NCBI GenBank assembly: GCA_902618025.1
Contig: CACMYY010000001.1
Location: forward strand, 124,001-188,000
Direction of reading: 5' to 3'
DNA: 64,000 nt
Source: an uncultured SAR116 cluster alpha proteobacterium
Lineage (GTDB): Bacteria; Pseudomonadota; Alphaproteobacteria; Puniceispirillales; Marisalimonadaceae
Part shown: piece by piece, positions 1 to 64,000 of the stretch
Numbering within the stretch: position 1 is the stretch's first letter
How the letters are laid out: every line of letters begins with the position of its first letter
The notes under the pieces: generated by a model
The model's database searches: none
Told to the model about the DNA's origin: nothing
Seen by the model: the letters and a program-made list of their open reading frames with translations, nothing else
Position numbers and translations under genes: made by a program

Positions 1-648
1 AGATCCAAGATTTTTTAATGATTCTGCAAATGGTAAAATAAGAGATTTGTCATAAACACCTAATAATTGTTTCTTAACTAAAGCTGGGTTGGATAAAGGT
101 CCTAACAAATTAAAAATAGTTCTTATGCCCATTTCTTGTCTTATTTTACCAACATATTTCATTGCAATGTGATGTTTTGGAGCAAGAAGAAAACAAATAC
201 CAATTTCATCTAAACATTTTTCTACTATATCAAGCTCACAATCAATATTAACTGACAGAGATTTTAAAACATTTGCAGCCCCTGACTTAGAGGTAGCAGA
301 ATAGTTTCCGTGTTTTGCTACGGGGATATTTGTTCCTGCTAGTACAAATGAAACAGCAGTTGATATATTTAATGTACCTAAATTGTCTCCTCCAGTTCCT
401 ACAACATCGATTGTATTTTCTTTAGACTTAATTTTTGAACATTTATCTCTTAGAATTTCTGCTCCAGCTGCAATAACAGTTGGGTTATGGTTTTGCATTT
501 TGATAGCTGTCAAAAAAGATGAAATTTGAGCGTCAGTTGCTTTTCCAGACATAATTATCTCAAATGCTGATTTACTTAATTGATAACTTAATTCTTTTCC
601 ATCAGTAACAATTTTTAAAATGTTTTTTAATTCCAAATCATAATTCAT
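1..648 (-). CDS. trpD: Anthranilate phosphoribosyltransferase (partial, C-terminus outside window)
   Basis: TrpD transfers the phosphoribosyl group of PRPP to anthranilate, the second committed step of tryptophan synthesis, in the cytoplasm. Translating the minus strand from the ATG at 648 gives 216 residues that run off the left edge without a stop. Visible family hallmarks are the PRPP-binding glycine loop GTGGDN, then STA, KHGNYSATSKSGAANVL, and the RTIFNLLGPLSNPA segment. The start is secure because the next upstream ATG in the same area (660) is followed at once by a stop. It is divergent from rplM across 227 bp. About two thirds of the usual ~340-residue protein is present, and nothing in the visible part looks damaged. 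Confidence 0.93.
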   Translation of the reverse strand, partial: MNYDLELKNILKIVTDGKELSYQLSKSAFEIIMSGKATDAQISSFLTAIKMQNHNPTVIAAGAEILRDKCSKIKSKENTIDVVGTGGDNLGTLNISTAVSFVLAGTNIPVAKHGNYSATSKSGAANVLKSLSVNIDCELDIVEKCLDEIGICFLLAPKHHIAMKYVGKIRQEMGIRTIFNLLGPLSNPALVKKQLLGVYDKSLILPFAESLKNLGS

Positions 649-875
649 TTATTAACTCATTCATAATTGTGTTAAAATAATATTAATTTATACTAGAGTT
701 ATTTATTAATTTAATCTATCTTTCTTTATCAGTTATTATCATGTGGTATTATAATACTCACTATATTAAGTAATTGAAATTATTATAAAATAATAGGAAC
801 TTTTTAATTGACTGTTAAAGATAATAAGGTTAATTAAGCATAAATTTAAAGAAATTTTTATTAAGGAATGATGAT

Positions 876-1340
876 ATGGCCTTAAAAGGTACTTATTCAG
901 CAAAACCAAAAGATATTAATAAAGATTGGTTTGTCGTAGACGCAGAAGGGTTAGTCTTAGGACGCTTGGCTGCGATTATTGCAAATAGATTAAGAGGCAA
1001 ACACAAGGTTGGATACACTCCACATATGGCATGTGGTGACAATATAGTCGTAGTTAATTGTGAAAAAGTTGTTTTGACTGGAAACAAAAGAACTCAAAAA
1101 ACGTATTATTGGCATACAGGATACCCTGGAGGTATTAAGGAAAGAAAAGCTGATAAAATTTTAGATGGAAGATTTCCAGATAGAGTTATTCGTAAAGCTG
1201 TAGAAAGAATGGTTCCTCGTGGCCCACTTGGACGTCAAGTTATGAGGCAACTATATATATATGCAGGCAATAATCATCCTCATGAAGCTCAATCTCCAGT
1301 AACATTAGATGTAAAATCTATGAATAGAAAAAATAGTTAA
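876..1340 (+). CDS. rplM: 50S ribosomal protein L13
   Basis: L13 is an early-assembling protein of the large ribosomal subunit. The 154-residue product shows the diagnostic [15 protein letters not shown] segment near residues 18-32, the [14 protein letters not shown] block, and [15 protein letters not shown] near 111-125. It is slightly longer than the 142-residue E. coli protein, as is common in alphaproteobacteria. A purine-rich AAGGA lies just upstream of the ATG. It is followed after 9 bp by rpsI, the near-universal L13-S9 operon. The 227-bp leader (649-875) is AT-rich, and I could not see a convincing autoregulatory structure in it. Confidence 0.98.
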
Positions 1341-1349
1341 AGGTTTAAA

Positions 1350-1838
1350 ATGGCTGAAGAAAATAATAAAACAAATAATCTTGACGCTTTATCTAAATTA
1401 AAAGTTGATGATAAGAAAGAAGCTATCGTTAACGACCCTAAAATTGATACTCTTGGAAGGTCTTACGCAACAGGAAGAAGAAAAGAATCTACTGCTCGTG
1501 TATGGGTAAAACGAGGCACTGGAAAGATTTCTATTAATGGCAAAGAAATGATAAATTACTTTGCAAGACCAGTTCTTCAAATGCAACTGAATTTTGTGTT
1601 TGACGTGACTGAAAGAAAAGATCAGTTTGACGTTATTGCGACAGTAAAAGGTGGAGGATTGTCTGGGCAGGCAGGAGCTGTTAGACACGGTTTGAGTAGA
1701 GCTTTAAGCCTTTTTGAACCAGATCTCAGGAAACCATTAAAGTCTGCTGGAATGTTAACCAGAGATTCTAGAGTTGTAGAACGTAAAAAATATGGTAGAG
1801 CGAAAGCTAGAAAAAGTTTTCAATTTTCAAAACGATAA
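1350..1838 (+). CDS. rpsI: 30S ribosomal protein S9
   Basis: S9 is a small-subunit protein whose C-terminal tail reaches the P-site tRNA. The core begins at [14 protein letters not shown] (about residue 39) and includes [14 protein letters not shown] and [17 protein letters not shown]. The C-terminus ends in the expected basic tail with a terminal Arg. A lysine- and acid-rich extension of about 35 residues precedes the core, giving 162 residues against 130 in E. coli; such extensions are usual in alphaproteobacteria. It is co-transcribed with rplM, and the pair ends at a strong intrinsic terminator 27 bp downstream. Confidence 0.98.
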
Positions 1839-1864
1839 AGATAATAATGATGATTTAATTAACG

Positions 1865-1890
1865 AGGTGTGCAAAGCACACCTTTTTTTT
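1865..1890 (+). terminator. Rho-independent terminator of the rplM-rpsI operon
   Basis: A perfect 8-bp stem (AGGTGTGC paired with GCACACCT) closes a three-base AAA loop and is followed by an uninterrupted run of T. It is the only strong GC-rich hairpin-plus-T-tract I found in the window. It lies directly after rpsI and before hom. Confidence 0.93.
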
Positions 1891-1943
1891 ATCTTAAAAA
1901 TATTTTATAAATATTTTGTTATTTTAAATGAGAAGGAAATTTT

Positions 1944-3239
1944 ATGAAACCTATAAAAATAGGAATCGCAGGGCTTGGAAATGTAGGTGAAGAAGTAGCT
2001 TATCAGTTAATTAAAGGTTTCAGAGTTCAAAAAAAATTATTTCAAATTGAGCTAGTAGCTGTTTCAGCAAGATCAAAAAATAAAAAAAGAAAAGTTGATA
2101 TAAATAATCTTAAATTTTTTGACAATCCAATATATATGGTGTCAGACAATAATATTGATGTCATTGTCGAATTAATTGGTGGTGATGAGGGTGTTGCAAA
2201 AGATTTATGCTTTTCTGCTTTAAAAAATAATAAGGCAGTTATAACTGCCAATAAGGCATTAATTGCAAAATATGGTAAAGAATTAGCTGAATTAGCCGAA
2301 GAAAAAAAATTATTCTTTTCCTTTGAAGCATCTGTTGCAGGAGGAATTCCAATTCTGAAACTTATAAGAGAAGGATTAATTGTTAATGATATAACTAAGC
2401 TAACAGGCATTTTAAATGGGACTGCTAATTATATTTTATCCGAAATGGAAAAAGAACAAAAAAGTTTTGATGTTGTTCTAAAAGAAGCACAAAATAAAGG
2501 TTTTGCTGAATCTGATCCATCCTTTGACGTAGATGGAATTGATGCAGCTCATAAAACCATAATATTATCAGCATTAGCTTATGGAAAAATGCCAAATATT
2601 CATAATCTTACAATCAAGGGGATAAGGGATATTACACTGAATGATATTTCGTACTGTAAACAATTAGGATATAAAATTAAGCTATTGGGTAATTCAGTGT
2701 TATCTAAAAATAAAAATAGTGAAGATGAATTATGTTGTTCTGTTGAACCATGGCTTATATCAAAAAATCTTGGCCTTGCAAGCGTTGCTGGTGTCCTAAA
2801 CGCTGTCCAAATTGAGTCAAGTTTAGCTGGATCGGTAATGATTACAGGAGCAGGTGCTGGTGGCGAGCCTACTGCTTCTGCAGTTTTAGCAGATATAGTT
2901 GATTATGCTAATGAGACAAAGTTATTTACATTTGGAAGAAACTCAAATGACATTAAAAGTAATTATTACACAATACCTTATACAGATAAATTTAGGTATT
3001 ACTTAAGGTTAAATGTTGTTGATAAATCTGGTGTATTAGCTGATGTTACGTCCATTTTTAAAGATTATGGTTTATCAATTGAAAGCTTTATTCAAAAATC
3101 AAATCAAGAAGACAAAACTGCTGAATTAGTAATTATAACTCATGAGGCTGAAGGATCTGTGCTAAAAGATTCTTTATCAAAAATATCAACCTTAGATGGA
3201 GTGATTACAAAGCCAGTTTGTTTAAGTATTTATTCCTAA
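1944..3239 (+). CDS. hom: Homoserine dehydrogenase
   Basis: Reduces aspartate semialdehyde to homoserine with NAD(P)H, the branch point to threonine and methionine. The 431-residue protein has the N-terminal Rossmann motif GIAGLGNVG (residues about 8-16), the TANKALIAK segment, the catalytic-domain signature GILNGTANYILSEM (near 156-169) and the DVDGIDAAHK block. The C-terminal ~85 residues form an ACT domain (LRLNVVDKSGVLADVTSIF), the usual site of threonine feedback control. An AGAAGGA ribosome-binding site precedes the ATG. Length and architecture match the monofunctional proteobacterial enzyme. It is followed 18 bp later by recJ. Confidence 0.96.
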   Translation: MKPIKIGIAGLGNVGEEVAYQLIKGFRVQKKLFQIELVAVSARSKNKKRKVDINNLKFFDNPIYMVSDNNIDVIVELIGGDEGVAKDLCFSALKNNKAVITANKALIAKYGKELAELAEEKKLFFSFEASVAGGIPILKLIREGLIVNDITKLTGILNGTANYILSEMEKEQKSFDVVLKEAQNKGFAESDPSFDVDGIDAAHKTIILSALAYGKMPNIHNLTIKGIRDITLNDISYCKQLGYKIKLLGNSVLSKNKNSEDELCCSVEPWLISKNLGLASVAGVLNAVQIESSLAGSVMITGAGAGGEPTASAVLADIVDYANETKLFTFGRNSNDIKSNYYTIPYTDKFRYYLRLNVVDKSGVLADVTSIFKDYGLSIESFIQKSNQEDKTAELVIITHEAEGSVLKDSLSKISTLDGVITKPVCLSIYS

Positions 3240-3257
3240 TAACTGTAAGCAATTAAT

Positions 3258-5063
3258 TTGACACAAACATTATTATATAATTCAAATCCATCAGTAAATA
3301 ATTCGGACTGGCAATTAATTGTTTTAAACGACTTTACAAAAAGGTCTGTAGATTACTTGTACCAAAAATATAAGTTGCCAAGTTTTATTACACCTTATCT
3401 TTTGTATAAAGGAATTAATTTAGATGATTTTGATACTTTTTTTAATCCAAAACTTAAAAATTTATTACCAGAACCTTTTATATTTAAAGATCTGGAAAAA
3501 GGAGTAAAAAGAGTAGCTTCAGAAGTAATTGCATCGCGCCCAATAGGTATTTTTGGAGATTATGACGTAGATGGAGCTACGTCAGCGGCTATTATATCAA
3601 AATATTTAGAACGATGTGACTGCAAAACTTTTATACATATTCCAGATAGATTTTTGGAGGGATATGGGCCAAATGAAAAAGCTTTAAAAGGGCTTAATGA
3701 AAAAGGCTCAAAATTAATTATTACTGTTGATTGCGGTATCTCTTCTTTTGAGCCCCTTAAGGCAATGAATTCTGTTGATATTGACGTAATTGTTATTGAT
3801 CATCATTTGCCAGATATAACATTACCTCCAGCATATGCGATAATTAACCCTAAAAGAGTTGATACTGAAAAAGGTTATGAAGATTTATGTGCTGCAGGGG
3901 TGACATTTATTTTCTTAATTGGTTTGAATAGAGAATTAAGAAAACAAGGTTTTTTTAAAAATAGAGCTGAACCTAATTTACTTCAATTTCTTGATTTGGT
4001 TGCTTTAGGGACAGTTTGTGACGTGGTTCCCTTAAACAAGCTAAATAGGGTCCTTGTAAAGCAGGGTCTTAACATAATGAAAAAAAGGGAGAATATTGGA
4101 ATCAAAGCTTTGTCTGATATTAGTAAAATAAGTAGTGCACCTAGCACCCAATCTTTAGGTTTTTCTTTGGGACCAAGAATTAACGCAGGAGGTAGAATTG
4201 GAAATAGTGAGCTTGGTGTAAATCTTCTAAAAGAAAATGATGAGAATAAAGCTAAAGATAATGCTATTAAATTAGATGAATTAAATAAGAAAAGAAGATT
4301 TTTAACAGCTGAATTAGAAAGTAAAGTTATTGGATTAATAGAAAAAATTAAAAAAGAAAATGATAACAGGATACCATACGCAATAGTAGTGAGTGGAGAT
4401 GACTTTCATCAAGGTATAACGGGTATTGTAGCTGGTAGAATGAAAGAATTATATAATCGGCCTGTATGCCTAATTTCAACTAATAATGGTATAGGGAAGG
4501 GGTCAGGTAGATCAATTTATGGTGTTCCGTTAGGAAAAATAATTTTAGAAGCGTTAAATTTAAAAATAATTAAAACTGGTGGTGGTCATGATATGGCTGC
4601 TGGATTCACAATTGATCCATCTGAGATAAATAACTTTAACAATTTTTTAAATGATAAAGTAAGTTCTTTTATGAAAAATGGAGTTCCAAGATTTTCACAT
4701 ATTGCAACTTCTGTTATTCCAATTTCCTCTTGCACATTAGAGATAGTTGAATGGCTTGAAAAATTGGGGCCCTGGGGTACAGGGATGGAGGAACCAAAAT
4801 TTATAATACCTAATTCTAAAATATCGTATTTTAAAAGATTTGGCTCTAATAATGAGCATGCTTCATTTTATATAAATGATGGTTCTTCAAAAAAACTCAG
4901 AGTAAAAAAATTTAATTTATTAAATAGTGACTTGGATAAAGTATTTAAAAATTACAAGTACATAAATTTTGATTTTTTAGGTAGTTTGACTATTGATACA
5001 TGGAATAATTCTAAAACTATAGAGTTTATGCTTGATGATATAATTTATGCAGATGTTACTTGA
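3258..5063 (+). CDS. recJ: Single-stranded-DNA-specific 5'-3' exonuclease RecJ
   Basis: RecJ resects 5' ends in recombination and mismatch repair. The 601-residue product has the DHH-superfamily metal motifs GDYDVDG (residues 100-106), a DCGISS segment, DHH (181-183), and the DHHA1 motif GGGHDMAAG (441-449). The C-terminal region WLEKLGPWGTGMEEPKF is the usual OB-fold portion. The start is a TTG with only weak ribosome-binding potential; no ATG lies near the expected N-terminus. It follows hom closely and is probably co-transcribed with it. Confidence 0.95.
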   Translation: MTQTLLYNSNPSVNNSDWQLIVLNDFTKRSVDYLYQKYKLPSFITPYLLYKGINLDDFDTFFNPKLKNLLPEPFIFKDLEKGVKRVASEVIASRPIGIFGDYDVDGATSAAIISKYLERCDCKTFIHIPDRFLEGYGPNEKALKGLNEKGSKLIITVDCGISSFEPLKAMNSVDIDVIVIDHHLPDITLPPAYAIINPKRVDTEKGYEDLCAAGVTFIFLIGLNRELRKQGFFKNRAEPNLLQFLDLVALGTVCDVVPLNKLNRVLVKQGLNIMKKRENIGIKALSDISKISSAPSTQSLGFSLGPRINAGGRIGNSELGVNLLKENDENKAKDNAIKLDELNKKRRFLTAELESKVIGLIEKIKKENDNRIPYAIVVSGDDFHQGITGIVAGRMKELYNRPVCLISTNNGIGKGSGRSIYGVPLGKIILEALNLKIIKTGGGHDMAAGFTIDPSEINNFNNFLNDKVSSFMKNGVPRFSHIATSVIPISSCTLEIVEWLEKLGPWGTGMEEPKFIIPNSKISYFKRFGSNNEHASFYINDGSSKKLRVKKFNLLNSDLDKVFKNYKYINFDFLGSLTIDTWNNSKTIEFMLDDIIYADVT

Positions 5064-5098
5064 TTTTTAATCAAATTATAGTTAATAACTTACACAGT

Positions 5099-5173
5099 GG
5101 TCCCTTCGTCTAATGGTTAGGACTCAGCCCTTTCACGGCTGCAATAGGGGTTCGAATCCCCTAGGGATCACCA
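5099..5173 (+). tRNA. tRNA-Glu (anticodon TTC)
   Basis: The sequence folds as a complete tRNA with a 7-bp acceptor stem (GGTCCCT with AGGGATC, one G-U pair). The anticodon loop is CTTTCAC with anticodon TTC, the T-arm carries GGTTCGAATCC, the discriminator is A, and CCA is encoded at 5171-5173. The D-loop and anticodon arm match bacterial tRNA-Glu closely. It stands alone after recJ and marks the start of a variable region, as tRNA genes often do. Confidence 0.97.
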
Positions 5174-5820
5174 TTCAAGTAATTGATAATGTTAATTAAA
5201 TTGTAATGACAATTTTTTTTGGTGCCAACTTGTTGCAATTGTTGTTGACCTTCATATATATTTGAAACTAGTAGTTTTCAAATTCTATGTAATTTAACTA
5301 CCTTTATTAATTAATTTAGTGTTCAAAGTATAAAAAAGTTCATTTAATTATGTGTAATCTATTTGATCCCAAGCAAATGATTTTGTGTTTCTAGACAATT
5401 AAACGAGTCACTGGCATAATTTCAATACCTTAATAAGTTTGAGTTATTGTTGCATAAAAGATTTATTTCTAACAATTTTTGGCCTGTCCGATGAATAGTA
5501 AAAGCTTACAACAGGAATGAAGGTGAAATAGAAATTGAAGTTGCAAAAAATTATGTTAAACAAAAAAAACAAAAAATTAGTCTTTTATACTCCTTTGTTA
5601 ACCAGTTGCAAGGCAATGGTTTTTCAGGAAACTATAATAGTACTTTTAATGCACAAATTTTTTTATGGTCAAAACTATAGAAATATTGTTGAGTATTGGG
5701 ATGCTGAAGTGCAATGAATTAAGTCATACAATTATAGTTGGATGGTTAGAAATAGCCACTTGTTTAGCCTAAATTTAGCTAAAGAAGTTGGCACAGTGTG
5801 ATAAGTGATGGATTAATAAA
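5174..5820. other. Non-coding or decayed stretch after tRNA-Glu
   Basis: 647 bp with no convincing intact gene. The best open frame (5535-5717, 60 codons, non-ATG start) and overlapping frames on the same strand give short fragments with coding-like composition that stop and resume in different frames. Examples are a YRNIVEYWDAEVQ segment and, in another frame just downstream, LSHTIIVGWLE. This resembles the helix-turn-helix part of a DDE transposase broken by frameshifts, but the match is by eye and weak. No terminal inverted repeats were recognised. Confidence 0.4.
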
Positions 5821-8250
5821 TTGATAAATTTTTTCCGAAGAAATTGGAGGCAGAGCTTACACTCGTTCTTATTAACTTTACCAGCACTAATTGCGACAAT
5901 TATTTTGCAGAAAGACCTTCCATTTACCACAATGTTATTCAATGGTGGGTTTGCGTTATTTATTAATAATCTTTCTCAACTTATTCTATTTCCATATTAT
6001 GGTTTATTCATACTCGCGTTAGGGACCTTACTTTTACCCAAACCACCAACCGCTAGAGATAAATATTATTTTTCATCACTAAATATTGAATTAATTCGCT
6101 TTTTTAGTGGAGCAAGCCTTCTAGTTGTTCTTGGGTTCACACTTGGTTTTTTGAGCCTTCTTTTCCCGTGGGTAACAATATCTATATTTTGTAGCGTGCT
6201 CTATATCTATTTTTTACGATCTCCTAATATAGTACATTATTTTTTGAAGTTGTTAACAAAAAGCCATATATATGGAAACACTCCAGTAAGAGTTACCTCT
6301 ATTATCATTCGTGTCTTAATTTTGCTAACCATTTTGTATATTTTTTTCACTAAGGGCATCATGTTTGATTTATCTAGTTATGATGTATTACAAATGTATT
6401 TTCCTTATTTTGAAGAGATCCGTAACAACAATAGTATTTTGCTTGATCCAGATTATCCTGTTATTTATAGCTTTCTAATTAGTCGAGGAAGAGGTGTTCA
6501 CCATTTTTTTACTAGCTTCACTAGTCAGTATAATATCCAAATTGTTTCAGTAATGTACATGATATCCATTGGTTGGATTGTCCATCAGGTAATTAGTTTA
6601 TTTATACCTAAGGATATGTACACACCTACTTGGACTTCTACTAGGTACATTTTACCAAATTGTGCAATGCTTCTAGTTTTATGTTCTCCCATGTTGGCTA
6701 TAGAAACGGGGAGGTACCATTATGAAACAGGGGCTTTTCTTTTTTATATAATGTGGGCCAGCTTATTTTTTGTTTTTCTTGATAATAAGCAGATAAAATG
6801 GCTTTTCCGTATGTTGTTGCCAGTCGCAATTGCAGTTCCATTAATGCTACCCCAGTGTCAATTATTTATAGTTATTATTTTATTAATTGCATCTTCCCTT
6901 ATGTACTTTTTTAAAAAATTTACAGTAAAATATCATATTGTTTTAATAATAATTGGATTGATCTCAACTTTATTCTCTATATTATTAAACCAACTTTATA
7001 TAGGTATAGCTGAAGTTAATCCCTATGCGTTATTTTTACCTTTTGCCAACCCAGATAAGCTTCAGCAATGGTCCAGCACTGAATTGATATATTATGTGAA
7101 TAATGCACAGGGTATAACATTTGATTATCCGTTTTCGATTAACGGGTTAACGGCATTTATTGAAAAACTGGTATTATTCCTAATGAATATTATAAATATT
7201 GGGTTTATCGCCAACAAATCAATCCATTTATTAATTCTTGCGATTTTGTTTTGTTGGTTGGTTTTTCTTTTTTGTATTCGACATCAAATCTATAGGAAAA
7301 TTACCGATTACAATATTTTGGTATTTAGCAGTTTTTTCTTTTTATATTATGTTGTTATTGGTTTATTTGTGTCGCTTACCAATCATGGCAGCCTTGCACG
7401 AATGATGGCGTTTAGTGAGGTATATCCTTCGATTCTACTATTTGGGTGCATAATTATGGTGGGGGTAGTGTTTCGAAGGAGTTACTTGTATTTAAATGGC
7501 CTTGCTTTTCCAAAATCAAATGGTTTATTAGGCTTTACGAGATGTAATACAAAGGAGATATTCAGCATAATCATGGTTGATATAACTGGAAGGGTTGGTT
7601 TTCATTTTAAAACTTTTGTTCTTATTTTAATTAGTATATTTTCGATTATAGTAGCTATATCTAATTCTCATAAAATTAAATTAAATTCAATTGTACCTTC
7701 GTTAAAATACTTTACAGGTTTTATGCCATTAGACAAGATCATCCCAAATTATCACCACAAAATTTGTCTTGATCTTAATAAAATTGTCCCTGGGAACAAT
7801 CCGATACTACCATTAAATGCAGCTATTACTATTACCCCTATTTGTCATGGTTTACCATTATTGCCACGTAACAAAATAATAGAGACATTAGCTCCACCTT
7901 TTGCAAAAAAGTATGGAGATGTCTTACTAGGACCACCCCAAGATACATATCTAATATATAAAAAACTCGGAATTAACTATTTTTTCATTCAGAAAAACAA
8001 CCTACAATTTTGGGGCCCCGGTTATAGTGACAGCTTTAATCCTATGAATCTGATGAGTAACTTCGACATTTTTTATGAAGATAAAAGGTTTTATTTATTA
8101 ACCTGGAGAGGTAAAGGGATACATCCTGTTTCCTCAGAGACTGCGACGTACATTGAAGAACTGCGAGAAAAACAAAAAAAATATAAGGGTTTTAAAGAGT
8201 ATTGGAAAGGAGTGGGTCGATTAAAAGAGTGGGTAGAAATAAATAATTAA
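5821..8250 (+). CDS. Large polytopic membrane protein, GT-C-like glycosyltransferase candidate
   Basis: I do not recognise an established family. The 809-residue product has many hydrophobic helices through about residue 640, with a probable extracytoplasmic loop after the fourth or fifth helix carrying D188 in DVLQMYFPYF, then SRGRGVHHFF (221-230) and RYHYETG (298-304). An acidic residue in an early periplasmic loop of a polytopic protein is a GT-C-like layout. The C-terminal ~150 residues are soluble and contain ICHGLPLLPRNK (from about 674), LLGPPQ (about 702-707) and LLTWRG (about 759-764). Every one of these blocks has a counterpart, in the same order, in the convergent neighbour at 8314-11751, so the two are paralogues. 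The start is TTG with a poor ribosome-binding site, so the N-terminus is uncertain. A role in surface polysaccharide or lipid glycosylation is inferred only from the GT2 fusion in the paralogue. Confidence 0.8.
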   Translation: MINFFRRNWRQSLHSFLLTLPALIATIILQKDLPFTTMLFNGGFALFINNLSQLILFPYYGLFILALGTLLLPKPPTARDKYYFSSLNIELIRFFSGASLLVVLGFTLGFLSLLFPWVTISIFCSVLYIYFLRSPNIVHYFLKLLTKSHIYGNTPVRVTSIIIRVLILLTILYIFFTKGIMFDLSSYDVLQMYFPYFEEIRNNNSILLDPDYPVIYSFLISRGRGVHHFFTSFTSQYNIQIVSVMYMISIGWIVHQVISLFIPKDMYTPTWTSTRYILPNCAMLLVLCSPMLAIETGRYHYETGAFLFYIMWASLFFVFLDNKQIKWLFRMLLPVAIAVPLMLPQCQLFIVIILLIASSLMYFFKKFTVKYHIVLIIIGLISTLFSILLNQLYIGIAEVNPYALFLPFANPDKLQQWSSTELIYYVNNAQGITFDYPFSINGLTAFIEKLVLFLMNIINIGFIANKSIHLLILAILFCWLVFLFCIRHQIYRKITDYNILVFSSFFFLYYVVIGLFVSLTNHGSLARMMAFSEVYPSILLFGCIIMVGVVFRRSYLYLNGLAFPKSNGLLGFTRCNTKEIFSIIMVDITGRVGFHFKTFVLILISIFSIIVAISNSHKIKLNSIVPSLKYFTGFMPLDKIIPNYHHKICLDLNKIVPGNNPILPLNAAITITPICHGLPLLPRNKIIETLAPPFAKKYGDVLLGPPQDTYLIYKKLGINYFFIQKNNLQFWGPGYSDSFNPMNLMSNFDIFYEDKRFYLLTWRGKGIHPVSSETATYIEELREKQKKYKGFKEYWKGVGRLKEWVEINN

Positions 8251-8313
8251 CTTAAAAAATAAGATTTTTCAGGATATGTCGTCAAATCCTTGTGATTAAT
8301 CAATAGGCTTTTT

Positions 8314-11300
8314 TTAATTATAAAAGTATTCATGTGGGCTCATTTGCTTATAATTAAGAGATGACGGTGTTTGATCAATTGCATCTTGAATCTCATTAGC
8401 TTGATACTTTGATAATGGTGTTCCTACACTATTCCTCCAAGTTAGCATTAGGTACTCGTCTGTATCTGCAACTACATCAAATAGCTCTAAACTGTTCGAA
8501 AGTTCAAAGATAGAAGAAAATCCTATACCAAAGATTCTACGTGAAATTATTTTGTTTTTTTCCGAGAAATTACGAAAAAAAAGAAAATAATAAATATTTG
8601 ATTTCTTTAGTATTGCCTCAACAGATTTAGGTGGCCCAAACATAAGCTCTTTGAAATACAAACCTAATTCTGAATTATAATGATGAACAAATTTATTTTT
8701 TGGTAATCGAGTGTCTCCGTGACAAGGAACTATTGTTATTAGATTGTTTAAAGCAACAATTCGTTTATCAGTTTCTGTAAATGATGATAATTCGGTGCAA
8801 CGACTAAAAACCTTTGAATCATTAACAACCTCAACGTAAGATTTAATGCCAAAAATATATTCTAGCCTTTTTAAAATTAAAGAATGAGAACCACTTGCTA
8901 TCGAAAAGTATATTGTCAAAGACCAGAGCGCAAACAACAAAATAAAAAGTGATTGTATACGACTTATATTAAATCTTAGCCATTTTGTTGGTTTATATAG
9001 AGTTTTTTTGATGTAAAACTGAAAATACAAAAAAAATATGCAAAAACTGCCATTGAAAACAAAAGCATAATATGATTGTTTTATTGCAATACTAATATCG
9101 TGAATAGATCCACCTGAATATATATATAAAATATTTAAGAACCACAATGAGTTAATTAAAATAAATAATGGGGCGCAATTGATAAAAATATTATTTACAC
9201 TATGTCGTTTAAGATATTGATTGTTATTACTAATTGACTCTTTTTGATAAGAAAATTTAAAGTGCAACCAGGTAAGGGAAAGAGAAATAATAAAATACTC
9301 CTTAAAAGAAAAATAACTTAAAAGCCTAATAAGACTTGGAGCTTTATATAATTTTAGAACCAATTCTAAGCATAACAAAGAACATAACACTATAAGTAAA
9401 GGAGCAAAATAAGGCTTTAAATTGAGCAAACCTGTTTTAACAATACTTTTAAAGTTATCTAAGTAAAAGGTAAACATAGCAAAATATACGCCTATAATTG
9501 ACGCAGAGAATGTGTTATAAGAAACTAGTTTTACTGACTTAAACTCATAAAACAATGATACTATGAACAGTGCTATTGAAGTTAAAGTTAAAACAATTAT
9601 TAGGCCCCCAATCAGGTTGCCAAAGTGTCGAGATCTTATTGATTCAAGTAAGAAAAAAATGCCTCCGCATATTATAAAAACAGATAAATCGACTTGTGAA
9701 CTAACATCAATGACCCATTCATGTAAAGTTAAACCATTTAGAAATTTACTAAATAAATTAAGGTTTTGGAAGCGCTCTAAATAATCCCAAATCTCGATAC
9801 TTGTCCAAGACAAAAACTTAGATAAGTCTGCGAGCGGAATAAAAATTTTAAGAGGAAGAAGTGCAAATACGCCAACATGAAAATAATTCACGGAGATTGA
9901 TATAATAAATCCAGCTACAGAGCAAAGTCCTTGCAACATCAACGAGTAAAAAAAATCCCTTTTACCAACAAAAATGGCTGAAATAAATCCTGAGGACAAA
10001 AATAATGCAATAAAAAGTGAATATTGTGGAAATGTAATTGGTATAACAAATGATACTGCACAACCAACAATAAGTGCACCTTGTTTGGGAACTTTATTTT
10101 TTGGTAATGCTTGCGAAACTAGTGCAAGGAGCAATAAGACTAATAGAAAAAATGTTTGAGAATGATACTTTTCTATTTCATGCGAATGCATTGAATACAA
10201 TAACCATATTCCAACGCCTACAAAATAATACATTAATGCCTTATTTATTATGTCATTTTTAATAAAGATTTTAGAAAAATTTATTGTAATTAAAGCAAAT
10301 GAAACCAACCCACACAACACATTAACACCTCCGATTATTGTCCCAATATACTGTTCAAAAATGAGGGCAAAAAACATATGAAAGCCGTTTCCGCGCCCGA
10401 TTAAAAAATTTGAAGGGTCTAAGCTATTTTGGGTAATCCAAAACCCATTGTCTTCGATTACTCGAAGTAAAAATGGATAATAAATTTGAATAGCGTCATT
10501 TCCTTGAAATGATATAGGAATGGCGACGTTTATTAAGAATATACTCACAGATAACATGCAAAATATTCCCAAAATAAAATCAACACTGCGTCTTGGTTTA
10601 AACATATTTCCAAAAGATTCCAAAGCCGCTCGAATTAGGTTTGGCCTCCAAATTAGCGCTGACGTCAGTATAATAAATATGGTCGATAGCACGATGGTAG
10701 AGGTTAGAATAATTAGTCCACCGTACAACACACCAATTATTAATAGTGCACAATAACCTACGCCAAAATAATAAATTAGTGGAATGCTGTCTTTGTTTTC
10801 TCTTATATTGGTTTCTTGATTTTTACCAATTAGTAATATTCCAAGGCAATACGGAGTGACAAATATTCCTAATATTGTAAGGGCCTTTAAAACATGATAT
10901 AAAAATGTATGTATTCCGTTTGATAAATGTACAGTTTTAAATGTGTCAATCATTTCAAAACCAACATTACAAAAAATTATTGATGTGAATGTAACTCCTG
11001 TAACAATAAGGGCTTTGATTCTACCAATATTTTGAAGAGACCATAATAGATTTATAATAGATATAAAGACTCCGAACTGAAGGGCATTACTTCTTGCAAT
11101 TGCGAGAGACTTTAACTTAACCGAAAATTCAATTACGTCATTTTGTTGCAATCGTAATTTAGCTAATGCTTCTAATGCGTACATATATCCTTTTTGGTGA
11201 AGGTGCAAACTTTTGAGTGCATTCGCGTAATATATCTGGACGCTATGTGGATCCGTGACGCCTATTTGTAAAAAAAATCCAATAAATAGCTGAAATATCT

Positions 11301-11751
11301 GAGAAAAAAATGTTCTCGGACCTAGGGAATAATTGACCCTCCTTTTGCGGGTTGTTCCAATGTGTTTAGCTGCGCCCACAGAAGAAAAAGCTTCAACTAA
11401 ACTCTCTGCGTCATATGCTCCGTCCCCAGGTATGATTGTGATATATTCACAATTTGATTCTTTAAGCCCGGTATGAAAAACACTACCAACTCCTTGGTTG
11501 ACTGGGTGTATTACTAATCTAAGTTTATCAATTTTATCTGCTAGAGCTCTAACTATTTCAACTGTCGCATCGGTGCTTCCATCGTCTATAACGATAATTT
11601 CAAAGTCATCAAGTGAATCTTTCGCAACATGTGTTATATTTTTAATGGTTTCTGCAATATACTGTTCTTCATTAAAGGCTGGGATAACTATTGATAGTGA
11701 TCGGGGATAATTAAGCTTAGCAGATGTTTGGCTGATTAAAGTTGAAGTCAT
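8314..11751 (-). CDS. GT2 glycosyltransferase fused to a GT-C-like polytopic membrane protein
   Basis: The 1145-residue product begins with a family 2 glycosyltransferase domain: SLSIVIPAFNEEQ (18-30), EIIVIDDGSTD (51-61), a PGDGAYD segment and then membrane helices, like dolichyl-phosphate sugar synthases and undecaprenyl-phosphate sugar transferases. From roughly residue 330 it becomes a long polytopic region that aligns by eye with the whole convergent protein at 5821-8250. Shared blocks are D419 in DAIQIYYPF, LIGRGNGFHMFF, KYHSQT, FPQYSLFIA, FIPLADLSKFLSWTS and the C-terminal VPCHGDTRLPKNK, MFGPP and LMLTWRN. It may combine making a lipid-linked sugar donor with using it. Substrate and product are unknown. 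The start is an ATG. The gene converges on its paralogue with 63 bp between their ends. Confidence 0.85.
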   Translation of the reverse strand: MTSTLISQTSAKLNYPRSLSIVIPAFNEEQYIAETIKNITHVAKDSLDDFEIIVIDDGSTDATVEIVRALADKIDKLRLVIHPVNQGVGSVFHTGLKESNCEYITIIPGDGAYDAESLVEAFSSVGAAKHIGTTRKRRVNYSLGPRTFFSQIFQLFIGFFLQIGVTDPHSVQIYYANALKSLHLHQKGYMYALEALAKLRLQQNDVIEFSVKLKSLAIARSNALQFGVFISIINLLWSLQNIGRIKALIVTGVTFTSIIFCNVGFEMIDTFKTVHLSNGIHTFLYHVLKALTILGIFVTPYCLGILLIGKNQETNIRENKDSIPLIYYFGVGYCALLIIGVLYGGLIILTSTIVLSTIFIILTSALIWRPNLIRAALESFGNMFKPRRSVDFILGIFCMLSVSIFLINVAIPISFQGNDAIQIYYPFLLRVIEDNGFWITQNSLDPSNFLIGRGNGFHMFFALIFEQYIGTIIGGVNVLCGLVSFALITINFSKIFIKNDIINKALMYYFVGVGIWLLYSMHSHEIEKYHSQTFFLLVLLLLALVSQALPKNKVPKQGALIVGCAVSFVIPITFPQYSLFIALFLSSGFISAIFVGKRDFFYSLMLQGLCSVAGFIISISVNYFHVGVFALLPLKIFIPLADLSKFLSWTSIEIWDYLERFQNLNLFSKFLNGLTLHEWVIDVSSQVDLSVFIICGGIFFLLESIRSRHFGNLIGGLIIVLTLTSIALFIVSLFYEFKSVKLVSYNTFSASIIGVYFAMFTFYLDNFKSIVKTGLLNLKPYFAPLLIVLCSLLCLELVLKLYKAPSLIRLLSYFSFKEYFIISLSLTWLHFKFSYQKESISNNNQYLKRHSVNNIFINCAPLFILINSLWFLNILYIYSGGSIHDISIAIKQSYYAFVFNGSFCIFFLYFQFYIKKTLYKPTKWLRFNISRIQSLFILLFALWSLTIYFSIASGSHSLILKRLEYIFGIKSYVEVVNDSKVFSRCTELSSFTETDKRIVALNNLITIVPCHGDTRLPKNKFVHHYNSELGLYFKELMFGPPKSVEAILKKSNIYYFLFFRNFSEKNKIISRRIFGIGFSSIFELSNSLELFDVVADTDEYLMLTWRNSVGTPLSKYQANEIQDAIDQTPSSLNYKQMSPHEYFYN

Positions 11752-11819
11752 CCAAATAACCTTATAGATGAGTAATATTGAAAATTATTTGTGATTTTAT
11801 AAGTTTCCCTTAAAGTAAA

Positions 11820-12395
11820 TTAGTTATCACTTTCATCATTTAGATTTAATAAAGGTTTTAAGATAATTAGATAGGGTTTTGTTTCGATTACAAGCTTTTG
11901 CAAAGAATTTTTGATTTCCTCTCGCCTTTTTTCAGGTATTTTTTCCATACGTTTTGTTAGCGCGATAATTGGTTCTCCTAAACTTTCAATTGTAATAATG
12001 TTATGGAGTTTATTTTCAATTTTGTTGGAAAGATCATTAAAGCTTTTTTTTATATAAAAATTTCCCAAGTAACCCAAAATGATTAGGATAATTATCGATA
12101 ATATTAGGTACAAATATTTTTTGGAACCACTAGATGTAGTTGAATCTTTGGAATTATAATGTGAGGAGAAGATTTCTCTTTGTACCGTCTCTAATATTCC
12201 TATGTTATTTGCATCGGACAGAAACGCCTCAAGTTTAGACGTTAGATCAATATAAGCATCTTTTAATGTATTGCCCCTTCCAATGATGCTAATCTCAGGA
12301 ACTAATAAAACATATATATTTTCTTGTTTTCGTACGATAATCCTATAATTAGATATTCCATACGATTCCATTATAACTTCTAAATTATTATTCAT
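11820..12395 (-). CDS. Single-pass membrane protein with HicB-like N-terminal domain
   Basis: 191 residues, no named family recognised. Residues about 17-59 (YRIIVRKQENIYVLLVPEIS, then GRGNTLKDAYIDLTSKLEAFL) follow the HicB/UPF0150 pattern of a beta strand, a 'vPel' turn, a GxT step and an amphipathic helix. One strong transmembrane helix lies near residues 94-113, followed by a charged, helical tail of about 75 residues (KIENKL, KRMEKIPEKRREEIKNSLQKL). No HicA-like toxin ORF lies next to it, so a toxin-antitoxin role is not supported. It is transcribed in the same direction as, and 68 bp upstream of, the GT2 fusion gene and may belong to the same accessory unit. The start could also be Met9. 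Confidence 0.7.
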   Translation of the reverse strand: MNNNLEVIMESYGISNYRIIVRKQENIYVLLVPEISIIGRGNTLKDAYIDLTSKLEAFLSDANNIGILETVQREIFSSHYNSKDSTTSSGSKKYLYLILSIIILIILGYLGNFYIKKSFNDLSNKIENKLHNIITIESLGEPIIALTKRMEKIPEKRREEIKNSLQKLVIETKPYLIILKPLLNLNDESDN

Positions 12396-12944
12396 TTTAT
12401 AATGCTTTCTACAATAACTAACTAATTAGGATAAATACTTGAAGTAGTTCATATTTATAAATTTAAATTTTAATTAAAGTCTTCACATTTGCAACAAATT
12501 ATCTGACAGGAGGTATCTCTTTAATTATCAAACCATCTAGGGCAGTAGCATATAAGACAACCACATTTATGACTAATTTCAAATATTATTAAAACAATAA
12601 CACTTTATCTTTGGCTTTTTTAGGTACATGACATCTAATAGCCAAAAATTATAATTAAAATGATTTGAGTGTTTTTTAATATTTTTGAATAGATAAACAT
12701 TTGTGCTCGACTTAATACTCATACAAAGAGTTGTGACGCATTAGGTAACTACATACTCTGAATTTTGCAAACACTAAATTAAGTAGTTGCTAAATTAATA
12801 TCCTCATCCTAGGAATGTGTATATTGAGACAAAATTAATAAAACAAATCTTATCTATTGATACCAAATTATCGTAATTTTCAAGAATATATAAGACCAAA
12901 AATATAAATTTTTTTAACCTATAATAAATTATTAATTGTGTTGT
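12396..12944. other. Intergenic region without recognisable gene
   Basis: 549 bp of AT-rich sequence between the HicB-like membrane protein and folE. No open frame with coding character, tRNA, hairpin terminator or repeat could be supported. It marks the boundary between the accessory region and conserved genes. No copy of the tRNA-Glu 3' end, which would have suggested an integration site, was found here. Confidence 0.6.
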
Positions 12945-13550
12945 TTAATTTATTAATCTCATAAACTCATATCTTAAATCAGCATCATCTTTAAAGACAC
13001 CAAGCATGCGTTTAGTAACTGTGCTCGATTCAGGTTTATGAACTCCTCTCGTTGTCATACATTGATGAGATGCATCTATAATAACAGCAACACCCAAGGG
13101 ATCTAAAACTCTTTGAATCGTTTCAGCAATTTGTGAAGTCAATGTTTCTTGTATTTGAAGTCTTTTTGAAAAAACATCTACTAATCTTGCCAATTTACTT
13201 ATGCCTACAACTCTTTTGTTAGGCATATATGCCACATGAGCTATACCAACAATTGGAACTATGTGATGTTCACAGTGAGATTCTAATCTTATATTTTTTA
13301 TTAACACCATTTCATCATAACCTTCAACCTCTTCAAAGGTCTTTAGTAATATTTCATCAGGGTTAAGATTATAGCCTTCAAAAAATTCTTTATAGGCATC
13401 CACAACTCTTTTTGGAGTTTCAATTAAGCCTTCTCTGTTAGGATTATCCCCAGCCCAAGCTATTAGAGTTTTTACAGCATTCATTGCCTCTTCACGAGAT
13501 GGATCAGGATTGAATTTTATTACATTGTAGGTTTCAGATTTATTTTTCAT
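12945..13550 (-). CDS. folE: GTP cyclohydrolase I (type IA)
   Basis: Converts GTP to 7,8-dihydroneopterin triphosphate, the first step of folate (and queuosine precursor) synthesis. The 201-residue protein has the zinc ligands expected for the zinc-dependent type IA enzyme: Cys93 and His96 in ESHCEHH, and Cys164 in SHQCMTTRGV. The substrate-binding VGISKLARLVDVFSKRLQ segment is also present. It is divergent from a COG0523 GTPase with 79 bp between the starts, and a TGTTAT-N3-ATAACA palindrome lies in that gap. This context suggests zinc-responsive control of a zinc-dependent enzyme together with its presumed metallochaperone. Confidence 0.96.
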   Translation of the reverse strand: MKNKSETYNVIKFNPDPSREEAMNAVKTLIAWAGDNPNREGLIETPKRVVDAYKEFFEGYNLNPDEILLKTFEEVEGYDEMVLIKNIRLESHCEHHIVPIVGIAHVAYMPNKRVVGISKLARLVDVFSKRLQIQETLTSQIAETIQRVLDPLGVAVIIDASHQCMTTRGVHKPESSTVTKRMLGVFKDDADLRYEFMRLIN

Positions 13551-13578
13551 TTGCTCGCTATTATTATTTTGTTAGTAA

Positions 13579-13593
13579 TGTTATAACATAACA
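13579..13593. promoter_or_regulatory. Candidate Zur operator between folE and the COG0523 gene
   Basis: A perfect inverted repeat TGTTAT-AAC-ATAACA sits between the divergent starts of folE and the COG0523 GTPase. It matches the core of the known proteobacterial Zur box (GTTATAxTATAAC type). COG0523 genes next to folate-pathway metalloenzymes are classic Zur targets, so sequence and context agree. The regulator itself is not in this window, so the assignment is inferred. Confidence 0.6.
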
Positions 13594-13629
13594 ACATATC
13601 TAAAATTATAGCAAACTATTTAATCAATA

Positions 13630-14697
13630 ATGTCTAATTTTCCCAAAAACATAGGAATAACGGTTTTAACAGGTTTTTTAGGAAGTGGAAAAACCACTGT
13701 TTTAACTTCTTTAATAAAACAAAAAAAAATGGCTAATGCAGCTATTATCATTAATGAATTTGGAGAGGTTGGTTTAGATCACGACTTAATTGAAACTACT
13801 GATGAAAATGTAATTGAATTACAAAATGGATGTATTTGTTGTACAATCCAAGATGATTTAAAAACAACACTCTTAAATTTAATAAAAAAGATGGAAAAGT
13901 GTGAAATACCACTTTTTAATCACGTTATAATTGAAACTACGGGTTTGGCCAACCCGGTTCCTATAATTCATACCCTGATGAACTCACTGGATCTTCAAAG
14001 AATTTATTCGTTAGATGGCATAATTACAGTTGTTGATTCAGTAAATGGAGAAACTACATTCAATGCTCATGATGAAGCTGTTAAACAAACAGTTTTTGCA
14101 GATAAGATAGTATTAAGTAAAACAGACATTGCTGACAAAGAAATTATAAATTCTCTAACAAATAGAATAGAAAATATTAATCCAAAAGTCTCTATAATTA
14201 GAAGTGATAAGAACTCTTTACCTGTTTCAAAGTTACTTGGACTTAATGATTATAATCCACAAAAGAAAGATTGGAACGTTAGTAAATGGTTAGATATTGA
14301 AAAAGAAAAATCTTCTAATAATTTGCATAATCATTACGAACATGTCGATCATCATCATGATCATAATGTAAATCGGCATGGAGATGGCATTGAAACTTTT
14401 GCGATGGTAACAACTCAGCCAGTAAGCATGACAGCAGTTAATTTTTTTCTAGAATTACTTATGAGCCAGATGGGTGAGAATATACTAAGAATAAAGGGTA
14501 TTTTAAATATAAATGGAGAGAAGCGACCAGCTGTCATTCACGGGGTTCAGCATATTTTCCATCCTTTGGAATGGTTAGAAAAATGGCCAACTAAGGATAA
14601 AAAATCACGTTTAGTTTTTATAACTAAAAATATAAATAAAAATACTATTGATGACTTATTTAAAATAATTGGAGTAAATGAACTGGATAAAAGCTAG
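13630..14697 (+). CDS. COG0523 (CobW/ZigA-like) G3E GTPase, putative zinc metallochaperone
   Basis: A 355-residue G3E-family P-loop GTPase. It shows Walker A GFLGSGKTT (residues 15-23), the metal-binding CxCC motif C68-I-C70-C71, a VIIETTGLANP switch region, the SKTD guanine-specificity motif, and the C-terminal CobW_C domain ending IHGVQHIFHPLEWL. A histidine-rich loop (about residues 237-256, with a run of four His) joins the domains and would buffer zinc or a similar metal. Family members hand metal to target enzymes when it is scarce. The divergent zinc enzyme FolE and the shared palindrome suggest FolE as a possible client, but this is inferred. Cobalamin or nitrile hydratase roles are less likely because no such genes are nearby. 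Confidence 0.9.
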   Translation: MSNFPKNIGITVLTGFLGSGKTTVLTSLIKQKKMANAAIIINEFGEVGLDHDLIETTDENVIELQNGCICCTIQDDLKTTLLNLIKKMEKCEIPLFNHVIIETTGLANPVPIIHTLMNSLDLQRIYSLDGIITVVDSVNGETTFNAHDEAVKQTVFADKIVLSKTDIADKEIINSLTNRIENINPKVSIIRSDKNSLPVSKLLGLNDYNPQKKDWNVSKWLDIEKEKSSNNLHNHYEHVDHHHDHNVNRHGDGIETFAMVTTQPVSMTAVNFFLELLMSQMGENILRIKGILNINGEKRPAVIHGVQHIFHPLEWLEKWPTKDKKSRLVFITKNINKNTIDDLFKIIGVNELDKS

Positions 14698-14753
14698 AAA
14701 ACAATTTAATTTTAAAATTAATCTATAATTAATAATTGATATTGAGAAAATGC

Positions 14754-15182
14754 ATGGATAATAAATTACCAACTAAAACAATTACAATGGAAAACATTGA
14801 AGAAATTTATGAATATATTTTTGCACCATATGTAAAACAACTTAAGCTTTCATTCTTAAAAATAGAAGAAGGGAGGGTAATAGCAAAACTTAAAAATTCT
14901 TTAGATTATCAATTTGTAACTGGGGCTGTTTCTGGCCAGGTTTTAATGTCTGTAATTGATACAACAATGTCTATAGCTATGAATACCTCTGTTAAATCAC
15001 AAAGGGGCACGCTTTCTCAGAATAATAATTTTATTCGTCCCGCATTTGGAGATTATTTTATTATTGAAAGTATTGTTCAAAGGTTTGGAAGTTCAATTGC
15101 AATTGGAGAGACTAAAGTTTACTCAGAAGATGATAAAGAAAAAATTATTTGCCATGCAACCTCAACATTTCCCCTTAAATAG
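14754..15182 (+). CDS. PaaI-type hotdog-fold thioesterase
   Basis: 142 residues with the hotdog-fold pattern: a helix-turn into GAVSGQVLMSVIDTTMSIAMNTSV (central helix carrying the expected acidic residue, here Asp of VIDTTM), then NNFIRPAFGDYFIIESIVQRFGSSIAIGETKVYSED and a final HATSTFPLK strand. This matches PaaI/YdiI-like acyl-CoA thioesterases, which hydrolyse small or aromatic acyl-CoAs. The acyl substrate cannot be read from the sequence. The frame is open from a TTG at 14736, but the ATG at 14754 gives the normal family N-terminus and is preferred. It lies 56 bp after the COG0523 gene. Confidence 0.85.
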   Translation: MDNKLPTKTITMENIEEIYEYIFAPYVKQLKLSFLKIEEGRVIAKLKNSLDYQFVTGAVSGQVLMSVIDTTMSIAMNTSVKSQRGTLSQNNNFIRPAFGDYFIIESIVQRFGSSIAIGETKVYSEDDKEKIICHATSTFPLK

Positions 15183-15329
15183 CTGTTTTAAATATAAATA
15201 TTCTATTGTATTGACAGCCATATTTAAATGTGTAGAGTTTCAATCGTTGGCAAAATTTAGCAACCTATTTAACCTATCAAATTCAAAATATAATTAAAAC
15301 ATAATCAATTTATAAGGTTTATATTTATT

Positions 15330-15812
15330 ATGCAATCTATTAAAGAAAAAATTAATACGACCGAATTAGAAATCATTAAAGCACAAGAGTTATGGGCTAA
15401 AAATGTTATTGAAATAGGAGATTTATATACAAAAAATGAAGATTTCAAATTAAAAGCAAGGGTATTTGTTAGGGAATTTTATGCCTTTGACATATGTAAA
15501 GTCTTATTTAAGCCTACATTAGCTTTTGAAAAACAATTTCGTTATACTTATGAAGATGCATTATCTTATTTTATTGGTGGCTCTATAGAAGAAGATAGAG
15601 GTTTTGCACTCAAACCTTGGAAAAAAATTAGTTTTAGTGAAAGAAAAACTGTTATTTTTGAAGATAATGCTTTATCTATGGGAAATTATTTTTTTCAAAG
15701 TTTTAATGATACCTATGAAGTAAAAGTTGAATTTACTTTTGGATATATAAAAGACAATAATGAAAATTTATTGATAAATCTTCATCATTCATCAATTCCT
15801 TTCAAAGGCTAA
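15330..15812 (+). CDS. NTF2/SnoaL-like domain protein of unknown function
   Basis: 160 residues with no signal peptide or transmembrane helix. The pattern of N-terminal helices, a FKPTLAFEKQFRYTYEDALSYF block, FALKPWKKI and a C-terminal sheet (LSMGNYFF, VKVEFTFGYIKD, LLINLHHSSIPF) is that of a small cone-shaped NTF2-like fold. I recall similar bacterial proteins being annotated misleadingly as phosphoribosyl-AMP cyclohydrolase, but no HisI metal-binding motif is present. The gene stands alone between the thioesterase and the convergent Anbu cluster, so context offers little about function. Confidence 0.75.
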   Translation: MQSIKEKINTTELEIIKAQELWAKNVIEIGDLYTKNEDFKLKARVFVREFYAFDICKVLFKPTLAFEKQFRYTYEDALSYFIGGSIEEDRGFALKPWKKISFSERKTVIFEDNALSMGNYFFQSFNDTYEVKVEFTFGYIKDNNENLLINLHHSSIPFKG

Positions 15813-15889
15813 TCTTAATGTCATTATGCTAAATTTTTTTGATATAGGAAAATTTACTTAATATCATAATTATTATTGAAATTCTTAAA

Positions 15890-16624
15890 TTATTTAAAGT
15901 CAAATGGTGGTAATTCTTTGATACTTTTTTTAAGAGACTCACCCCAACTTTTTGATATATATTCAAAATATTGATTATTCTTTTCAATTCTAATTTGATT
16001 AATGGCTTTAAATTCATTTTGTTTTAACGTACATACGTCAATTGGCATGCCTACAGAGACGTTGGCCTTCATAGTACTATCAAATGATACAAGAAGTAAT
16101 TTTATTGCATCACCAAAGCTAGACTCTTTTTCTAAAGCTCTAACAATTATAGGTTTGCCGTATTTTGTTTCTCCAATTTGAAAAAATAACTGATCCTCGG
16201 AAGCTTCTATAAAGTTTCCTTCAGGATAAATTAAAAAAAGTCTATGTTTCTGATCAATTATTTGACCGCCTAATATCAAGGTTGAAGAATAGGGGTTTTC
16301 ACCTGCTTGACCATCAGAAGCATATTCATTTGAAATATTTCTTAAAATCTTACCAACAATTCTGGCAACTTGAAACATTGATTTAGTTTTTAAAATACTA
16401 TCTGTATCATCATTAGGATTTTCAATAGCTTCATTTATAAGATTTATACAGGCCTGTGATGTGGCTAAATTACCAGAAGTTAATAAAACAATATTTCTTT
16501 CATTTTTTTTAGTCCAATTAAACATTTTTTTGTTGGTGTTAATGTTGTCAATGCCTGCATTCGTTAGTGTATCAGACATAAAAACCAAGCCTTTATTTAA
16601 TTTTAATCCAACACAATAAGTCAT
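15890..16624 (-). CDS. Anbu-type proteasome-related peptidase
   Basis: Anbu is a bacterial relative of proteasome beta subunits and HslV that assembles into open helical or ring-like oligomers. The 244-residue product starts MTYCVGL, with Thr2 as the expected N-terminal nucleophile once Met is removed. It continues with MSDTLTNAGIDNI (Asp18) and a lysine pair at 32-33, matching the Thr-Asp-Lys catalytic set. SSTLILGGQI and LFLIYPEGNFI are typical of the family. Where relatives I know carry an Arg (SDSRTNAG), this one has Leu20. It is the last gene of a four-gene operon with transglutaminase, alpha-E and ATP-grasp proteins, the known Anbu neighbourhood. Substrate is unknown. Confidence 0.92.
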   Translation of the reverse strand: MTYCVGLKLNKGLVFMSDTLTNAGIDNINTNKKMFNWTKKNERNIVLLTSGNLATSQACINLINEAIENPNDDTDSILKTKSMFQVARIVGKILRNISNEYASDGQAGENPYSSTLILGGQIIDQKHRLFLIYPEGNFIEASEDQLFFQIGETKYGKPIIVRALEKESSFGDAIKLLLVSFDSTMKANVSVGMPIDVCTLKQNEFKAINQIRIEKNNQYFEYISKSWGESLKKSIKELPPFDFK

Positions 16625-16636
16625 TGTACTTCCACA

Positions 16637-17446
16637 CTATTGGTTAAGTATATCAATACTTAACTCTAAATTTTGATTTTCAATAAAATTTCCATTTATT
16701 ATACCTTTTACAGGGACTACATCATTATAATCAAAACCTTTTGATATTACTACATATCTTTCATCGGGTGAAATACCATTAGATATATCAAAGCCTATCC
16801 ATCCAAGATCTTTTATAAAAACTTCTGCCCAAGCATGCATTGAAAGATTTATGTTATTATCATTTGGTATAAATAAACCACAAACATACCTGCAAGGAAG
16901 ATTATACATACGAACAAGGGACAAAAAAATATGTGTGTGGTCTTGACAAACACCAGCACCTTTTTCGAATGCATCTTCAGCAGTTGTTTTATAATTTGTA
17001 GTTCCTTTTTTATATTTAACTCTAGATTTAATATTTAAAGATAAATTATGAAGGCTTCCAATTATATCTTCAAAATTGAAACTAATTTCTTTATAAAAAT
17101 TTGATATTAACTTACCAGGGTTAGTCAATTTTGTTTTATCAACGTAACACCAAATTGGTAAATCCTTATCTGTACTTTTAACTATGCCAAAGTTAGGCTG
17201 TGTTTCCACTCTACCTAGGACGTTATACTCTATCTTTTTAGCATTATTTTTTATACTAATTAAATCTATATGATTGCCAAATTGATCCTTAGAAGTAAGT
17301 TCTTTATTTCCACCATCTACTTTAATTTTCCAATTCAATATAGTTTGATTTTCATTATTTTGAGGTGTAAGTAATAGTTTATTGTATCCAAAATTAATTA
17401 CCCCATCAATTTCATATATAATTTTTTGTTTTATTTTTAATATCAT
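16637..17446 (-). CDS. Transglutaminase-like cysteine protease-fold protein of the Anbu cluster
   Basis: 269 residues. An N-terminal beta-rich region (about 1-110) is followed by a transglutaminase-like core. Its catalytic triad is visible: Cys in EKGAGVCQDHTHIFL (about residue 167), His in SMHAWAEVF (about 204) and Asp in GWIGFDISNG (about 219). In Anbu clusters this protein is thought to act as a peptidase or amidase opposite the ligase activity of the ATP-grasp partner. No signal peptide is visible, so it should act in the cytoplasm. The gene is 4 bp downstream of the alpha-E gene and 12 bp upstream of the Anbu peptidase, indicating one transcript. Confidence 0.92.
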   Translation of the reverse strand: MILKIKQKIIYEIDGVINFGYNKLLLTPQNNENQTILNWKIKVDGGNKELTSKDQFGNHIDLISIKNNAKKIEYNVLGRVETQPNFGIVKSTDKDLPIWCYVDKTKLTNPGKLISNFYKEISFNFEDIIGSLHNLSLNIKSRVKYKKGTTNYKTTAEDAFEKGAGVCQDHTHIFLSLVRMYNLPCRYVCGLFIPNDNNINLSMHAWAEVFIKDLGWIGFDISNGISPDERYVVISKGFDYNDVVPVKGIINGNFIENQNLELSIDILNQ

Positions 17447-17450
17447 TGCC

Positions 17451-18377
17451 TTAATGGAAATTAAATTCCACCTCTATATTTGTAGCCAAATCCATATTTA
17501 ATTTGATTAAACCATTTAAAAATAAATAGTTATTCAAACTTAAATTTTTTAGTTTAATCTTTTTTTGAATACCTAAGGCATTAATATAACTCCTACTATT
17601 CTTTAATTTTTTTTTATTAATGAATTTTAAATTTTTTAAAGTTTCATTAATACAAAAAATAAGTGATTTAGGCATGTCTTCGTCTGAAATCAAAAAATAA
17701 GAAACTTTTTTAGGATTTATTTCATTCTGATATTTCCACATAAATGATCTATAAGAAGACATGCTTCTTAAAATCATTTCTAATTGAAAATTATCATAAC
17801 CTTCTAAACGATATTTTTTCTCATCTAAAAATAAATATTGTCTTGTATTTAATATTCTTGCTGTATTATCAAATCTTTCTATGTAAGTACCTAAATAGCA
17901 AAAATTAAGAATTTCATTTTTTAACATTGTCTTTTCAAGAAAGCCAAAAATTAGAGCAATCTTCTCTCTTGTTGTTTGTAATATTAATTGAATTTTATTT
18001 TCAGTAATGTGTTTATTTAATTCTTTATTTAAATACAACCAACATGTGTTTATTGACTCCCATACATCCGTAGTTATCGAAACTCTTGATTTTCTTGCAT
18101 TTTCTCTAGCTTTTGAAATAAGACTTAAAATATTATTAACATTTCTAGAATCTTTAAGCATAAAATTTATTATCTTCAGACTATCCAAAGAATTGTTTTT
18201 TCTTAAAAAATATTGCCTTATAGAATTCGTTCTTAAAATTGCATCCCATTCATTTTGCAAATTAGAAGATGATAAAAGATATAATTGGAGTCCACTTTCA
18301 ATTACGCATAATGTATTTTCTGCTCGTTCTATATATCTAAACATCCAAAATAATGAGTCAGCTGTACTACCTAGCAT
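17451..18377 (-). CDS. Alpha-E domain protein (COG2307/DUF403)
   Basis: 308 residues, almost entirely helical. It opens with the family signature LGSTADSLFWMFRYIERAEN and includes YLGTYIERFDNTARIL and SMSSYRSFMW blocks. Alpha-E proteins always accompany circularly permuted ATP-grasp proteins and are thought to form part of a peptide-bond-forming module; their biochemical activity is not established. Its start codon overlaps the stop of the upstream ATP-grasp gene by one base, indicating translational coupling. Confidence 0.92.
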   Translation of the reverse strand: MLGSTADSLFWMFRYIERAENTLCVIESGLQLYLLSSSNLQNEWDAILRTNSIRQYFLRKNNSLDSLKIINFMLKDSRNVNNILSLISKARENARKSRVSITTDVWESINTCWLYLNKELNKHITENKIQLILQTTREKIALIFGFLEKTMLKNEILNFCYLGTYIERFDNTARILNTRQYLFLDEKKYRLEGYDNFQLEMILRSMSSYRSFMWKYQNEINPKKVSYFLISDEDMPKSLIFCINETLKNLKFINKKKLKNSRSYINALGIQKKIKLKNLSLNNYLFLNGLIKLNMDLATNIEVEFNFH

Positions 18378-19804
18378 TATGTACCCAATATCCAGGTATC
18401 CTTAGTCCCACCACCTTGACTTGAATTAACAATTAAAGAGTTCTTCTTAAGAGCAACTCTTGTAAGTCCACCGCATATGACTTTAACTTTATCTTTAGCT
18501 AATAGAGCAAAAGATCTTAAGTCTACATGTCTTGGGGTTAATCCCTTTTTAGAATAGGTAGGACAAGTAGATAGAGCTAATGTGGGCTGTGCAATATAAT
18601 TATAAGGATTTCTTATTAATTTTTTTTTAAATTGTGATATTTCGTTTTTGCTAGCTAATGGACCTATAAGCATACCATATCCACCTGAACCGTGAACTTC
18701 TTTAATGACTAACTTATTGAGGTTATCCAACACAAATTTTAAATCTTCTTTTAAACGGCACTTGAAAGTTTTTACGTTTTTCAGTATTGGTTTTTCGCCT
18801 AAATAAAATTTTATTATATCAGGAATGTAAGAATAAATGGCTTTATCGTCAGAGATACCTGTACCTGGTGCATTTGCTATGGTTACATTTTTGTTTCTAT
18901 AAACTTCCATTAATCCTGGCACACCTAAGAAGCTTTCTTCTTTGAATGATAATGGATCCAAAAAAACATCATCTATTCTTCTGTAAATAACGTCAACCTT
19001 TTTCCATCCTTCAATGGTTTTCATATTTAAAAACTCATTGATAACGCGTAGATCTTTACCTTCTACTAATTCAACACCAAGCTTGTCAGCTAAAAAAGCA
19101 TGTTCAAAAAAAGCAGAATTATAAATGCCAGGAGTAAGTAAAACAATATTTGGATTTTTCTTAAATTTCGTAGGAGCAACGACTTTTAATATATCGGATA
19201 AGTTTTTAGTATAATTTCTATTATCTTCAACGTTATATTTTGAAATTAGTTCAGGGAATAATTTTATCATTGTATCCCTGTTTTCAATCATATAAGAAGC
19301 ACCTGAAGGAACTCTAACATTATCTTCTAAAACATAAAAATCACTTGTACCCGTTTTAATTAAATCAATACCAGAAATATGGTTATAAGTTTTTTCTTGG
19401 GGTGTAAATCCAAGCATTTGTTTCAAAAATGCAGGGTTATTTTGAACCAAATCTATAGGCAATACACCATGTTTAATGATCTCTTGTTCATTATAAATAT
19501 CATTAAGAAAAAAGTTTATAGCTAATACTCTTTGAGTAATTCCTTTAACAATTTTATTCCATTCTTTATGATCTAAAATTCTGGGAATTATATCAAATGG
19601 TATTAAATTCTCTTTGTTATTTGAATCTGAATACAACTTAAAAGTTACTCCAGTTTTTTCAAAGAAATTTAAAGCATCAATTTGTTTTTTTGATAATTCT
19701 GATTTTTGTTGTTTTTGAAACCAATTATAGAACTTTTTGTAGTTAACTCTGGTAGAACTATTACTAATAAATGCTTCATCATATTTATTTATATTATATG
19801 CCAT
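18377..19804 (-). CDS. Circularly permuted ATP-grasp protein (COG2308)
   Basis: 475 residues, matching the COG2308 family found with alpha-E proteins. Visible blocks are FDIIPRILDHKEW, VLEDNVRVPSGASYMIENR, LLTPGIYNSAFFEHAFLA, VDVIYRRIDDVFLDP, NAPGTGISDDKAIYSYIPD and VIKEVHGSGGYGMLIGP. These correspond to the ATP- and metal-binding lobes in permuted order. The family is predicted to form amide bonds between amino acids or peptides using ATP. It is the first gene of the Anbu operon. The C-terminus SSQGGGTKDTWIL is the usual family ending. Confidence 0.93.
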   Translation of the reverse strand: MAYNINKYDEAFISNSSTRVNYKKFYNWFQKQQKSELSKKQIDALNFFEKTGVTFKLYSDSNNKENLIPFDIIPRILDHKEWNKIVKGITQRVLAINFFLNDIYNEQEIIKHGVLPIDLVQNNPAFLKQMLGFTPQEKTYNHISGIDLIKTGTSDFYVLEDNVRVPSGASYMIENRDTMIKLFPELISKYNVEDNRNYTKNLSDILKVVAPTKFKKNPNIVLLTPGIYNSAFFEHAFLADKLGVELVEGKDLRVINEFLNMKTIEGWKKVDVIYRRIDDVFLDPLSFKEESFLGVPGLMEVYRNKNVTIANAPGTGISDDKAIYSYIPDIIKFYLGEKPILKNVKTFKCRLKEDLKFVLDNLNKLVIKEVHGSGGYGMLIGPLASKNEISQFKKKLIRNPYNYIAQPTLALSTCPTYSKKGLTPRHVDLRSFALLAKDKVKVICGGLTRVALKKNSLIVNSSQGGGTKDTWILGT

Positions 19805-19925
19805 AATCTAACTCATACTCAACCTATCATATGGTTTATAAAGTTCAGTTAAATCAAAAAATTATTTTTTTAAACAAATGCTTAAAAAGTGAGCTTTTTT
19901 GAGAATTTTAAAATTTTAATTATAA

Positions 19926-20930
19926 TTAGTTTAAATTTTTTATCCAATTAACCATTAATAATTTTGCATTCTCAGTTTGATTTGGAGAAATGATATCACC
20001 AGCTAATACATGTGAAAATTTATCATCCTTATTTGAAAGTTTAACGATTTTTGTTGTTTTTTTTCCTCCCCAATTAAATATAAACTTTTGGATTTTATTA
20101 GGATCTACAACCTTATCTTCCATTGAAAAGTAAAAAAGTGCAGGTTTATCCACCGTGCTATAATCCTTATTATTTACTTCTCTTATTAATTTGCCCATTG
20201 GTATAAGAGCATTTGTTGGATACGACATTGTCCAAAATTTTTTATTAAGCTCATTTCTAGGGTTGTGTTTTATATTTTTACCAAGAATTAATTTTAACCA
20301 ATATTCAGAAAATGGCCACGATATCATGTTTGCAAATTTATTATTTATTCCAAAATTAGGTGACATAAATATGTATCCTAAAATTTTTTGTGAAACTTCT
20401 CTATCTAGAGCAGAAGTTACACTTATTGTTCCACCTGTTGATGAAGACATTAAAATAACCTTTTCACCAATTCTTGAGCCAATTTCAATTGCTTCATGTA
20501 AGTCCTTCATCCAACTTGGAATTGAGCATAATTCCATTGCTACTGGGTTTCTTCCGTGTCCTGTTAACCTAGTAAAAAAAAGATTTGCATTCAAATCACT
20601 TGCAATTTTGTCAGGAAGAGGACGGACTTCTTCAGAGGAGGCTGTAAAGCCATGTATGTAAACTATTGAAATTGGTGTTTTTTTTTGATTCTTTTCAGCC
20701 CAAATTACTTTTTTTTCTACTCCTTTTTTAATATCTGAAAATTGTCCTTCTCTATCTTTTAAATATTCGTCTATGTTCGACCCAATTATATTTGGATTAA
20801 AATCACTGGAGAATTTTATCTTATTTTTATTCATAGATATTATTAAAATAAAAATAAAAAGTACTATAATGTATACGATATATTTTAAAAATATTTTAAT
20901 ATCTCCTAAACTCTTAACATGAATTATCAA
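19926..20930 (-). CDS. Membrane-anchored alpha/beta hydrolase (lipase/esterase-like)
   Basis: 334 residues. One transmembrane helix near residues 14-31 is followed by an alpha/beta-hydrolase domain: the oxyanion region VYIHGFTASSEEVRPLPD, LTGHGRNP, the nucleophile elbow LMSSSTGGT (Ser at the centre, with Ser replacing the first Gly of GxSxG), the acid in SMEDKVVDP and His in KFSHVLAGD. The topology implies a periplasmic catalytic domain anchored in the inner membrane. The start is a TTG because no ATG precedes the helix; Met33 would remove the anchor. It is divergent from an acyl-CoA ligase gene, which hints at lipid-related work without defining a substrate. Confidence 0.83.
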   Translation of the reverse strand: MIIHVKSLGDIKIFLKYIVYIIVLFIFILIISMNKNKIKFSSDFNPNIIGSNIDEYLKDREGQFSDIKKGVEKKVIWAEKNQKKTPISIVYIHGFTASSEEVRPLPDKIASDLNANLFFTRLTGHGRNPVAMELCSIPSWMKDLHEAIEIGSRIGEKVILMSSSTGGTISVTSALDREVSQKILGYIFMSPNFGINNKFANMISWPFSEYWLKLILGKNIKHNPRNELNKKFWTMSYPTNALIPMGKLIREVNNKDYSTVDKPALFYFSMEDKVVDPNKIQKFIFNWGGKKTTKIVKLSNKDDKFSHVLAGDIISPNQTENAKLLMVNWIKNLN

Positions 20931-21028
20931 TTAATAATTTAGTAAAAAAATAGTAAATATTAAAATAATAAATGTTAATTTTTAACTATTTGTGTTTATA
21001 TAAATTTATTATTTTAATGGTTTTATTT

Positions 21029-22786
21029 ATGAATAATTTGCCACAAATTTTCTTTAATAACTCGGAATTATATGAAAACAAAACACTATTTGGTTTTAAA
21101 ATAAATAGTAACTGGGAGCAGGTTTCTTGGAAAAAAGCTGGTGATTTAGTTCTAAATATAAGTTCAGCATTGTATGAAATAGGTGTTAAAAAAAATGATA
21201 AAATATCCATTATTGCAGAAAATAGCTATGAGTGGTGTGTTGTAGATCTAGCTATAATTTCTCTAGGTGCAATAACTGTACCTGGTTACACAACTAGCAA
21301 CGAAGAAGAGATTTCTTATCTTTTATCTCACTCAGAAACATCAATAGTTTTTACTAACAAAAAACTTTTATCACTAATTTTAAAAATATTACCTGGTTTA
21401 GATAAAATTAAACATGTGATTTGTATTGATGATGTAAATACTTTAAAATTTAAAAAATTTAACATCACTTATCATACATTTAATCAACTATTAAACTTAG
21501 GTTCAAAAAGTGATATAAAATCAAAAATTACACGACGTTTTATTACTCAAATCGATGAAAATGACGTAGTATCAATTATATACACATCTGGAACTAGTGA
21601 TAAGCCTAAAGGAGTAATGTTAACGCATAAATCTATTATTTCTAATATAATTGGAGCAAAAGAATTAGTTTCCCAAATTAAAATTAAAGATCATAAATTT
21701 TTGTCCATAATTCCACTATCACATGCTTATGAACATACAGCAGGTTTTTTCTTACCTATTTACATAGGTGCAGAAATTTATTTTAATGAAAATCGTGATC
21801 AAATAGTAAATGATTTGTTGAGTGTCAAGCCTACATTGATGACTGCAGTTCCAAGACTTTATGAGGTTTTGTATAAGAAAATAAACAACCAATTATTAAC
21901 TAAAAGTAAATTTTCTCAAAAACTATTTGAAAAAACAATAACATTTGGAATTAAGAAATATAAAAGAATTAAATTAAGTTTTCTAGAAGAAGTTCAAGAT
22001 ATGGTTTTGGATAAGCTAGTAAGAAAAAAATTTCAGAAAAATTTTGGTGGAAACTTACAAGCATTTATTTCTGGTGGAGCTGCGTTGAATGAACAAGTTG
22101 GTTTGTTCTTTCAATCTCTTGGAATAAATATTTTACAAGGTTATGGTCAAACTGAATGCTCTCCACTTATATCATGTAATCCAATAAATAACATAAAAAT
22201 AGACACTGTGGGAGTAGTTATTAAGGGGCTTCAGGTTAAAATTTCTAGTGAAAATGAAATTCTTATAAAGGGAAATTCACTTATGAAGGGTTATTGGAAA
22301 GATAAAAAAAATACTGAGAAAGTTTTAGTAAATGGATGGCTTCATACTGGAGACCTAGGCTCAATTGATAATGATGGATACTTGAAAATTAATGGAAGAG
22401 CAAATGAAATGATAGTTAACTCTGGAGGAGAAAATATAGCTCCCGTTCCAATTGAAAATATTTTGCTATCATTTGAAGAAATTGAACAAACAATGGTTTA
22501 TGGTCATAATAAACCTTTTTTAATCGCTTTAATCATTCCAAATGAAATTTTTTTTAAGGAATATGAAAGCAATTTAAATGATTTAAAAGAAAAATTTCAA
22601 AATATATTAAATTCAGTTAACCAAAATTTATCTCAAACTAAAAAAATTAGAAAATTTATTTTATCGAATGAAGGTTTTAGTACTGATAATGGTCAATTAA
22701 CGCCAACACTAAAAATAAGACGACATGTAATTGCAGTTCGTTACATAGATGAAATTAATAACTTGTACAAGAAATCCTTTTTTTAG
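21029..22786 (+). CDS. AMP-dependent acyl-CoA synthetase (long-chain fatty acid type)
   Basis: Activates a carboxylic acid as acyl-AMP and transfers it to CoA. The 585-residue protein shows the AMP-binding P-loop IIYTSGTSDKPKGVMLTHKS, then IIPLSHAYEH, ISGGAALNE, GYGQTECSPLIS, the hinge HTGDLGSIDNDGYLKINGR and the Lys-containing C-terminal block TPTLKIRRHVI. This layout is that of FadD15-like long-chain ligases. The frame is open from an ATG at 20972, but that adds a hydrophobic 19-residue stretch unlike the family; MNNLPQIFF at 21029 is preferred. The acyl chain length cannot be read from sequence. Confidence 0.9.
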   Translation: MNNLPQIFFNNSELYENKTLFGFKINSNWEQVSWKKAGDLVLNISSALYEIGVKKNDKISIIAENSYEWCVVDLAIISLGAITVPGYTTSNEEEISYLLSHSETSIVFTNKKLLSLILKILPGLDKIKHVICIDDVNTLKFKKFNITYHTFNQLLNLGSKSDIKSKITRRFITQIDENDVVSIIYTSGTSDKPKGVMLTHKSIISNIIGAKELVSQIKIKDHKFLSIIPLSHAYEHTAGFFLPIYIGAEIYFNENRDQIVNDLLSVKPTLMTAVPRLYEVLYKKINNQLLTKSKFSQKLFEKTITFGIKKYKRIKLSFLEEVQDMVLDKLVRKKFQKNFGGNLQAFISGGAALNEQVGLFFQSLGINILQGYGQTECSPLISCNPINNIKIDTVGVVIKGLQVKISSENEILIKGNSLMKGYWKDKKNTEKVLVNGWLHTGDLGSIDNDGYLKINGRANEMIVNSGGENIAPVPIENILLSFEEIEQTMVYGHNKPFLIALIIPNEIFFKEYESNLNDLKEKFQNILNSVNQNLSQTKKIRKFILSNEGFSTDNGQLTPTLKIRRHVIAVRYIDEINNLYKKSFF

Positions 22787-22806
22787 TCATGATAGGTCTC
22801 TAAAAG

Positions 22807-23766
22807 GTGAGATTTAATTTTTTACATCCACAACTAAAAGATAATCCCGTTTCTTCATTATCAATGCTGGTTTTAGGAGTAATAATTTTATCTTTGCAAG
22901 ATAGTTTAATTAAATTCATGTCGAGCGAAACAAGTTTTTGGCAGTTACAATTTATTAGATCAATTGGAAATATAGTCTTATTAATGTTGATAGCTAAATA
23001 CACTAACGGGATTCATCTTCTTTTTCCTATCAACTGGAAGCCTGTATATTTTAGAGCTCTTATGATGACTACCTGCATGTTTTGTTTCTTTGCAGCATCT
23101 CCAAAATTAACTTTCGCGCAGATGGCAGCTGGTCTTTATACCTTCCCAATCTTTGTTTCTTTGTTAGCAATAATTTTTCTTAATGAAAGGATTGGGATAT
23201 GGAGAATTTTTGCTTTGATTTTAGGTAGTTCTGGCGCTTTGTTGATTTTAGAGCCATGGTCTGAAAATTTTTCTTTGTTGCAGATATTACCTATAATGGC
23301 TGGTTTCTTCTTTGCATGTAATATTATTCTTATCAGAAAATATTGTAGGGAAGAATCTGTTATGTCTCTCACTTTGGCAGTTGGTATAATGTTTTTTGTT
23401 TCTGCTTCTTTAGGAATATTGTTTTTTGAGTTTATTTATAAGGTTTCTATATATAGAGATACAAGCCCATTTGTTTTTATAGGATGGCCTTTATTAACTT
23501 TCATCGTTTTCTCATTTTGTTTATCATGTTCAATATTAAATATTACTGGTAACATGCTCTTAGCTAAAGCCTATCAGACAGCTGAAAGTAGTTGGTTGGC
23601 TCCAATGGATTACTCGTATTTAGTTTTCGCAACTATTTGGGGCAAAGTCTTTTTTGGAGTTTGGCCTAGTTATTTAAATGCTTTTGGAATGTTCTTAATT
23701 GCTTCTTCGGGCATTTTGATTGCATTTCGAGAACAATTAAATATAAAAAATCAACAAAGAAAATAA
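22807..23766 (+). CDS. DMT-superfamily transporter (EamA family)
   Basis: 319 residues with about ten transmembrane helices in two EamA repeats. The signature DSLIKFMSSE-SFWQLQFIRSIGN leads the first repeat, and YTFPIFVSLLAIIFLNERIG closes it. It resembles inner-membrane exporters of small metabolites; substrate unknown. The start is GTG, 20 bp after the acyl-CoA ligase stop. The 3' end overlaps the convergent PIF1-like helicase gene by 16 bp. A second intact and one broken EamA transporter lie within the next 8 kb but flank a different operon. Confidence 0.87.
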   Translation: MRFNFLHPQLKDNPVSSLSMLVLGVIILSLQDSLIKFMSSETSFWQLQFIRSIGNIVLLMLIAKYTNGIHLLFPINWKPVYFRALMMTTCMFCFFAASPKLTFAQMAAGLYTFPIFVSLLAIIFLNERIGIWRIFALILGSSGALLILEPWSENFSLLQILPIMAGFFFACNIILIRKYCREESVMSLTLAVGIMFFVSASLGILFFEFIYKVSIYRDTSPFVFIGWPLLTFIVFSFCLSCSILNITGNMLLAKAYQTAESSWLAPMDYSYLVFATIWGKVFFGVWPSYLNAFGMFLIASSGILIAFREQLNIKNQQRK

Positions 23767-25037
23767 TTTTCAATATTTTTATCAAAAACTATATCAGAAA
23801 CATTAATTTTCCTAGTTAAAAAAAGACCATCCAAAGAGGTTACTCTACTTAATGCAACATAAGTTTGTCCAGGAGCAAATGACCCTCTATCTAGATCTAT
23901 AATAGCTTTTTCAAATGTTTGTCCTTGGCTTTTATGAATTGTCACAGCCCATGCTAGTTTGATAGGGTATTGAGTAAAAGTTGCTACAACTTCATGTACA
24001 ACTTGACCATCTTTAATTAAATAATCAAATTTTTCCCAAGTATCTTGTTTAATTTTATATATTTTATTTTTTATTTTTAATTGAATAGAATTTTCTGTTA
24101 ACTGAGTAACTACCCCAATTGAGCCATTCACCCATCTTTTTGGAGATTTAAAGTCATTTTTAATTAACATAACTTGAGCTCCAACTTTTAGCTCAAGAAT
24201 TTCATCAGCTGGTTTTTCTTTGAAGTCACCATTTTCAGATGCCTTATAAGAAAATGTCTCGCTATTTATGTTTTGAAGGTTTAGATTGTTTATTGAATCC
24301 ACTCTTTTATTTGTAGGTGACAATATAATTGTCTCTGACGGAATATCAGAGTTTTGATTAATTATTCTGGTATTTAATACATTAAGGTCATTATCGTTAA
24401 TTTTTCCAGATCTAATATTGCTGAGTATACTTATAAAATTTTTATCTTTTTGTCTAAAGACTTTTGTTAATTCATAGGTTTTAATATTACTTTCTTCAAA
24501 GCAATTAGCATTAAAAAAATAATGACCAACTGGATAAAAATTATTAAAAATTTCTCTTTCATTTTCTCTTATTACTGGTGGAAGTTGATGTAAGTCTCCT
24601 AAAAGAATAATTTGAATGCCACCAAAGCTTTTATTGCTATTTCTATTTAATCTTAGTGATTGATCTATAGCATCAAGAACATCACATCTTATCATAGAGC
24701 ATTCATCAATTAAAATAGTATCAATTTTACTTATTACTTTACTTCTCAACCTTTTTATTTTTTCATTTATTAATATTCTTGGTGGAAAAAGAAAAAAAGA
24801 ATGAATAGTTTTACCTTTCGCTTTAATAGCAGATATTCCTGTTGATGCTAAAATTACAAAATTTTTTTTTGAATTGTTTCTAAAATATTCTAATAAAGTT
24901 GTTTTACCTGCACCAGCTTTGCCAGTAATAAAAATATTTTGATTAGAATATTCCATTTGATTATAAATATCTTTAAATTCATTTTCAAATTTAATTTTTT
25001 CGTTCATATTACTGTTTTTATTTGATTTATTTTTCAT
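23751..25037 (-). CDS. PIF1/RecD-like DNA helicase
   Basis: 428-residue superfamily 1B helicase core. Motif I is GKAGAGKTT (about 41-49), motif II ILIDECSMI, motif III ILLGDLHQLPPV, and motifs V/VI are WAVTIHKSQGQTF and TYVALSRVTSLDGLFL. A polar Lys/Asn-rich N-terminus of about 20 residues precedes it. PIF1-type helicases unwind DNA 5' to 3' and resolve G-quadruplexes and R-loops. It is compact, with no accessory nuclease or zinc domain. It is convergent with the upstream DMT gene, overlapping it by 16 bp, and is not obviously in an operon. Confidence 0.9.
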   Translation of the reverse strand: MKNKSNKNSNMNEKIKFENEFKDIYNQMEYSNQNIFITGKAGAGKTTLLEYFRNNSKKNFVILASTGISAIKAKGKTIHSFFLFPPRILINEKIKRLRSKVISKIDTILIDECSMIRCDVLDAIDQSLRLNRNSNKSFGGIQIILLGDLHQLPPVIRENEREIFNNFYPVGHYFFNANCFEESNIKTYELTKVFRQKDKNFISILSNIRSGKINDNDLNVLNTRIINQNSDIPSETIILSPTNKRVDSINNLNLQNINSETFSYKASENGDFKEKPADEILELKVGAQVMLIKNDFKSPKRWVNGSIGVVTQLTENSIQLKIKNKIYKIKQDTWEKFDYLIKDGQVVHEVVATFTQYPIKLAWAVTIHKSQGQTFEKAIIDLDRGSFAPGQTYVALSRVTSLDGLFLTRKINVSDIVFDKNIENYFLC

Positions 25038-25185
25038 AATTTAATTTAATATTTGATAATTTTTTAGCTGAATTTAACTCTATAAATTATTGTATAATTA
25101 TTCTGATCTTCATAAGACGACTAACCTTTTTGTGAAATGAGTAATATTCTTATATTAAGTTAAATTATTTTTCTATCTGATTTAA

Positions 25186-26132
25186 TTAATTTCTATTTAA
25201 TCTAAAAAAATTAGAAATTGAATCATAAAAAATTTCTAACATCACAAATCCAGTTATTGCTAAAATTGCTATTAATTGATTATCGTAATACCATCTTCAA
25301 GGATAAAAAACACCAATCCTAGAGCAATTACAGATTTTAAGAAAAATAAATAATTTCCTCTTGCTATATCAGGAATTTTGGATAATCCCCATAACCAAAG
25401 TATGAATGCTAAAGGTGTTCCAAACCCCAAGAGTCATTATGGACATATACTCAATATGTGTTCTATCAAAAAGATTAAATGGATTTTTCCATATATTCCA
25501 AATTACGCCTATAAATGGGTATAAGGCTAAGAAACCCAATACAAAAGCGTATGTAGTCATCCTAATAGGGCCATACACTTGAACATAAGGCTTTACCATA
25601 ACAAGGTAAATTGCTCCTACTAAAGCACATCCAATAGATAAATAAATTCCCAAGATACTATCACCATCTCCACTGAGTTGTTCCAAGTATCTGTCAGTAA
25701 GTAAAAAAATACACCCTAGAAAGGCACCAATTCCACTTATTATTTTTGGAGGTGTAATCTTAGTTCCTTCAATTACACGAGCTACGAAAACAACTCCTAT
25801 TGGAATTATTGTAACCATAGTGGCCACATGAACAACTGAAGCAAAGTCTAAAGCCCAATGAAATAAAAATTGTCCATAAGCCATCCCAAGAACTGAAAGA
25901 ATAACAATGGGGTAGGGAATTTTTTTAAGTAGATTAATTAAGTTTCTTGATGTTGGATTGATTAAGCATAATATCAATAAGGTAAGCCACCTAAACCAAA
26001 TCTCCAAACTGAAACTTCAACTCCAGATATTCCTGATAGTTTTACAAAAATTTCATAGCTCGCGTAGCCACAGACGCCTAAAAATGTAACAAAACAAGCT
26101 AACAATATCCAAGTTTTATTATCTTGATCCAC
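25186..26132 (-). pseudogene. DMT/EamA transporter pseudogene with three frameshifts
   Basis: Read on the minus strand, an EamA transporter is spread over four reading-frame segments. Segment one runs from a GTG at 26132 (VDQDNKTWILLACFVTFLGV through VWRFGLGGLP) to about 25978. The longest segment (25369-26007) continues with LCLINPTSRNLI through VYLVMVKPYV-type helices to about 25426. A third frame gives FGTPLAFILWLWGLSKIPDIARGNYLF to about 25277. A fourth gives QLIAILAITGFVMLEIFYDS ending at 25186. Joined, they make a normal ~310-residue protein with ten helices. The second break lies at a short G tract and could be a sequencing error, but three breaks in one gene favour real decay. It lies 28 bp downstream of the molybdoenzyme large-subunit gene. 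Confidence 0.85.
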
Positions 26133-26160
26133 TGATCAAATAATAACGCTTTTTTTACAA

Positions 26161-28398
26161 TTAATTACCTTCAATAATTTTCAAAACTTTAGGCGGAGAC
26201 ATTGGAAGACTATAAGAACGTTTCCCGATTGCTTGATAAACTGCATTTGATATTGCTGCTAAAGGTGGTACTAAAGGTACTTCACCTACACCTCTTACTC
26301 CTTGTGGATGTTTTGGGTTTGGGATTTCAATTAGTACAGTATCTAACATTGGTAAATCTGAACATACAGGCATTCTATAATCTAAAAATCCAGTATTATC
26401 CAAATGACCATTCTCATTGTAAATATATTCTTCGCTTAAAGCCCACCCAATACCTTGAACACAGCCTCCATGAAGCTGACCTTCCACGTAATCAGGATGA
26501 ATTGCTTTTCCAACGTCTTGTATAGATGTATAGCGTTTAACTCTTACAATACCAAGGTCCATATCTACTTCAACATCACATATATGTGTTGCAAAGCCAC
26601 CTTCAGCACCTTCAGTGTTTACCTGATATCCAGCTCCAATTGGGCCACCAGTAGCTGTAGCTTTCTCGGCTAATTCAGATAATGTAAGAGGAGAAAATTT
26701 TCCTGCATTATCACCGGCAGGTCTGGCTTCTCCATTTTCCCATTCGATTGCCTCTTCGTCTATACCCCAAATTTTGGCTGCTCTTTGTTTTAATTGTTTA
26801 ATTACTATTTTAGCAGATTCTGTTACAACCATAGCTGATGCAAATAAAACTCTACTTCCTCCAGTAAGATTACTGTATCCAATTGTTGCAGTGTCACCAA
26901 TTAAAACAGATACTTTATCGTGATGAATACCTAACAATTCTGCAGTAATGTTAGCTATCGATGCTCTTGAGCCTCCAATATCTGGATGTCCAGTTGTAAC
27001 AACAACATTTCCGTCTTCAGTGATATTTAACTGTGCACTTGATTCTCCACCAGCATTAAACCAAAAACCACTTGCAACTCCACGACCTTGATGCTTTCCT
27101 AAAGGAGCTTTATAATGAGGATGATTTAATGCAGCTTCAACTGTTTCTAAGTATCCCATCTGTGGGTAGGTTGGTCCGTGAACTGCTTTTGTACCTTCCT
27201 TTGCGGCATTAACTTTTCTTAATTCTAGAGGACACATTCTAAGTTTTTCAGCAATTTCATCTAATACACACTCTACGCCATAAGCCCCTATAGGAGCTCC
27301 AGGTGCTCTGTATGCAGCAACTTTACATCTGTTTGAAACAACGTCGTATCCAAAAGTATGGGCATTAGGAATATCATATGGTGCAAGAGAACATCCTACT
27401 GCACCTCTAATCGGAGAACCAGGAAACGCTCCAGCTTGTAAATAATATGTTCCTTGTGCTGCAACAATTTTTCCATCCTTAGTAGCACCAATTTTTATTT
27501 TACTTTTAGAGCCTGAAGTTGGCCCAGAAGCTCTCATTGTATCTTCTCTGTTCATAACTATTTTAACTGGACGACCTGTTTTTTGTGACAAGATTGTTGC
27601 TAATGGCTCTAAATAAACAATTGTTTTGCCTCCAAACCCTCCACCAATTTCAGCTGGTATTGCTCTAATGTTGCTCTGTGGTATACCAGTTAAATATGAG
27701 GTCATTGCTCTTACCATAAATTGACCCTGGCTTGAACTCCATATAGTAGCTCTACCATCTGCCGCAACACTCACTAAACATGAATGTGTTTCTAAGTAAC
27801 CTTGATGAACTGCTTCAGTTTTAAATTCTCTTTCTATGATAACATCTGCTTCTGAAAAACCTTTATCAATATCACCTTTTTTATGCTCAAGAGTGCCGGC
27901 TATATTAGACGGTTTTCCTTCAAATTGAATATGATCATGTAAAATAGGGGCATCAGGTTTTATTGCATCATCTATCTCAATTGCCCAAGGTAAAACTTCA
28001 TACTCTACTTCAATTAATTCACATGCTTTTTCTGCTATCGCTTCAGTAGTTGCAGCAACAGCTGCAAGAGGATGACCATGAAAAAGAACTTTGTCTCTAG
28101 CCATTACATTTCTACACATCCATCGCATGTCTTGAATACCAAGTATAACAGGAGTGTCGATAGGAAAATCAACTACATCTTTCGATGTTATTACTGCCTT
28201 AACACCCTCTAATGCTTCAGCCTTTTTGGTGTTAATTGATATTATCTTTGCATGAGGGTGAGGGCTTCTAAGCACATGCCCCCAGATCATACCTGGCATT
28301 GAGGTGTCTGATGAATATTGAGCTCGACCAGTAACTTTATCAGCACCGTCAGGTCTTATTGTGTTTTTACCAATCCATTTGTTGCTAATTTCATTCAT
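26161..28398 (-). CDS. Xanthine dehydrogenase-family molybdenum hydroxylase, large (Mo-cofactor) subunit
   Basis: 745 residues carrying the molybdopterin-cytosine-dinucleotide active site. Visible are the N-terminal RPDGADKVTGRAQYSSD domain, GGFGGKT, the active-site loop CKVAAYRAPGAP, TTGHPDIGG, TGGSRVLFASA, the QGIGWALSEE segment, and GVRGVGEVPLVPP with the catalytic Glu. The loop differs from both CO dehydrogenase types (AYxCSFR in form I, AYRGAGR in form II), so CO oxidation is not supported. Relatives hydroxylate N-heterocycles, aldehydes or aromatic acyl-CoAs; the substrate here is unknown. It is last in a three-gene operon, overlapping the iron-sulfur subunit by one base. Confidence 0.93.
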   Translation of the reverse strand: MNEISNKWIGKNTIRPDGADKVTGRAQYSSDTSMPGMIWGHVLRSPHPHAKIISINTKKAEALEGVKAVITSKDVVDFPIDTPVILGIQDMRWMCRNVMARDKVLFHGHPLAAVAATTEAIAEKACELIEVEYEVLPWAIEIDDAIKPDAPILHDHIQFEGKPSNIAGTLEHKKGDIDKGFSEADVIIEREFKTEAVHQGYLETHSCLVSVAADGRATIWSSSQGQFMVRAMTSYLTGIPQSNIRAIPAEIGGGFGGKTIVYLEPLATILSQKTGRPVKIVMNREDTMRASGPTSGSKSKIKIGATKDGKIVAAQGTYYLQAGAFPGSPIRGAVGCSLAPYDIPNAHTFGYDVVSNRCKVAAYRAPGAPIGAYGVECVLDEIAEKLRMCPLELRKVNAAKEGTKAVHGPTYPQMGYLETVEAALNHPHYKAPLGKHQGRGVASGFWFNAGGESSAQLNITEDGNVVVTTGHPDIGGSRASIANITAELLGIHHDKVSVLIGDTATIGYSNLTGGSRVLFASAMVVTESAKIVIKQLKQRAAKIWGIDEEAIEWENGEARPAGDNAGKFSPLTLSELAEKATATGGPIGAGYQVNTEGAEGGFATHICDVEVDMDLGIVRVKRYTSIQDVGKAIHPDYVEGQLHGGCVQGIGWALSEEYIYNENGHLDNTGFLDYRMPVCSDLPMLDTVLIEIPNPKHPQGVRGVGEVPLVPPLAAISNAVYQAIGKRSYSLPMSPPKVLKIIEGN

Positions 28399-28877
28399 TA
28401 TGCGCTCTCCTTCATTTCATTAGCAACTTCCAGTACAGCTTTTACAATTTTGTCATATCCTGTACATCTGCATAGATTACCGGCTAACCAATATCTAACC
28501 TCAGTTTCTGTTGGTGAAGGATTGTGATCTAATAGAGCCTTGGAGGCCATTAAGAAACCAGGAGTACATATGCCACATTGAAGTGCAGCTTTTTCAAGAA
28601 ACTTTTGTTGTAATGCATGAAGCTTTCCTCCTTCAGACATACCTTCAATTGTTTCAATATTACTACCTTCCGCTTCTGCAGCTAACATCAAACAAGAACA
28701 GATTAATTCACCATCAAGGATAACACTGCATGATCCACAGTCGCCTGAACCACAACTTTCTTTTGATCCAGTCAAATTTAATTGGTTTCTTAAAACATCC
28801 AACATAGTATCATGTGGTTCGCACAAATAGTCTATATTTTCGTTATTTATTTTAGTTGAAACTTGAATTTTTGCCAT
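28398..28877 (-). CDS. Xanthine dehydrogenase-family [2Fe-2S] subunit
   Basis: 159 residues with two iron-sulfur sites. The plant-ferredoxin-type site is SKESCGSGDCGSCSVILDG with a fourth Cys in ELICSCLML. The second, C-terminal four-helix site is QCGICTPGFLM plus NLCRCTGYDKI. It relays electrons between the molybdenum and FAD subunits. It is coupled by 1-bp overlap to the large subunit and lies 4 bp after the FAD subunit. Confidence 0.96.
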   Translation of the reverse strand: MAKIQVSTKINNENIDYLCEPHDTMLDVLRNQLNLTGSKESCGSGDCGSCSVILDGELICSCLMLAAEAEGSNIETIEGMSEGGKLHALQQKFLEKAALQCGICTPGFLMASKALLDHNPSPTETEVRYWLAGNLCRCTGYDKIVKAVLEVANEMKESA

Positions 28878-28881
28878 GATA

Positions 28882-29751
28882 TTAATTTCCTCTTATTCTA
28901 TCAGCTGCTAATTTTGCAGCTCTTTTAAACAAAACGCCTGCAACTTTTGTTCTATAATCAACTGTTCCTCTTTTATCATTAATTGGATTACAAGAATTCA
29001 TACATACCTCAGAAACTTTATCTAAAGTATCATCATCAAGCTTTGACCCAACCATTATCTTGGAAGCTTCCTCAATTAATAAGGGTGTTGGTGCAACAGC
29101 ACCTAACGAAACTCTTGCATGAGTACAAGTATCATTTTCTAATGAAATATTTACACCACAACCAACAACAGCAATATCCATCTCAGTTCTAGGTGTCATT
29201 CTTAAATAAGCATCTGCAGAATTTGAAACACGTTTAGGAAACTTTAAACTCACTAACATTTCTCCATTTTCTAAAACTGTTTTTCCTGGTCCTAAATGAA
29301 AATGTTCAATTGGTACATCTTTTCTACCTTTAGTACCAGCAATAACTGCTTTACAGCCAGCTGCAATTAAAGCCGGAACACTATCACCAGCTGGTGATCC
29401 ATTGCATAGATTTCCACCTAAAGACGCTCTTCCTTGTATTTGTTCTGATCCGATTAATCGAAACGCCTCTAAAACACCGGGCCAAAGCTTAGCAAATTTA
29501 GAATTTCTATTTAAATTACTGCCTGATACTGAGGCACCTATCTCAAATTCACCGTCTGAAATTTCATTAATTGAATTTAACTCAACAATTTTTTTAATGT
29601 CTATAACTAAGTTAGGTTTTCTGATTCCGCTTTTGATTTGAACTAACAAATCTGTTCCACCAGCTAAAAACCGTGCTGTTCCATTAGCTTTTTTATGAGC
29701 ATCAACTGCTTCGTCAATAGTTTTTGCAGCTAAATATTGTGTGTCTGACAT
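28882..29751 (-). CDS. Xanthine dehydrogenase-family FAD-binding subunit
   Basis: 289 residues of the medium FAD-binding subunit. It has the FAD-contact motifs FLAGGTDLLVQI (about 32-43) and RASLGGNLCNGSPAGD (about 109-124), then the C-terminal CO-dehydrogenase flavoprotein domain (SLGAVAPTPLL, DYRTKVAGVLFKRA). The frame is open from a TTG 12 bp further up, but the ATG at 29751 has a strong GGGAG site at ideal distance and decides the start. It is first in the FAD-FeS-Mo operon, in the CoxM-CoxS-CoxL-type order. It is divergent from a DMT transporter. Confidence 0.94.
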   Translation of the reverse strand: MSDTQYLAAKTIDEAVDAHKKANGTARFLAGGTDLLVQIKSGIRKPNLVIDIKKIVELNSINEISDGEFEIGASVSGSNLNRNSKFAKLWPGVLEAFRLIGSEQIQGRASLGGNLCNGSPAGDSVPALIAAGCKAVIAGTKGRKDVPIEHFHLGPGKTVLENGEMLVSLKFPKRVSNSADAYLRMTPRTEMDIAVVGCGVNISLENDTCTHARVSLGAVAPTPLLIEEASKIMVGSKLDDDTLDKVSEVCMNSCNPINDKRGTVDYRTKVAGVLFKRAAKLAADRIRGN

Positions 29752-29861
29752 TTTATCTCCCAAAAATTAAAATTGAATATCAATTAAAAGAATTATATTA
29801 GATAAATAACAACTAATTTTTTTTTATTCAATATATTTAAGCACATTATATACAAAAATTT

Positions 29862-30758
29862 ATGAAAATTTTAACTAATCCTCATTTTCTATTAACCCTA
29901 ACATCAATATTTTGGGCTTTTAATACTGTTGCGGGAAGGGCTGCAGTAGGAGAAGTTTCACCGTTATTAATAGTCAGTGTGAGATGGTTTTTCGTTTCAA
30001 TAATTTTATCAATTTTATGTAGGAATCAATTAATTGAAACTTGGATTATTTTAAACAAAAATATTAAATGGCTTATTTTCATGGGGTTGTTTGGCTTTAC
30101 TGGTTTTAATTCTGCGTACTATGTTGCTGCACATGATACGATAGCTATAAATCTTGGTTTGGTCCAAGGGACAATGCCTGCATTTATAATCATAATTGCA
30201 TGGATATGGTTGAAAGATAAAATTAATTTTACCCAATTCTTAGGTGTTTTGATAACTTTTATAGCAGTATTGATTGTTGTTTGTTCTGGAAACTTTAATT
30301 ATTTAATTGAACTAGAATTAAACAGTGGTGATATCGTAATGATATTTGCTTGTACCTTGTATGCAATTTATGCAGTTGGTTTAAGAAAAAAACCTAAAAT
30401 TAGTGCTTTATCTCTATTAACTTTTTTTGCATATGTAGCATTTCTGGGTTCTCTTCCTGGTTTAATATATGAAACTTTATCTTATGAGTTAATTTTGCCT
30501 GGTTTAAAAGGAATCATAATATTGGGTGTTATAATTATCTTTCCATCATTTTTAGCACAGATATTTTTTATGAAGGGTGTTGAAAAAATAGGCCCTTCAA
30601 GATCTGGTTTGTATACTAATTTAGTACCAGTTTTTAGTTCTTTATTAGCTGTATTTTTTCTAGGAGAAGAATTTCAGTTTTTTCATTTATTATCATTAGT
30701 AATGATTTTTATTGGAATTTATCTTTTTGAATATAATCAAGTACAAAATTTGAAATAA
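29862..30758 (+). CDS. DMT-superfamily transporter (EamA family)
   Basis: 298 residues, ten predicted helices in two EamA repeats. Hallmarks are FWAFNTVAGRAAVGEVSPLLIVSVRW, VQGTMPAFIIIIAWIWLKDKI and YTNLVPVFSSLLAVFFLGEEF. It probably moves a small organic solute across the inner membrane. It lies divergent from the molybdoenzyme operon across 110 bp, so it could import that enzyme's substrate, but nothing in the sequence proves the link. It is intact, unlike the transporter pseudogene on the other side of the operon. Confidence 0.9.
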   Translation: MKILTNPHFLLTLTSIFWAFNTVAGRAAVGEVSPLLIVSVRWFFVSIILSILCRNQLIETWIILNKNIKWLIFMGLFGFTGFNSAYYVAAHDTIAINLGLVQGTMPAFIIIIAWIWLKDKINFTQFLGVLITFIAVLIVVCSGNFNYLIELELNSGDIVMIFACTLYAIYAVGLRKKPKISALSLLTFFAYVAFLGSLPGLIYETLSYELILPGLKGIIILGVIIIFPSFLAQIFFMKGVEKIGPSRSGLYTNLVPVFSSLLAVFFLGEEFQFFHLLSLVMIFIGIYLFEYNQVQNLK

Positions 30759-30763
30759 TATTT

Positions 30764-30970
30764 ATGTTTACAGATTACAGTAAGTTTGTTGAGTTTTTTT
30801 CTTATTCTTCTTCGTACGATCTAATTTTATTATTAATATTTATTGTTTTTGGAAGATTATTTATAATTAATTTGAAAATTAAAAAAAAAGGGTGGCAAAC
30901 AAAAGCGTGGATTAATGGAATAATAACGTTAATTTCATTTTTAATACTTGCATTTTTACCACTTAACTAA
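30764..30970 (+). CDS. Small two-helix membrane protein, unknown
   Basis: 68 residues with two hydrophobic helices (about 18-34 and 50-66) joined by a basic loop rich in Lys (KIKKKGWQTKAW). It starts 5 bp after the DMT transporter and ends 2 bp before the convergent nqrM stop, so it fills the gap exactly. I do not recognise the family. It could be translated with the transporter or be a small Nqr-linked protein; no further inference is justified. Confidence 0.6.
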   Translation: MFTDYSKFVEFFSYSSSYDLILLLIFIVFGRLFIINLKIKKKGWQTKAWINGIITLISFLILAFLPLN

Positions 30971-30971
30971 A

Positions 30972-31193
30972 TTAAGAAATGTTAATTTTTTGAGTTCTTT
31001 TACAGTTAAGTTGACTTATCAAAGGACTATTAGGATCTATATCTTTATTACATACAGAGCACTTATTTGAGTCAGAGATGGCATTCAAGCCTCCACAACT
31101 TCCCTTAATATTTTTATTCATTAACATTACACCTAATGACATTATTAGAATGATAATTAAAAATATAACAAATGATATGATAAAAATTTCCAT
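30972..31193 (-). CDS. nqrM: Na+-NQR maturation protein NqrM
   Basis: 73 residues: one N-terminal transmembrane helix (about 3-25) followed by the NqrM signature KGSCGGLNAI with Cys33, then Cys45 and Cys48 in KCSVC, and a later Cys in LNCKR. NqrM (DUF539) is needed to put iron into the membrane-embedded site formed by NqrD and NqrE. It follows apbE on the same strand (31 bp). The two maturation genes are divergent from nqrA-F instead of trailing the operon as in Vibrio. Confidence 0.88.
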   Translation of the reverse strand: MEIFIISFVIFLIIILIMSLGVMLMNKNIKGSCGGLNAISDSNKCSVCNKDIDPNSPLISQLNCKRTQKINIS

Positions 31194-31224
31194 ACTTACT
31201 ATTTACTACTTATAATTATGAACC

Positions 31225-32295
31225 TCAATCAATTTTGTTTAAATTTAAAAATTTGTTACTTTTAAACTTTTTTAGCTTACCATCAACTTTATCAATAAAA
31301 AGAACTGCTATCTTTTCTTTTTCAGCTATTTTTAATCCTTCCATTCTTCCTAAAGCTAAAAGGGCTGTAGCCCACCCATCGGCTTTCATTGAATTATCAT
31401 GGATTACTGTTACTGATTTAGTTTTATGTGTAATTGGTTTCCCAGTTTTAGGATTTATTATGTGTGAATATCTTTTCCCATTTTCAGTAAAAAAATTTTT
31501 ATAATCTCCTGATGTTGCTAAACCTTTGTTTGTTATGTTAACAATTTCTTTAATTAATTTTACGTCTAAATTTGGATTTTCTATGCCAATTATCCAATTT
31601 TTCCTTTTTTTATTGTGACCCTTGGTAAGAATGTCTCCTCCAATATTGATTAAGTAATTTTTTACTCCTAGTTGATCTAATTTTCTTCCAATTAAATCAA
31701 TTCCAAATCCTTTTCCAATAGGTGATAGATTAATCGTTAAATTTTTATTTTTTTTTGTAAGCTCTTTATTATCGTAATTAATACTTAAAAGTGATCTTTG
31801 TCCTACCAAAGATAGTGTATTTTTAATTTGCTGTTCTGTAGGTACCGTTTGAATTTGTTTGCTTTTATAACCAAATCCCCAAAGTTCAATTATAGGATCA
31901 AGTGTTATGTCAAAAAAACCATTGGTATTAACATTAATATTGGTTGCAGTTTTGAAAACTTCATTTAATTCATTTGAAATTTTTATTGGTGTAGTTTTAT
32001 TAAATTTATTAATTATACTAATTTCAGAATTTTTATCCCAATTAGATAAAATCTTATTTGTTTTTTCAAGAGTATCTCGAACTTCTTTTTCAATTTTTTT
32101 AATTTTCAATTTTTTTGGAACATTTACTAAATCAATGATATAATAAGTCCCCATTGTGTTTCCTTTTAATTGAGCATTGTAATTTTTTTCTTGAGAGCAT
32201 GAAAAAAAATTAATACAAATAGTCAAAATTAGAAAAAAAAATGAAAATTTATTCTTTGAAGTAATAATTATTTTATCTGTTTCCAGTTTTACCAT
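31225..32295 (-). CDS. apbE: FAD:protein FMN transferase (ApbE lipoprotein)
   Basis: ApbE attaches FMN covalently to a Thr in NqrB and NqrC. The 356-residue product has a lipoprotein-like N-terminus (hydrophobic run ending at Cys33 in NFFSCSQ), which places it on the outer face of the inner membrane. Family blocks are GTYYIIDLV, the LSPIGKGFGIDLIG FAD-binding segment, INIGGDILTKG and HIINPKTGKPI. It is divergent from nqrA with 180 bp between the starts, and its targets lie in the neighbouring operon. Confidence 0.94.
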   Translation of the reverse strand: MVKLETDKIIITSKNKFSFFFLILTICINFFSCSQEKNYNAQLKGNTMGTYYIIDLVNVPKKLKIKKIEKEVRDTLEKTNKILSNWDKNSEISIINKFNKTTPIKISNELNEVFKTATNINVNTNGFFDITLDPIIELWGFGYKSKQIQTVPTEQQIKNTLSLVGQRSLLSINYDNKELTKKNKNLTINLSPIGKGFGIDLIGRKLDQLGVKNYLINIGGDILTKGHNKKRKNWIIGIENPNLDVKLIKEIVNITNKGLATSGDYKNFFTENGKRYSHIINPKTGKPITHKTKSVTVIHDNSMKADGWATALLALGRMEGLKIAEKEKIAVLFIDKVDGKLKKFKSNKFLNLNKID

Positions 32296-32475
32296 AGAAC
32301 TTCTTTAGTTAATTGCTTTAATTATTGTCAAAAATATATTTATAAAAAAAAAACAAAAAAAATCCATATACACTCTTGTTTTTTTTTGAATATATTATAT
32401 ACAAAATAATATCTAAATAAACTTGTTTTAATCATACTAAAATCATTTTTTAAACAGAGGTAAATATTACTTTTA

Positions 32476-33819
32476 ATGTATAAATTCAATCTTAAGAAAG
32501 GTCTGAATATTCCTGTTGCAGGGGTACCAAAACAAGTTGTAGAAGATACAAAAATTCCAAAATCGGTTGCAATTCTAGGTCCTGATTATAATGGTATTAA
32601 ACCAAAAATGTTAGCAAATGTAGGAGAAAAGGTAAAAAGAGGTACACCTCTTTTTTGTCACAAAGATAATCCAGATGTGTTTTTTGTTTCACCCTGTAAA
32701 GGTTTTGTAAAAGAAATTAATAGGGGAGAAAAAAGAGCACTTTTGAGTGTTGTTATTGATATAGAAGATGTAGAAGATAAAGGGATTGATGTAAAAAAAC
32801 TTCACTCGAAAGAAAAATCAAAAAAAGAATTTACAAAAAAATGCCTATTTAGTAGCGGCTTATGGACCTCCTTTTTAACAAGACCTTATTCAAAAATTCC
32901 TGATAGTCAATCTGAACCATCTTCAATTTTTATAACTGCTATGGATACAGAACCACTCAGCCCAGATGCAGATATTATTATTATGAATGATCTTAAATCA
33001 TTTGAAGAAGGCGTAAAACGCATTTCACTTTTGACTAATGGTAATGTTTTCATATGTAAAAAAGAAGGTAGTGAAATTAAGGTCAATAATTTTGAAACAT
33101 ATGAATTCGCTGGACCACATCCTGCCGGTTTAAGTGGCACCCATATGCATTTTTTAGACCCACCAAATGCCAATAAGACAGTTTGGTCAATAAATTATCA
33201 AGATGTGATTGCGATTGGAAAATTATTTATTAATGGCTATGTTGATATCTACAGGACTATTTCAATATCTGGTCCTTTGTCTAATAACCCAAGATTAGTC
33301 AAGACTATTGTTGGTGCATCTCTTGATGATATTCTTGAAGGAGAATATAATAAAACTGAGGATTGCAGAATAATTTCTGGATCTATTCTTTCAGGCTTTC
33401 ACGCGACTGGAGACATGGCTTATTTAGGAAAATATTCTAGGCAGATTACGATTATAAAAGAAGATAAAGAAAAACATTTTTTTGGTTGGATTAAACCTCA
33501 GCCTAATAAATATTCAGTTATGCCTGTCCTTTTATCAGCTTTTAGTTTTTTTAAACTATTTAATCTAACCTCAAATTTAAATGGAGGAAGAAGAGCAATG
33601 GTTCCAACAGGTGTTTTTGAAACTTTAATGCCACAAGATTTTTTGCCAACACAATTACTTAGATCTCTTTTGGTAATGGATACCGACGTTGCTCAATCAT
33701 TAGGTGCGCTAGAACTTGATGAAGAGGATGTTGCATTGTGTACCTTTGCTTGTCCTGCAAAATATGAATATGGTACTGCTCTAAGAGACAGTTTAACAAA
33801 AATTGAAAAAGAAGGTTAA
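32476..33819 (+). CDS. nqrA: Na+-translocating NADH:quinone reductase subunit A
   Basis: 447 residues of the peripheral, quinone-associated subunit of the sodium pump. Clear blocks are KKGLNIPVAGVPKQ at the N-terminus, GPDYNGIKPKMLANVGEKVKRG, a PHPAGLSGTHMHFLDP segment and GWIKPQPNKYSVMP. It is first of six tightly packed genes (gaps of 3-11 bp or overlaps) encoding the whole complex. An AGAGG element lies upstream of the ATG. The presence of Nqr implies use of a sodium gradient, in line with a marine habitat. Confidence 0.97.
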   Translation: MYKFNLKKGLNIPVAGVPKQVVEDTKIPKSVAILGPDYNGIKPKMLANVGEKVKRGTPLFCHKDNPDVFFVSPCKGFVKEINRGEKRALLSVVIDIEDVEDKGIDVKKLHSKEKSKKEFTKKCLFSSGLWTSFLTRPYSKIPDSQSEPSSIFITAMDTEPLSPDADIIIMNDLKSFEEGVKRISLLTNGNVFICKKEGSEIKVNNFETYEFAGPHPAGLSGTHMHFLDPPNANKTVWSINYQDVIAIGKLFINGYVDIYRTISISGPLSNNPRLVKTIVGASLDDILEGEYNKTEDCRIISGSILSGFHATGDMAYLGKYSRQITIIKEDKEKHFFGWIKPQPNKYSVMPVLLSAFSFFKLFNLTSNLNGGRRAMVPTGVFETLMPQDFLPTQLLRSLLVMDTDVAQSLGALELDEEDVALCTFACPAKYEYGTALRDSLTKIEKEG

Positions 33820-33822
33820 TTA

Positions 33823-35040
33823 ATGTCATTAAGAAACTACTTCCATTCTCTAGAACCTCATTTTGAAAAAGGTGGAAAATATGAAAAGTATTATCCGATT
33901 TTCGAAATGGTTGAGACAATATTTTTTACAAGTAACACAGTTACAAAAGTTGCTCCCCACGCAAGAAGCTTTGTAGATATGAAAAGGGTAATGACGTATG
34001 TTGTCATTTCTACTATACCTTGTATCATATGGGCGCTTTACAACACTGGTTTACAGACTAATAGTGCTTTGGCTACTGTAGGTATTGAAGCTCAATCAGG
34101 ATGGCGTATATCATTGCTTCAATTTACTGGCTTAGGAATTAGTCCGGAGAGTTTAGTATCGAATGTTTTTCATGGATTATTGTATTTTCTACCAATTTAT
34201 TTAACAACTTTGATAGCTGGAGGTATCTGTGAAGTAACATTTGCTACTATTAGAGGTCATGAAGTAAATGAAGGTTTTTTAGTTTCTTCTATGTTATTTG
34301 CATTAACCTTGCCTGCATCTACTCCGTTGTGGCAGGTAGCACTTGGTATTGCCTTTGGTGTAGTAGTTGGAAAAGAGGTTTTTGGTGGAACTGGTAAAAA
34401 TTTTCTTAATCCAGCACTCACAGGTCGTGCATTTTTATATTTTGCTTATCCTGCTTACATGTCAGGTGACTCAATCTGGACTCCAGTTGATGGATATTCA
34501 GGAGCTACTTCTCTCGGAATAGCTGCTGCCGAAGGATATGAAAGTTTAAGTAATTATGGAATAACATGGGCGGATGCTTTTTTTGGAACTATTCAAGGTT
34601 CACTTGGTGAAACGTCTACGCTTGCATGCGCAATAGGTTTGGTTTTCCTTCTTTTAACAAAAATTGCAAACTATAGGATGGTTGTAGGATGTCTTTTAGG
34701 AATGATCATTTTTTCTTCATTTCTTAACTGGGTAGGCTCAGACACAAACCCAATGTTTAGTATGCCTTGGTATTGGCATCTAGTTATTGGAAGTTATGCT
34801 TTTGGATTAGTTTTTATGGTTACTGAACCTGTGTCTGGGAGTCATACAAACCTTGGACGATACATATATGGCGCATTAATAGGATTTATGGTTGTAATGA
34901 TAAGGGTGTTAAATCCTGCATTTCCTGAAGGTATGATGTTGGCAATTTTATTTGGAAATATATTTGCGCCATTGATTGATCATTTTGTTGTTATGGCAAA
35001 TATTAAAAGAAGGACAAAATTTAATGTCCAAACCCAATAA
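33823..35040 (+). CDS. nqrB: Na+-translocating NADH:quinone reductase subunit B
   Basis: 405 residues with about ten transmembrane helices; NqrB forms the main sodium-conducting core and binds riboflavin and a covalent FMN. The FMN attachment site is the Thr of DGYSGATS, an exact ApbE target motif. KEVFGGTGKNFLNPALTGRAFLYF and MVTEPVSGSHTN are conserved. It starts 3 bp after nqrA. Its last 17 bp overlap the start of nqrC. Confidence 0.97.
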   Translation: MSLRNYFHSLEPHFEKGGKYEKYYPIFEMVETIFFTSNTVTKVAPHARSFVDMKRVMTYVVISTIPCIIWALYNTGLQTNSALATVGIEAQSGWRISLLQFTGLGISPESLVSNVFHGLLYFLPIYLTTLIAGGICEVTFATIRGHEVNEGFLVSSMLFALTLPASTPLWQVALGIAFGVVVGKEVFGGTGKNFLNPALTGRAFLYFAYPAYMSGDSIWTPVDGYSGATSLGIAAAEGYESLSNYGITWADAFFGTIQGSLGETSTLACAIGLVFLLLTKIANYRMVVGCLLGMIIFSSFLNWVGSDTNPMFSMPWYWHLVIGSYAFGLVFMVTEPVSGSHTNLGRYIYGALIGFMVVMIRVLNPAFPEGMMLAILFGNIFAPLIDHFVVMANIKRRTKFNVQTQ

Positions 35041-35815
35041 TATTTTAACTAAATTTAAAAATATGCCAGTTGATGGCATGACTAAAACTTTATTTGTTGC
35101 AATAACACTATGTCTAGTTTGTTCTATGGTTGTTTCTTTTGCTGCTGTAAATTTAAAAGAAGTTCAGGAAGTTAACAAAGCAGTTGATAAACAAAAAAAT
35201 ATTCTTCAAGTTGCTGGACTTTATTATGAAGGGATTGATGTCAAAAAGTCATTTTCTTCATTCGAACCAATAGTTGTTGACTTAAATCAGGGTAAATTTA
35301 CAAATCGTTTTAATCCTTTAACTTTTGATGATAGAAAAGCTGCACAAGATCCTCAACTTAGTACGTTATTAAAAGAAGATCCAGCGTCAATAGGAAGGCG
35401 AACCAACTTTGCAACTGTCTATCTTCTTAAAAAAGAAGATGGATCTTTGGACAAGATTATACTTCCAATACATGGGTATGGTTTGTGGTCGACATTATAC
35501 GGTTTTATAGCTTTAGAAAAAAATGGTAATGATATTTTTGGTCTTCAATTTTACCAACATGCAGAAACACCCGGATTAGGCGCTGAAGTAGATAATCCTA
35601 AATGGAAAGCTCAATGGAAAGGAAAGAAACTTAATAATAAAAATGGTGAACTGATGATTACAGTAGCTAAAACTCAAAAGTATAAAGATCATCATATTGA
35701 TGCTTTAGCTGGAGCTACTCTTACTTCAAATGGTGTTGATAATTTAGTTAAATTTTGGATGGGTGAGTCTGGTTTTAAAAAGTTTTTAATAAATTTACAA
35801 AATGGAGAAGCTTAA
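35024..35815 (+). CDS. nqrC: Na+-translocating NADH:quinone reductase subunit C
   Basis: 263 residues: one transmembrane helix near the N-terminus and a periplasmic FMN-binding domain. The second covalent FMN site is the Thr in [13 protein letters not shown] near the C-terminus, and GLWSTLYGF and [11 protein letters not shown] are family blocks. The frame is open from 34976, but the ATG at 35024, preceded by an AAGAAGGA site, gives the normal N-terminus MSKPNN and is preferred. It overlaps nqrB by 17 bp and nqrD by one base, consistent with coupled translation. Confidence 0.95.
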
Positions 35816-36468
35816 TGTCTCAGACAAGGAAACAACTACTTACTGATCCTTTGGTGGATAATAACCCTATAACACTTCAGGTTTTAGGAATTTGTTCTGC
35901 TTTAGCAGTAACGTCTTCTTTGAATGTTGCGTTTGTTATGTCATTAGCTGTGATAGCGGTTTGTGGATTTTCATCTTTATTTATTTCATTTTTAAGACAT
36001 TATATACCAAATTCAATTAGAATTATTGTTCAGATGGTTATAATTGCATCCTTGGTAATTCTAGTTGACCAAATCATAAAAGCATATGCTTATGAGATTT
36101 CTAAAACATTATCAGTTTTTGTAGGTTTAATTATTACAAATTGCATTGTTATGGGAAGAGCAGAAGCTTTTGCAATGAAAAACAAGCCATTTGAATCGTT
36201 TGTAGATGGTGTTGGAAATGGTCTAGGATATAGTCTTTTATTGATGAGTGTTGGAGTAATTCGTGAGCTTTTTGGATCTGGTTCGTTATTTGGAGTGATG
36301 ATTTTTGAACCTGTGAGCAATGGAGGGTGGTATGTTCCAAACGGTTTGTTACTTCTTCCTCCCTCAGCTTTTTTTATTATAGGATTTATTATTTGGGGTG
36401 TTAGAACATGGAAAAAATCACAAGTTGAGGTCCGTGAATACAAAATACAAACACTAGAGGAACATTAA
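35815..36468 (+). CDS. nqrD: Na+-translocating NADH:quinone reductase subunit D
   Basis: 217 residues, six transmembrane helices. With NqrE it forms the inverted pair that binds an iron centre in mid-membrane. The two ligand cysteines are visible: Cys27 in LGICSAL and another in [14 protein letters not shown]. The [25 protein letters not shown] segment is conserved. It is coupled by overlapping stop/start codons to nqrC and nqrE. Confidence 0.97.
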
Positions 36469-37076
36469 TGGAAGGTTTGATTTCTTTAGCTGTAAAAGCA
36501 ATTTTTGTAGAAAATCTAGCTCTATCTTTCTTTTTAGGGATGTGTACCTTCATTGCTGTATCTAAAAAAATATCAACAGCCATTGGCTTAGGTATTTCAG
36601 TAATGATAGTTCAATCAATTACAGTTCCCGCTAATAATATTATACTTTCATATTTGCTAAAACCAGGTGCATTAGCTTGGGCAGGATTTCCAGACATTGA
36701 TCTAACTTTTCTAGGACTTATTTCTTACATAGGTGTTATAGCTGCGTTGGTTCAAATTCTAGAGATGATATTAGACAAATATTTTCCACCACTATATAAC
36801 GCACTTGGAATATTTCTTCCCTTAATAACTGTAAATTGTGCAATATTAGGAGGTTCACTATTTATGGTTGAAAGAGATTATAATTTTTCAGAAGCTACAA
36901 CTTATGGGATAGCCTCAGGTTTTGGTTGGGCCTTGGCAATTGCCACTATGGCAGGTGTTAGAGAAAAACTAAAGTATAGTGACATACCTGACGGCTTACA
37001 AGGACTTGGAATTACTTTTATAACTGCCGGGCTTATGGCAATGGCTTTTATGTGTTTTTCTGGTGTTAAACTTTAG
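36468..37076 (+). CDS. nqrE: Na+-translocating NADH:quinone reductase subunit E
   Basis: 202 residues, six transmembrane helices. The partner iron-ligand cysteines are Cys26 in [12 protein letters not shown] and the one in [12 protein letters not shown]. The [18 protein letters not shown] block matches the family. It is homologous to NqrD in inverted topology and is translated from an ATG overlapping the nqrD stop. Confidence 0.97.
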
Positions 37077-37087
37077 AGGATTAAGAA

Positions 37088-38308
37088 ATGGATACATTTG
37101 TACTCGGTATAACTCTTTTTACAATGATAGTGCTTACTTTAGTTTCAATCATCATATTTGCTAGAAGTAAGCTAGTTTCATCAGGAGATGTAAATATTAC
37201 CATTAATGGTGAAAAAACTGTATCTGTTCCAGCAGGTGGTAAATTATTACAAACTCTTGCAGCAGAAAAACTTTTTGTTCCATCGGCTTGTGGAGGAGGC
37301 GGAACTTGCGCTCAGTGTCGAGTTAAAATTCACTCAGGTGGTGGAGCTATTTTGCCTACTGAAGAGAGTCATATTAACAAAAGAGAAGCGTCTTGTGGGG
37401 ATCGTTTATCATGTCAAGTTGCTGTAAAACAAGATATGGAAATCGAAGTTCCAGAAGAAGTCTTTGGTGTTAAAAAATGGAGATGTAAAGTTAGAAGCAA
37501 TGACAACGTTGCTACTTTTATAAAAGAATTAATATTAGAACTTCCAGAAGGTGAAGATGTCAACTTCAGAGCTGGAGGATATATACAAATTGAGGCGCCA
37601 AGTTATTCATTATCATATAAGGATTTTGACGTTGCAAAAGAATATCATGAAGATTGGGATAGATTCAAAATATGGGATTTTAACGCTGAAAGTAATGAGC
37701 CAATAGAAAGAGCTTATTCTATGGCAAATTGTCCTGATGAAAAAGGTATTGTAATGTTAAATGTAAGAATAGCCTCTCCTCCACCAGGCTCTACAGGAAT
37801 TCCGGCTGGAAAGATGTCTTCATATATTTTTAACTTAAGACCTGGTGATGAGGTGGTTATTTCAGGTCCTTTTGGTGAGTTTTTTGCTAGAGAAACTGAT
37901 AAAGAAATGGTTTTTATTGGTGGTGGTGCAGGGATGGCACCTATGAGAAGCCATCTTTTTGATCAATTTAATAGAATTAAAACTAAACGTAAAGTTACCT
38001 TTTGGTATGGTGCTAGATCAAAAAAAGAAATGTTTTATGTAGAGGATTTTAATAAATTAGCAAAAGAGAATTCAAATTTCAGTTGGCATGTAGCGCTCTC
38101 AGATGCAATGCCTGAAGATAAATGGGACGGCCTTACTGGATTTATTCATAATGTTTTATATGAACAATATCTTAAAGACCATCCTGCACCAGAGGATTGC
38201 GAATATTACATGTGTGGCCCCCCCATGATGAACCAATCAGTTATTAATATGCTTCTTGATCTTGGTGTGGATAGGGAAGATATAATGCTTGATGATTTTG
38301 GGGGATAA
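37088..38308 (+). CDS. nqrF: Na+-translocating NADH:quinone reductase subunit F
   Basis: 406 residues: the NADH-oxidising entry subunit. Order of domains: N-terminal membrane anchor (about 4-26), ferredoxin-type [2Fe-2S] domain with [12 protein letters not shown] and a distal Cys (LSCQV), FAD-binding domain with ERAYSMAN, and NADH-binding domain with [13 protein letters not shown] and the C-terminal [13 protein letters not shown]. It closes the nqr operon. An AGAGGATTAAGAA ribosome-binding stretch precedes it. The NuoL-like gene begins 97 bp downstream. Confidence 0.97.
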
Positions 38309-38405
38309 ACTTAATCATTAATTAATCAAAGTATTAAACTGATTTTTTTTAGTTACATTCATACCTTTATATTATATTTTAATATAAAAAATAAAGTTGT
38401 GAATC

Positions 38406-40097
38406 ATGGAAATATTATTATTTATTTTCCCATTACTAAGTTTTTTATTGTTTCAGTTTTCAAGTAAAAAAATAAAAACTGAATTTTTATATGCTTTGCA
38501 TATAATTTTAATAGCTATTTCATTTATTTTAAGTTTGTATGTTTTTTTTAAAATATTAAATTTGGATAAGGATGTACCACAATATTTTTACACTTTATTA
38601 AAATTTGATCATCTATTTATAGACTGGTATTTAAGATTTGATATCCTTGTTTCTAGCATAATAATTATCGTAACATTTATTGGGTTGATATTATCAATAT
38701 ACTCAATAACTTCAATAGATGACTTTTCAAAAAAATTTAAAATAAATAGTTATTTATCATTATCAATTTTTAGCTTATTAGTAGTAATTACTTCAAATAA
38801 CTTGATACAATTTTTCTTAGCTTGGTATTTGATAATTTTATCCTCTTATTTGATGGCTAAAATTTCAAAAAATCAAATAGATAATAGAAACAATTTTTTT
38901 CAAAATAGATTTTCTGATCTTTGTTTATTTTTAAGTTTGTATTTTTTTTATAAACTTTCAAATTCAATAAATTTAGACGTTATTTTTAAAAGTTTTCCAA
39001 TTGTTGAAAATAATTCAACTGTTTCCCACTTAACTTTTAGTAATTTGGATATAGTAATTTTTACTTTATTTTTTTCTTTTTTATTAAGATGTCGTCAATT
39101 TTATATCTCGAATTCTAGGTATGATTTGTTAAGCTTTAATTCAATTTCTTACTCACTTGTTTTGTTTGGACTATTTTTACCTCTTGGACTTTATATAATT
39201 TTACGCTTTTTAACTTTAAATCAAATTAGTTCCGATTTTTTTAATGTATTGTTATTAATGGGTACAACGTTTATTTTTATTTTTTCAATTTTATTAACCA
39301 GAACATATAATTTAAAAAAAATACTTTTATATATTGCTTCTGCTCAATTTGGCATTTTATTAATTGCAGTTGGTTTAAAATTATTTAGTGCAGTAGTTTT
39401 TTATTTTTTTACATCCGCACTATCTTTATTAATTTTATCTTTAAGTTTTGGAGTCATTTCATCCCAATTAAATAATGAACAAGACATTAGGAAAATGGGT
39501 TATCTCATTTTCAAATGTCCATCGATATTTTTGTTTATTTTAATTGGCTTCACTTCTTTGTTAGGGATACCTTATTTCTCAGGATTTTATTCTAATCAAT
39601 TAATTTTCTTTGAACCTTCACTTATTAATAAAGAAAGTTATTTTCTAATCTTTACTTATTGTTTTCTTTATACTTTTATTATTAGCTATATTTCATTCAA
39701 GATTATTTTAGTTGTATTTTTAGGTCAAAATAATTGTGATATCCATTTATATAATAAAATAAAAGAAAGATCATTTTTTTTAAGATATACTTTATTTGTT
39801 TTGTCAATTTTAATAATTTTTTCTGGTTGGTATCTGAATAATTTGTTTTCAGGTAATTCTGGCGAAAATTTATGGAGTTTGGCAATAATAGGTGATACTA
39901 ATTCTACTATAAATCATAATCATGATAATAAATCTTGGCTTTTTGAAACTAGATATATTTTTTGTTATTTTGGAATTTCTTTTGCTTTTTTAAATTATCT
40001 TATTATACCGAAATTAGGAAATAATTTAAAACTTAAAAATATTAAATTATTTAAATATTATCTTAAATATTTTACTTCATATGATTTTAGTAGATAA
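38406..40097 (+). CDS. Highly divergent NuoL (ND5)-like membrane protein lacking proton-path residues
   Basis: 563 residues, strongly hydrophobic, about 14 helices. By eye it aligns along its length with the Complex I subunit NuoL: DWYLRFDILVSS (NuoL FDGLS-type segment), NNLIQFFLAWYLIILSSYLM (NuoL DNLxxxFxGWEGVGLxSYLL), an NRFSD segment (NuoL NRVGD), ILLYIASAQFG (VLAYSTMSQIG), QDIRKMGYL (identical core) and GIPYFSGFYSNQLIF (GxPxFSGFFSKDEIL). Residues known to conduct protons are replaced: the WE glutamate is Tyr, the HAFFKA lysine is Ser, and the SKDE lysine is Asn. The long C-terminal lateral helix is absent. The intact frame implies it is kept by selection, but it should not pump by the known mechanism. 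It sits between nqrF and birA. Confidence 0.82.
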   Translation: MEILLFIFPLLSFLLFQFSSKKIKTEFLYALHIILIAISFILSLYVFFKILNLDKDVPQYFYTLLKFDHLFIDWYLRFDILVSSIIIIVTFIGLILSIYSITSIDDFSKKFKINSYLSLSIFSLLVVITSNNLIQFFLAWYLIILSSYLMAKISKNQIDNRNNFFQNRFSDLCLFLSLYFFYKLSNSINLDVIFKSFPIVENNSTVSHLTFSNLDIVIFTLFFSFLLRCRQFYISNSRYDLLSFNSISYSLVLFGLFLPLGLYIILRFLTLNQISSDFFNVLLLMGTTFIFIFSILLTRTYNLKKILLYIASAQFGILLIAVGLKLFSAVVFYFFTSALSLLILSLSFGVISSQLNNEQDIRKMGYLIFKCPSIFLFILIGFTSLLGIPYFSGFYSNQLIFFEPSLINKESYFLIFTYCFLYTFIISYISFKIILVVFLGQNNCDIHLYNKIKERSFFLRYTLFVLSILIIFSGWYLNNLFSGNSGENLWSLAIIGDTNSTINHNHDNKSWLFETRYIFCYFGISFAFLNYLIIPKLGNNLKLKNIKLFKYYLKYFTSYDFSR

Positions 40098-40115
40098 TGG
40101 TTTGAAGGTAAAATT

Positions 40116-40856
40116 TTGACAAATTTTAATCTTAAAATTATAGAAACGTGTTCTAGCACAAATGACATAGCTATAGAATATGCAAAAAAAGGATTGCCAG
40201 AGGGTAGTTCATATTTATCTTATTTACAGACTAACGGACGTGGCAGAAATAGTAATCAATGGAAATCAATGAAAGGAAATCTTTTTTTGTCAACTATATT
40301 TAGGCCAAAAATTAGTAAAGTTAATTGGCATCAACTATCATTGGTAATTAGTTTGTCAATAATAGAAACACTAATTACCTTAGGTTTAGATAAAAGTAAA
40401 ATTGAATTAAAATGGCCTAATGATGTACTTGTTCATAAAAGTAAAATTTCAGGTGTTTTATTAGAATCTGTTGATGATTTTATTGTTGCTGGAATTGGAT
40501 TAAATGTTTTAAAAAAACCACAAAGTGAAATAAAATGGAAAACTACTAAATTGCATGATCATATAAATAAAGATTTTTCTCTTAAATATATTGCTAATGT
40601 AATATTAAAAACAATATATAAAAATTACGCCATTTGGGAAGATAAGGGACTTATTTTTTTTAAAAAAAAGATAAATGACAGTATGCATAATATTAAAAAT
40701 AAAATTGTTATTAAATTAAACTCTCAATCTAACTACATTAATGGTATTTTTTTAGGCATAGGAGATAATGGAAGTTTGAAGATTAAAGTTGACAATAAAT
40801 TTTTAGAATATTACTCAGTTGATAGTTTTTTTTTTCCAGATGAAGAATTATTATGA
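40116..40856 (+). CDS. birA: Biotin--[acetyl-CoA-carboxylase] ligase (short form)
   Basis: Attaches biotin to the carboxyl carrier protein of acetyl-CoA carboxylase. The 246-residue protein has ETCSSTNDIA at the N-terminus, the biotinoyl-AMP loop TNGRGRNSNQW, KWPNDVLVHKSKISGVLLE and GIGLNVL. The N-terminal DNA-binding domain of E. coli BirA is absent, so it should not act as a repressor. The start is TTG with GAAGG upstream. It overlaps coaX by 4 bp. Confidence 0.94.
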   Translation: MTNFNLKIIETCSSTNDIAIEYAKKGLPEGSSYLSYLQTNGRGRNSNQWKSMKGNLFLSTIFRPKISKVNWHQLSLVISLSIIETLITLGLDKSKIELKWPNDVLVHKSKISGVLLESVDDFIVAGIGLNVLKKPQSEIKWKTTKLHDHINKDFSLKYIANVILKTIYKNYAIWEDKGLIFFKKKINDSMHNIKNKIVIKLNSQSNYINGIFLGIGDNGSLKIKVDNKFLEYYSVDSFFFPDEELL

Positions 40857-41647
40857 TATTAGCAATTGATTGTGGCAACACAAATACTGTCTTTGCTTTA
40901 TACACCACAAATAATCAAATTAAACAATTAACAAGTTGGAGAATTGATAACGATTCTAAAAGGACCGCAGATTTGTATTATCCTTGGTTATTAAAGATGT
41001 TTGAAGTATCAAAATTTGATATAAAAAGTGTTACAGGAGTATCTATAGCATCAGTTGTGCCAGAAACACTTTTAAATATAAAATCTTTAATAAAAAAATA
41101 TTTAAAAGTCAAAACATTGATTGTTAATGAAAATATTCTTAATTTGGGAATAAAAGTAAATATTGAAAATCCAAGAGAAGCAGGCGCTGATAGATTGGTT
41201 AACTCGTATGCTGCTGCGAAATTAAAAATTTCACCAGCGATCATAATTGATTTTGGAACAGCCACAACTTTTGACATTGTTGGGAAAAATGGTAGCTATA
41301 ATGGAGGTATAATTGCTCCTGGTGTGAATTTATCTCTAGAAGCTCTTTATTTAGCTACAGCCAATTTACCAAAAGTGTCACTTAGACCTTTGGCAGATAA
41401 GAATTCCTCTATAATTGGCAAAAATACCATAAGCGCAATGGAGTCCGGTATTTTTTGGGGGTATGTGTCAATGATTGAGGGTTTGATTGAAAAGATAAAA
41501 TCTGTTAATAAATTCTCTGACTACAATGTTGTAGCAACTGGTGGATTAAGTAATTTATTCAAAAAATCGCTTAAAAGTATTGATGTCATTGTAGATGATT
41601 TAACTTTGATTGGATTAGTAAAGTTATACTTAAATAATGAAAATTAA
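40853..41647 (+). CDS. coaX: Type III pantothenate kinase
   Basis: Phosphorylates pantothenate, the first step of CoA synthesis. 264 residues with the ASKHA-type phosphate loop LAIDCGNTNTVFAL at the start, SWRIDND, ADRLVNSYAA, IIDFGTATTFDIV and GGIIAPGVNLSLEAL. Type III enzymes resist feedback inhibition by CoA. The ATG overlaps the birA stop, an arrangement conserved in alphaproteobacteria. Confidence 0.95.
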   Translation: MILAIDCGNTNTVFALYTTNNQIKQLTSWRIDNDSKRTADLYYPWLLKMFEVSKFDIKSVTGVSIASVVPETLLNIKSLIKKYLKVKTLIVNENILNLGIKVNIENPREAGADRLVNSYAAAKLKISPAIIIDFGTATTFDIVGKNGSYNGGIIAPGVNLSLEALYLATANLPKVSLRPLADKNSSIIGKNTISAMESGIFWGYVSMIEGLIEKIKSVNKFSDYNVVATGGLSNLFKKSLKSIDVIVDDLTLIGLVKLYLNNEN

Positions 41648-41670
41648 TTAATTATTTTAAAGAAAAAAAT

Positions 41671-43338
41671 ATGTATTGGGATAAATCTGATTTATTATTT
41701 TTGCCTGTTGGTGGCTCTGAAGAGATAGGAATGAATGCAAATTTATACCATTATGATGATAAATGGATACTAGTTGACTTTGGAATTTCATTTCCTGATG
41801 AGACAGACCTGGGTATTGATGTTTTATTACCGGATTATGAATTCATCAAATCTTTAGAAAATAAATTTTTAGGTATAATTTTAACACATGGGCATGAAGA
41901 CCATATAGGAGCAATACCATATTTTGCAAATTATATAAAATGTCCTATTTGGGGCACACCTTTTACTATTGCTCTTTTAAAAAGGAAATTAAAAGAAAAT
42001 AATAAAAAAGATAAAATTACATTAAAAACTTTAAATATAGATGAAATATTTGATATTGGTCCCTTTAAATTAAAAGCTGTGAGAACTTCACATTCCATTC
42101 CTGATCCTGTATCAATTTTAATTTCTACGAAAACAGGCAATATATTTCATTCAGGAGATTGGAAACTAGACAGTCCTGCTAATATCAATGAAAACATCAA
42201 TATTAATGATTTTCGATCTTTAGGTAATGATGGGATTTTGGCAATGGTTTGTGATTCTACTAATGCTTTAGTAGAAGGTAGAACACCATCAGAGGATTTT
42301 GCTTATAATGGATTGATGGAAACCATTCCTAATGTAAAAGGAATGGTACTAGTCACTTGTTTTTCTTCAAATATTAGTAGAATTAAATCATTATTGGATA
42401 TAGCTAAAAAATCTGATAGATCAGTTTTAATTATAGGTAGAGCGCTATTAAGGTCAATTGATGCTGCAAAAGAGGTTGGAATTTTAGATAATTTACCTGA
42501 TTTATTATCTGTTAATGACCTTAATTTAATTCCTAGATCTAACGTTTTAATAATTTGTACTGGATCTCAGGGCGAGCCAAATTCAGCTTTAAACAGAATT
42601 TCAAGAGATGCCGATAAAAATATTAAATTAAAAAAAGGTGACACAATAATTTTTTCCAGCAGGAAAATACCTGGAAATGAAAATGCTATATCAAAAGTTC
42701 AGACGCGGTTTCTAGAGATGGGTGTTGAAATAATTACAGATGATGACAAAAATGTTCATGTTTCTGGTCATCCTTCAAAAGATGAATTAGTAGATATGTA
42801 CTCTTACATAAAGCCAAAAATTTCTATTCCAGTGCATGGTACAAGAGAGCATATAAATGCACACGCGGAACTAGCTCACCAATGTCAGGTACCATTAATT
42901 ATAAAACCAAAAAATGGTGATATTATAAAGTTAAATGGTTCTTCTCCAAAAGTTATTTCAAAAATGGATTTTGTTAATCATGTGTATGATGCTGGTGAGA
43001 TTGTTCCTGTAGATAATGAGAGATTTACTGTTAGAAGACATTCATTATGGAATGGATTTGTAAGTATTTCAGTTGTGATTAATGAAGAAGGTTATTTAAT
43101 TGCTCCTCCGCAGATTTCACAAATAGGGGTATCAGATAGTAACAAAATGGACAATTTTTTAATTAATATTTCTTTAAAAATTGAAAGTTTGATAGATGAG
43201 AATATGTTAAGTATATCAAAGTCTGACGATGACATTATTAATAAAATAAAAAAGATTATTAGAAGTGAGTTTAAATCAACTTTTTTAAAAAGGCCTGCAG
43301 TAAGCGTCCATGTCAACAGAGTTAACAAAGAAAAATGA
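41671..43338 (+). CDS. rnj: Ribonuclease J
   Basis: Metallo-beta-lactamase/beta-CASP exo- and endoribonuclease acting in mRNA decay and rRNA maturation. 555 residues: the N-terminal metal site LTHGHEDHIGA (HxHxDH), HSGDWKLD, VCDSTNALVEGRT, then the beta-CASP region (CTGSQGEPNSAL, FSSRKIPGNE) and the late metal ligand in IPVHGTREH. The C-terminal domain is complete. Its last 4 bp overlap the DUF1467 gene. Confidence 0.95.
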   Translation: MYWDKSDLLFLPVGGSEEIGMNANLYHYDDKWILVDFGISFPDETDLGIDVLLPDYEFIKSLENKFLGIILTHGHEDHIGAIPYFANYIKCPIWGTPFTIALLKRKLKENNKKDKITLKTLNIDEIFDIGPFKLKAVRTSHSIPDPVSILISTKTGNIFHSGDWKLDSPANINENININDFRSLGNDGILAMVCDSTNALVEGRTPSEDFAYNGLMETIPNVKGMVLVTCFSSNISRIKSLLDIAKKSDRSVLIIGRALLRSIDAAKEVGILDNLPDLLSVNDLNLIPRSNVLIICTGSQGEPNSALNRISRDADKNIKLKKGDTIIFSSRKIPGNENAISKVQTRFLEMGVEIITDDDKNVHVSGHPSKDELVDMYSYIKPKISIPVHGTREHINAHAELAHQCQVPLIIKPKNGDIIKLNGSSPKVISKMDFVNHVYDAGEIVPVDNERFTVRRHSLWNGFVSISVVINEEGYLIAPPQISQIGVSDSNKMDNFLINISLKIESLIDENMLSISKSDDDIINKIKKIIRSEFKSTFLKRPAVSVHVNRVNKEK

Positions 43339-43583
43339 GTTTAGTATCATATATAGTGGTTTTTCTAATGATTTGGATGATTTCTTTTTTTATTTCACTT
43401 CCAATAGGTGTTAAAGTTTCTGAAAATCATAAAGAAGGAATGGCAAACTCAGCTCCTGACAAAGCTAATGTAAAAACTAAGGTAATTATTTCTTTTTTAA
43501 TATCGTTTGTGCCAGCTTCTTTAATTTATGTGGTGATTGAAAAAAAATTATTTGATAAGTTTTTTAACAGTTATATTTTATAG
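43335..43583 (+). CDS. DUF1467 family membrane protein
   Basis: 82 residues with two transmembrane helices. The N-terminal half (YIVVFLMIWMISFFISLPIGV) is the family signature: a helix ending in a Leu-Pro-x-Gly-Val turn, followed by a polar loop and a second helix. Members occur in alphaproteobacteria downstream of birA-coaX-rnj, exactly as here. Function is unknown. It is translationally coupled to rnj through a 4-bp overlap. Confidence 0.85.
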   Translation: MSLVSYIVVFLMIWMISFFISLPIGVKVSENHKEGMANSAPDKANVKTKVIISFLISFVPASLIYVVIEKKLFDKFFNSYIL

Positions 43584-43673
43584 ATATTTTATTTTTTTAA
43601 TTATATTTTGAATTTGAACTTTAAGTTTTTCTGAGGTAAAAAATCATTAAGTATTTTCGTTGGTTATATTATA

Positions 43674-44102
43674 ATGTTCAATAAAATTTTTTTATCCTCA
43701 GATCATGCTGGTTTTGAACTCAAAGAAAAAGTCAAAAGTTTCTTAATAGATAATAACTTTGTGTATGAAGATTTAGGTTGTTCTTCTTTAGAACCAGTAG
43801 ATTATCCAGATTTTGCAAAACTCTTATCTAAAAAAATAAAAGACAAAAATAATTCTACGGGAATACTTTTTTGCGGAACAGGTATTGGTATTTCAATGGC
43901 TGCAAATAGGTTCCAGCATATAAGAGCTGCTTTGTGTACAAGCGTTGAAATGGCTTCTAAAAGCAGAAAACATAATGATGCTAATGTGCTCGCGTTGGGT
44001 GGAAGAATTTTAGAAGACAAACTAGCTTTAGAAATAGTAAAAGAGTTTTTGCAGACTGATTTTGAGGCTGGCAGACATAGTTTAAGAGTTGATAAAATAT
44101 AG
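43674..44102 (+). CDS. rpiB: Ribose-5-phosphate isomerase B
   Basis: Interconverts ribulose 5-phosphate and ribose 5-phosphate. 142 residues with SSDHAGFELKE near the N-terminus, YPDFAKLLS, the active-site Cys in GILFCGTGIGISMAANRF, and SRKHNDANVLALGGR. It is immediately upstream of glyA (22 bp), as in many alphaproteobacteria. Confidence 0.96.
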   Translation: MFNKIFLSSDHAGFELKEKVKSFLIDNNFVYEDLGCSSLEPVDYPDFAKLLSKKIKDKNNSTGILFCGTGIGISMAANRFQHIRAALCTSVEMASKSRKHNDANVLALGGRILEDKLALEIVKEFLQTDFEAGRHSLRVDKI

Positions 44103-44124
44103 AGTTAATAATAAGGATAGATAA

Positions 44125-45396
44125 ATGTTTTATAAAGATGGTTTTTTTAACAAAGATATAAGTGATTATGATCCAGTTTTATATCAATCTCTTAATAGGG
44201 AACTTGATAGACAACAAAACCAAATTGAGTTGATAGCATCAGAAAATATAGTTTCAAAATCAGTCTTACAAGCACAAGGCTCTGTTTTAACCAATAAATA
44301 TGCTGAAGGTTACTTTGGTAAAAGATATTATGGTGGATGTGAATATGTAGATGAAGTTGAAAAACTTGCAATTGATAGAGCAAAAAAACTTTTTAATTCT
44401 AACTTTGTAAATGTACAACCACACTCAGGCGCACAAGCAAATCAGGCTGTGTTCCTTAGTTTATTAAAGCCGGGCGATACTATTCTTGGAATGAGTTTGG
44501 CAGCTGGTGGCCATTTAACTCATGGTGCTAAACCAAATTTATCTGGTAAATGGTTTAATGCAATTCAATACGGTGTAAGGAAAGAAGATTCATTAATTGA
44601 TTTTGAAGAAATTGAAGAACTTTCAATCAAACACAAACCAAAATTAATCATAGCAGGAGGTTCTGCTTATCCTAGAATAATTAATTTCAAGAAGTTTAGA
44701 GAAATAGCAAATAAAATTAATGCGTATTTATTAGTGGATATGGCTCATTTTTCAGGTTTGGTTGCAGGTGGTGTTCATCCAAACCCGATTGACTATGCAG
44801 ATGTAGTAACGACAACAACCCATAAAACTCTTAGATCAGGTAGAGGTGGAATGATTTTAACAAATAATGAAGAGCTATTTAAAAAGATAAATTCTGCTGT
44901 TTTCCCTGGCCTTCAGGGTGGTCCATTAATGCATGTAATTGCTGGTAAAGCAGCAGGTTTTGGAGAAGCACTAACAAATGAATTTAAAATATATGCAAAA
45001 AACGTTGTTTTAAACGCTCAATGTTTATCTAAAACATTAATAAAAAGAGGTTATGAAATAGTTTCTGGTGGAACTGATAATCATATAGTTTTATTAAATC
45101 TAAATAATAAAAACATAACAGGAGCTAGTGCAGAATTGGCACTTGAAAATGCTGGCCTAACTTGTAATAAAAATGGTATTCCATTTGACCCTTTACCACC
45201 ATCTATTACATCAGGAGTTAGATTTGGTTCGGCAGCTGCAACTACCAGAGGTTTTCAAAAAAAAGAATTTGAATTAATAGGAAATTTTATTGCAGAAGTT
45301 TTAGACGGGTTTAAAGATAGTAAATCTGACGTAAAAAAAGAAAAAATTATTTATGAAAAAGTTAAAAATTTATGTGCAAATTTTCCAATTTATTAA
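44125..45396 (+). CDS. glyA: Serine hydroxymethyltransferase
   Basis: PLP enzyme converting serine and tetrahydrofolate to glycine and methylene-THF. 423 residues with [59 protein letters not shown] and the PLP-lysine motif [16 protein letters not shown]. The length is normal. It leads into nrdR with 16 bp between them, a conserved glyA-nrdR pairing. Confidence 0.98.
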
Positions 45397-45412
45397 TTTA
45401 TAGGAGAATATT

Positions 45413-45865
45413 ATGAGATGCCCCTTTTGTGGAAAAGATGATACACAAGTTAAAGATTCAAGGGCAAGTGATGATGGTAGTTCAATTAGAAGAAGAAGAT
45501 TATGCACTAGTTGTGGTTCTAGATTTACAACATTTGAAAGAATTCAATTAAGGGATTTAACAGTAATTAAAAGAAATGGAAAAAAAATTCCATTTGATAG
45601 AGATAAGTTGTTAAAATCAATGTTGATGGCACTTCGTAAACGGAAAACAGAAGAGGACGCAATTGAGCGTGCAATCAATGGTATTGTAAGACAGCTTGAA
45701 TCATATGGAGAAAATGATATTCAATCAAAACTAATCGGTAAATTGGTCATGAATGCCCTAGCCGAAATTGATAATGTTGCCTATATCAGATATGCATCTG
45801 TTTACAGAGATTTTAGAGAAGCTGGAGATTTTGGCAAATTTGTAGAACAAGAAATAAAAGATTAA
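45413..45865 (+). CDS. nrdR: Transcriptional repressor NrdR
   Basis: Nucleotide-sensing repressor of ribonucleotide reductase genes. 150 residues: an N-terminal zinc ribbon ([17 protein letters not shown] and [16 protein letters not shown]) followed by an ATP-cone domain ([19 protein letters not shown]). A clear TAGGAGA ribosome-binding site precedes the ATG. It heads the riboflavin cluster. No NrdR boxes were identified in the window. Confidence 0.97.
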
Positions 45866-45882
45866 TAAAATATAGTTATAAA

Positions 45883-46986
45883 ATGTCTGTCAATCACGTT
45901 AAATGGATGAGTTTTGCAATACTACAGGGTTTTAGATCCAAAGGTGCAACTGGAAGAAATCCACCGGTAGGATGTGTAATTGTAAAGAATAATGTTCTTT
46001 TGTCCTATGGCAGAACAGGTTCAGCTGGTAGACCTCATGCTGAGGAAGATGCAATTGATAAAATTGTCGATAAAAAAAATCTAGTTGGATCTACCATGTA
46101 TGTAACTCTGGAACCTTGTGCCCATAAAAATTCTTTTGGTATTTCTTGTGCTGAAAAAATATGTAATCATGGCATTAAAGAAATCTATGTCAGTTGTATT
46201 GATCCTGATCCTAGAACAAATAAAAAAGGAATTAAGATTTTAAAAAAAAAAAATATAAAAGTTCATGAGAACTTTATGAATAACCAAGCTTCAAAATTAT
46301 ATAATGGCTTTTTTTCAAGAATTTTAAACCAAAAACCCTTTGTAACTCTTAAAATTGCATGTTCATTAGATGGGAAAATTGCTTTAAAAAATAAAAAATC
46401 CAAGTGGATAACGAATGAATTGAGTCGTTCTTACTCTCATTTTTTAAGATCACAAAATGATGCTATTATGACTTCAAGTACTACTATCCTTAATGACAAT
46501 CCAAGAATGGATTGTAGATTAAATGGGTTAGAAAAAAGAAGCCCTACTAAAGTTGTTATAGACAGATATCTAAAAGTACCTTCAAATTATAATATATTTA
46601 AATCATTAACTACAAATAATATTCTTCTTTATTCATTATTAGAAATGAAAAATCATTTAACTGAAAATAAATTTGTAAAAAAAGTTAGAGTTAATAAGAA
46701 ACTAAATGATGAAAGTTTTTTTAATTTTATTTTTAATGATTTAGCGAATAGAGGTATAAATAACTTATTAATTGAAACTGGTTCTATAATAAATACTTTA
46801 TTGTTATCTCTTAACTTAGTTGATGAAATAGTAATATTCCGCTCAGGAAACATCATTGGTAACGATGGTCTTTCATTTGTAAATAATTTAAACTTTGAAG
46901 AAATTAATGAGCTTTCAAATTACAAAATTTCTTTTTTAAGGTCATTTCAAAATGATATTTTTGAAGTGAGAAATATTGCTAAATAA
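45883..46986 (+). CDS. ribD: Bifunctional riboflavin deaminase/reductase RibD
   Basis: Deaminates and then reduces the pyrimidine intermediate of riboflavin synthesis. 367 residues: N-terminal cytidine-deaminase-like domain with RNPPVGCVIVKNN, the zinc motif PHAEEDAI and EPCAHKNSFGISCAEKI, then a C-terminal reductase domain with TLKIACSLDGKIAL and LLIETGSIINTLLL. It lies 17 bp after nrdR and 9 bp before ribE. Confidence 0.95.
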   Translation: MSVNHVKWMSFAILQGFRSKGATGRNPPVGCVIVKNNVLLSYGRTGSAGRPHAEEDAIDKIVDKKNLVGSTMYVTLEPCAHKNSFGISCAEKICNHGIKEIYVSCIDPDPRTNKKGIKILKKKNIKVHENFMNNQASKLYNGFFSRILNQKPFVTLKIACSLDGKIALKNKKSKWITNELSRSYSHFLRSQNDAIMTSSTTILNDNPRMDCRLNGLEKRSPTKVVIDRYLKVPSNYNIFKSLTTNNILLYSLLEMKNHLTENKFVKKVRVNKKLNDESFFNFIFNDLANRGINNLLIETGSIINTLLLSLNLVDEIVIFRSGNIIGNDGLSFVNNLNFEEINELSNYKISFLRSFQNDIFEVRNIAK

Positions 46987-46995
46987 GGATCTAGA

Positions 46996-47607
46996 ATGTT
47001 TACAGGTATAGTTAGTCACATAGGAAAAGTTAATAGTATTTTACAACCTAACGATTGGGAGTTGCTAGTTGATGTTATAAATGCTGATGACTTTAAAAAT
47101 AGCTTTAATTTAAACTCAATAGCAATTGGCGCTTCTATATCTTGTTCAGGAATTTGTTTAACATTAAAAAAGGTCCATAATACTACTTTATTTTTTGATG
47201 TTAGTGATGAAACACGAGACAAAACTAATTTTTCTACTTGGAGTTCTGGAACTTTAATTAATCTTGAAAAATCTTTGAAAGTTGGAGATGAATTAGGAGG
47301 TCATTTTGTCTATGGTCATGTTGATACTACAGCTAAAATAAAATATCTAAAAAAGATCAAAGGATCATACAACATTACTTTTTCTATTGATAGTAAATTT
47401 ATAAAGTACTTTGCGCCAAAAGGTTCAATAACAATTGATGGTGTTTCATTAACAGTTAATGAAGTAGATACAGATTTCTTTACAGTCAACATCGTTCCTT
47501 TTACTTGGTCTCATACTAGTTTTCAAAATTATGAAGTTGGAACATTAGTAAATGTTGAATTTGATATTTTAGTAAGATATTTAGAGAAACTAAATGCAAA
47601 CAAGTAA
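46996..47607 (+). CDS. ribE: Riboflavin synthase alpha subunit
   Basis: Dismutates two lumazines to riboflavin. 203 residues starting with the near-invariant MFTGIVSHIGKV and containing two lumazine-binding repeats: SCSGICLTL with DVSDET, and SITIDGVSLTVNEV with NIVPFTWSHTSF. GGHFVYGHVDTTAKI joins them. Length and order match the family. No FMN riboswitch is seen upstream. Confidence 0.96.
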   Translation: MFTGIVSHIGKVNSILQPNDWELLVDVINADDFKNSFNLNSIAIGASISCSGICLTLKKVHNTTLFFDVSDETRDKTNFSTWSSGTLINLEKSLKVGDELGGHFVYGHVDTTAKIKYLKKIKGSYNITFSIDSKFIKYFAPKGSITIDGVSLTVNEVDTDFFTVNIVPFTWSHTSFQNYEVGTLVNVEFDILVRYLEKLNANK

Positions 47608-47645
47608 TGATTGTGATTAATTAAATAAATTTTCATGGAGATGAG

Positions 47646-48743
47646 ATGGGTTTATCTAGTATTGAAGATGTTGTAAAAGATGCTGCTGAAGGTAAAATCT
47701 TTATATTAGTTGACGACGAAAATAGAGAAAATGAAGGAGATTTGTGTGTTTTAGGTGAATACGCATCACCTGAAGCAATAAACTTCATGGCAATGCATGG
47801 TAGAGGACTTATTTGTTTATCTTTAACACGCTCTCAATCTGAAAACTTAGGTTTATCTCTGATGGAACGTAGGAATGAAGGTAGATTTGAAACTGCTTTC
47901 ACTGTTTCTATTGAAGCTTCTAATGGGGTTACAACTGGCATCTCTGCTGCAGACAGGTCACTAACCATTAAAACAGCAATTAATCTAAATGTTTCACAAA
48001 ATGAAATAACTACACCCGGACATGTGTTTCCATTAATTGCTAAAGATGGTGGAACTCTTATTAGAGCAGGTCATACAGAAGCTGTGGTTGATATAGCTAA
48101 ACTAGCTAAAGCAAATCCATCTGGTGTTATATGTGAAATAATGAAGGATAATGGGGAAATGGCTAGACTACCAGATCTCATTGCTTTTGCAAAAAAACAT
48201 AACATAAAAATAGGTACGATCTCTGATTTAATTTCATACAGAAGAAAAAATGAAATTTATATAAAAAGAGTTTCAGAATCAATTCTTGAAAGTAAGTTTG
48301 GGGGAGTGTGGAGAATTATAATTTATAAAAATATTATTGACCAATCTGAACATATTGCTCTTGTAAAAGGAGTAATCAATAAAAAAGAAACTATTTTAGT
48401 TAGAGTACATGCATTAGACCTTTTGTCTGACGTTTTAGGTAATCAAACAACTGATAGAAATGGATCTGAATTATCTACCGCTATGGAAACAATTGCATCA
48501 AAAGGTAATGGTATAATAATTTTAATTAGAGATATATCTCCAGAATCTTTATCAAATAAGATGTCTAACCTATTGAAAATAAATTCAAAAAATAACAAAA
48601 ATATTAGAGAATACGGAGTAGGAGCTCAAATACTTTCAGACCTAGGTGTAAAAAATATGACTATTTTATCTAATAAAAAATCTAACGCGATTGGATTGGA
48701 AGGATTTGGCTTGACTATTAAAAATTGGAAAAGATTAGGTTAA
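47646..48743 (+). CDS. ribB: DHBP synthase with degenerate GTP cyclohydrolase II domain (RibBA-like)
   Basis: 365 residues. The N-terminal ~200 residues are a complete 3,4-dihydroxy-2-butanone-4-phosphate synthase: DDENRENEGDLC, MAMHGRGLICLSL, GVTTGISAADRSLTI, PGHVFPLIAKDGGTLIRAGHTEA. The C-terminal ~160 residues align with GTP cyclohydrolase II but lack its zinc cysteines: where RibA has VHSECLTGD...LRCDCG, this protein has VHALDLLSDVLGNQTTDRNG. The late YGVGAQILSDLGVKNMTILSN block is kept. So the DHBP reaction is supported but the GTP cyclohydrolase II reaction is not; a separate RibA would be needed elsewhere. A GGAG site precedes the ATG. Confidence 0.93.
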   Translation: MGLSSIEDVVKDAAEGKIFILVDDENRENEGDLCVLGEYASPEAINFMAMHGRGLICLSLTRSQSENLGLSLMERRNEGRFETAFTVSIEASNGVTTGISAADRSLTIKTAINLNVSQNEITTPGHVFPLIAKDGGTLIRAGHTEAVVDIAKLAKANPSGVICEIMKDNGEMARLPDLIAFAKKHNIKIGTISDLISYRRKNEIYIKRVSESILESKFGGVWRIIIYKNIIDQSEHIALVKGVINKKETILVRVHALDLLSDVLGNQTTDRNGSELSTAMETIASKGNGIIILIRDISPESLSNKMSNLLKINSKNNKNIREYGVGAQILSDLGVKNMTILSNKKSNAIGLEGFGLTIKNWKRLG

Positions 48744-48747
48744 AATA

Positions 48748-49197
48748 ATGAGTGATAATAAAAAAGTTCTGCTTGTTTGTTCACCTTATTATCAAGATAT
48801 AACAAATAATTTGATAGATGGTGCTGCAAAAGTTTTAAATTCTAATTCAGTAGGATATAAAATTTTAAATGTACCAGGAGCATTAGAAATCGCTCCTGCG
48901 ATTAAGTTAATTTTGGATAAATCAATAAAAAGGCCATTATTTGACGGTTTTGTAGCCCTAGGATGTGTAATTAGGGGAGAAACATATCATTTTGAGATAG
49001 TTGCTAATCATTCCTCAAGAGCTTTAACTGAATTATCTCTTAATAATTCCATTCCAATTGGTAATGGTATATTGACAGTTAATACTATGGATCAAGCTAT
49101 TAAAAGATCTGATCCTCTTCAGTTAGATAAAGGTGCTGATGCAGCACTTGCGTGCATTTCTTTAATTAACATTAAAAACAATAATACTTATGGATAA
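48748..49197 (+). CDS. ribH: 6,7-dimethyl-8-ribityllumazine synthase
   Basis: Condenses the RibB and RibD products into lumazine. 149 residues with the family blocks VPGALEIAPAIK, GFVALGCVIRGETYHFEIV, NSIPIGNGILTVNTMDQA and KGADAALACISL. It starts 4 bp after the ribBA-like gene and overlaps nusB by 8 bp, so the riboflavin genes and nusB form one transcript. Confidence 0.96.
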   Translation: MSDNKKVLLVCSPYYQDITNNLIDGAAKVLNSNSVGYKILNVPGALEIAPAIKLILDKSIKRPLFDGFVALGCVIRGETYHFEIVANHSSRALTELSLNNSIPIGNGILTVNTMDQAIKRSDPLQLDKGADAALACISLINIKNNNTYG

Positions 49198-49669
49198 CGC
49201 AGATTTAAAATTAAATGAAAATACTAGACATATTTCTATTAGAAAAAAAACTGCCTCAAGAATTTGTTCTATACAAGTTCTATATAGTTTTTCATTTTTA
49301 AATAATGATATAGATTTATTGATTAATAGTTATGTTGAAAACTACTTACCCACGATCGTAAAAGATTTAAATTTAAAAAAAATAGATTATGAGTTATTTG
49401 AAACAATTATAAAAGGTGTTCACAATAATATTTCAAAAATTGATAAAATAATTGCTAAAAATCTATCAAAAAATTGGTCAATTGATAGGTTAAGTCAAAC
49501 AGAAAAATCTGTCTTGAGATTAGCTACTTACGAACTTTTGTTTGAAAAAAAATTTACAAGATTAACCATTATGAATGAATATATAAGTATATTTGAAGTG
49601 TTTGGAGGAAATACTGATTTTGCAAATGGCATTTTAGATAACATTTCTAGAGAAATTAGATTAGTTTAA
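49190..49669 (+). CDS. nusB: Transcription antitermination factor NusB
   Basis: All-helical RNA-binding protein that, with S10, assembles on boxA in rRNA operons. 159 residues: RISIRKKTASRICSIQVLYSF at the N-terminus, KNLSKNWSIDRLSQTEKSVLRLATYEL in the middle and RLTIMNEYISIFEVFGG-FANGILDNIS near the end. The ribH-nusB-thiL linkage is classical. Confidence 0.95.
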   Translation: MDNADLKLNENTRHISIRKKTASRICSIQVLYSFSFLNNDIDLLINSYVENYLPTIVKDLNLKKIDYELFETIIKGVHNNISKIDKIIAKNLSKNWSIDRLSQTEKSVLRLATYELLFEKKFTRLTIMNEYISIFEVFGGNTDFANGILDNISREIRLV

Positions 49670-49670
49670 A

Positions 49671-50606
49671 ATGAATGAATTTGATTACATAAATGAGTTT
49701 TTTAAACCTCTTACAAATAAATTTGCGGGCAATTTGAAAAATGACGCAGCAATTTTCAATCAAAGATCATCCTTTGATCTTGTTATTAGCACAGATACTT
49801 TAGTCGAGGGGATACATTTTTTTGGTAATGAAGATCCTGCTGATATTGCAAAGAAAAGTTTAAGGGTAAACTTATCCGATATAGCAGCTATGGGTGCTAA
49901 GCCTATTTTTTATAATTTAGCATTGAGTTTACCAAAACAAAAAGCCAAAATGTTTATTCCTAAATTTGCTAAAGGTTTAAAAGATGATCAGAAGATATTT
50001 AATGTAAAGCTAATAGGTGGAGATTTAACGTCTTCTTTAAAACATATCAATGTGACAATTACCATTTTTGGAGAAACATTAAAAAATAAATCGATAACCA
50101 GAGAGGGGTCAAATGTTGGAGATTCTCTATATGTTTCAGGTACATTAGGTTTATCAAAAATTGGATTAGATAATTTTAGTTCTAATTTGAAAAAATTTCG
50201 TGATGCCAAAAATAAATACTTATTACCAGAACCAAGAATAGATTTAGGTATTTCATTAAGTAACATTGTTAATTCGATGATAGATATCTCAGACGGTTTA
50301 GTTCAAGATGCTACACATCTAGCAAAGAATTCAAATTTATCTATTGAATTAGACATAGATAAAGTGCCTGTTCCAATTATTAACAAGCTTGACAAGAATA
50401 AAATTCTAGATTCAGCATTATATGGAGGAGATGATTACGAATTACTATTTTCTTGTAATCCTTCTAAAGATATCTTCTTAAATAAATTATCATCTAAAAC
50501 AGATATAAAAATAACAAAAATTGGTTTTTTTAAAGAATTTAAAGATGTATATCTTAAGTTTAAAGACAGTACTTCTAAACCTAAAAATTCATTTTTACAT
50601 TTTTAA
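49671..50606 (+). CDS. thiL: Thiamine-monophosphate kinase
   Basis: Makes the cofactor thiamine diphosphate from thiamine monophosphate with ATP. 311 residues with DAAIF, STDTLVEGIHF, KSLRVNLSDIAAMGAKP, IGGDLTSS, the DSLYVSGTLG segment, DISDGLVQDATHLAKNS and YGGDDYELLFS. The 3' end overlaps the convergent bamE gene by 4 bp. Confidence 0.95.
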   Translation: MNEFDYINEFFKPLTNKFAGNLKNDAAIFNQRSSFDLVISTDTLVEGIHFFGNEDPADIAKKSLRVNLSDIAAMGAKPIFYNLALSLPKQKAKMFIPKFAKGLKDDQKIFNVKLIGGDLTSSLKHINVTITIFGETLKNKSITREGSNVGDSLYVSGTLGLSKIGLDNFSSNLKKFRDAKNKYLLPEPRIDLGISLSNIVNSMIDISDGLVQDATHLAKNSNLSIELDIDKVPVPIINKLDKNKILDSALYGGDDYELLFSCNPSKDIFLNKLSSKTDIKITKIGFFKEFKDVYLKFKDSTSKPKNSFLHF

Positions 50607-51031
50607 TCTTCTATATTTCTCCTTCTCATAGCATTTATAATATCCTTCCAAAACATCGTAAAATTAATACCTGAAGAATCTTCTTTTTTAGATATATTTA
50701 GATCAAGTCCGTCTTTTTTAGTATATTGTTTATAGTTTTGAACTATGTTTTTATCATCAAGTATAATTTCGTAAACTAATAATTTATTAGTTTTGCGTTT
50801 TTTAAAAGTTTGGTAGCTAGTATCATGTGATACATAATACATAACATTTTCATTAAAAATATTTTCAAAAATTGGAGGACCATAATTTTCTGTTAAATAC
50901 TCTTTAGTTGTCTTTCCAATTACTATTTCAATATTTTTCAATTTTCTGTTAGATAAGCCATTTTGTTGAATGTTTTGAGAACAGGCATTTAACAAAAATG
51001 ACAAAGTTATAATAAAATATAAATAATACAT
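50603..51031 (-). CDS. bamE: Outer membrane protein assembly factor BamE (SmpA/OmlA lipoprotein)
   Basis: 142 residues. A lipoprotein signal ends at Cys in LLNACSQ (about residue 17), followed by the SmpA/OmlA fold: IEIVIGKTTKEYLTENYGPPIFE and paired strands (VMYYVSHDT, LLVYEIILDD, VQNYKQYTKKDG). BamE supports the beta-barrel assembly machine from the periplasmic face of the outer membrane. The frame is open from a TTG 12 bp upstream, but the ATG at 51031 begins the signal peptide and is preceded by GGAAA. It is divergent from the CBP3-type gene, the normal alphaproteobacterial neighbourhood. Confidence 0.87.
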   Translation of the reverse strand: MYYLYFIITLSFLLNACSQNIQQNGLSNRKLKNIEIVIGKTTKEYLTENYGPPIFENIFNENVMYYVSHDTSYQTFKKRKTNKLLVYEIILDDKNIVQNYKQYTKKDGLDLNISKKEDSSGINFTMFWKDIINAMRRRNIED

Positions 51032-51107
51032 ATATATTTCCAATTTAGTTAATTTGATGTATTTATTTTAAATATTATATAATCCTTTAAATTTGGATAA
51101 CTTAGTG

Positions 51108-51659
51108 ATGTTTTTTAACTCTTATATAACTACAAAATACAAAAATAGAGATTTGGTAGATATATTTTATCAAAAAACCGTTGAAGTTTCCAGACATAAA
51201 GTATTTTACAGTAAATTAAAAGTACCTGATACATTAGATGGTAGATATGATCTTCTAGCATTGTTTTCAATTATACTTACTTTTTCATTATCTAAATCAG
51301 GAAAACAGGGTATTGATTTATCTCAAATTTTTTTTGATAAAATATTTTTAGATTTAGATTTAAGTTTACGAGAGTTGGGCGCTGGTGATGCTGGTGTTCA
51401 CATCAAAATTAAAAATATGATAAATTCTTACATGGGACGTCAAAAAGTTTATTGTGAAAGTTTTGAAAATAATAATTTTAAAAAGCTTGAAAATCATATT
51501 ATTAAAAATATTTATAGGAATACTTCTAATTATAATAACGAGCCTAAATTATTAGTTAAATATTGTAGATATTGTATACATGAATTTGACAAAAAAAATA
51601 TCGAATATTTTTCATCAAATCAATTTAACTTTCCAAAAGTAGATAATTTTTTTGAATAA
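51108..51659 (+). CDS. Ubiquinol-cytochrome c chaperone (CBP3/UQCC1 family)
   Basis: 183 residues matching the bacterial relatives of mitochondrial CBP3, which assist cytochrome b of the bc1 complex. Diagnostic segments are KLKVPDTLDGRYDLLALFS, FFDKIFLDLDLSLRELGAGDAGVHIKIKNM and YMGRQKVY. The frame is open from a TTG at 51093, but ATG at 51108 gives the usual short N-terminus. Its presence implies a bc1 complex encoded elsewhere. Confidence 0.88.
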   Translation: MFFNSYITTKYKNRDLVDIFYQKTVEVSRHKVFYSKLKVPDTLDGRYDLLALFSIILTFSLSKSGKQGIDLSQIFFDKIFLDLDLSLRELGAGDAGVHIKIKNMINSYMGRQKVYCESFENNNFKKLENHIIKNIYRNTSNYNNEPKLLVKYCRYCIHEFDKKNIEYFSSNQFNFPKVDNFFE

Positions 51660-51762
51660 ATAATTATTCTATAATTTATTAATTTGCATTAATCATATGT
51701 TATTGTTAATAGTTTACTGTTTTAAAACTTGTAGTCTATTTTAAATTTTACTGGAGTGATTG

Positions 51763-52782
51763 TTGACAAAATCAATACATTTATCGGTAGACGCAATGGG
51801 TGGTGATTATGCTCCAGAAATTGTATTAAATGGAGCAGCACAATCAAAAATAAGGTATCCGAATATAAAATTTACTTTTTTTGGAAATGAAAATAAAATT
51901 TTACCTTTGATTAATTCACTAGATATCCTAAAAAACTCAAGTGTTATTCATACGAATGATTTTATTGATGCTAATGAAAAACCTAGTGTAGCTCTAAGAA
52001 AAGGTAAAAATTCATCTATGGGAATGGCTATACAACTTGTAAAATCTGGCAAAGCGGATGCTCTAGTTTCTGCTGGAAATACAGGTGCTTTAATGGCCAT
52101 GTCTAAATTAATTTTAAGGCCAATGGATGGTATTACAAGACCTGCAATTGCAGCATATTTTCCTACAATTGTTGGAGAAAGTTGTATGTTAGATTTAGGT
52201 GCTAATATAGAATGCGATGCAAAAAACTTAGTTCAATTTGCTTTTATGGGGCAAGCTTTTGCTAGTATTGTCATGGGTATCAAAGATCCGACAATTTCAC
52301 TATTAAATGTTGGAGAGGAAGAGCAAAAAGGTCTAGATTACATAAGAGAAGCTTCAAAAATTTTAACTAGCTTAAAAGAGCAAATCCAATATAGAGGTTT
52401 TATTGAAGGTGATAAAATTGCGCAAGGTTTATCTGATGTTATAATATCAGACGGTTTCAGTGGAAATGTTTCACTAAAAACTGCTGAAGGAACTGCATTA
52501 TTGGTAACCTCATATTTAAAAAAAGCACTTTCAAGTTCTTTAAGTTCTAAAATAGGTTATTTATTTGCAAGAAAAGCTATAAATAATTTTAGATTACAAA
52601 TGGACCCTAGAAAATATAATGGAGCTGTGTTTCTTGGTCTTAATGGCATTGCTGTAAAAAGTCATGGTGGTACAGACGCTTTTGGTTTTGCAAATGCAAT
52701 CGGAGTTGCTGTAGATATGGTTAGATATAATTTTATTTCAAATTTAAAAGATAAAATTAGTAAAATAGAATATAATTTTTAA
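51763..52782 (+). CDS. plsX: Phosphate acyltransferase PlsX
   Basis: Converts acyl-ACP to acyl-phosphate for phospholipid synthesis. About 339 residues with LSVDAMGGDYAPE at the N-terminus, ALRKGKNSSMGMAIQLVKSGKADALVSAGNTGALMAMS, LLNVGEEEQKG, SDGFSGNVSLKTAEG and GVAVKSHGG-type ending (GIAVKSHGGTDAFGF). Two adjacent TTG codons (51760 and 51763) are possible starts; the GGAG at 51753-51756 is better spaced for the second. It precedes fabH, the standard order. Confidence 0.95.
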   Translation: MTKSIHLSVDAMGGDYAPEIVLNGAAQSKIRYPNIKFTFFGNENKILPLINSLDILKNSSVIHTNDFIDANEKPSVALRKGKNSSMGMAIQLVKSGKADALVSAGNTGALMAMSKLILRPMDGITRPAIAAYFPTIVGESCMLDLGANIECDAKNLVQFAFMGQAFASIVMGIKDPTISLLNVGEEEQKGLDYIREASKILTSLKEQIQYRGFIEGDKIAQGLSDVIISDGFSGNVSLKTAEGTALLVTSYLKKALSSSLSSKIGYLFARKAINNFRLQMDPRKYNGAVFLGLNGIAVKSHGGTDAFGFANAIGVAVDMVRYNFISNLKDKISKIEYNF

Positions 52783-52796
52783 GAAACAATTCTATT

Positions 52797-52801
52797 AGGA
52801 G
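52797..52801 (+). promoter_or_regulatory. Ribosome-binding site deciding an ATT start for fabH
   Basis: A full AGGAG Shine-Dalgarno lies 7 nt before an ATT codon at 52809 that is in frame with the complete FabH N-terminus. No ATG, GTG or TTG occurs between the upstream in-frame stop (52773-52775) and the TTG at 52848, which lies inside the first conserved strand and has no such site. Confidence 0.6.
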
Positions 52802-52808
52802 AATTATA

Positions 52809-53807
52809 ATTTCTGATAAAATACTATTAACTGGTGTAGGTTCTTATTTGCCACTGAATAAATGTTCTAATGATGAACTTTCTGAATTTATTGATACATC
52901 TGATGAATGGATTTCAAAACGGTCTGGTATAAAAAATCGTCATTTTGTATCTGCTGACGAAACTACTTCTGATATGGCTTACTTTGCAGCAAAAAAAGCT
53001 ATAGAAAGTGCACAAGTCTCAGTTAATGACATAGATTTAATAATTGTGGCTACAACAACACCAGATAATACTTTTCCGTCAACAGCAACATTAGTACAAA
53101 AGAAATTAGGCGCAAATTCAGTTTCTTTTGATGTTCAAGCTGTGTGTGCAGGTTTTATTTTTGCATTATCAGTCGCAAAGTCAATGATTACAGATGGTAT
53201 TTATAAGAATTGCATAGTAATTGGTGCTGATACTATGTCAAAGTTATTAGATTGGAAAGATAGAACAACATCAGTGTTATTTGGAGATGGTGCAGGAGCT
53301 GTAGTTCTTCAAAAGTTTAGAAATGAAAACAAGAAATATGATGATTGGGGAATTTTATCGAATGTTATACATTCTGATGGTCAATTTTATGATTTATTGA
53401 AAACTAATGGAGGAGTTTCTTCTAATCAAAAAGTAGGTTTCATAGAAATGTCTGGAAAAGAAATCTTTAAGCATGCTGTTGATAAATTGTCATTTTCTCT
53501 AGATGAAGCATTAAAAGTATCAAATAAAAAGATTACTGAAATTGATTGGTTAGTACCTCATCAAGCTAATCAAAGGATAATCTCTGCAGTAGCTGATAAA
53601 ATGAAGATTGATATTAATAAAGTTATTTCGACTGTTAAAAATCATGGAAATACTTCTGCTGCTTCAATACCGTTAGCTTTAGATCATGCTGTTTCTTCTA
53701 ATATGATTTTAAATGGTAACCTCATTGGCATGCATGCAATTGGTGGAGGATTAAGTTGGGGGGCATCAATTATTAGAATTGGAAAACCAATATTTTTAAA
53801 AAAATAA
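52809..53807 (+). CDS. fabH: 3-oxoacyl-ACP synthase III
   Basis: Starts fatty-acid synthesis by condensing acetyl-CoA with malonyl-ACP. About 332 residues with the first conserved strand ILLTGVGSYLP, IDTSDEWISKRSGIKNRH, the catalytic Cys in DVQAVCAGFIFAL, His in WLVPHQANQRII and Asn in KNHGNTSAASIPLAL, plus GGGLSWGASIIRIGK at the end. The start is unusual: the only standard codon in frame is TTG 52848, which would delete the first beta strand, whereas ATT 52809 sits behind a strong Shine-Dalgarno and gives the full N-terminus. ATT starts are rare but known (for example infC). Confidence 0.93.
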   Translation: MSDKILLTGVGSYLPLNKCSNDELSEFIDTSDEWISKRSGIKNRHFVSADETTSDMAYFAAKKAIESAQVSVNDIDLIIVATTTPDNTFPSTATLVQKKLGANSVSFDVQAVCAGFIFALSVAKSMITDGIYKNCIVIGADTMSKLLDWKDRTTSVLFGDGAGAVVLQKFRNENKKYDDWGILSNVIHSDGQFYDLLKTNGGVSSNQKVGFIEMSGKEIFKHAVDKLSFSLDEALKVSNKKITEIDWLVPHQANQRIISAVADKMKIDINKVISTVKNHGNTSAASIPLALDHAVSSNMILNGNLIGMHAIGGGLSWGASIIRIGKPIFLKK

Positions 53808-53836
53808 CTTTTAACTTATTTATTTTGTATTAATAT

Positions 53837-54127
53837 ATGATGATGAAAAAAACTTGGACAAGAAATGATATCATTGAAGAGATAAGTGGTAATGTTGGAT
53901 TATCGTTATCAGAGTCTGCCAAAATCATTGAAGAAATATTTGAATTTATTTTGAATGAACTTGAAAAAGGGGATGATGTTAAAATCTCTTCTTTTGGTAC
54001 TTTTTCGGTAAGACATAAAAAATCTCGACTTGGTAGAAATCCTAAAACTGGAATTTCTGCACCAATAAAAGAGAGAAATGTGGTTACGTTTAGTTCTTCA
54101 AATATATTAAAATCTAACTTCAAGTAA
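53837..54127 (+). CDS. ihfA: Integration host factor subunit alpha
   Basis: Nucleoid-associated DNA-bending protein, heterodimer partner of IHF-beta. 96 residues: TWTRNDIIEEISGNVGLSLSESAKIIEEIFEFI, GDDVKISSFGTFSVRHKKSRLGRNPKTG (DNA-contacting arm with the RNPKTG signature) and RNVVTFSSSNILK. It lies between fabH and a MerR-family gene, the conserved alphaproteobacterial order. Three start codons lie in tandem (ATG ATG ATG). Confidence 0.94.
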   Translation: MMMKKTWTRNDIIEEISGNVGLSLSESAKIIEEIFEFILNELEKGDDVKISSFGTFSVRHKKSRLGRNPKTGISAPIKERNVVTFSSSNILKSNFK

Positions 54128-54132
54128 TAATT

Positions 54133-54486
54133 ATGTCTAACATTGATTATGATGATAACTCATTCTTTACTATATCTAAGACTGCAAAAATTATCGGTGT
54201 ACAATCTCATGTTTTGAGATTTTGGGAAAAAAAGTTTAATGATATTAATCCAAAAAAAAGTTTAAGTGGCAGACGTTATTATTCCTCAAGAGATATTAAC
54301 TTTTTATTGATGATTAAAAAACTACTCTACGAAGATGGTTTTACTATAAAAGGGGCAATAAATTTTCTTGATAAAAACAACAATCACCAAGCAGGCAAAA
54401 TGGATGTAACTGTAAAGAAAAAAATTAACTATATAATAACTCTGTTACAACAAGCATCAAAAATAATTAACAAAAATTTAGATTAA
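54133..54486 (+). CDS. MerR-family transcriptional regulator
   Basis: 117 residues with an N-terminal MerR winged helix: FFTISKTAKIIGVQSHVLRFWEKKFNDINPKKSLSGRRYYSSRDINFLLMIKKLL, with the effector-side coiled coil truncated to about 40 residues. There is no cysteine cluster, so it is not a metal sensor of the classical type. It is 5 bp after ihfA and probably co-transcribed with it. The ihfA-MerR pair is widespread in alphaproteobacteria; its targets are not known from sequence. Confidence 0.88.
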   Translation: MSNIDYDDNSFFTISKTAKIIGVQSHVLRFWEKKFNDINPKKSLSGRRYYSSRDINFLLMIKKLLYEDGFTIKGAINFLDKNNNHQAGKMDVTVKKKINYIITLLQQASKIINKNLD

Positions 54487-56348
54487 TTGTCAATATTTGG
54501 TTTGTTTAAATAATTATCAATTTCTTCATAATTTCTTTGTAATTTATGTTTGTTAACCAAGTTTTGAATATAAAAATTTGAAAAATCATTAAAAAAACTT
54601 TTTGCGAAATTTAAATTTAACTCATTATAATTAGTTTCACTGAACTGATAATCATCGATTCTTGTTTTCTTAATTTTTACAGCCAACAAATTATCTTGTG
54701 TTTCTAAAAATTGAACTTTTTTAGCATTTAACTCAAATATTTTGGTTATAATGGATGGATCATTTAAATTGTCTAAAGATTTATCACTTCTTTTAATTGA
54801 TTTTTGCAAAGGTAGCATATTGTTATAAGATTTAATTATTTTTTTTGCTTTTTCTTTAGTTCTCAAAATTGTCTCATTTTTTAACCATTCACTATAAATT
54901 TTATTTTTTACTAAGTTGTAAACTGGAATTTCTTCTATGTTTTCTCTAACAACTTCAATCAAATAAAAATTATCATCATCTGAATTGATTAATTCACTCA
55001 ATTCATTAACATTTGTATTCCAAATATTCTTTAAAAATTCTCTATTCTTATCTAAAAAGGTAGTATTTTTATCATATGAATAAATAAGTCCTCGCTCAGA
55101 GATTTTATTTAGTTTTTCGATAGGCATTTTTTTATCAAAAATTTTTGAGTTAGTAATTTCTGTTAATGTACTACCCTCAGCAATTAAATCTTCAATGAAA
55201 TCAAGTTTTTCAAAGAGAAATTCAATAGACAATTCTTTTGTTAATTTTTTCTTCAAGTCCTCTCTAATTTTTTCATATTCCATTTGTTTCGCGGGAGATA
55301 TATTAGTAACTTTATAAATAGTTAATCCAAATTTTGTTTCGATAGGTCCTAAAGTTTCATTTAATTTAGCCTTAAATATTAATTCTGCACTTTCTTCAGG
55401 TAAGTCAGATTTTTTTAAAAAACCCATATTAGTATCAGATTTTGCTAAATTAAATTTATTTTTTGCAACTTCATCAAATTTTTTTCCATTTTTAGTTAAT
55501 TTTATAAACTCATTCGCCTTTTTCAAATCTTGAGTAGTTATTTGTCTAATTTCTCTAGTTTCTTCTATTATATAGTTGGATTTTTCAATTTCATATTTTT
55601 CATCAACTAGTTTTTCATTTATTTGGACTTGATCTTCAAAAAATGAGGGTTTTATTTGGATATATTTTATGTCTCTAGTTTTAGGAATTTCAAGTGAATT
55701 TTTTAGTTTATTATAAAAAGTTTTTAATACTTGATTTGAAGGTTTTTTTATTTCATTTTCTTTTATATATTCAAATATTTCATAATCAATATCCCTAATT
55801 TCATTTTGCCAATCAATTATTTTTTTTATAATTTTTTCACTGTAAAAGTCGTTAGACATGAATGGCATTGATAGTTGTCTAAAATTTGTTTCAGTATTAA
55901 TACTTTCCAAATATTTTGCCTCTGATAAACCAGCATTTTTTAAGGATTGTAAAAATCGATTTTGTGAAAACTTTCCAAGCGAATCCTTAAATGCTTTTTC
56001 GTTTTGAATTAGTTCCATTTTCACAGATAATGGAACAGTTAAATTTAAATAATTTGCTTCTTGATTAATTAAAATTTCCTGTTCAAGTTTACTTAAAATA
56101 TTTTTGTGCAAACCATTTTTGAGAGCCTCCTCCATACTTGGTCTTTCTGGTAGCATATATCTTGCTCTATTAACTTCATTTAAAATCTCTTCAAGGGAAA
56201 TTTTTTTATTTTCTACACTTAAAATAGTTTTTCCTTTATTTCCTCCAGTTAAATCACCAACACCCCATAGAGCAAATCCACAAATAAGAAGAACTAAAAA
56301 GCATTTAAAAAATATAGATTTAGTTTGATTACGAAGAGCTCTTAACAT
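54483..56348 (-). CDS. ppiD: PpiD-like periplasmic folding factor (SurA_N / parvulin domains)
   Basis: 621 residues. An N-terminal membrane anchor (about 13-30, IFFKCFLVLLICGFALWGVGDL) leads into a SurA_N-type chaperone region and a parvulin-like domain around residues 240-360 (IRQITTQDLKKANEF, GFLKKSDLPEESAELIF, GPIETKFGLTIYKV). A second helical segment follows. PpiD sits at the SecYEG exit and helps newly exported proteins fold. Catalytic competence of the parvulin domain is uncertain. The gene is convergent with the MerR gene (4-bp overlap) and divergent from tpiA. Confidence 0.88.
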   Translation of the reverse strand: MLRALRNQTKSIFFKCFLVLLICGFALWGVGDLTGGNKGKTILSVENKKISLEEILNEVNRARYMLPERPSMEEALKNGLHKNILSKLEQEILINQEANYLNLTVPLSVKMELIQNEKAFKDSLGKFSQNRFLQSLKNAGLSEAKYLESINTETNFRQLSMPFMSNDFYSEKIIKKIIDWQNEIRDIDYEIFEYIKENEIKKPSNQVLKTFYNKLKNSLEIPKTRDIKYIQIKPSFFEDQVQINEKLVDEKYEIEKSNYIIEETREIRQITTQDLKKANEFIKLTKNGKKFDEVAKNKFNLAKSDTNMGFLKKSDLPEESAELIFKAKLNETLGPIETKFGLTIYKVTNISPAKQMEYEKIREDLKKKLTKELSIEFLFEKLDFIEDLIAEGSTLTEITNSKIFDKKMPIEKLNKISERGLIYSYDKNTTFLDKNREFLKNIWNTNVNELSELINSDDDNFYLIEVVRENIEEIPVYNLVKNKIYSEWLKNETILRTKEKAKKIIKSYNNMLPLQKSIKRSDKSLDNLNDPSIITKIFELNAKKVQFLETQDNLLAVKIKKTRIDDYQFSETNYNELNLNFAKSFFNDFSNFYIQNLVNKHKLQRNYEEIDNYLNKPNIDN

Positions 56349-56455
56349 TTAAATACCTACATCAATTGTTGAATTTTTTAAATTAATATACTATCAAAGT
56401 TAATTTTTAAATAACATAATTAATTTATTTACATTATCAACGGAAGTAATTTTGA

Positions 56456-57196
56456 ATGTTTATAGCTGCTAATTGGAAAATGAATCTAAACAAGAAATCT
56501 ATATTAAACTTTTCAAAGCAATTAAAAAAATTTAAATTCTCTAACAAAGTTCAAACATGTATTTTCCCACCAATGACTTATGTTGATTATTTAAATGAAC
56601 TTATTTCTAAATTACCAATTTCTGTAGGAGGACAAAACTGTCACTATAAATCCTCAGGCGCATTCACTGGAGAAGTTTCACCAAAATTCCTTATAGATAT
56701 TGGTTGTGAATATGTAATTATAGGTCATTCGGAAAGAAGGACTCTTAATAATGAAGATAATAATGAAATAAAATTACGTGCTCAATCAGCCATAGATTGT
56801 AATTTAAAAGTAATCCTTTGTGTAGGAGAAAGTCAAAATGATCGTGTAAAAGGTCTTGCTAGAGAATTTGTGGAAAAACAATTACTCCAGTGTTTACCAA
56901 ATAATTTTGAAAATTGTTACATAGCCTATGAGCCAATTTGGTCTATAGGTACAGGATTAATTCCAACTAAAAATGAAATTAATGAAATGCATAAAAATAT
57001 TAAAGAATTTATCTTTAAAACTACTAATATCGAAACAAAAGTTTTATATGGTGGATCAGTAAACAAAATAAATATTAATGATATTTTGGATATATCAAAC
57101 GTCGACGGAGTTTTAGTAGGTGGTTCTAGTCTTGAAGTAAAAGATTTTCTTGCAATTTACACAGCAGCAGTTAAACATTTAGTAAAATCTGAATAA
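56456..57196 (+). CDS. tpiA: Triosephosphate isomerase
   Basis: Glycolytic enzyme interconverting dihydroxyacetone phosphate and glyceraldehyde 3-phosphate. 246 residues with the substrate Lys in AANWKMNLN, the His in VIIGHSERR, the catalytic Glu in IAYEPIWSIGTG and the phosphate-binding LYGGSVN and DGVLVGGSSL. It is the first gene of a run tpiA-secG-pyrG-kdsA-eno with small gaps. Confidence 0.97.
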   Translation: MFIAANWKMNLNKKSILNFSKQLKKFKFSNKVQTCIFPPMTYVDYLNELISKLPISVGGQNCHYKSSGAFTGEVSPKFLIDIGCEYVIIGHSERRTLNNEDNNEIKLRAQSAIDCNLKVILCVGESQNDRVKGLAREFVEKQLLQCLPNNFENCYIAYEPIWSIGTGLIPTKNEINEMHKNIKEFIFKTTNIETKVLYGGSVNKININDILDISNVDGVLVGGSSLEVKDFLAIYTAAVKHLVKSE

Positions 57197-57211
57197 ACTT
57201 AAGGAAAATCA

Positions 57212-57523
57212 ATGATTACAATTTTACTAGTTATACACATTATTTTGGCTGTTTGTATAATATGTGCAGTTTTAGTCCAGAAAAGTGAAGGTGGTGGATT
57301 AGGTATTGGTGGTTCTGGAGGTGCAGGTGGTGGTTTTATGACTGCTAGAGGAACCGCAAATTTTATGACTAAATTAACAGCTTTTCTTGGAGGATGTTTT
57401 TTCTTAACCTCGATTTTGCTAGCATTGTTATCTTCTAATGATTCTCCTTCAATAGTCAATGAAGTTAATAAATCAATTGAAGAGAAAAATACTAAAGAGC
57501 CTTCCGTTCCTCTTGGTAATTGA
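57212..57523 (+). CDS. secG: Preprotein translocase subunit SecG
   Basis: Small inner-membrane partner of SecYE. 103 residues: two transmembrane helices (about 3-22 and 53-73) flanking the family glycine-rich loop VLVQKSEGGGLGIGGSGGAGG and ARGTANFMTKLTAFLGG. Its place between tpiA and pyrG is typical of alphaproteobacteria. The acidic/polar C-terminus is unremarkable. Confidence 0.94.
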   Translation: MITILLVIHIILAVCIICAVLVQKSEGGGLGIGGSGGAGGGFMTARGTANFMTKLTAFLGGCFFLTSILLALLSSNDSPSIVNEVNKSIEEKNTKEPSVPLGN

Positions 57524-57543
57524 TTAAAATATTAGGATGATAA

Positions 57544-59190
<1,647 letters not shown>

Positions 59191-59218
59191 TATTATTTTA
59201 GATTGGTATTGTAAAAAA

Positions 59219-60043
59219 ATGCATCAAAAAATAGTAAAAATATTAAACTTTGAAGTCTCAAACAACCATCCCTTTTTTTTAATAGCTGGTCCATGTTCTA
59301 TTGAAAGTAAAGATCATGCAATTAATCATGCCGGCATAATCAATGAAATATCCAAAAAATTGTCAATAAATTTTGTTTATAAATCATCTTTTGATAAAGC
59401 AAATAGAACCAGTACAAAGTCTTCAAGGGGGGTGGGCCTTCAAAAGGGTTTAAGTATTTTATTTGATGTAAAAAAAAGCTTTAATTTACCAATATTAACC
59501 GATGTTCATGAAACACATCAATGTAAAGAAATTGAAGAAATTGTGGATATTATTCAAATACCTGCTTTTTTATGTAGGCAAACTGATTTATTAATTGCTG
59601 CTGCTAATACCAAAAGGATAATAAATGTTAAAAAAGGACAATTTTTAGCTCCTTGGGATATGAAAAATGTATTAGATAAGATTTTAAATAATGGAAATGA
59701 TCAAATTTTACTAACCGAAAGAGGTACTTCTTTTGGTTATAATACCTTGGTTTCTGATATGCGCGCACTTCCACAAATGTCTAGTTTTGGATATCCGGTT
59801 GTTTTTGATGCAACACATTCTGTTCAGCAACCTGGTGGATTAGGTTTTACATCTGGAGGTCAAAGAGAGTTTGTTCCAACATTATCAAGAGCTGCTGTTT
59901 CAGTTGGAGTTTCAGGTTTGTTTGTTGAAGTTCATGAAAATCCTGATAAAGCTCCAAGTGACGGCCCAAATATGTTAAAAATGTCTGAACTTGAACCTTT
60001 ATTAGCTAAGTTGATTGAAATAGATAAAATAATCAAAACGTAG
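59219..60043 (+). CDS. kdsA: 3-deoxy-8-phosphooctulonate synthase
   Basis: Makes KDO 8-phosphate from arabinose 5-phosphate and PEP for lipopolysaccharide core. 274 residues with [10 protein letters not shown], the Lys/Arg segment [33 protein letters not shown] and [12 protein letters not shown]. It shows that the cell makes a KDO-containing outer membrane. It follows pyrG by 28 bp and precedes eno by 25 bp. Confidence 0.97.
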
Positions 60044-60068
60044 TATATTATCCTAAATTGGAGTTATT

Positions 60069-61352
60069 ATGGTATATATTGAAGAAGTTCAAGCTAGACA
60101 AATATTAGATAGTAGAGGTAATCCAACCTTAGAAGTGGATGTTAAATTATCTGATGGAAGTGTTGGTAGAGCAGCCGTTCCATCAGGAGCCTCAACAGGA
60201 AAATACGAAGCTTATGAGCTAAGAGACAAAAAAAGCAATTTATACAACGGATATGGTGTAAGTAAAGCTGTTGAAAATGTAAATGTTGAAATATTCAATA
60301 CTTTTTCAGGAAGAAATCCGCTTGAACAAAAGAGTATAGATTATGATTTAATTGAGCTTGATAATACAAAAAATAAAAGTCGCCTAGGCGCTAATGCTAT
60401 GCTTGGTTTTTCGATGGCTGTCGCAAGAGCTTCTGCTAATTTAAGAGGTTTACCTCTTTGGAATTATATAGGTGGTATTAGAGCAAATACTTTACCTGTG
60501 CCAATGATGAATATAATTAATGGTGGTGCCCACGCTAATAATGGATTAGATTTTCAAGAATGTATGATAATGCCTATTGGGTTTTCAACATTTTCTGAAG
60601 CACTCAGAGCTGGTGTAGAAATTTTCCAAAGATTAAAAAACATTTTGTCAGAAAATTCTCTCTCAACAGCAGTTGGCGATGAAGGCGGATTTGCCCCTAA
60701 TATTAGTAATCTTGAAGAAGCGCTTTCGTATATTTCTAGAGCTATAGAAAAAAGTGGATATAAATTAGGAGAAGAGATTTTTATTTCTATTGATGCTGCT
60801 GCAAGTGAATTATATAAGAAAGGTTTTTATCATTTAACTGGTGAAAATAAAAAATTAAATACTGATGAACTTTTTAAATATTGGGAAGGTGTTTGTAAAA
60901 AATTTCCAATCGTTTCAATTGAAGATCCCTTTGATGAAAATGATTGGGATGGGTTTAAGGAGCTCACTAAAGTTTTAGGTAATAAATTACAAGTTGTTGG
61001 AGATGATTTATTTGTTACAAATAAAAAACGACTTTTAAAAGGTATTAAAGAAAATTCAGGAAACGCTATTTTAATAAAACTAAATCAAATTGGAACAGTT
61101 TCAGAAACTCTAGAAACTATTGAACTTGCTAAAAATTATAATTTTGGAGTTATAGTTTCTCATAGATCAGGCGAAACAGAGGATGTTTTTATAAGTGATC
61201 TCTCAGTTGCACTTAATGCCGGTCAAATTAAAACAGGTTCATTATCTAGAAGTGATAGAACAGCTAAGTATAATCAACTTCTTAGAATTGAAGAGACACT
61301 TGGAGATAATGCTCATTACTACGGAAAAGATTTCTTTAATTCGAATACTTAA
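60069..61352 (+). CDS. eno: Enolase
   Basis: Dehydrates 2-phosphoglycerate to PEP. 427 residues with [87 protein letters not shown] and SHRSGETED. All metal and catalytic positions appear intact. It is followed 9 bp later by a FtsB-like gene, the usual eno-ftsB link. Confidence 0.98.
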
Positions 61353-61361
61353 GGATTATAT

Positions 61362-61670
61362 ATGAATAATTATCTTATAAGAAAAAAATTTGTTTCAAAT
61401 TCTATAAATATTTTTTCATTTATTATTTTTGTTTTTTTTATTTCTCATATTTTCTTTGGCGAAAGGTCTGTTTTTAAAATTTTTTCTCTTAATTCACAAA
61501 TAGCCGCAGCAAATAAAGAGTATAATAAACTTATAGACAATAAAAAAAATATTATGACTGAGATTTATCTTTTAAGAGATAATAATTTAGACTCAGATTA
61601 TATTACTGAAATTTCATATGATCTTTTAGGATTGATACAATCTGATCAAATAGTCATTGATATTAAATAA
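61362..61670 (+). CDS. Septum formation initiator family protein (FtsB/DivIC-like)
   Basis: 102 residues: one transmembrane helix (about 17-34, INIFSFIIFVFFISHIFFG) then a coiled-coil region (FKIFSLNSQIAAANKEYNKLIDNKKNI) and a short C-terminal tail. The size and layout are those of FtsB, which joins FtsL and FtsQ in the divisome. Sequence conservation in this family is low, so the call leans on topology and on position just after eno. Confidence 0.82.
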   Translation: MNNYLIRKKFVSNSINIFSFIIFVFFISHIFFGERSVFKIFSLNSQIAAANKEYNKLIDNKKNIMTEIYLLRDNNLDSDYITEISYDLLGLIQSDQIVIDIK

Positions 61671-61750
61671 TAGATTAAATTAGTATTAGAAATAAATTTA
61701 ATTCTTTGTTAAAAGTAAGATTGAATCCACTTTAAATTCATAGGAATAAA

Positions 61751-62755
61751 ATGAATAAAAACATGGCTAAGAAAATATCAACTGAACCAAAAATGAACTA
61801 TGATTTAAATTTATTACAAGATATGTATAAAAAAATGCTTCTTATTAGAAGATTTGAAGAAAAAGCTGGTCAGTTATATGGTATGGGACAAATTGGAGGC
61901 TTCTGTCATTTATATATTGGGCAGGAAGCTGTGGTTGTTGGTATTCAATCGGCTCAAATTGATGGTGATAGTATTGTTACATCTTATAGAGATCATGGCC
62001 ACATGTTAGCATGCGACATGGACCCTAAAGGAGTCATGGCAGAACTCACAGGAAGAAAAGACGGTTATTCAAAAGGCAAGGGTGGTTCCATGCATATGTT
62101 CAGTCGTGAAAAGGGTTTTTTTGGTGGCCATGGTATTGTAGCTGCTCAAGTACCAATAGGAGCAGGTTTAGCTTTTTCACATAAATATAATGGGAATAAA
62201 AATGTTTCGATTACCTATTTTGGAGACGGCGCAGCAAATCAAGGTCAAGTTTATGAGTCTTACAATATTGCCTCTCTTTGGAAGCTCCCAGTAGTTTTTG
62301 TAATTGAAAATAATAAGTATGGTATGGGAACGTCTGTAAACAGATCTTCAGCAGGAGAAAATTTATCTGATAGAGGTAAACCATATGGTATTATGTCTGA
62401 GATAGTTGATGGAATGGATATTTTAGCAGTCAGAGAAGCTGCTATAAGGGCTATTGATTATTGTAGATCAGGAAAGGGTCCATATATTTTAGAAATGAAA
62501 ACATATAGATATAGAGGACATTCAATGTCTGACCCAGCTAAATATAGGACCAGAGACGAAGTTGATAAAATAAGAAAAACATCTGATCCAATAGAAAATA
62601 TAAAATCTCTTTTAAATAAGATGGGTGTTGAAGACAAAACTCTTAAGGATATTGATACAGATATTAAATCAGTTATTGCAGAAGCAGCCAAATTTGCTCA
62701 AGATTCACCTGAGCCATCTGAAGATGAATTATTTACTGATATAACTATTAATTAA
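61751..62755 (+). CDS. pdhA: Pyruvate dehydrogenase E1 component, alpha subunit
   Basis: ThDP-dependent decarboxylation of pyruvate at the entry to the TCA cycle. 334 residues with [40 protein letters not shown], the ThDP motif [28 protein letters not shown] and the phosphorylation-loop region [17 protein letters not shown]. Two further Met codons (residues 5 and 18) are possible starts. It lies 10 bp before pdhB. Confidence 0.97.
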
Positions 62756-62765
62756 TGGTGTTTTA

Positions 62766-64000
62766 ATGACAATTGAAATATTGATGCCAGCCCTTAGCCC
62801 CACTATGGAAGAGGGAACCTTATCAAAATGGCTTGTAAATGAGGGAGATTCTATTTCATCTGGTGATTTAATTGCTGAAATAGAAACTGACAAAGCTACT
62901 ATGGAAGTTGAAGCAGTTGATGATGGCAAAATTGGACAATTATTAGTTGCCGAGGGCACTGAAGGAGTCAAAGTCAATACTCCTATTGCTTTGTTAGTAG
63001 ATACAAATGAATCACCTCATGCCACTATTAAAAATATTGCTGATAAACCGTATTTAGAAAAAGAAAAGATTCCATCCAAACCTACAAATGACAAGCCAAT
63101 CTCAATTGAAGCTAATTCTAGTTTAATCACAGTAAGGGAAGCATTAAGAAATGCTATGGCTGAAGAAATGAGAGCTGACAAAAGTGTGTATGTAATGGGA
63201 GAAGAAGTTGCTGAATACCAGGGTGCATATAAAGTAACTCAGGGTTTATTAGATGAATTTGGAGGTAAACGAGTATATGACACTCCAATTACAGAACATG
63301 GTTTCGCTGGAATAGGTATAGGGGCTGCTTTTGGAAATTTAAAACCTATTGTTGAATTTATGACGTTTAATTTTGCTATGCAAGCAATGGATCAAATAAT
63401 AAATTCAGCAGCTAAAACACTTTACATGTCAGGTGGTCAAATGGGTTGTCCAATAGTTTTTAGAGGTCCTAACGGGGCGGCATCTAGAGTTGCAGCGCAA
63501 CATAGTCAATGTTATGCAAGTTGGTATGCACATTGTCCTGGTTTAAAAGTTGTTTCTCCATGGTCAAGTAAAGATGCTAAAGGTCTTCTTAAGTCAGCAA
63601 TTAGGGATCCTGATCCGATAATTTTTCTAGAAAATGAAGTGATGTATGGTCAAAGTTTTAGTTGTCCAGATGATGACAATTTTACTTTACCTATTGGTAA
63701 GGCGAATATTGAAAAAGAAGGGAATGATGTAACAATAATTGCTTTTTCCATAATGGTTGGAAAATCCTTAGATGCTGCAGATATTCTTAAAGATAAAAAC
63801 ATAAACGCAGAAGTTATTAATCTTAGAACATTACGTCCATTAGATGTTAACACTATAATTGAATCAGTTAAAAAAACAAATAGAGTTGTTACTTGTGAAG
63901 AAGGTTTTCCTTTTTCTGGAATTGGTGCAGAAATTTCAGCTTTAATAACTGAAAAAGCTTTTGATTGGCTAGATGCTCCTGTTGTAAGAGTAACAGGAAA
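62766..64000 (+). CDS. pdhB: Pyruvate dehydrogenase E1 component, beta subunit with lipoyl domain (partial)
   Basis: The reading frame from the ATG at 62766 runs off the right edge. Residues 1-80 form a lipoyl domain: [18 protein letters not shown] and the lipoylation site [11 protein letters not shown] with Lys43. A linker leads into the E1-beta domain: [75 protein letters not shown] lipoyl domain on E1-beta is a known alphaproteobacterial feature. About 411 residues are visible; the C-terminal part is cut. Confidence 0.95.

Follow-up and report, generated by a model that had tools for sequence, protein, structure and literature searches.

A GT2 glycosyltransferase fused to one of two paralogous membrane proteins: a candidate polyprenyl-phosphate-dependent glycosylation system in an alphaproteobacterial insertion

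The gene pair and its insertion site

The window analyzed here is a 64,000-nucleotide stretch from the genome of an uncultured SAR116 cluster alphaproteobacterium. It contains two open reading frames that converge with 63 bp between them and encode polytopic membrane proteins of 809 and 1145 amino acids, the larger of which carries a GT2 glycosyltransferase domain at its N-terminus (table 1). Two stretches of the proteins align in a BLASTP comparison, one around residue D188 of the smaller protein (residues 61-444 against 295-675 of the larger protein, 25% identity, E = 1e-15) and one at the C-terminus (614-793 against 953-1136, 27% identity, E = 6e-18). The scores of 68-76 bits are far above the 28 bits reached by the best of 200 window-shuffled versions of the partner sequence. 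The original prediction of two convergent, full-length paralogous proteins is therefore confirmed, and every sequence block that it listed was recovered in both of them. Besides the GT2 domain of the larger protein, no credible match to another Pfam family was found in either sequence.

Table 1. Features of the insertion and of the proteins encoded in it (positions within the window)
Feature	Position	Strand	Basis
tRNA-Glu (TTC), left boundary of the insertion	5099..5173	+	ARAGORN; identity endpoint in relatives
Insertion of ~7.8 kb between tRNA-Glu and folE (two paralogues and 191-aa gene)	5174..12944	.	Comparison with relatives
B-type polytopic membrane protein, 809 aa, without GT2 fusion	5821..8250	+	ORF, TTG start; groups with B paralogues of genus g273
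D188 codon, putative catalytic Asp of the first large predicted periplasmic loop, 809-aa protein	6382..6384	+	Conservation; side and role inferred
C-terminal soluble domain of 809-aa protein (residues 615-809), with C649/C675 and LTWR	7663..8250	+	Follows last predicted TM helix
A-type polytopic membrane protein, 1145 aa, N-terminal GT2 fused	8314..11751	-	ORF, ATG start; 42% identity to copy on contig C31
C-terminal soluble domain of 1145-aa protein (residues 952-1145), with C985/C1010 and LTWR	8314..8898	-	BLASTP block 953-1136 and alignment
D419 codon, equivalent of D188 in 1145-aa protein	10495..10497	-	Family alignments
GT2 domain (residues 1-240), predicted donor synthase part of 1145-aa protein	11032..11751	-	PF00535; profile match to 5mlz; unfused homologues at other loci
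191-aa protein with one predicted TM helix, inside the insertion	11820..12395	-	ORF; absent at site in relatives

The insertion was delimited by comparison with 12 relatives, in all of which sequence identity reaches the 3' end of the tRNA-Glu gene and stops there or within ~55 bp. Three of them (G1038, G014, and G020) have recJ, tRNA-Glu, and folE next to each other and lack a match to positions 5203-12928 of the window; the other nine carry a different, mutually conserved gene set after the tRNA. This tRNA site is variable, and the 7.8-kb block is an accessory insertion in it. None of the three open reading frames of the block is an apparent integrase gene, and its right boundary showed no att-like direct repeat of the tRNA 3' end. 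A binning error is unlikely because the contig is 288 kb long; an assembly chimera is conceivable. The 191-aa protein had no significant family match; its first 60 residues appear HicB-like by eye.

The position behind recJ and tRNA-Glu is a synteny breakpoint in the genus, with folE next in 3 out of 12 loci and another gene set in 9 out of 12 (L122-L133). The genome contains two GTP cyclohydrolase I genes, one in the window (12945-13550, minus strand) and one elsewhere (G000:C11:6417-6962), which are 54% identical, and many relatives have both. Further along the window (15890-19804, minus strand) lie genes for a proteasome-like peptidase, a transglutaminase-like protease, an Alpha-E protein, and a circularly permuted ATP-grasp protein, which we take to be a recurrent, poorly understood peptide-related gene set.

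Domain architecture and conserved residues

Residues 20-140 of the 1145-aa protein match PF00535 (E = 1.8e-24). A GT2 class profile was built from seven GT2s and compared with solved structures. Many GT2 structures matched over the first half, with chondroitin synthase giving the top scores, and the dolichol-phosphate-mannose (DPM) synthase 5mlz was the sole solved structure matched over the whole domain. Because of this full-length match, together with those of ArnC and the GtrB-like sll0501 over most of the domain, the GT2 was assigned to the polyprenyl-phosphate sugar transferase class, as originally predicted. Judged from its sequence, the fused domain belongs to the polyprenyl/dolichyl-phosphate-type synthases, with the corresponding activity predicted. 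A DDGS-type motif is retained in most of the GT2s compared and the usual DxD is reduced to xGD (PGDG, AGDD, PGDH, CGDG, or CGDD). The GT2 of the window thereby differs from DPM synthase, ArnC, and GtrB, with which it otherwise aligns, in the absence of the first Asp of the DxD; it also differs in that the transferase-like portion of the protein provides its anchor helices.

The membrane part contains 13-18 hydrophobic segments according to a simple hydropathy scan, which places D188 within a loop of ~60 residues after an N-terminal block of ~4-5 TM helices. A soluble tail of ~195 residues follows the last predicted TM helix. Neither the membrane part nor the C-terminal domain, which had originally been noted as unfamiliar, had a sequence match in Pfam, NCBIfam, or the PDB chains. 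AlphaFold models of both window proteins, based on a two-sequence alignment, had a mean pLDDT of 35, which is too low to compare folds. In GT-C enzymes generally, a TM helix is followed by a large loop that carries an Asp, and further helices and a soluble C-terminal domain come after it. The layout of the window family is compatible with that of the ArnT/PMT_2 transferases of this class in the loop Asp behind a predicted TM helix, the subsequent RGxG and helices, and the soluble C-terminus, but the family differs from them in having ~4-5 TM helices ahead of the loop and no significant profile match. By hhalign, it gave no significant match to a set of 30 PMT_2 proteins, to the ArnT-like protein of its own genome, or to other membrane controls. 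The PMT_2 score of 23.1 was within the range of the shuffled controls (up to 29.6); since a known PMT_2 relative, the ArnT-like protein, reached only 25.0 against PMT_2, the test is weak and neither backs nor rules out a GT-C fold. We infer that the membrane parts of both proteins are GT-C-like in fold and that D188 is on the periplasmic side.

Conservation was counted over 24 family sequences (residue numbers according to the 809-aa protein). Fifteen residues are invariant in all 24: D188, Y193, G223, G225, H300, G395, P401, S524, R527, C675, F721, S736, F739, L760, and W762. These include the glycines of the RGxG motif (G223 and G225), the L760 and W762 of the LxW motif, and, within the D188/D419 loop, the Asp itself and Y193. 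Q191, P195, and C649 are conserved in 22 out of 24 sequences; a disulfide might link C649 to C675 if their domain is periplasmic. The sequence blocks that the window proteins have in common are thus family-wide only in part. The CHG and GPP motifs, originally described as invariant, both vary among the 24 relatives, and LP(R/K)NK is not a family feature either: where the window pair has CHG, LP(R/K)NK, and GPP, a third copy in the same genome has CFA, FP-GK, and NDL, and the relative in G418 has CYF, LTRGK, and GDA.

Relatives, genomic context, and origin of the pair

The draft genome (1.55 Mb, 75% complete) encodes this third relative on contig C31. The protein of 1161 aa is likewise fused to a GT2 and is 42% identical to the 1145-aa protein. 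It lies in an island of the surface-polysaccharide type, together with genes for a UPF0104 (LPG_synthase_TM) protein, an ABC exporter, a cupin, two methyltransferases of the sugar C-methyltransferase type, and one other methyltransferase. The UPF0104 gene on C31 is the only one found in the draft genome and the insertion in the window contains none, so that the description of the window pair as a self-contained system is not supported.

The 809-aa protein had no match in 60 relatives (36 of the same genus, mostly incomplete genomes), a search in which the same query recovered both A-type copies of its own genome. With a profile of the membrane part, the family was found in 2 out of 385 genomes of a class sample, in 4 out of 398 genomes of a phylum sample, and in 18 out of 147 genomes of g273, a large-genome alphaproteobacterial genus in which the relatives are unfused. 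More distant homologues were found by this profile in G1024 and G1013, which are of the same family as g273. The viral contigs and plasmids searched contained no relative, and a scan of genome contigs returned GT2 matches only.

Twelve g273 loci were examined (L037 and L080-L090). All of them share the order transketolase halves, two aminotransferases, PhyH-like dioxygenase, methyltransferase, cupin, UPF0104, and A-type protein, followed by the B-type protein (6 out of 12), a C-methyltransferase, a Gfo/Idh oxidoreductase, another membrane protein, and, wherever the stretch extends far enough, a separate GT2 (33% identity to the fused GT2). The pair co-occurs in half of these loci: A and B are both present in six, A is without B in the other six, and B is alone in none. 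The cupin, UPF0104, and C-methyltransferase of g273 are homologous to their C31 counterparts. UPF0104 directly adjoins the A-type gene on C31 as well as in each of the 12 g273 loci. G1024 and G1013 also have both UPF0104 and a GT2 close to the homologues, with all of these genes on a single contig in G1024 and distributed over two in G1013; the GT2s near the unfused homologues in g273, G1024, and G1013 are of the same subfamily as the fused GT2. Three related lineages thus place the homologues in a context of surface-glycan synthesis, in line with the link to a surface glycan that was initially proposed. Bradyrhizose was considered as the product of the g273 operon, an idea that found no support and was dropped. 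The operon also encodes another conserved polytopic protein of 540-625 aa without a Pfam match (L037:15027-16730, minus strand, and equivalents).

In the phylogenetic analysis, the 809-aa protein groups with the B-type proteins of g273 both with and without the most distant rows (support 100/98 and 100/99, respectively), and a clade of the 809-aa protein and the two fused proteins was rejected (AU test, p = 0.00067). The grouping of the fused proteins with the A-type has weaker support (81/78 and 76/81). B-specific blocks, among them ETGR(Y/F)HYETGA, NNAQGI, HGSLxRMxA, and DVLLGP, agree between the 809-aa protein and the B-type proteins. A recent local duplication is therefore rejected by the tree as the origin of the window pair. 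Based on the grouping and the B-specific blocks, the window repeats an old pairing of A and B in which the A member is the one that carries the fused GT2. The GT2 and A-type genes are split in g273 and fused here, and are thereby linked through gene fusion.

A proposed glycosylation system and its alternatives

In known systems, a GT2 makes a polyprenyl-phosphate sugar that is flipped by a flippase and used by a GT-C transferase (PMC11127046, PMC8035078). The reading that we favor, with a probability of roughly 0.6, is that the window pair represents the donor-making and sugar-transferring parts of a periplasmic system of this three-component type, which depends on polyprenyl phosphate and glycosylates a surface polysaccharide, and that both membrane proteins probably add sugars to the surface glycan. 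On the cytoplasmic side, the GT2 domain of the 1145-aa protein would use a nucleotide donor to attach a sugar to polyprenyl phosphate, and the UPF0104 protein encoded elsewhere in the genome, presumably paired with it, would flip the lipid-linked sugar. The membrane parts of the A-type (1145 aa) and B-type (809 aa) proteins would then transfer the sugar in the periplasm, where D188/D419 may act as a base or a metal ligand and the soluble C-terminal domain may bind part of a glycan acceptor. The identities of sugar and acceptor are likewise conjectural.

In the third-copy island and the related loci, a GT2 of the polyprenyl-phosphate type is linked in a glycan locus to a putative flippase and to a polytopic protein predicted to face the periplasm, which resembles GtrA/GtrB/Gtr*, GtlA/GtcA/GtlB, CsbB/GtcA/YfhO, and the Citrobacter pentofuranose system. 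In contrast to those systems, the GT2 is fused to the polytopic protein, UPF0104 instead of GtrA is found alongside in the related loci, there are two polytopic paralogues per GT2, and the membrane part has no match to a GT-C family. A flippase role in glycosylation pathways has been predicted for UPF0104 proteins, which archaea encode beside PMT/STT3-like and AglD-like genes (PMC5898192). Archaeal AglD, a GT2-UPF0104 fusion, also joins a GT2 to a membrane partner of such a pathway (PMC5898192), but its partner is the flippase whereas the partner here is a transferase-like protein. The open-access literature searched contained no report of a comparable GT2-GT-C fusion, which is a weak negative. 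Overall, the system appears to be an atypical version of a known type and not a new kind of system.

The large polytopic proteins described here form an unclassified glycan-related family that is linked by fusion to a polyprenyl-phosphate GT2 and repeatedly encoded near UPF0104, and this family is a good test case for a role of UPF0104 proteins in flipping polyprenyl-phosphate sugars. The recurrence of A and B together with only one donor-maker also raises the question of how one donor serves two transferases. A bolder and distinctly more tentative reading is that the proteins form a new GT-C-like family, or a new fold class, that combines donor synthesis and periplasmic transfer in one polypeptide, with the old A/B pair sharing one lipid-linked donor and one synthase feeding two transfer sites.

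The retention of D188, H300, R527, C675, and LTW in the B-type sequences makes it unlikely that the A-type protein alone is enzymatic and that B joins it in a heteromer to regulate it or to bind the acceptor, an arrangement that would agree with the presence of B only next to A in the loci examined and with the second acceptor-binding protein proposed for such systems (PMC8035078). Still less likely, the membrane parts could be Wzy/WaaL-like (GT-C_B) O-antigen polymerases or ligases, which join whole undecaprenyl-pyrophosphate-linked units, with the GT2 as an ordinary cytoplasmic transferase that helps to build the units. The polytopic architecture with periplasmic loops, the glycan operons, the conserved R527 and H300, and the ABC exporter in the C31 island would suit such enzymes; however, the GT2 is of the DPM/ArnC/GtrB type, several lineages have UPF0104 next to A or in its vicinity, the presence of two homologous copies with a single GT2 better suits the transfer of single sugars, and no such family was matched in Pfam or NCBIfam. 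A non-glycan membrane system with a coincidental glycan context, for which the window neighbors recJ, folE, and cobW might speak, is very improbable and already largely refuted, as these neighbors mark an insertion site and not an operon, the related genes lie in glycan operons, and the GT2 fusion is present in two copies.

The same genome also encodes, adjacent to each other, a separate ArnC-like GT2 and the ArnT-like PMT_2 transferase (L016:6606-9109, minus strand, G000:C5).

Follow-up and report, generated by a model that had tools for sequence, protein, structure and literature searches.

The window, a stretch of 64,000 nucleotides from a SAR116 (Puniceispirillales) genome, carries between its Na+-NQR operon and birA a gene, here called X, that is NuoL by descent and fold, not by function. 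The nqr operon has taken the place that nuo holds in sister genera, all 16 full-length orthologs of X have lost core residues of the proton path, and the gene is under selection. On balance we favour reading X as a retired, plugged NuoL whose proton wire was dismantled and which is kept as a non-conducting membrane accessory, with Na+-NQR as the leading guess for its partner.

X occupies the place of the nuo operon tail

Upstream of nqr lies apbE (flavin transferase; 31225..32295, minus strand); all other features given here are on the plus strand. Within the nqrA-F operon (32476..38308), nqrA and nqrF (at 37088) are recognised by Pfam, and the genes at 33823, 35024, 35815 and 36468 are presumably nqrB, nqrC, nqrD and nqrE, as named from operon order. 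After an AT-rich intergenic stretch of 97 bp (38309..38405) follow X (38406..40097), a conserved gene for a birA-like biotin ligase (40116..40856), coaX (type III pantothenate kinase; 40853..41647) and rnj (ribonuclease J; 41671..43338), in the order nqrF-X-birA-coaX-rnj. A small ORF (43335..43583), which we take to be DUF1467, ends the conserved block and is found at an equivalent position in sister genera; the two genes beyond it, presumably rpiB and then glyA, keep the same order in relatives.

At all four loci examined in two sister genera (genomes G040, G042, G047 and G049), nuoL and further antiporter genes directly precede birA-coaX-rnj. The ORFs of G047 run nuoH-I-J-K-L-M-N ahead of these three genes, names that we assigned from the sequences and take as presumptive. 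Since nqrA-F stands where the sister genera have nuo, nqr replaced nuo in place, and X sits at the position of the nuo tail.

The AT-rich element in front of X is similar in most close orthologs and absent from junctions without X, in a comparison of 12 X loci and 4 loci lacking X that left L015, L017, L018 and L019 aside. It is possibly a promoter; a scan of the nqrF-X intergenic stretch for promoter consensus sites returned no more of them than shuffled sequences did.

The remainder of complex I was sought through NuoD and NuoH in 40 genomes of the genus, which are 52-100% complete and whose named members are SAR116 single-cell genomes and MAGs. At such completeness a single absence means little, but absence from 39 of 40 is clear. 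Only G012 gave matches: this MAG, whose listed contamination is 5%, carries nuo genes, with NuoD and NuoH on contig C96. On its NuoL contig (C68), CoaX and RnJ are 37-40% identical to those of the window, against 67-68% on the contig of G012 that carries X. The complex I genes of G012 are thus probably contamination or mis-binning, and we treat C68 as foreign. A complex I hidden elsewhere in the cell was rejected on these grounds, the 39 absences and the foreign look of C68.

X is a NuoL-derived membrane protein

The stop-free frame of X encodes 563 amino acids at 20.9% GC, so that the intact frame of 563 codons described by an earlier sequence-only reading was borne out in ORF, strand and length. 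About 15 transmembrane (TM) helices are predicted. Pfam finds Proton_antipo_M (79.9 bits), and among 24 NCBIfam profiles NuoL (TIGR01974) scores highest at 211.4 bits, about half the curated cut-off of 407.5 bits. The top PDB sequence match is the Paracoccus NuoL (8e-39). An AlphaFold model built from X orthologs alone (mean pLDDT 68.7, pTM 0.77) was used for the fold search; Foldseek ranked complex I ND5/NuoL chains first, and superposition on 7aqw_L aligned 535 residues with a Z of 35.0, in agreement with a NuoL/ND5 fold. When 18 NuoL rows were included, a second model rose to a pLDDT of 79.2; this model leans on NuoL. Profile, predicted fold and map position all trace X to NuoL.

Phylogeny was less informative on the origin of the gene. 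In a tree of 12 of the 16 X and 21 of the 38 order-level NuoL sequences, X fell outside all NuoL, the stem leading to it carrying 3.6 changes per column, and the tree program gave a warning of long-branch joining. AU tests rejected neither X as sister to the NuoL of the family (p-AU 0.215) nor X with the other NuoL of the order (0.088), and the best BLAST match lay in sister genus g4 for only 11 of 16 X. For a SAR116 origin of X we rely on chromosomal place, not on the tree.

Two other families were considered. MrpA and MrpD share Proton_antipo_M, and the predicted fold of X resembles MrpD too (Z about 32), but X scores at most 47 bits on Mrp profiles, far below NuoL, and lies outside the Mrp locus. 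The genome has its Mrp-type locus on another contig (C6), where three antiporter proteins retain the H...H...K type motif. In this locus (L115, 6957-14270) these three proteins, which are D-like, are accompanied by the B, C and E subunits and by a protein of DUF4040 type; no full-length MrpA occurred among the ORFs scanned there. With the NuoL profile far better and the Mrp locus elsewhere, X was rejected as an Mrp subunit A or D. DabB of the DabA-DabB (DAB) inorganic-carbon systems is a NuoL-like protein outside complex I. A search for its partner DabA (PF10070) gave matches in 2 of 14 controls and in none of the 40 genus genomes, and X was likewise rejected as a DabB.

Core residues of the proton path are lost in all orthologs

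We compared the 16 full-length X (16 genomes; 559-565 codons) with 38 order-level NuoL, using E. coli K-12 NuoL as residue ruler and leaving L149 out of the NuoL counts. All 38 NuoL retain Glu144, Arg175, Asp178, Lys229, His254, Lys305, His334, His338, Lys342, Lys399 and Asp400. In X, the TM5 Glu and TM7 Lys pair is absent throughout (0/16 each): the Glu144 place is Tyr in the window copy (codon 141, 38826..38828; Y9/Q6/H1 across orthologs) and the Lys229 place is Arg in all 16 (codon 228, 39087..39089). His254 of TM8 is Leu in the window copy (codon 253, 39162..39164; L, F, Y or I in 16/16), and on TM11 both His338 (Ser in the window copy) and Lys342 (Leu in the window copy) are gone in every ortholog (codons 337-341, 39414..39428). 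At the Lys399-Asp400 place on TM12 the window copy reads Asn-Gln (codons 397-398, 39594..39599), with Lys399 kept in 5 of 16 (N10/K5/H1) and Asp400 in none. Arg175 and Asp178 are retained by all 16 (codons 168-171, R..D, 38907..38918), Glu359 by 15, Lys305 by 12, including the window copy (K304, 39315..39317), and His334 by 9, the window copy having Tyr. Of the charged or His columns that 18 NuoL conserve, 30 align to X; among these, 3 persist in no fewer than 15 of the 16 X, and 19 have been lost. Because the core losses are shared by 16 of 16 orthologs at residues that 38 of 38 NuoL keep, they are not due to chance.

The C-terminus is altered as well. The last residue of X aligns to residue 546 of the 613 of E. 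coli NuoL, and fold alignments stop at residue 533-534; X has neither the lateral helix nor TM16. The sequence-only reading had noted the motifs AWYL, FYFFTSA, YSNQ (within FYSNQ) and QDIRKMG, all of which lie at the places it gave, and the absence of the lateral helix, to which TM16 can now be added. Its claim that every recognisable proton-path residue is lost was too strong: alignment with E. coli NuoL upheld it for Glu144, His254, His338, Lys342 and Asp400, and it does not hold for the residues that persist in all or some orthologs, nor for the conservative change of Lys229 to Arg.

Several polar places of the path have become hydrophobic in X, with Leu, Phe, Tyr or Ile at the His254, Lys342 and Thr257 positions, which argues for closing of the path. 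These changes count against a cavity that was rebuilt, not plugged, with X acting as a transporter or channel for a non-proton substrate. Such a role would suit the 72 near-invariant columns in which X differs from the NuoL residue, among them the motif NNC(N/D)IH.YNK (442-451), presumably on the cytoplasmic side as in NuoL topology, together with R230, which adds another Arg to TM7 (15/16). It would also fit the partial retention of Lys305 and Glu359. No neighbour gene suggests a substrate, however, and we regard this reading as unlikely.

We take Glu132, Arg163, Asp166, Lys216 and Lys385 of Nqo12 to be Glu144, Arg175, Asp178, Lys229 and Lys399 of E. coli. In liposomes, protons pass through isolated Nqo12 that lacks the transverse helix, a conduction that E132Q speeds and K385I blocks; the available text of the same source describes an ion cluster of Glu132/Arg163-Asp166/Lys216 (PMC11496545). 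His254 is placed at the junction of the Lys229, Lys305 and Lys342 routes in the accessible part of another study (PMC13358369). X might still conduct H+ or Na+ by a re-routed path, as a regulated leak or a Na+/H+ exchanger beside Na+-NQR, given that the Arg175, Asp178, Lys305 and Glu359 equivalents are mostly retained and that, in the portion of a B. subtilis study available, E144Q or K229A in a lone NuoL had little effect in an mrpA mutant (PMC4938563). The loss of His254 and Lys342 from all orthologs speaks against this, as does the block of conduction by removal of one key Lys, be it K385I in Nqo12 or K235M in Nqo13 (PMC11496545), and the genome has its separate Mrp-type antiporter locus. 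We consider a re-routed conductor improbable. An alternative ion path could conceivably use the remaining Lys305, Glu359 and Lys399 (5/16), but judged by its residues X would not conduct protons.

X is maintained by selection

Across the 16 orthologs, omega of X was 0.173. In sets of 16 genomes, birA gave 0.125-0.127, with some sequences partial, and nqrF gave 0.013-0.014; nine SAR116 NuoL gave 0.039. X thus exceeds nqrF about 13 times and SAR116 NuoL about four times, and the constraint has therefore been relaxed: X is under about the same constraint as birA, and the pumping NuoL are held roughly four times more tightly. Fixing omega at 1 lowered the log-likelihood from -16042.1 to -16808.8, a difference of 767 units. 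The six closest pairs (dS 0.21-0.33) gave omega values of 0.22-0.34. In a neutral simulation of four close pairs, a pN/pS near 1 and 19-28 stops were expected, against an observed 0.25-0.32 and no stops.

A decaying pseudogene, open by chance, would go with the fast evolution of X, its GC of 20.9% and its absence from some lineages. This reading was rejected by omega, by the likelihood difference and by the missing stops, to which the 16 full-length frames of nearly equal length can be added, and its probability is negligible. Hence the earlier suggestion that the gene is still used holds, and the dN/dS proposed as its check, obtained among relatives, is far from the value near 1 of a decaying gene.

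X follows nqr, but nqr does not require X

X was found in 22 of the 40 genus genomes, with 16 copies at full length and 6 at contig ends (G010, G013, G021, G023, G034 and G035); poor single-cell amplification of a 21% GC gene may account for the six cut copies. Presence or absence could be judged in 24 of the 40. All 16 full-length X lie immediately behind nqrF and ahead of birA. By contrast, nqrF is directly followed by birA, with X absent, in G039 (100% complete) and G011 of the genus and in G043 and G044 of another genus in the same family. Permanent linkage to nqr, raised as a question by the sequence-only reading, was therefore found in one direction: X always comes with nqr, whereas nqr comes without X in these four genomes. 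A contig scan with two peptide patterns, limited in reach, returned 19 loci with 17 SAR116-type X genes; the other candidates, L074 and L075, match at 19-23%, lie in clusters from different phyla and were rejected.

A tree built on BirA+CoaX from 28 genomes, with several weak forks, split those lacking X into two lineages within the Nqr clade; G012 and G013, which carry X, fell among them. Most simply, X would be ancestral in the Nqr clade and have been lost twice. The existence of two Nqr lineages without X implies that X is not an obligatory Nqr subunit.

The Nqr proteins themselves were compared between the four X-less and 18 X-bearing genomes. Eleven residues were common to the former and absent from the latter (NqrA 6, NqrC 4, NqrF 1), and none of this kind occurred in NqrB, NqrD or NqrE. 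Seven control sets gave 39 exclusive residues for G043+G044+G012, 9 for G011+G039+G012, 3 for one set and 0 for four sets. Since the X-less lineages and G012 are related, the 11 residues are most simply explained by shared descent, and co-adaptation of Nqr with X found no support. Between the window genome (G000) and G029, NqrF is nearly identical (pN 0.002) and CoaX 89% identical, whereas X is 46% and BirA 60% identical. When the G029 locus (L017) is set against window positions 37088-41647, the X-birA block looks as if exchanged as a unit by recombination.

These data bear on two ways in which X could belong to Na+-NQR. As an obligatory extra subunit or assembly factor, X would be expected beside nqrF, as found in 16 of 16 full-length cases, and it has been seen solely in Nqr-bearing SAR116. 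The nqrA-F operons without X in four genomes, one of them 100% complete, the lack of exclusive residues in NqrB, NqrD and NqrE, and the divergence of X between two genomes of nearly identical NqrF make this very improbable. A dispensable, lineage-specific seventh subunit, with the plugged NuoL bracing or regulating Nqr in a hybrid respiratory complex, seems to us rather doubtful. That Nqr is a partner of X at all is a tentative guess from gene order; the role as partner or assembly factor of Nqr suggested by the sequence-only reading is neither established nor refuted by the Nqr comparison or by an omega about 13 times that of nqrF.

Relation to earlier work

Replacement of nuo by nqr has been described for SAR116 LGC2-C and LGC2-D, where a nuoL adjoins the nqr operon (Roda-Garcia et al. 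2021, PMC8547437). As far as the available text of that study goes, this nuoL is almost certainly the same gene as X, and the gene itself is not new. The study calls it nuoL; relative to the text available, the residue analysis, the selection test and the absence from sister lineages are added here. For the cultured SAR116 strain IMCC1322, the accessible text of another report gives NDH-1 as present and no Nqr (PMC11813361). Our literature search, which covered little of the subscription journals and bioRxiv, found PMC8547437 as the only work joining SAR116 and nuoL, and none on the severed wire, the missing helix, or the selection on X and its patchy loss.

Compared with NuoL/ND5/Nqo12, X is alike in profile, antiporter fold, place by birA-coaX-rnj and the Arg175/Asp178 equivalents. 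It differs in standing in a cell without complex I, in lacking the TM5 Glu, TM8 His, TM11 His/Lys and TM12 Asp, in its Arg for the TM7 Lys, and in the missing lateral helix and TM16.

A proposed retired NuoL and its significance

We propose that, when nqr replaced the nuo operon at the same chromosomal place in a SAR116 ancestor, X was the NuoL left behind. Once complex I was otherwise gone, a bare NuoL would let protons leak, and a stranded copy would therefore have had its wire dismantled through loss of the TM5 Glu, the TM8 His, the TM11 His/Lys pair and, in most orthologs, the TM12 terminal Lys. The change of the TM7 Lys to Arg beside the kept Arg and Asp may be read as a permanently locked ion cluster, and the lateral helix would have been lost with nothing left to clamp. 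We infer that avoidance of the leak drove the loss of the wire. Selection on a protein without a wire argues for a non-pumping scaffold or accessory job, and X would most likely be a membrane scaffold or accessory beside Na+-NQR.

Nature has in effect supplied a set of knock-outs of the proton wire in complex I: many species carry X, a folded NuoL whose wire is cut, and sister genera have the working subunit. The orthologs of X point to what survives of NuoL when pumping is not selected, namely Arg175, Asp178 and the QDIRKMG region, and they offer a testable case of the fate of a pump module after its complex has been replaced, in abundant bacteria of the surface ocean.
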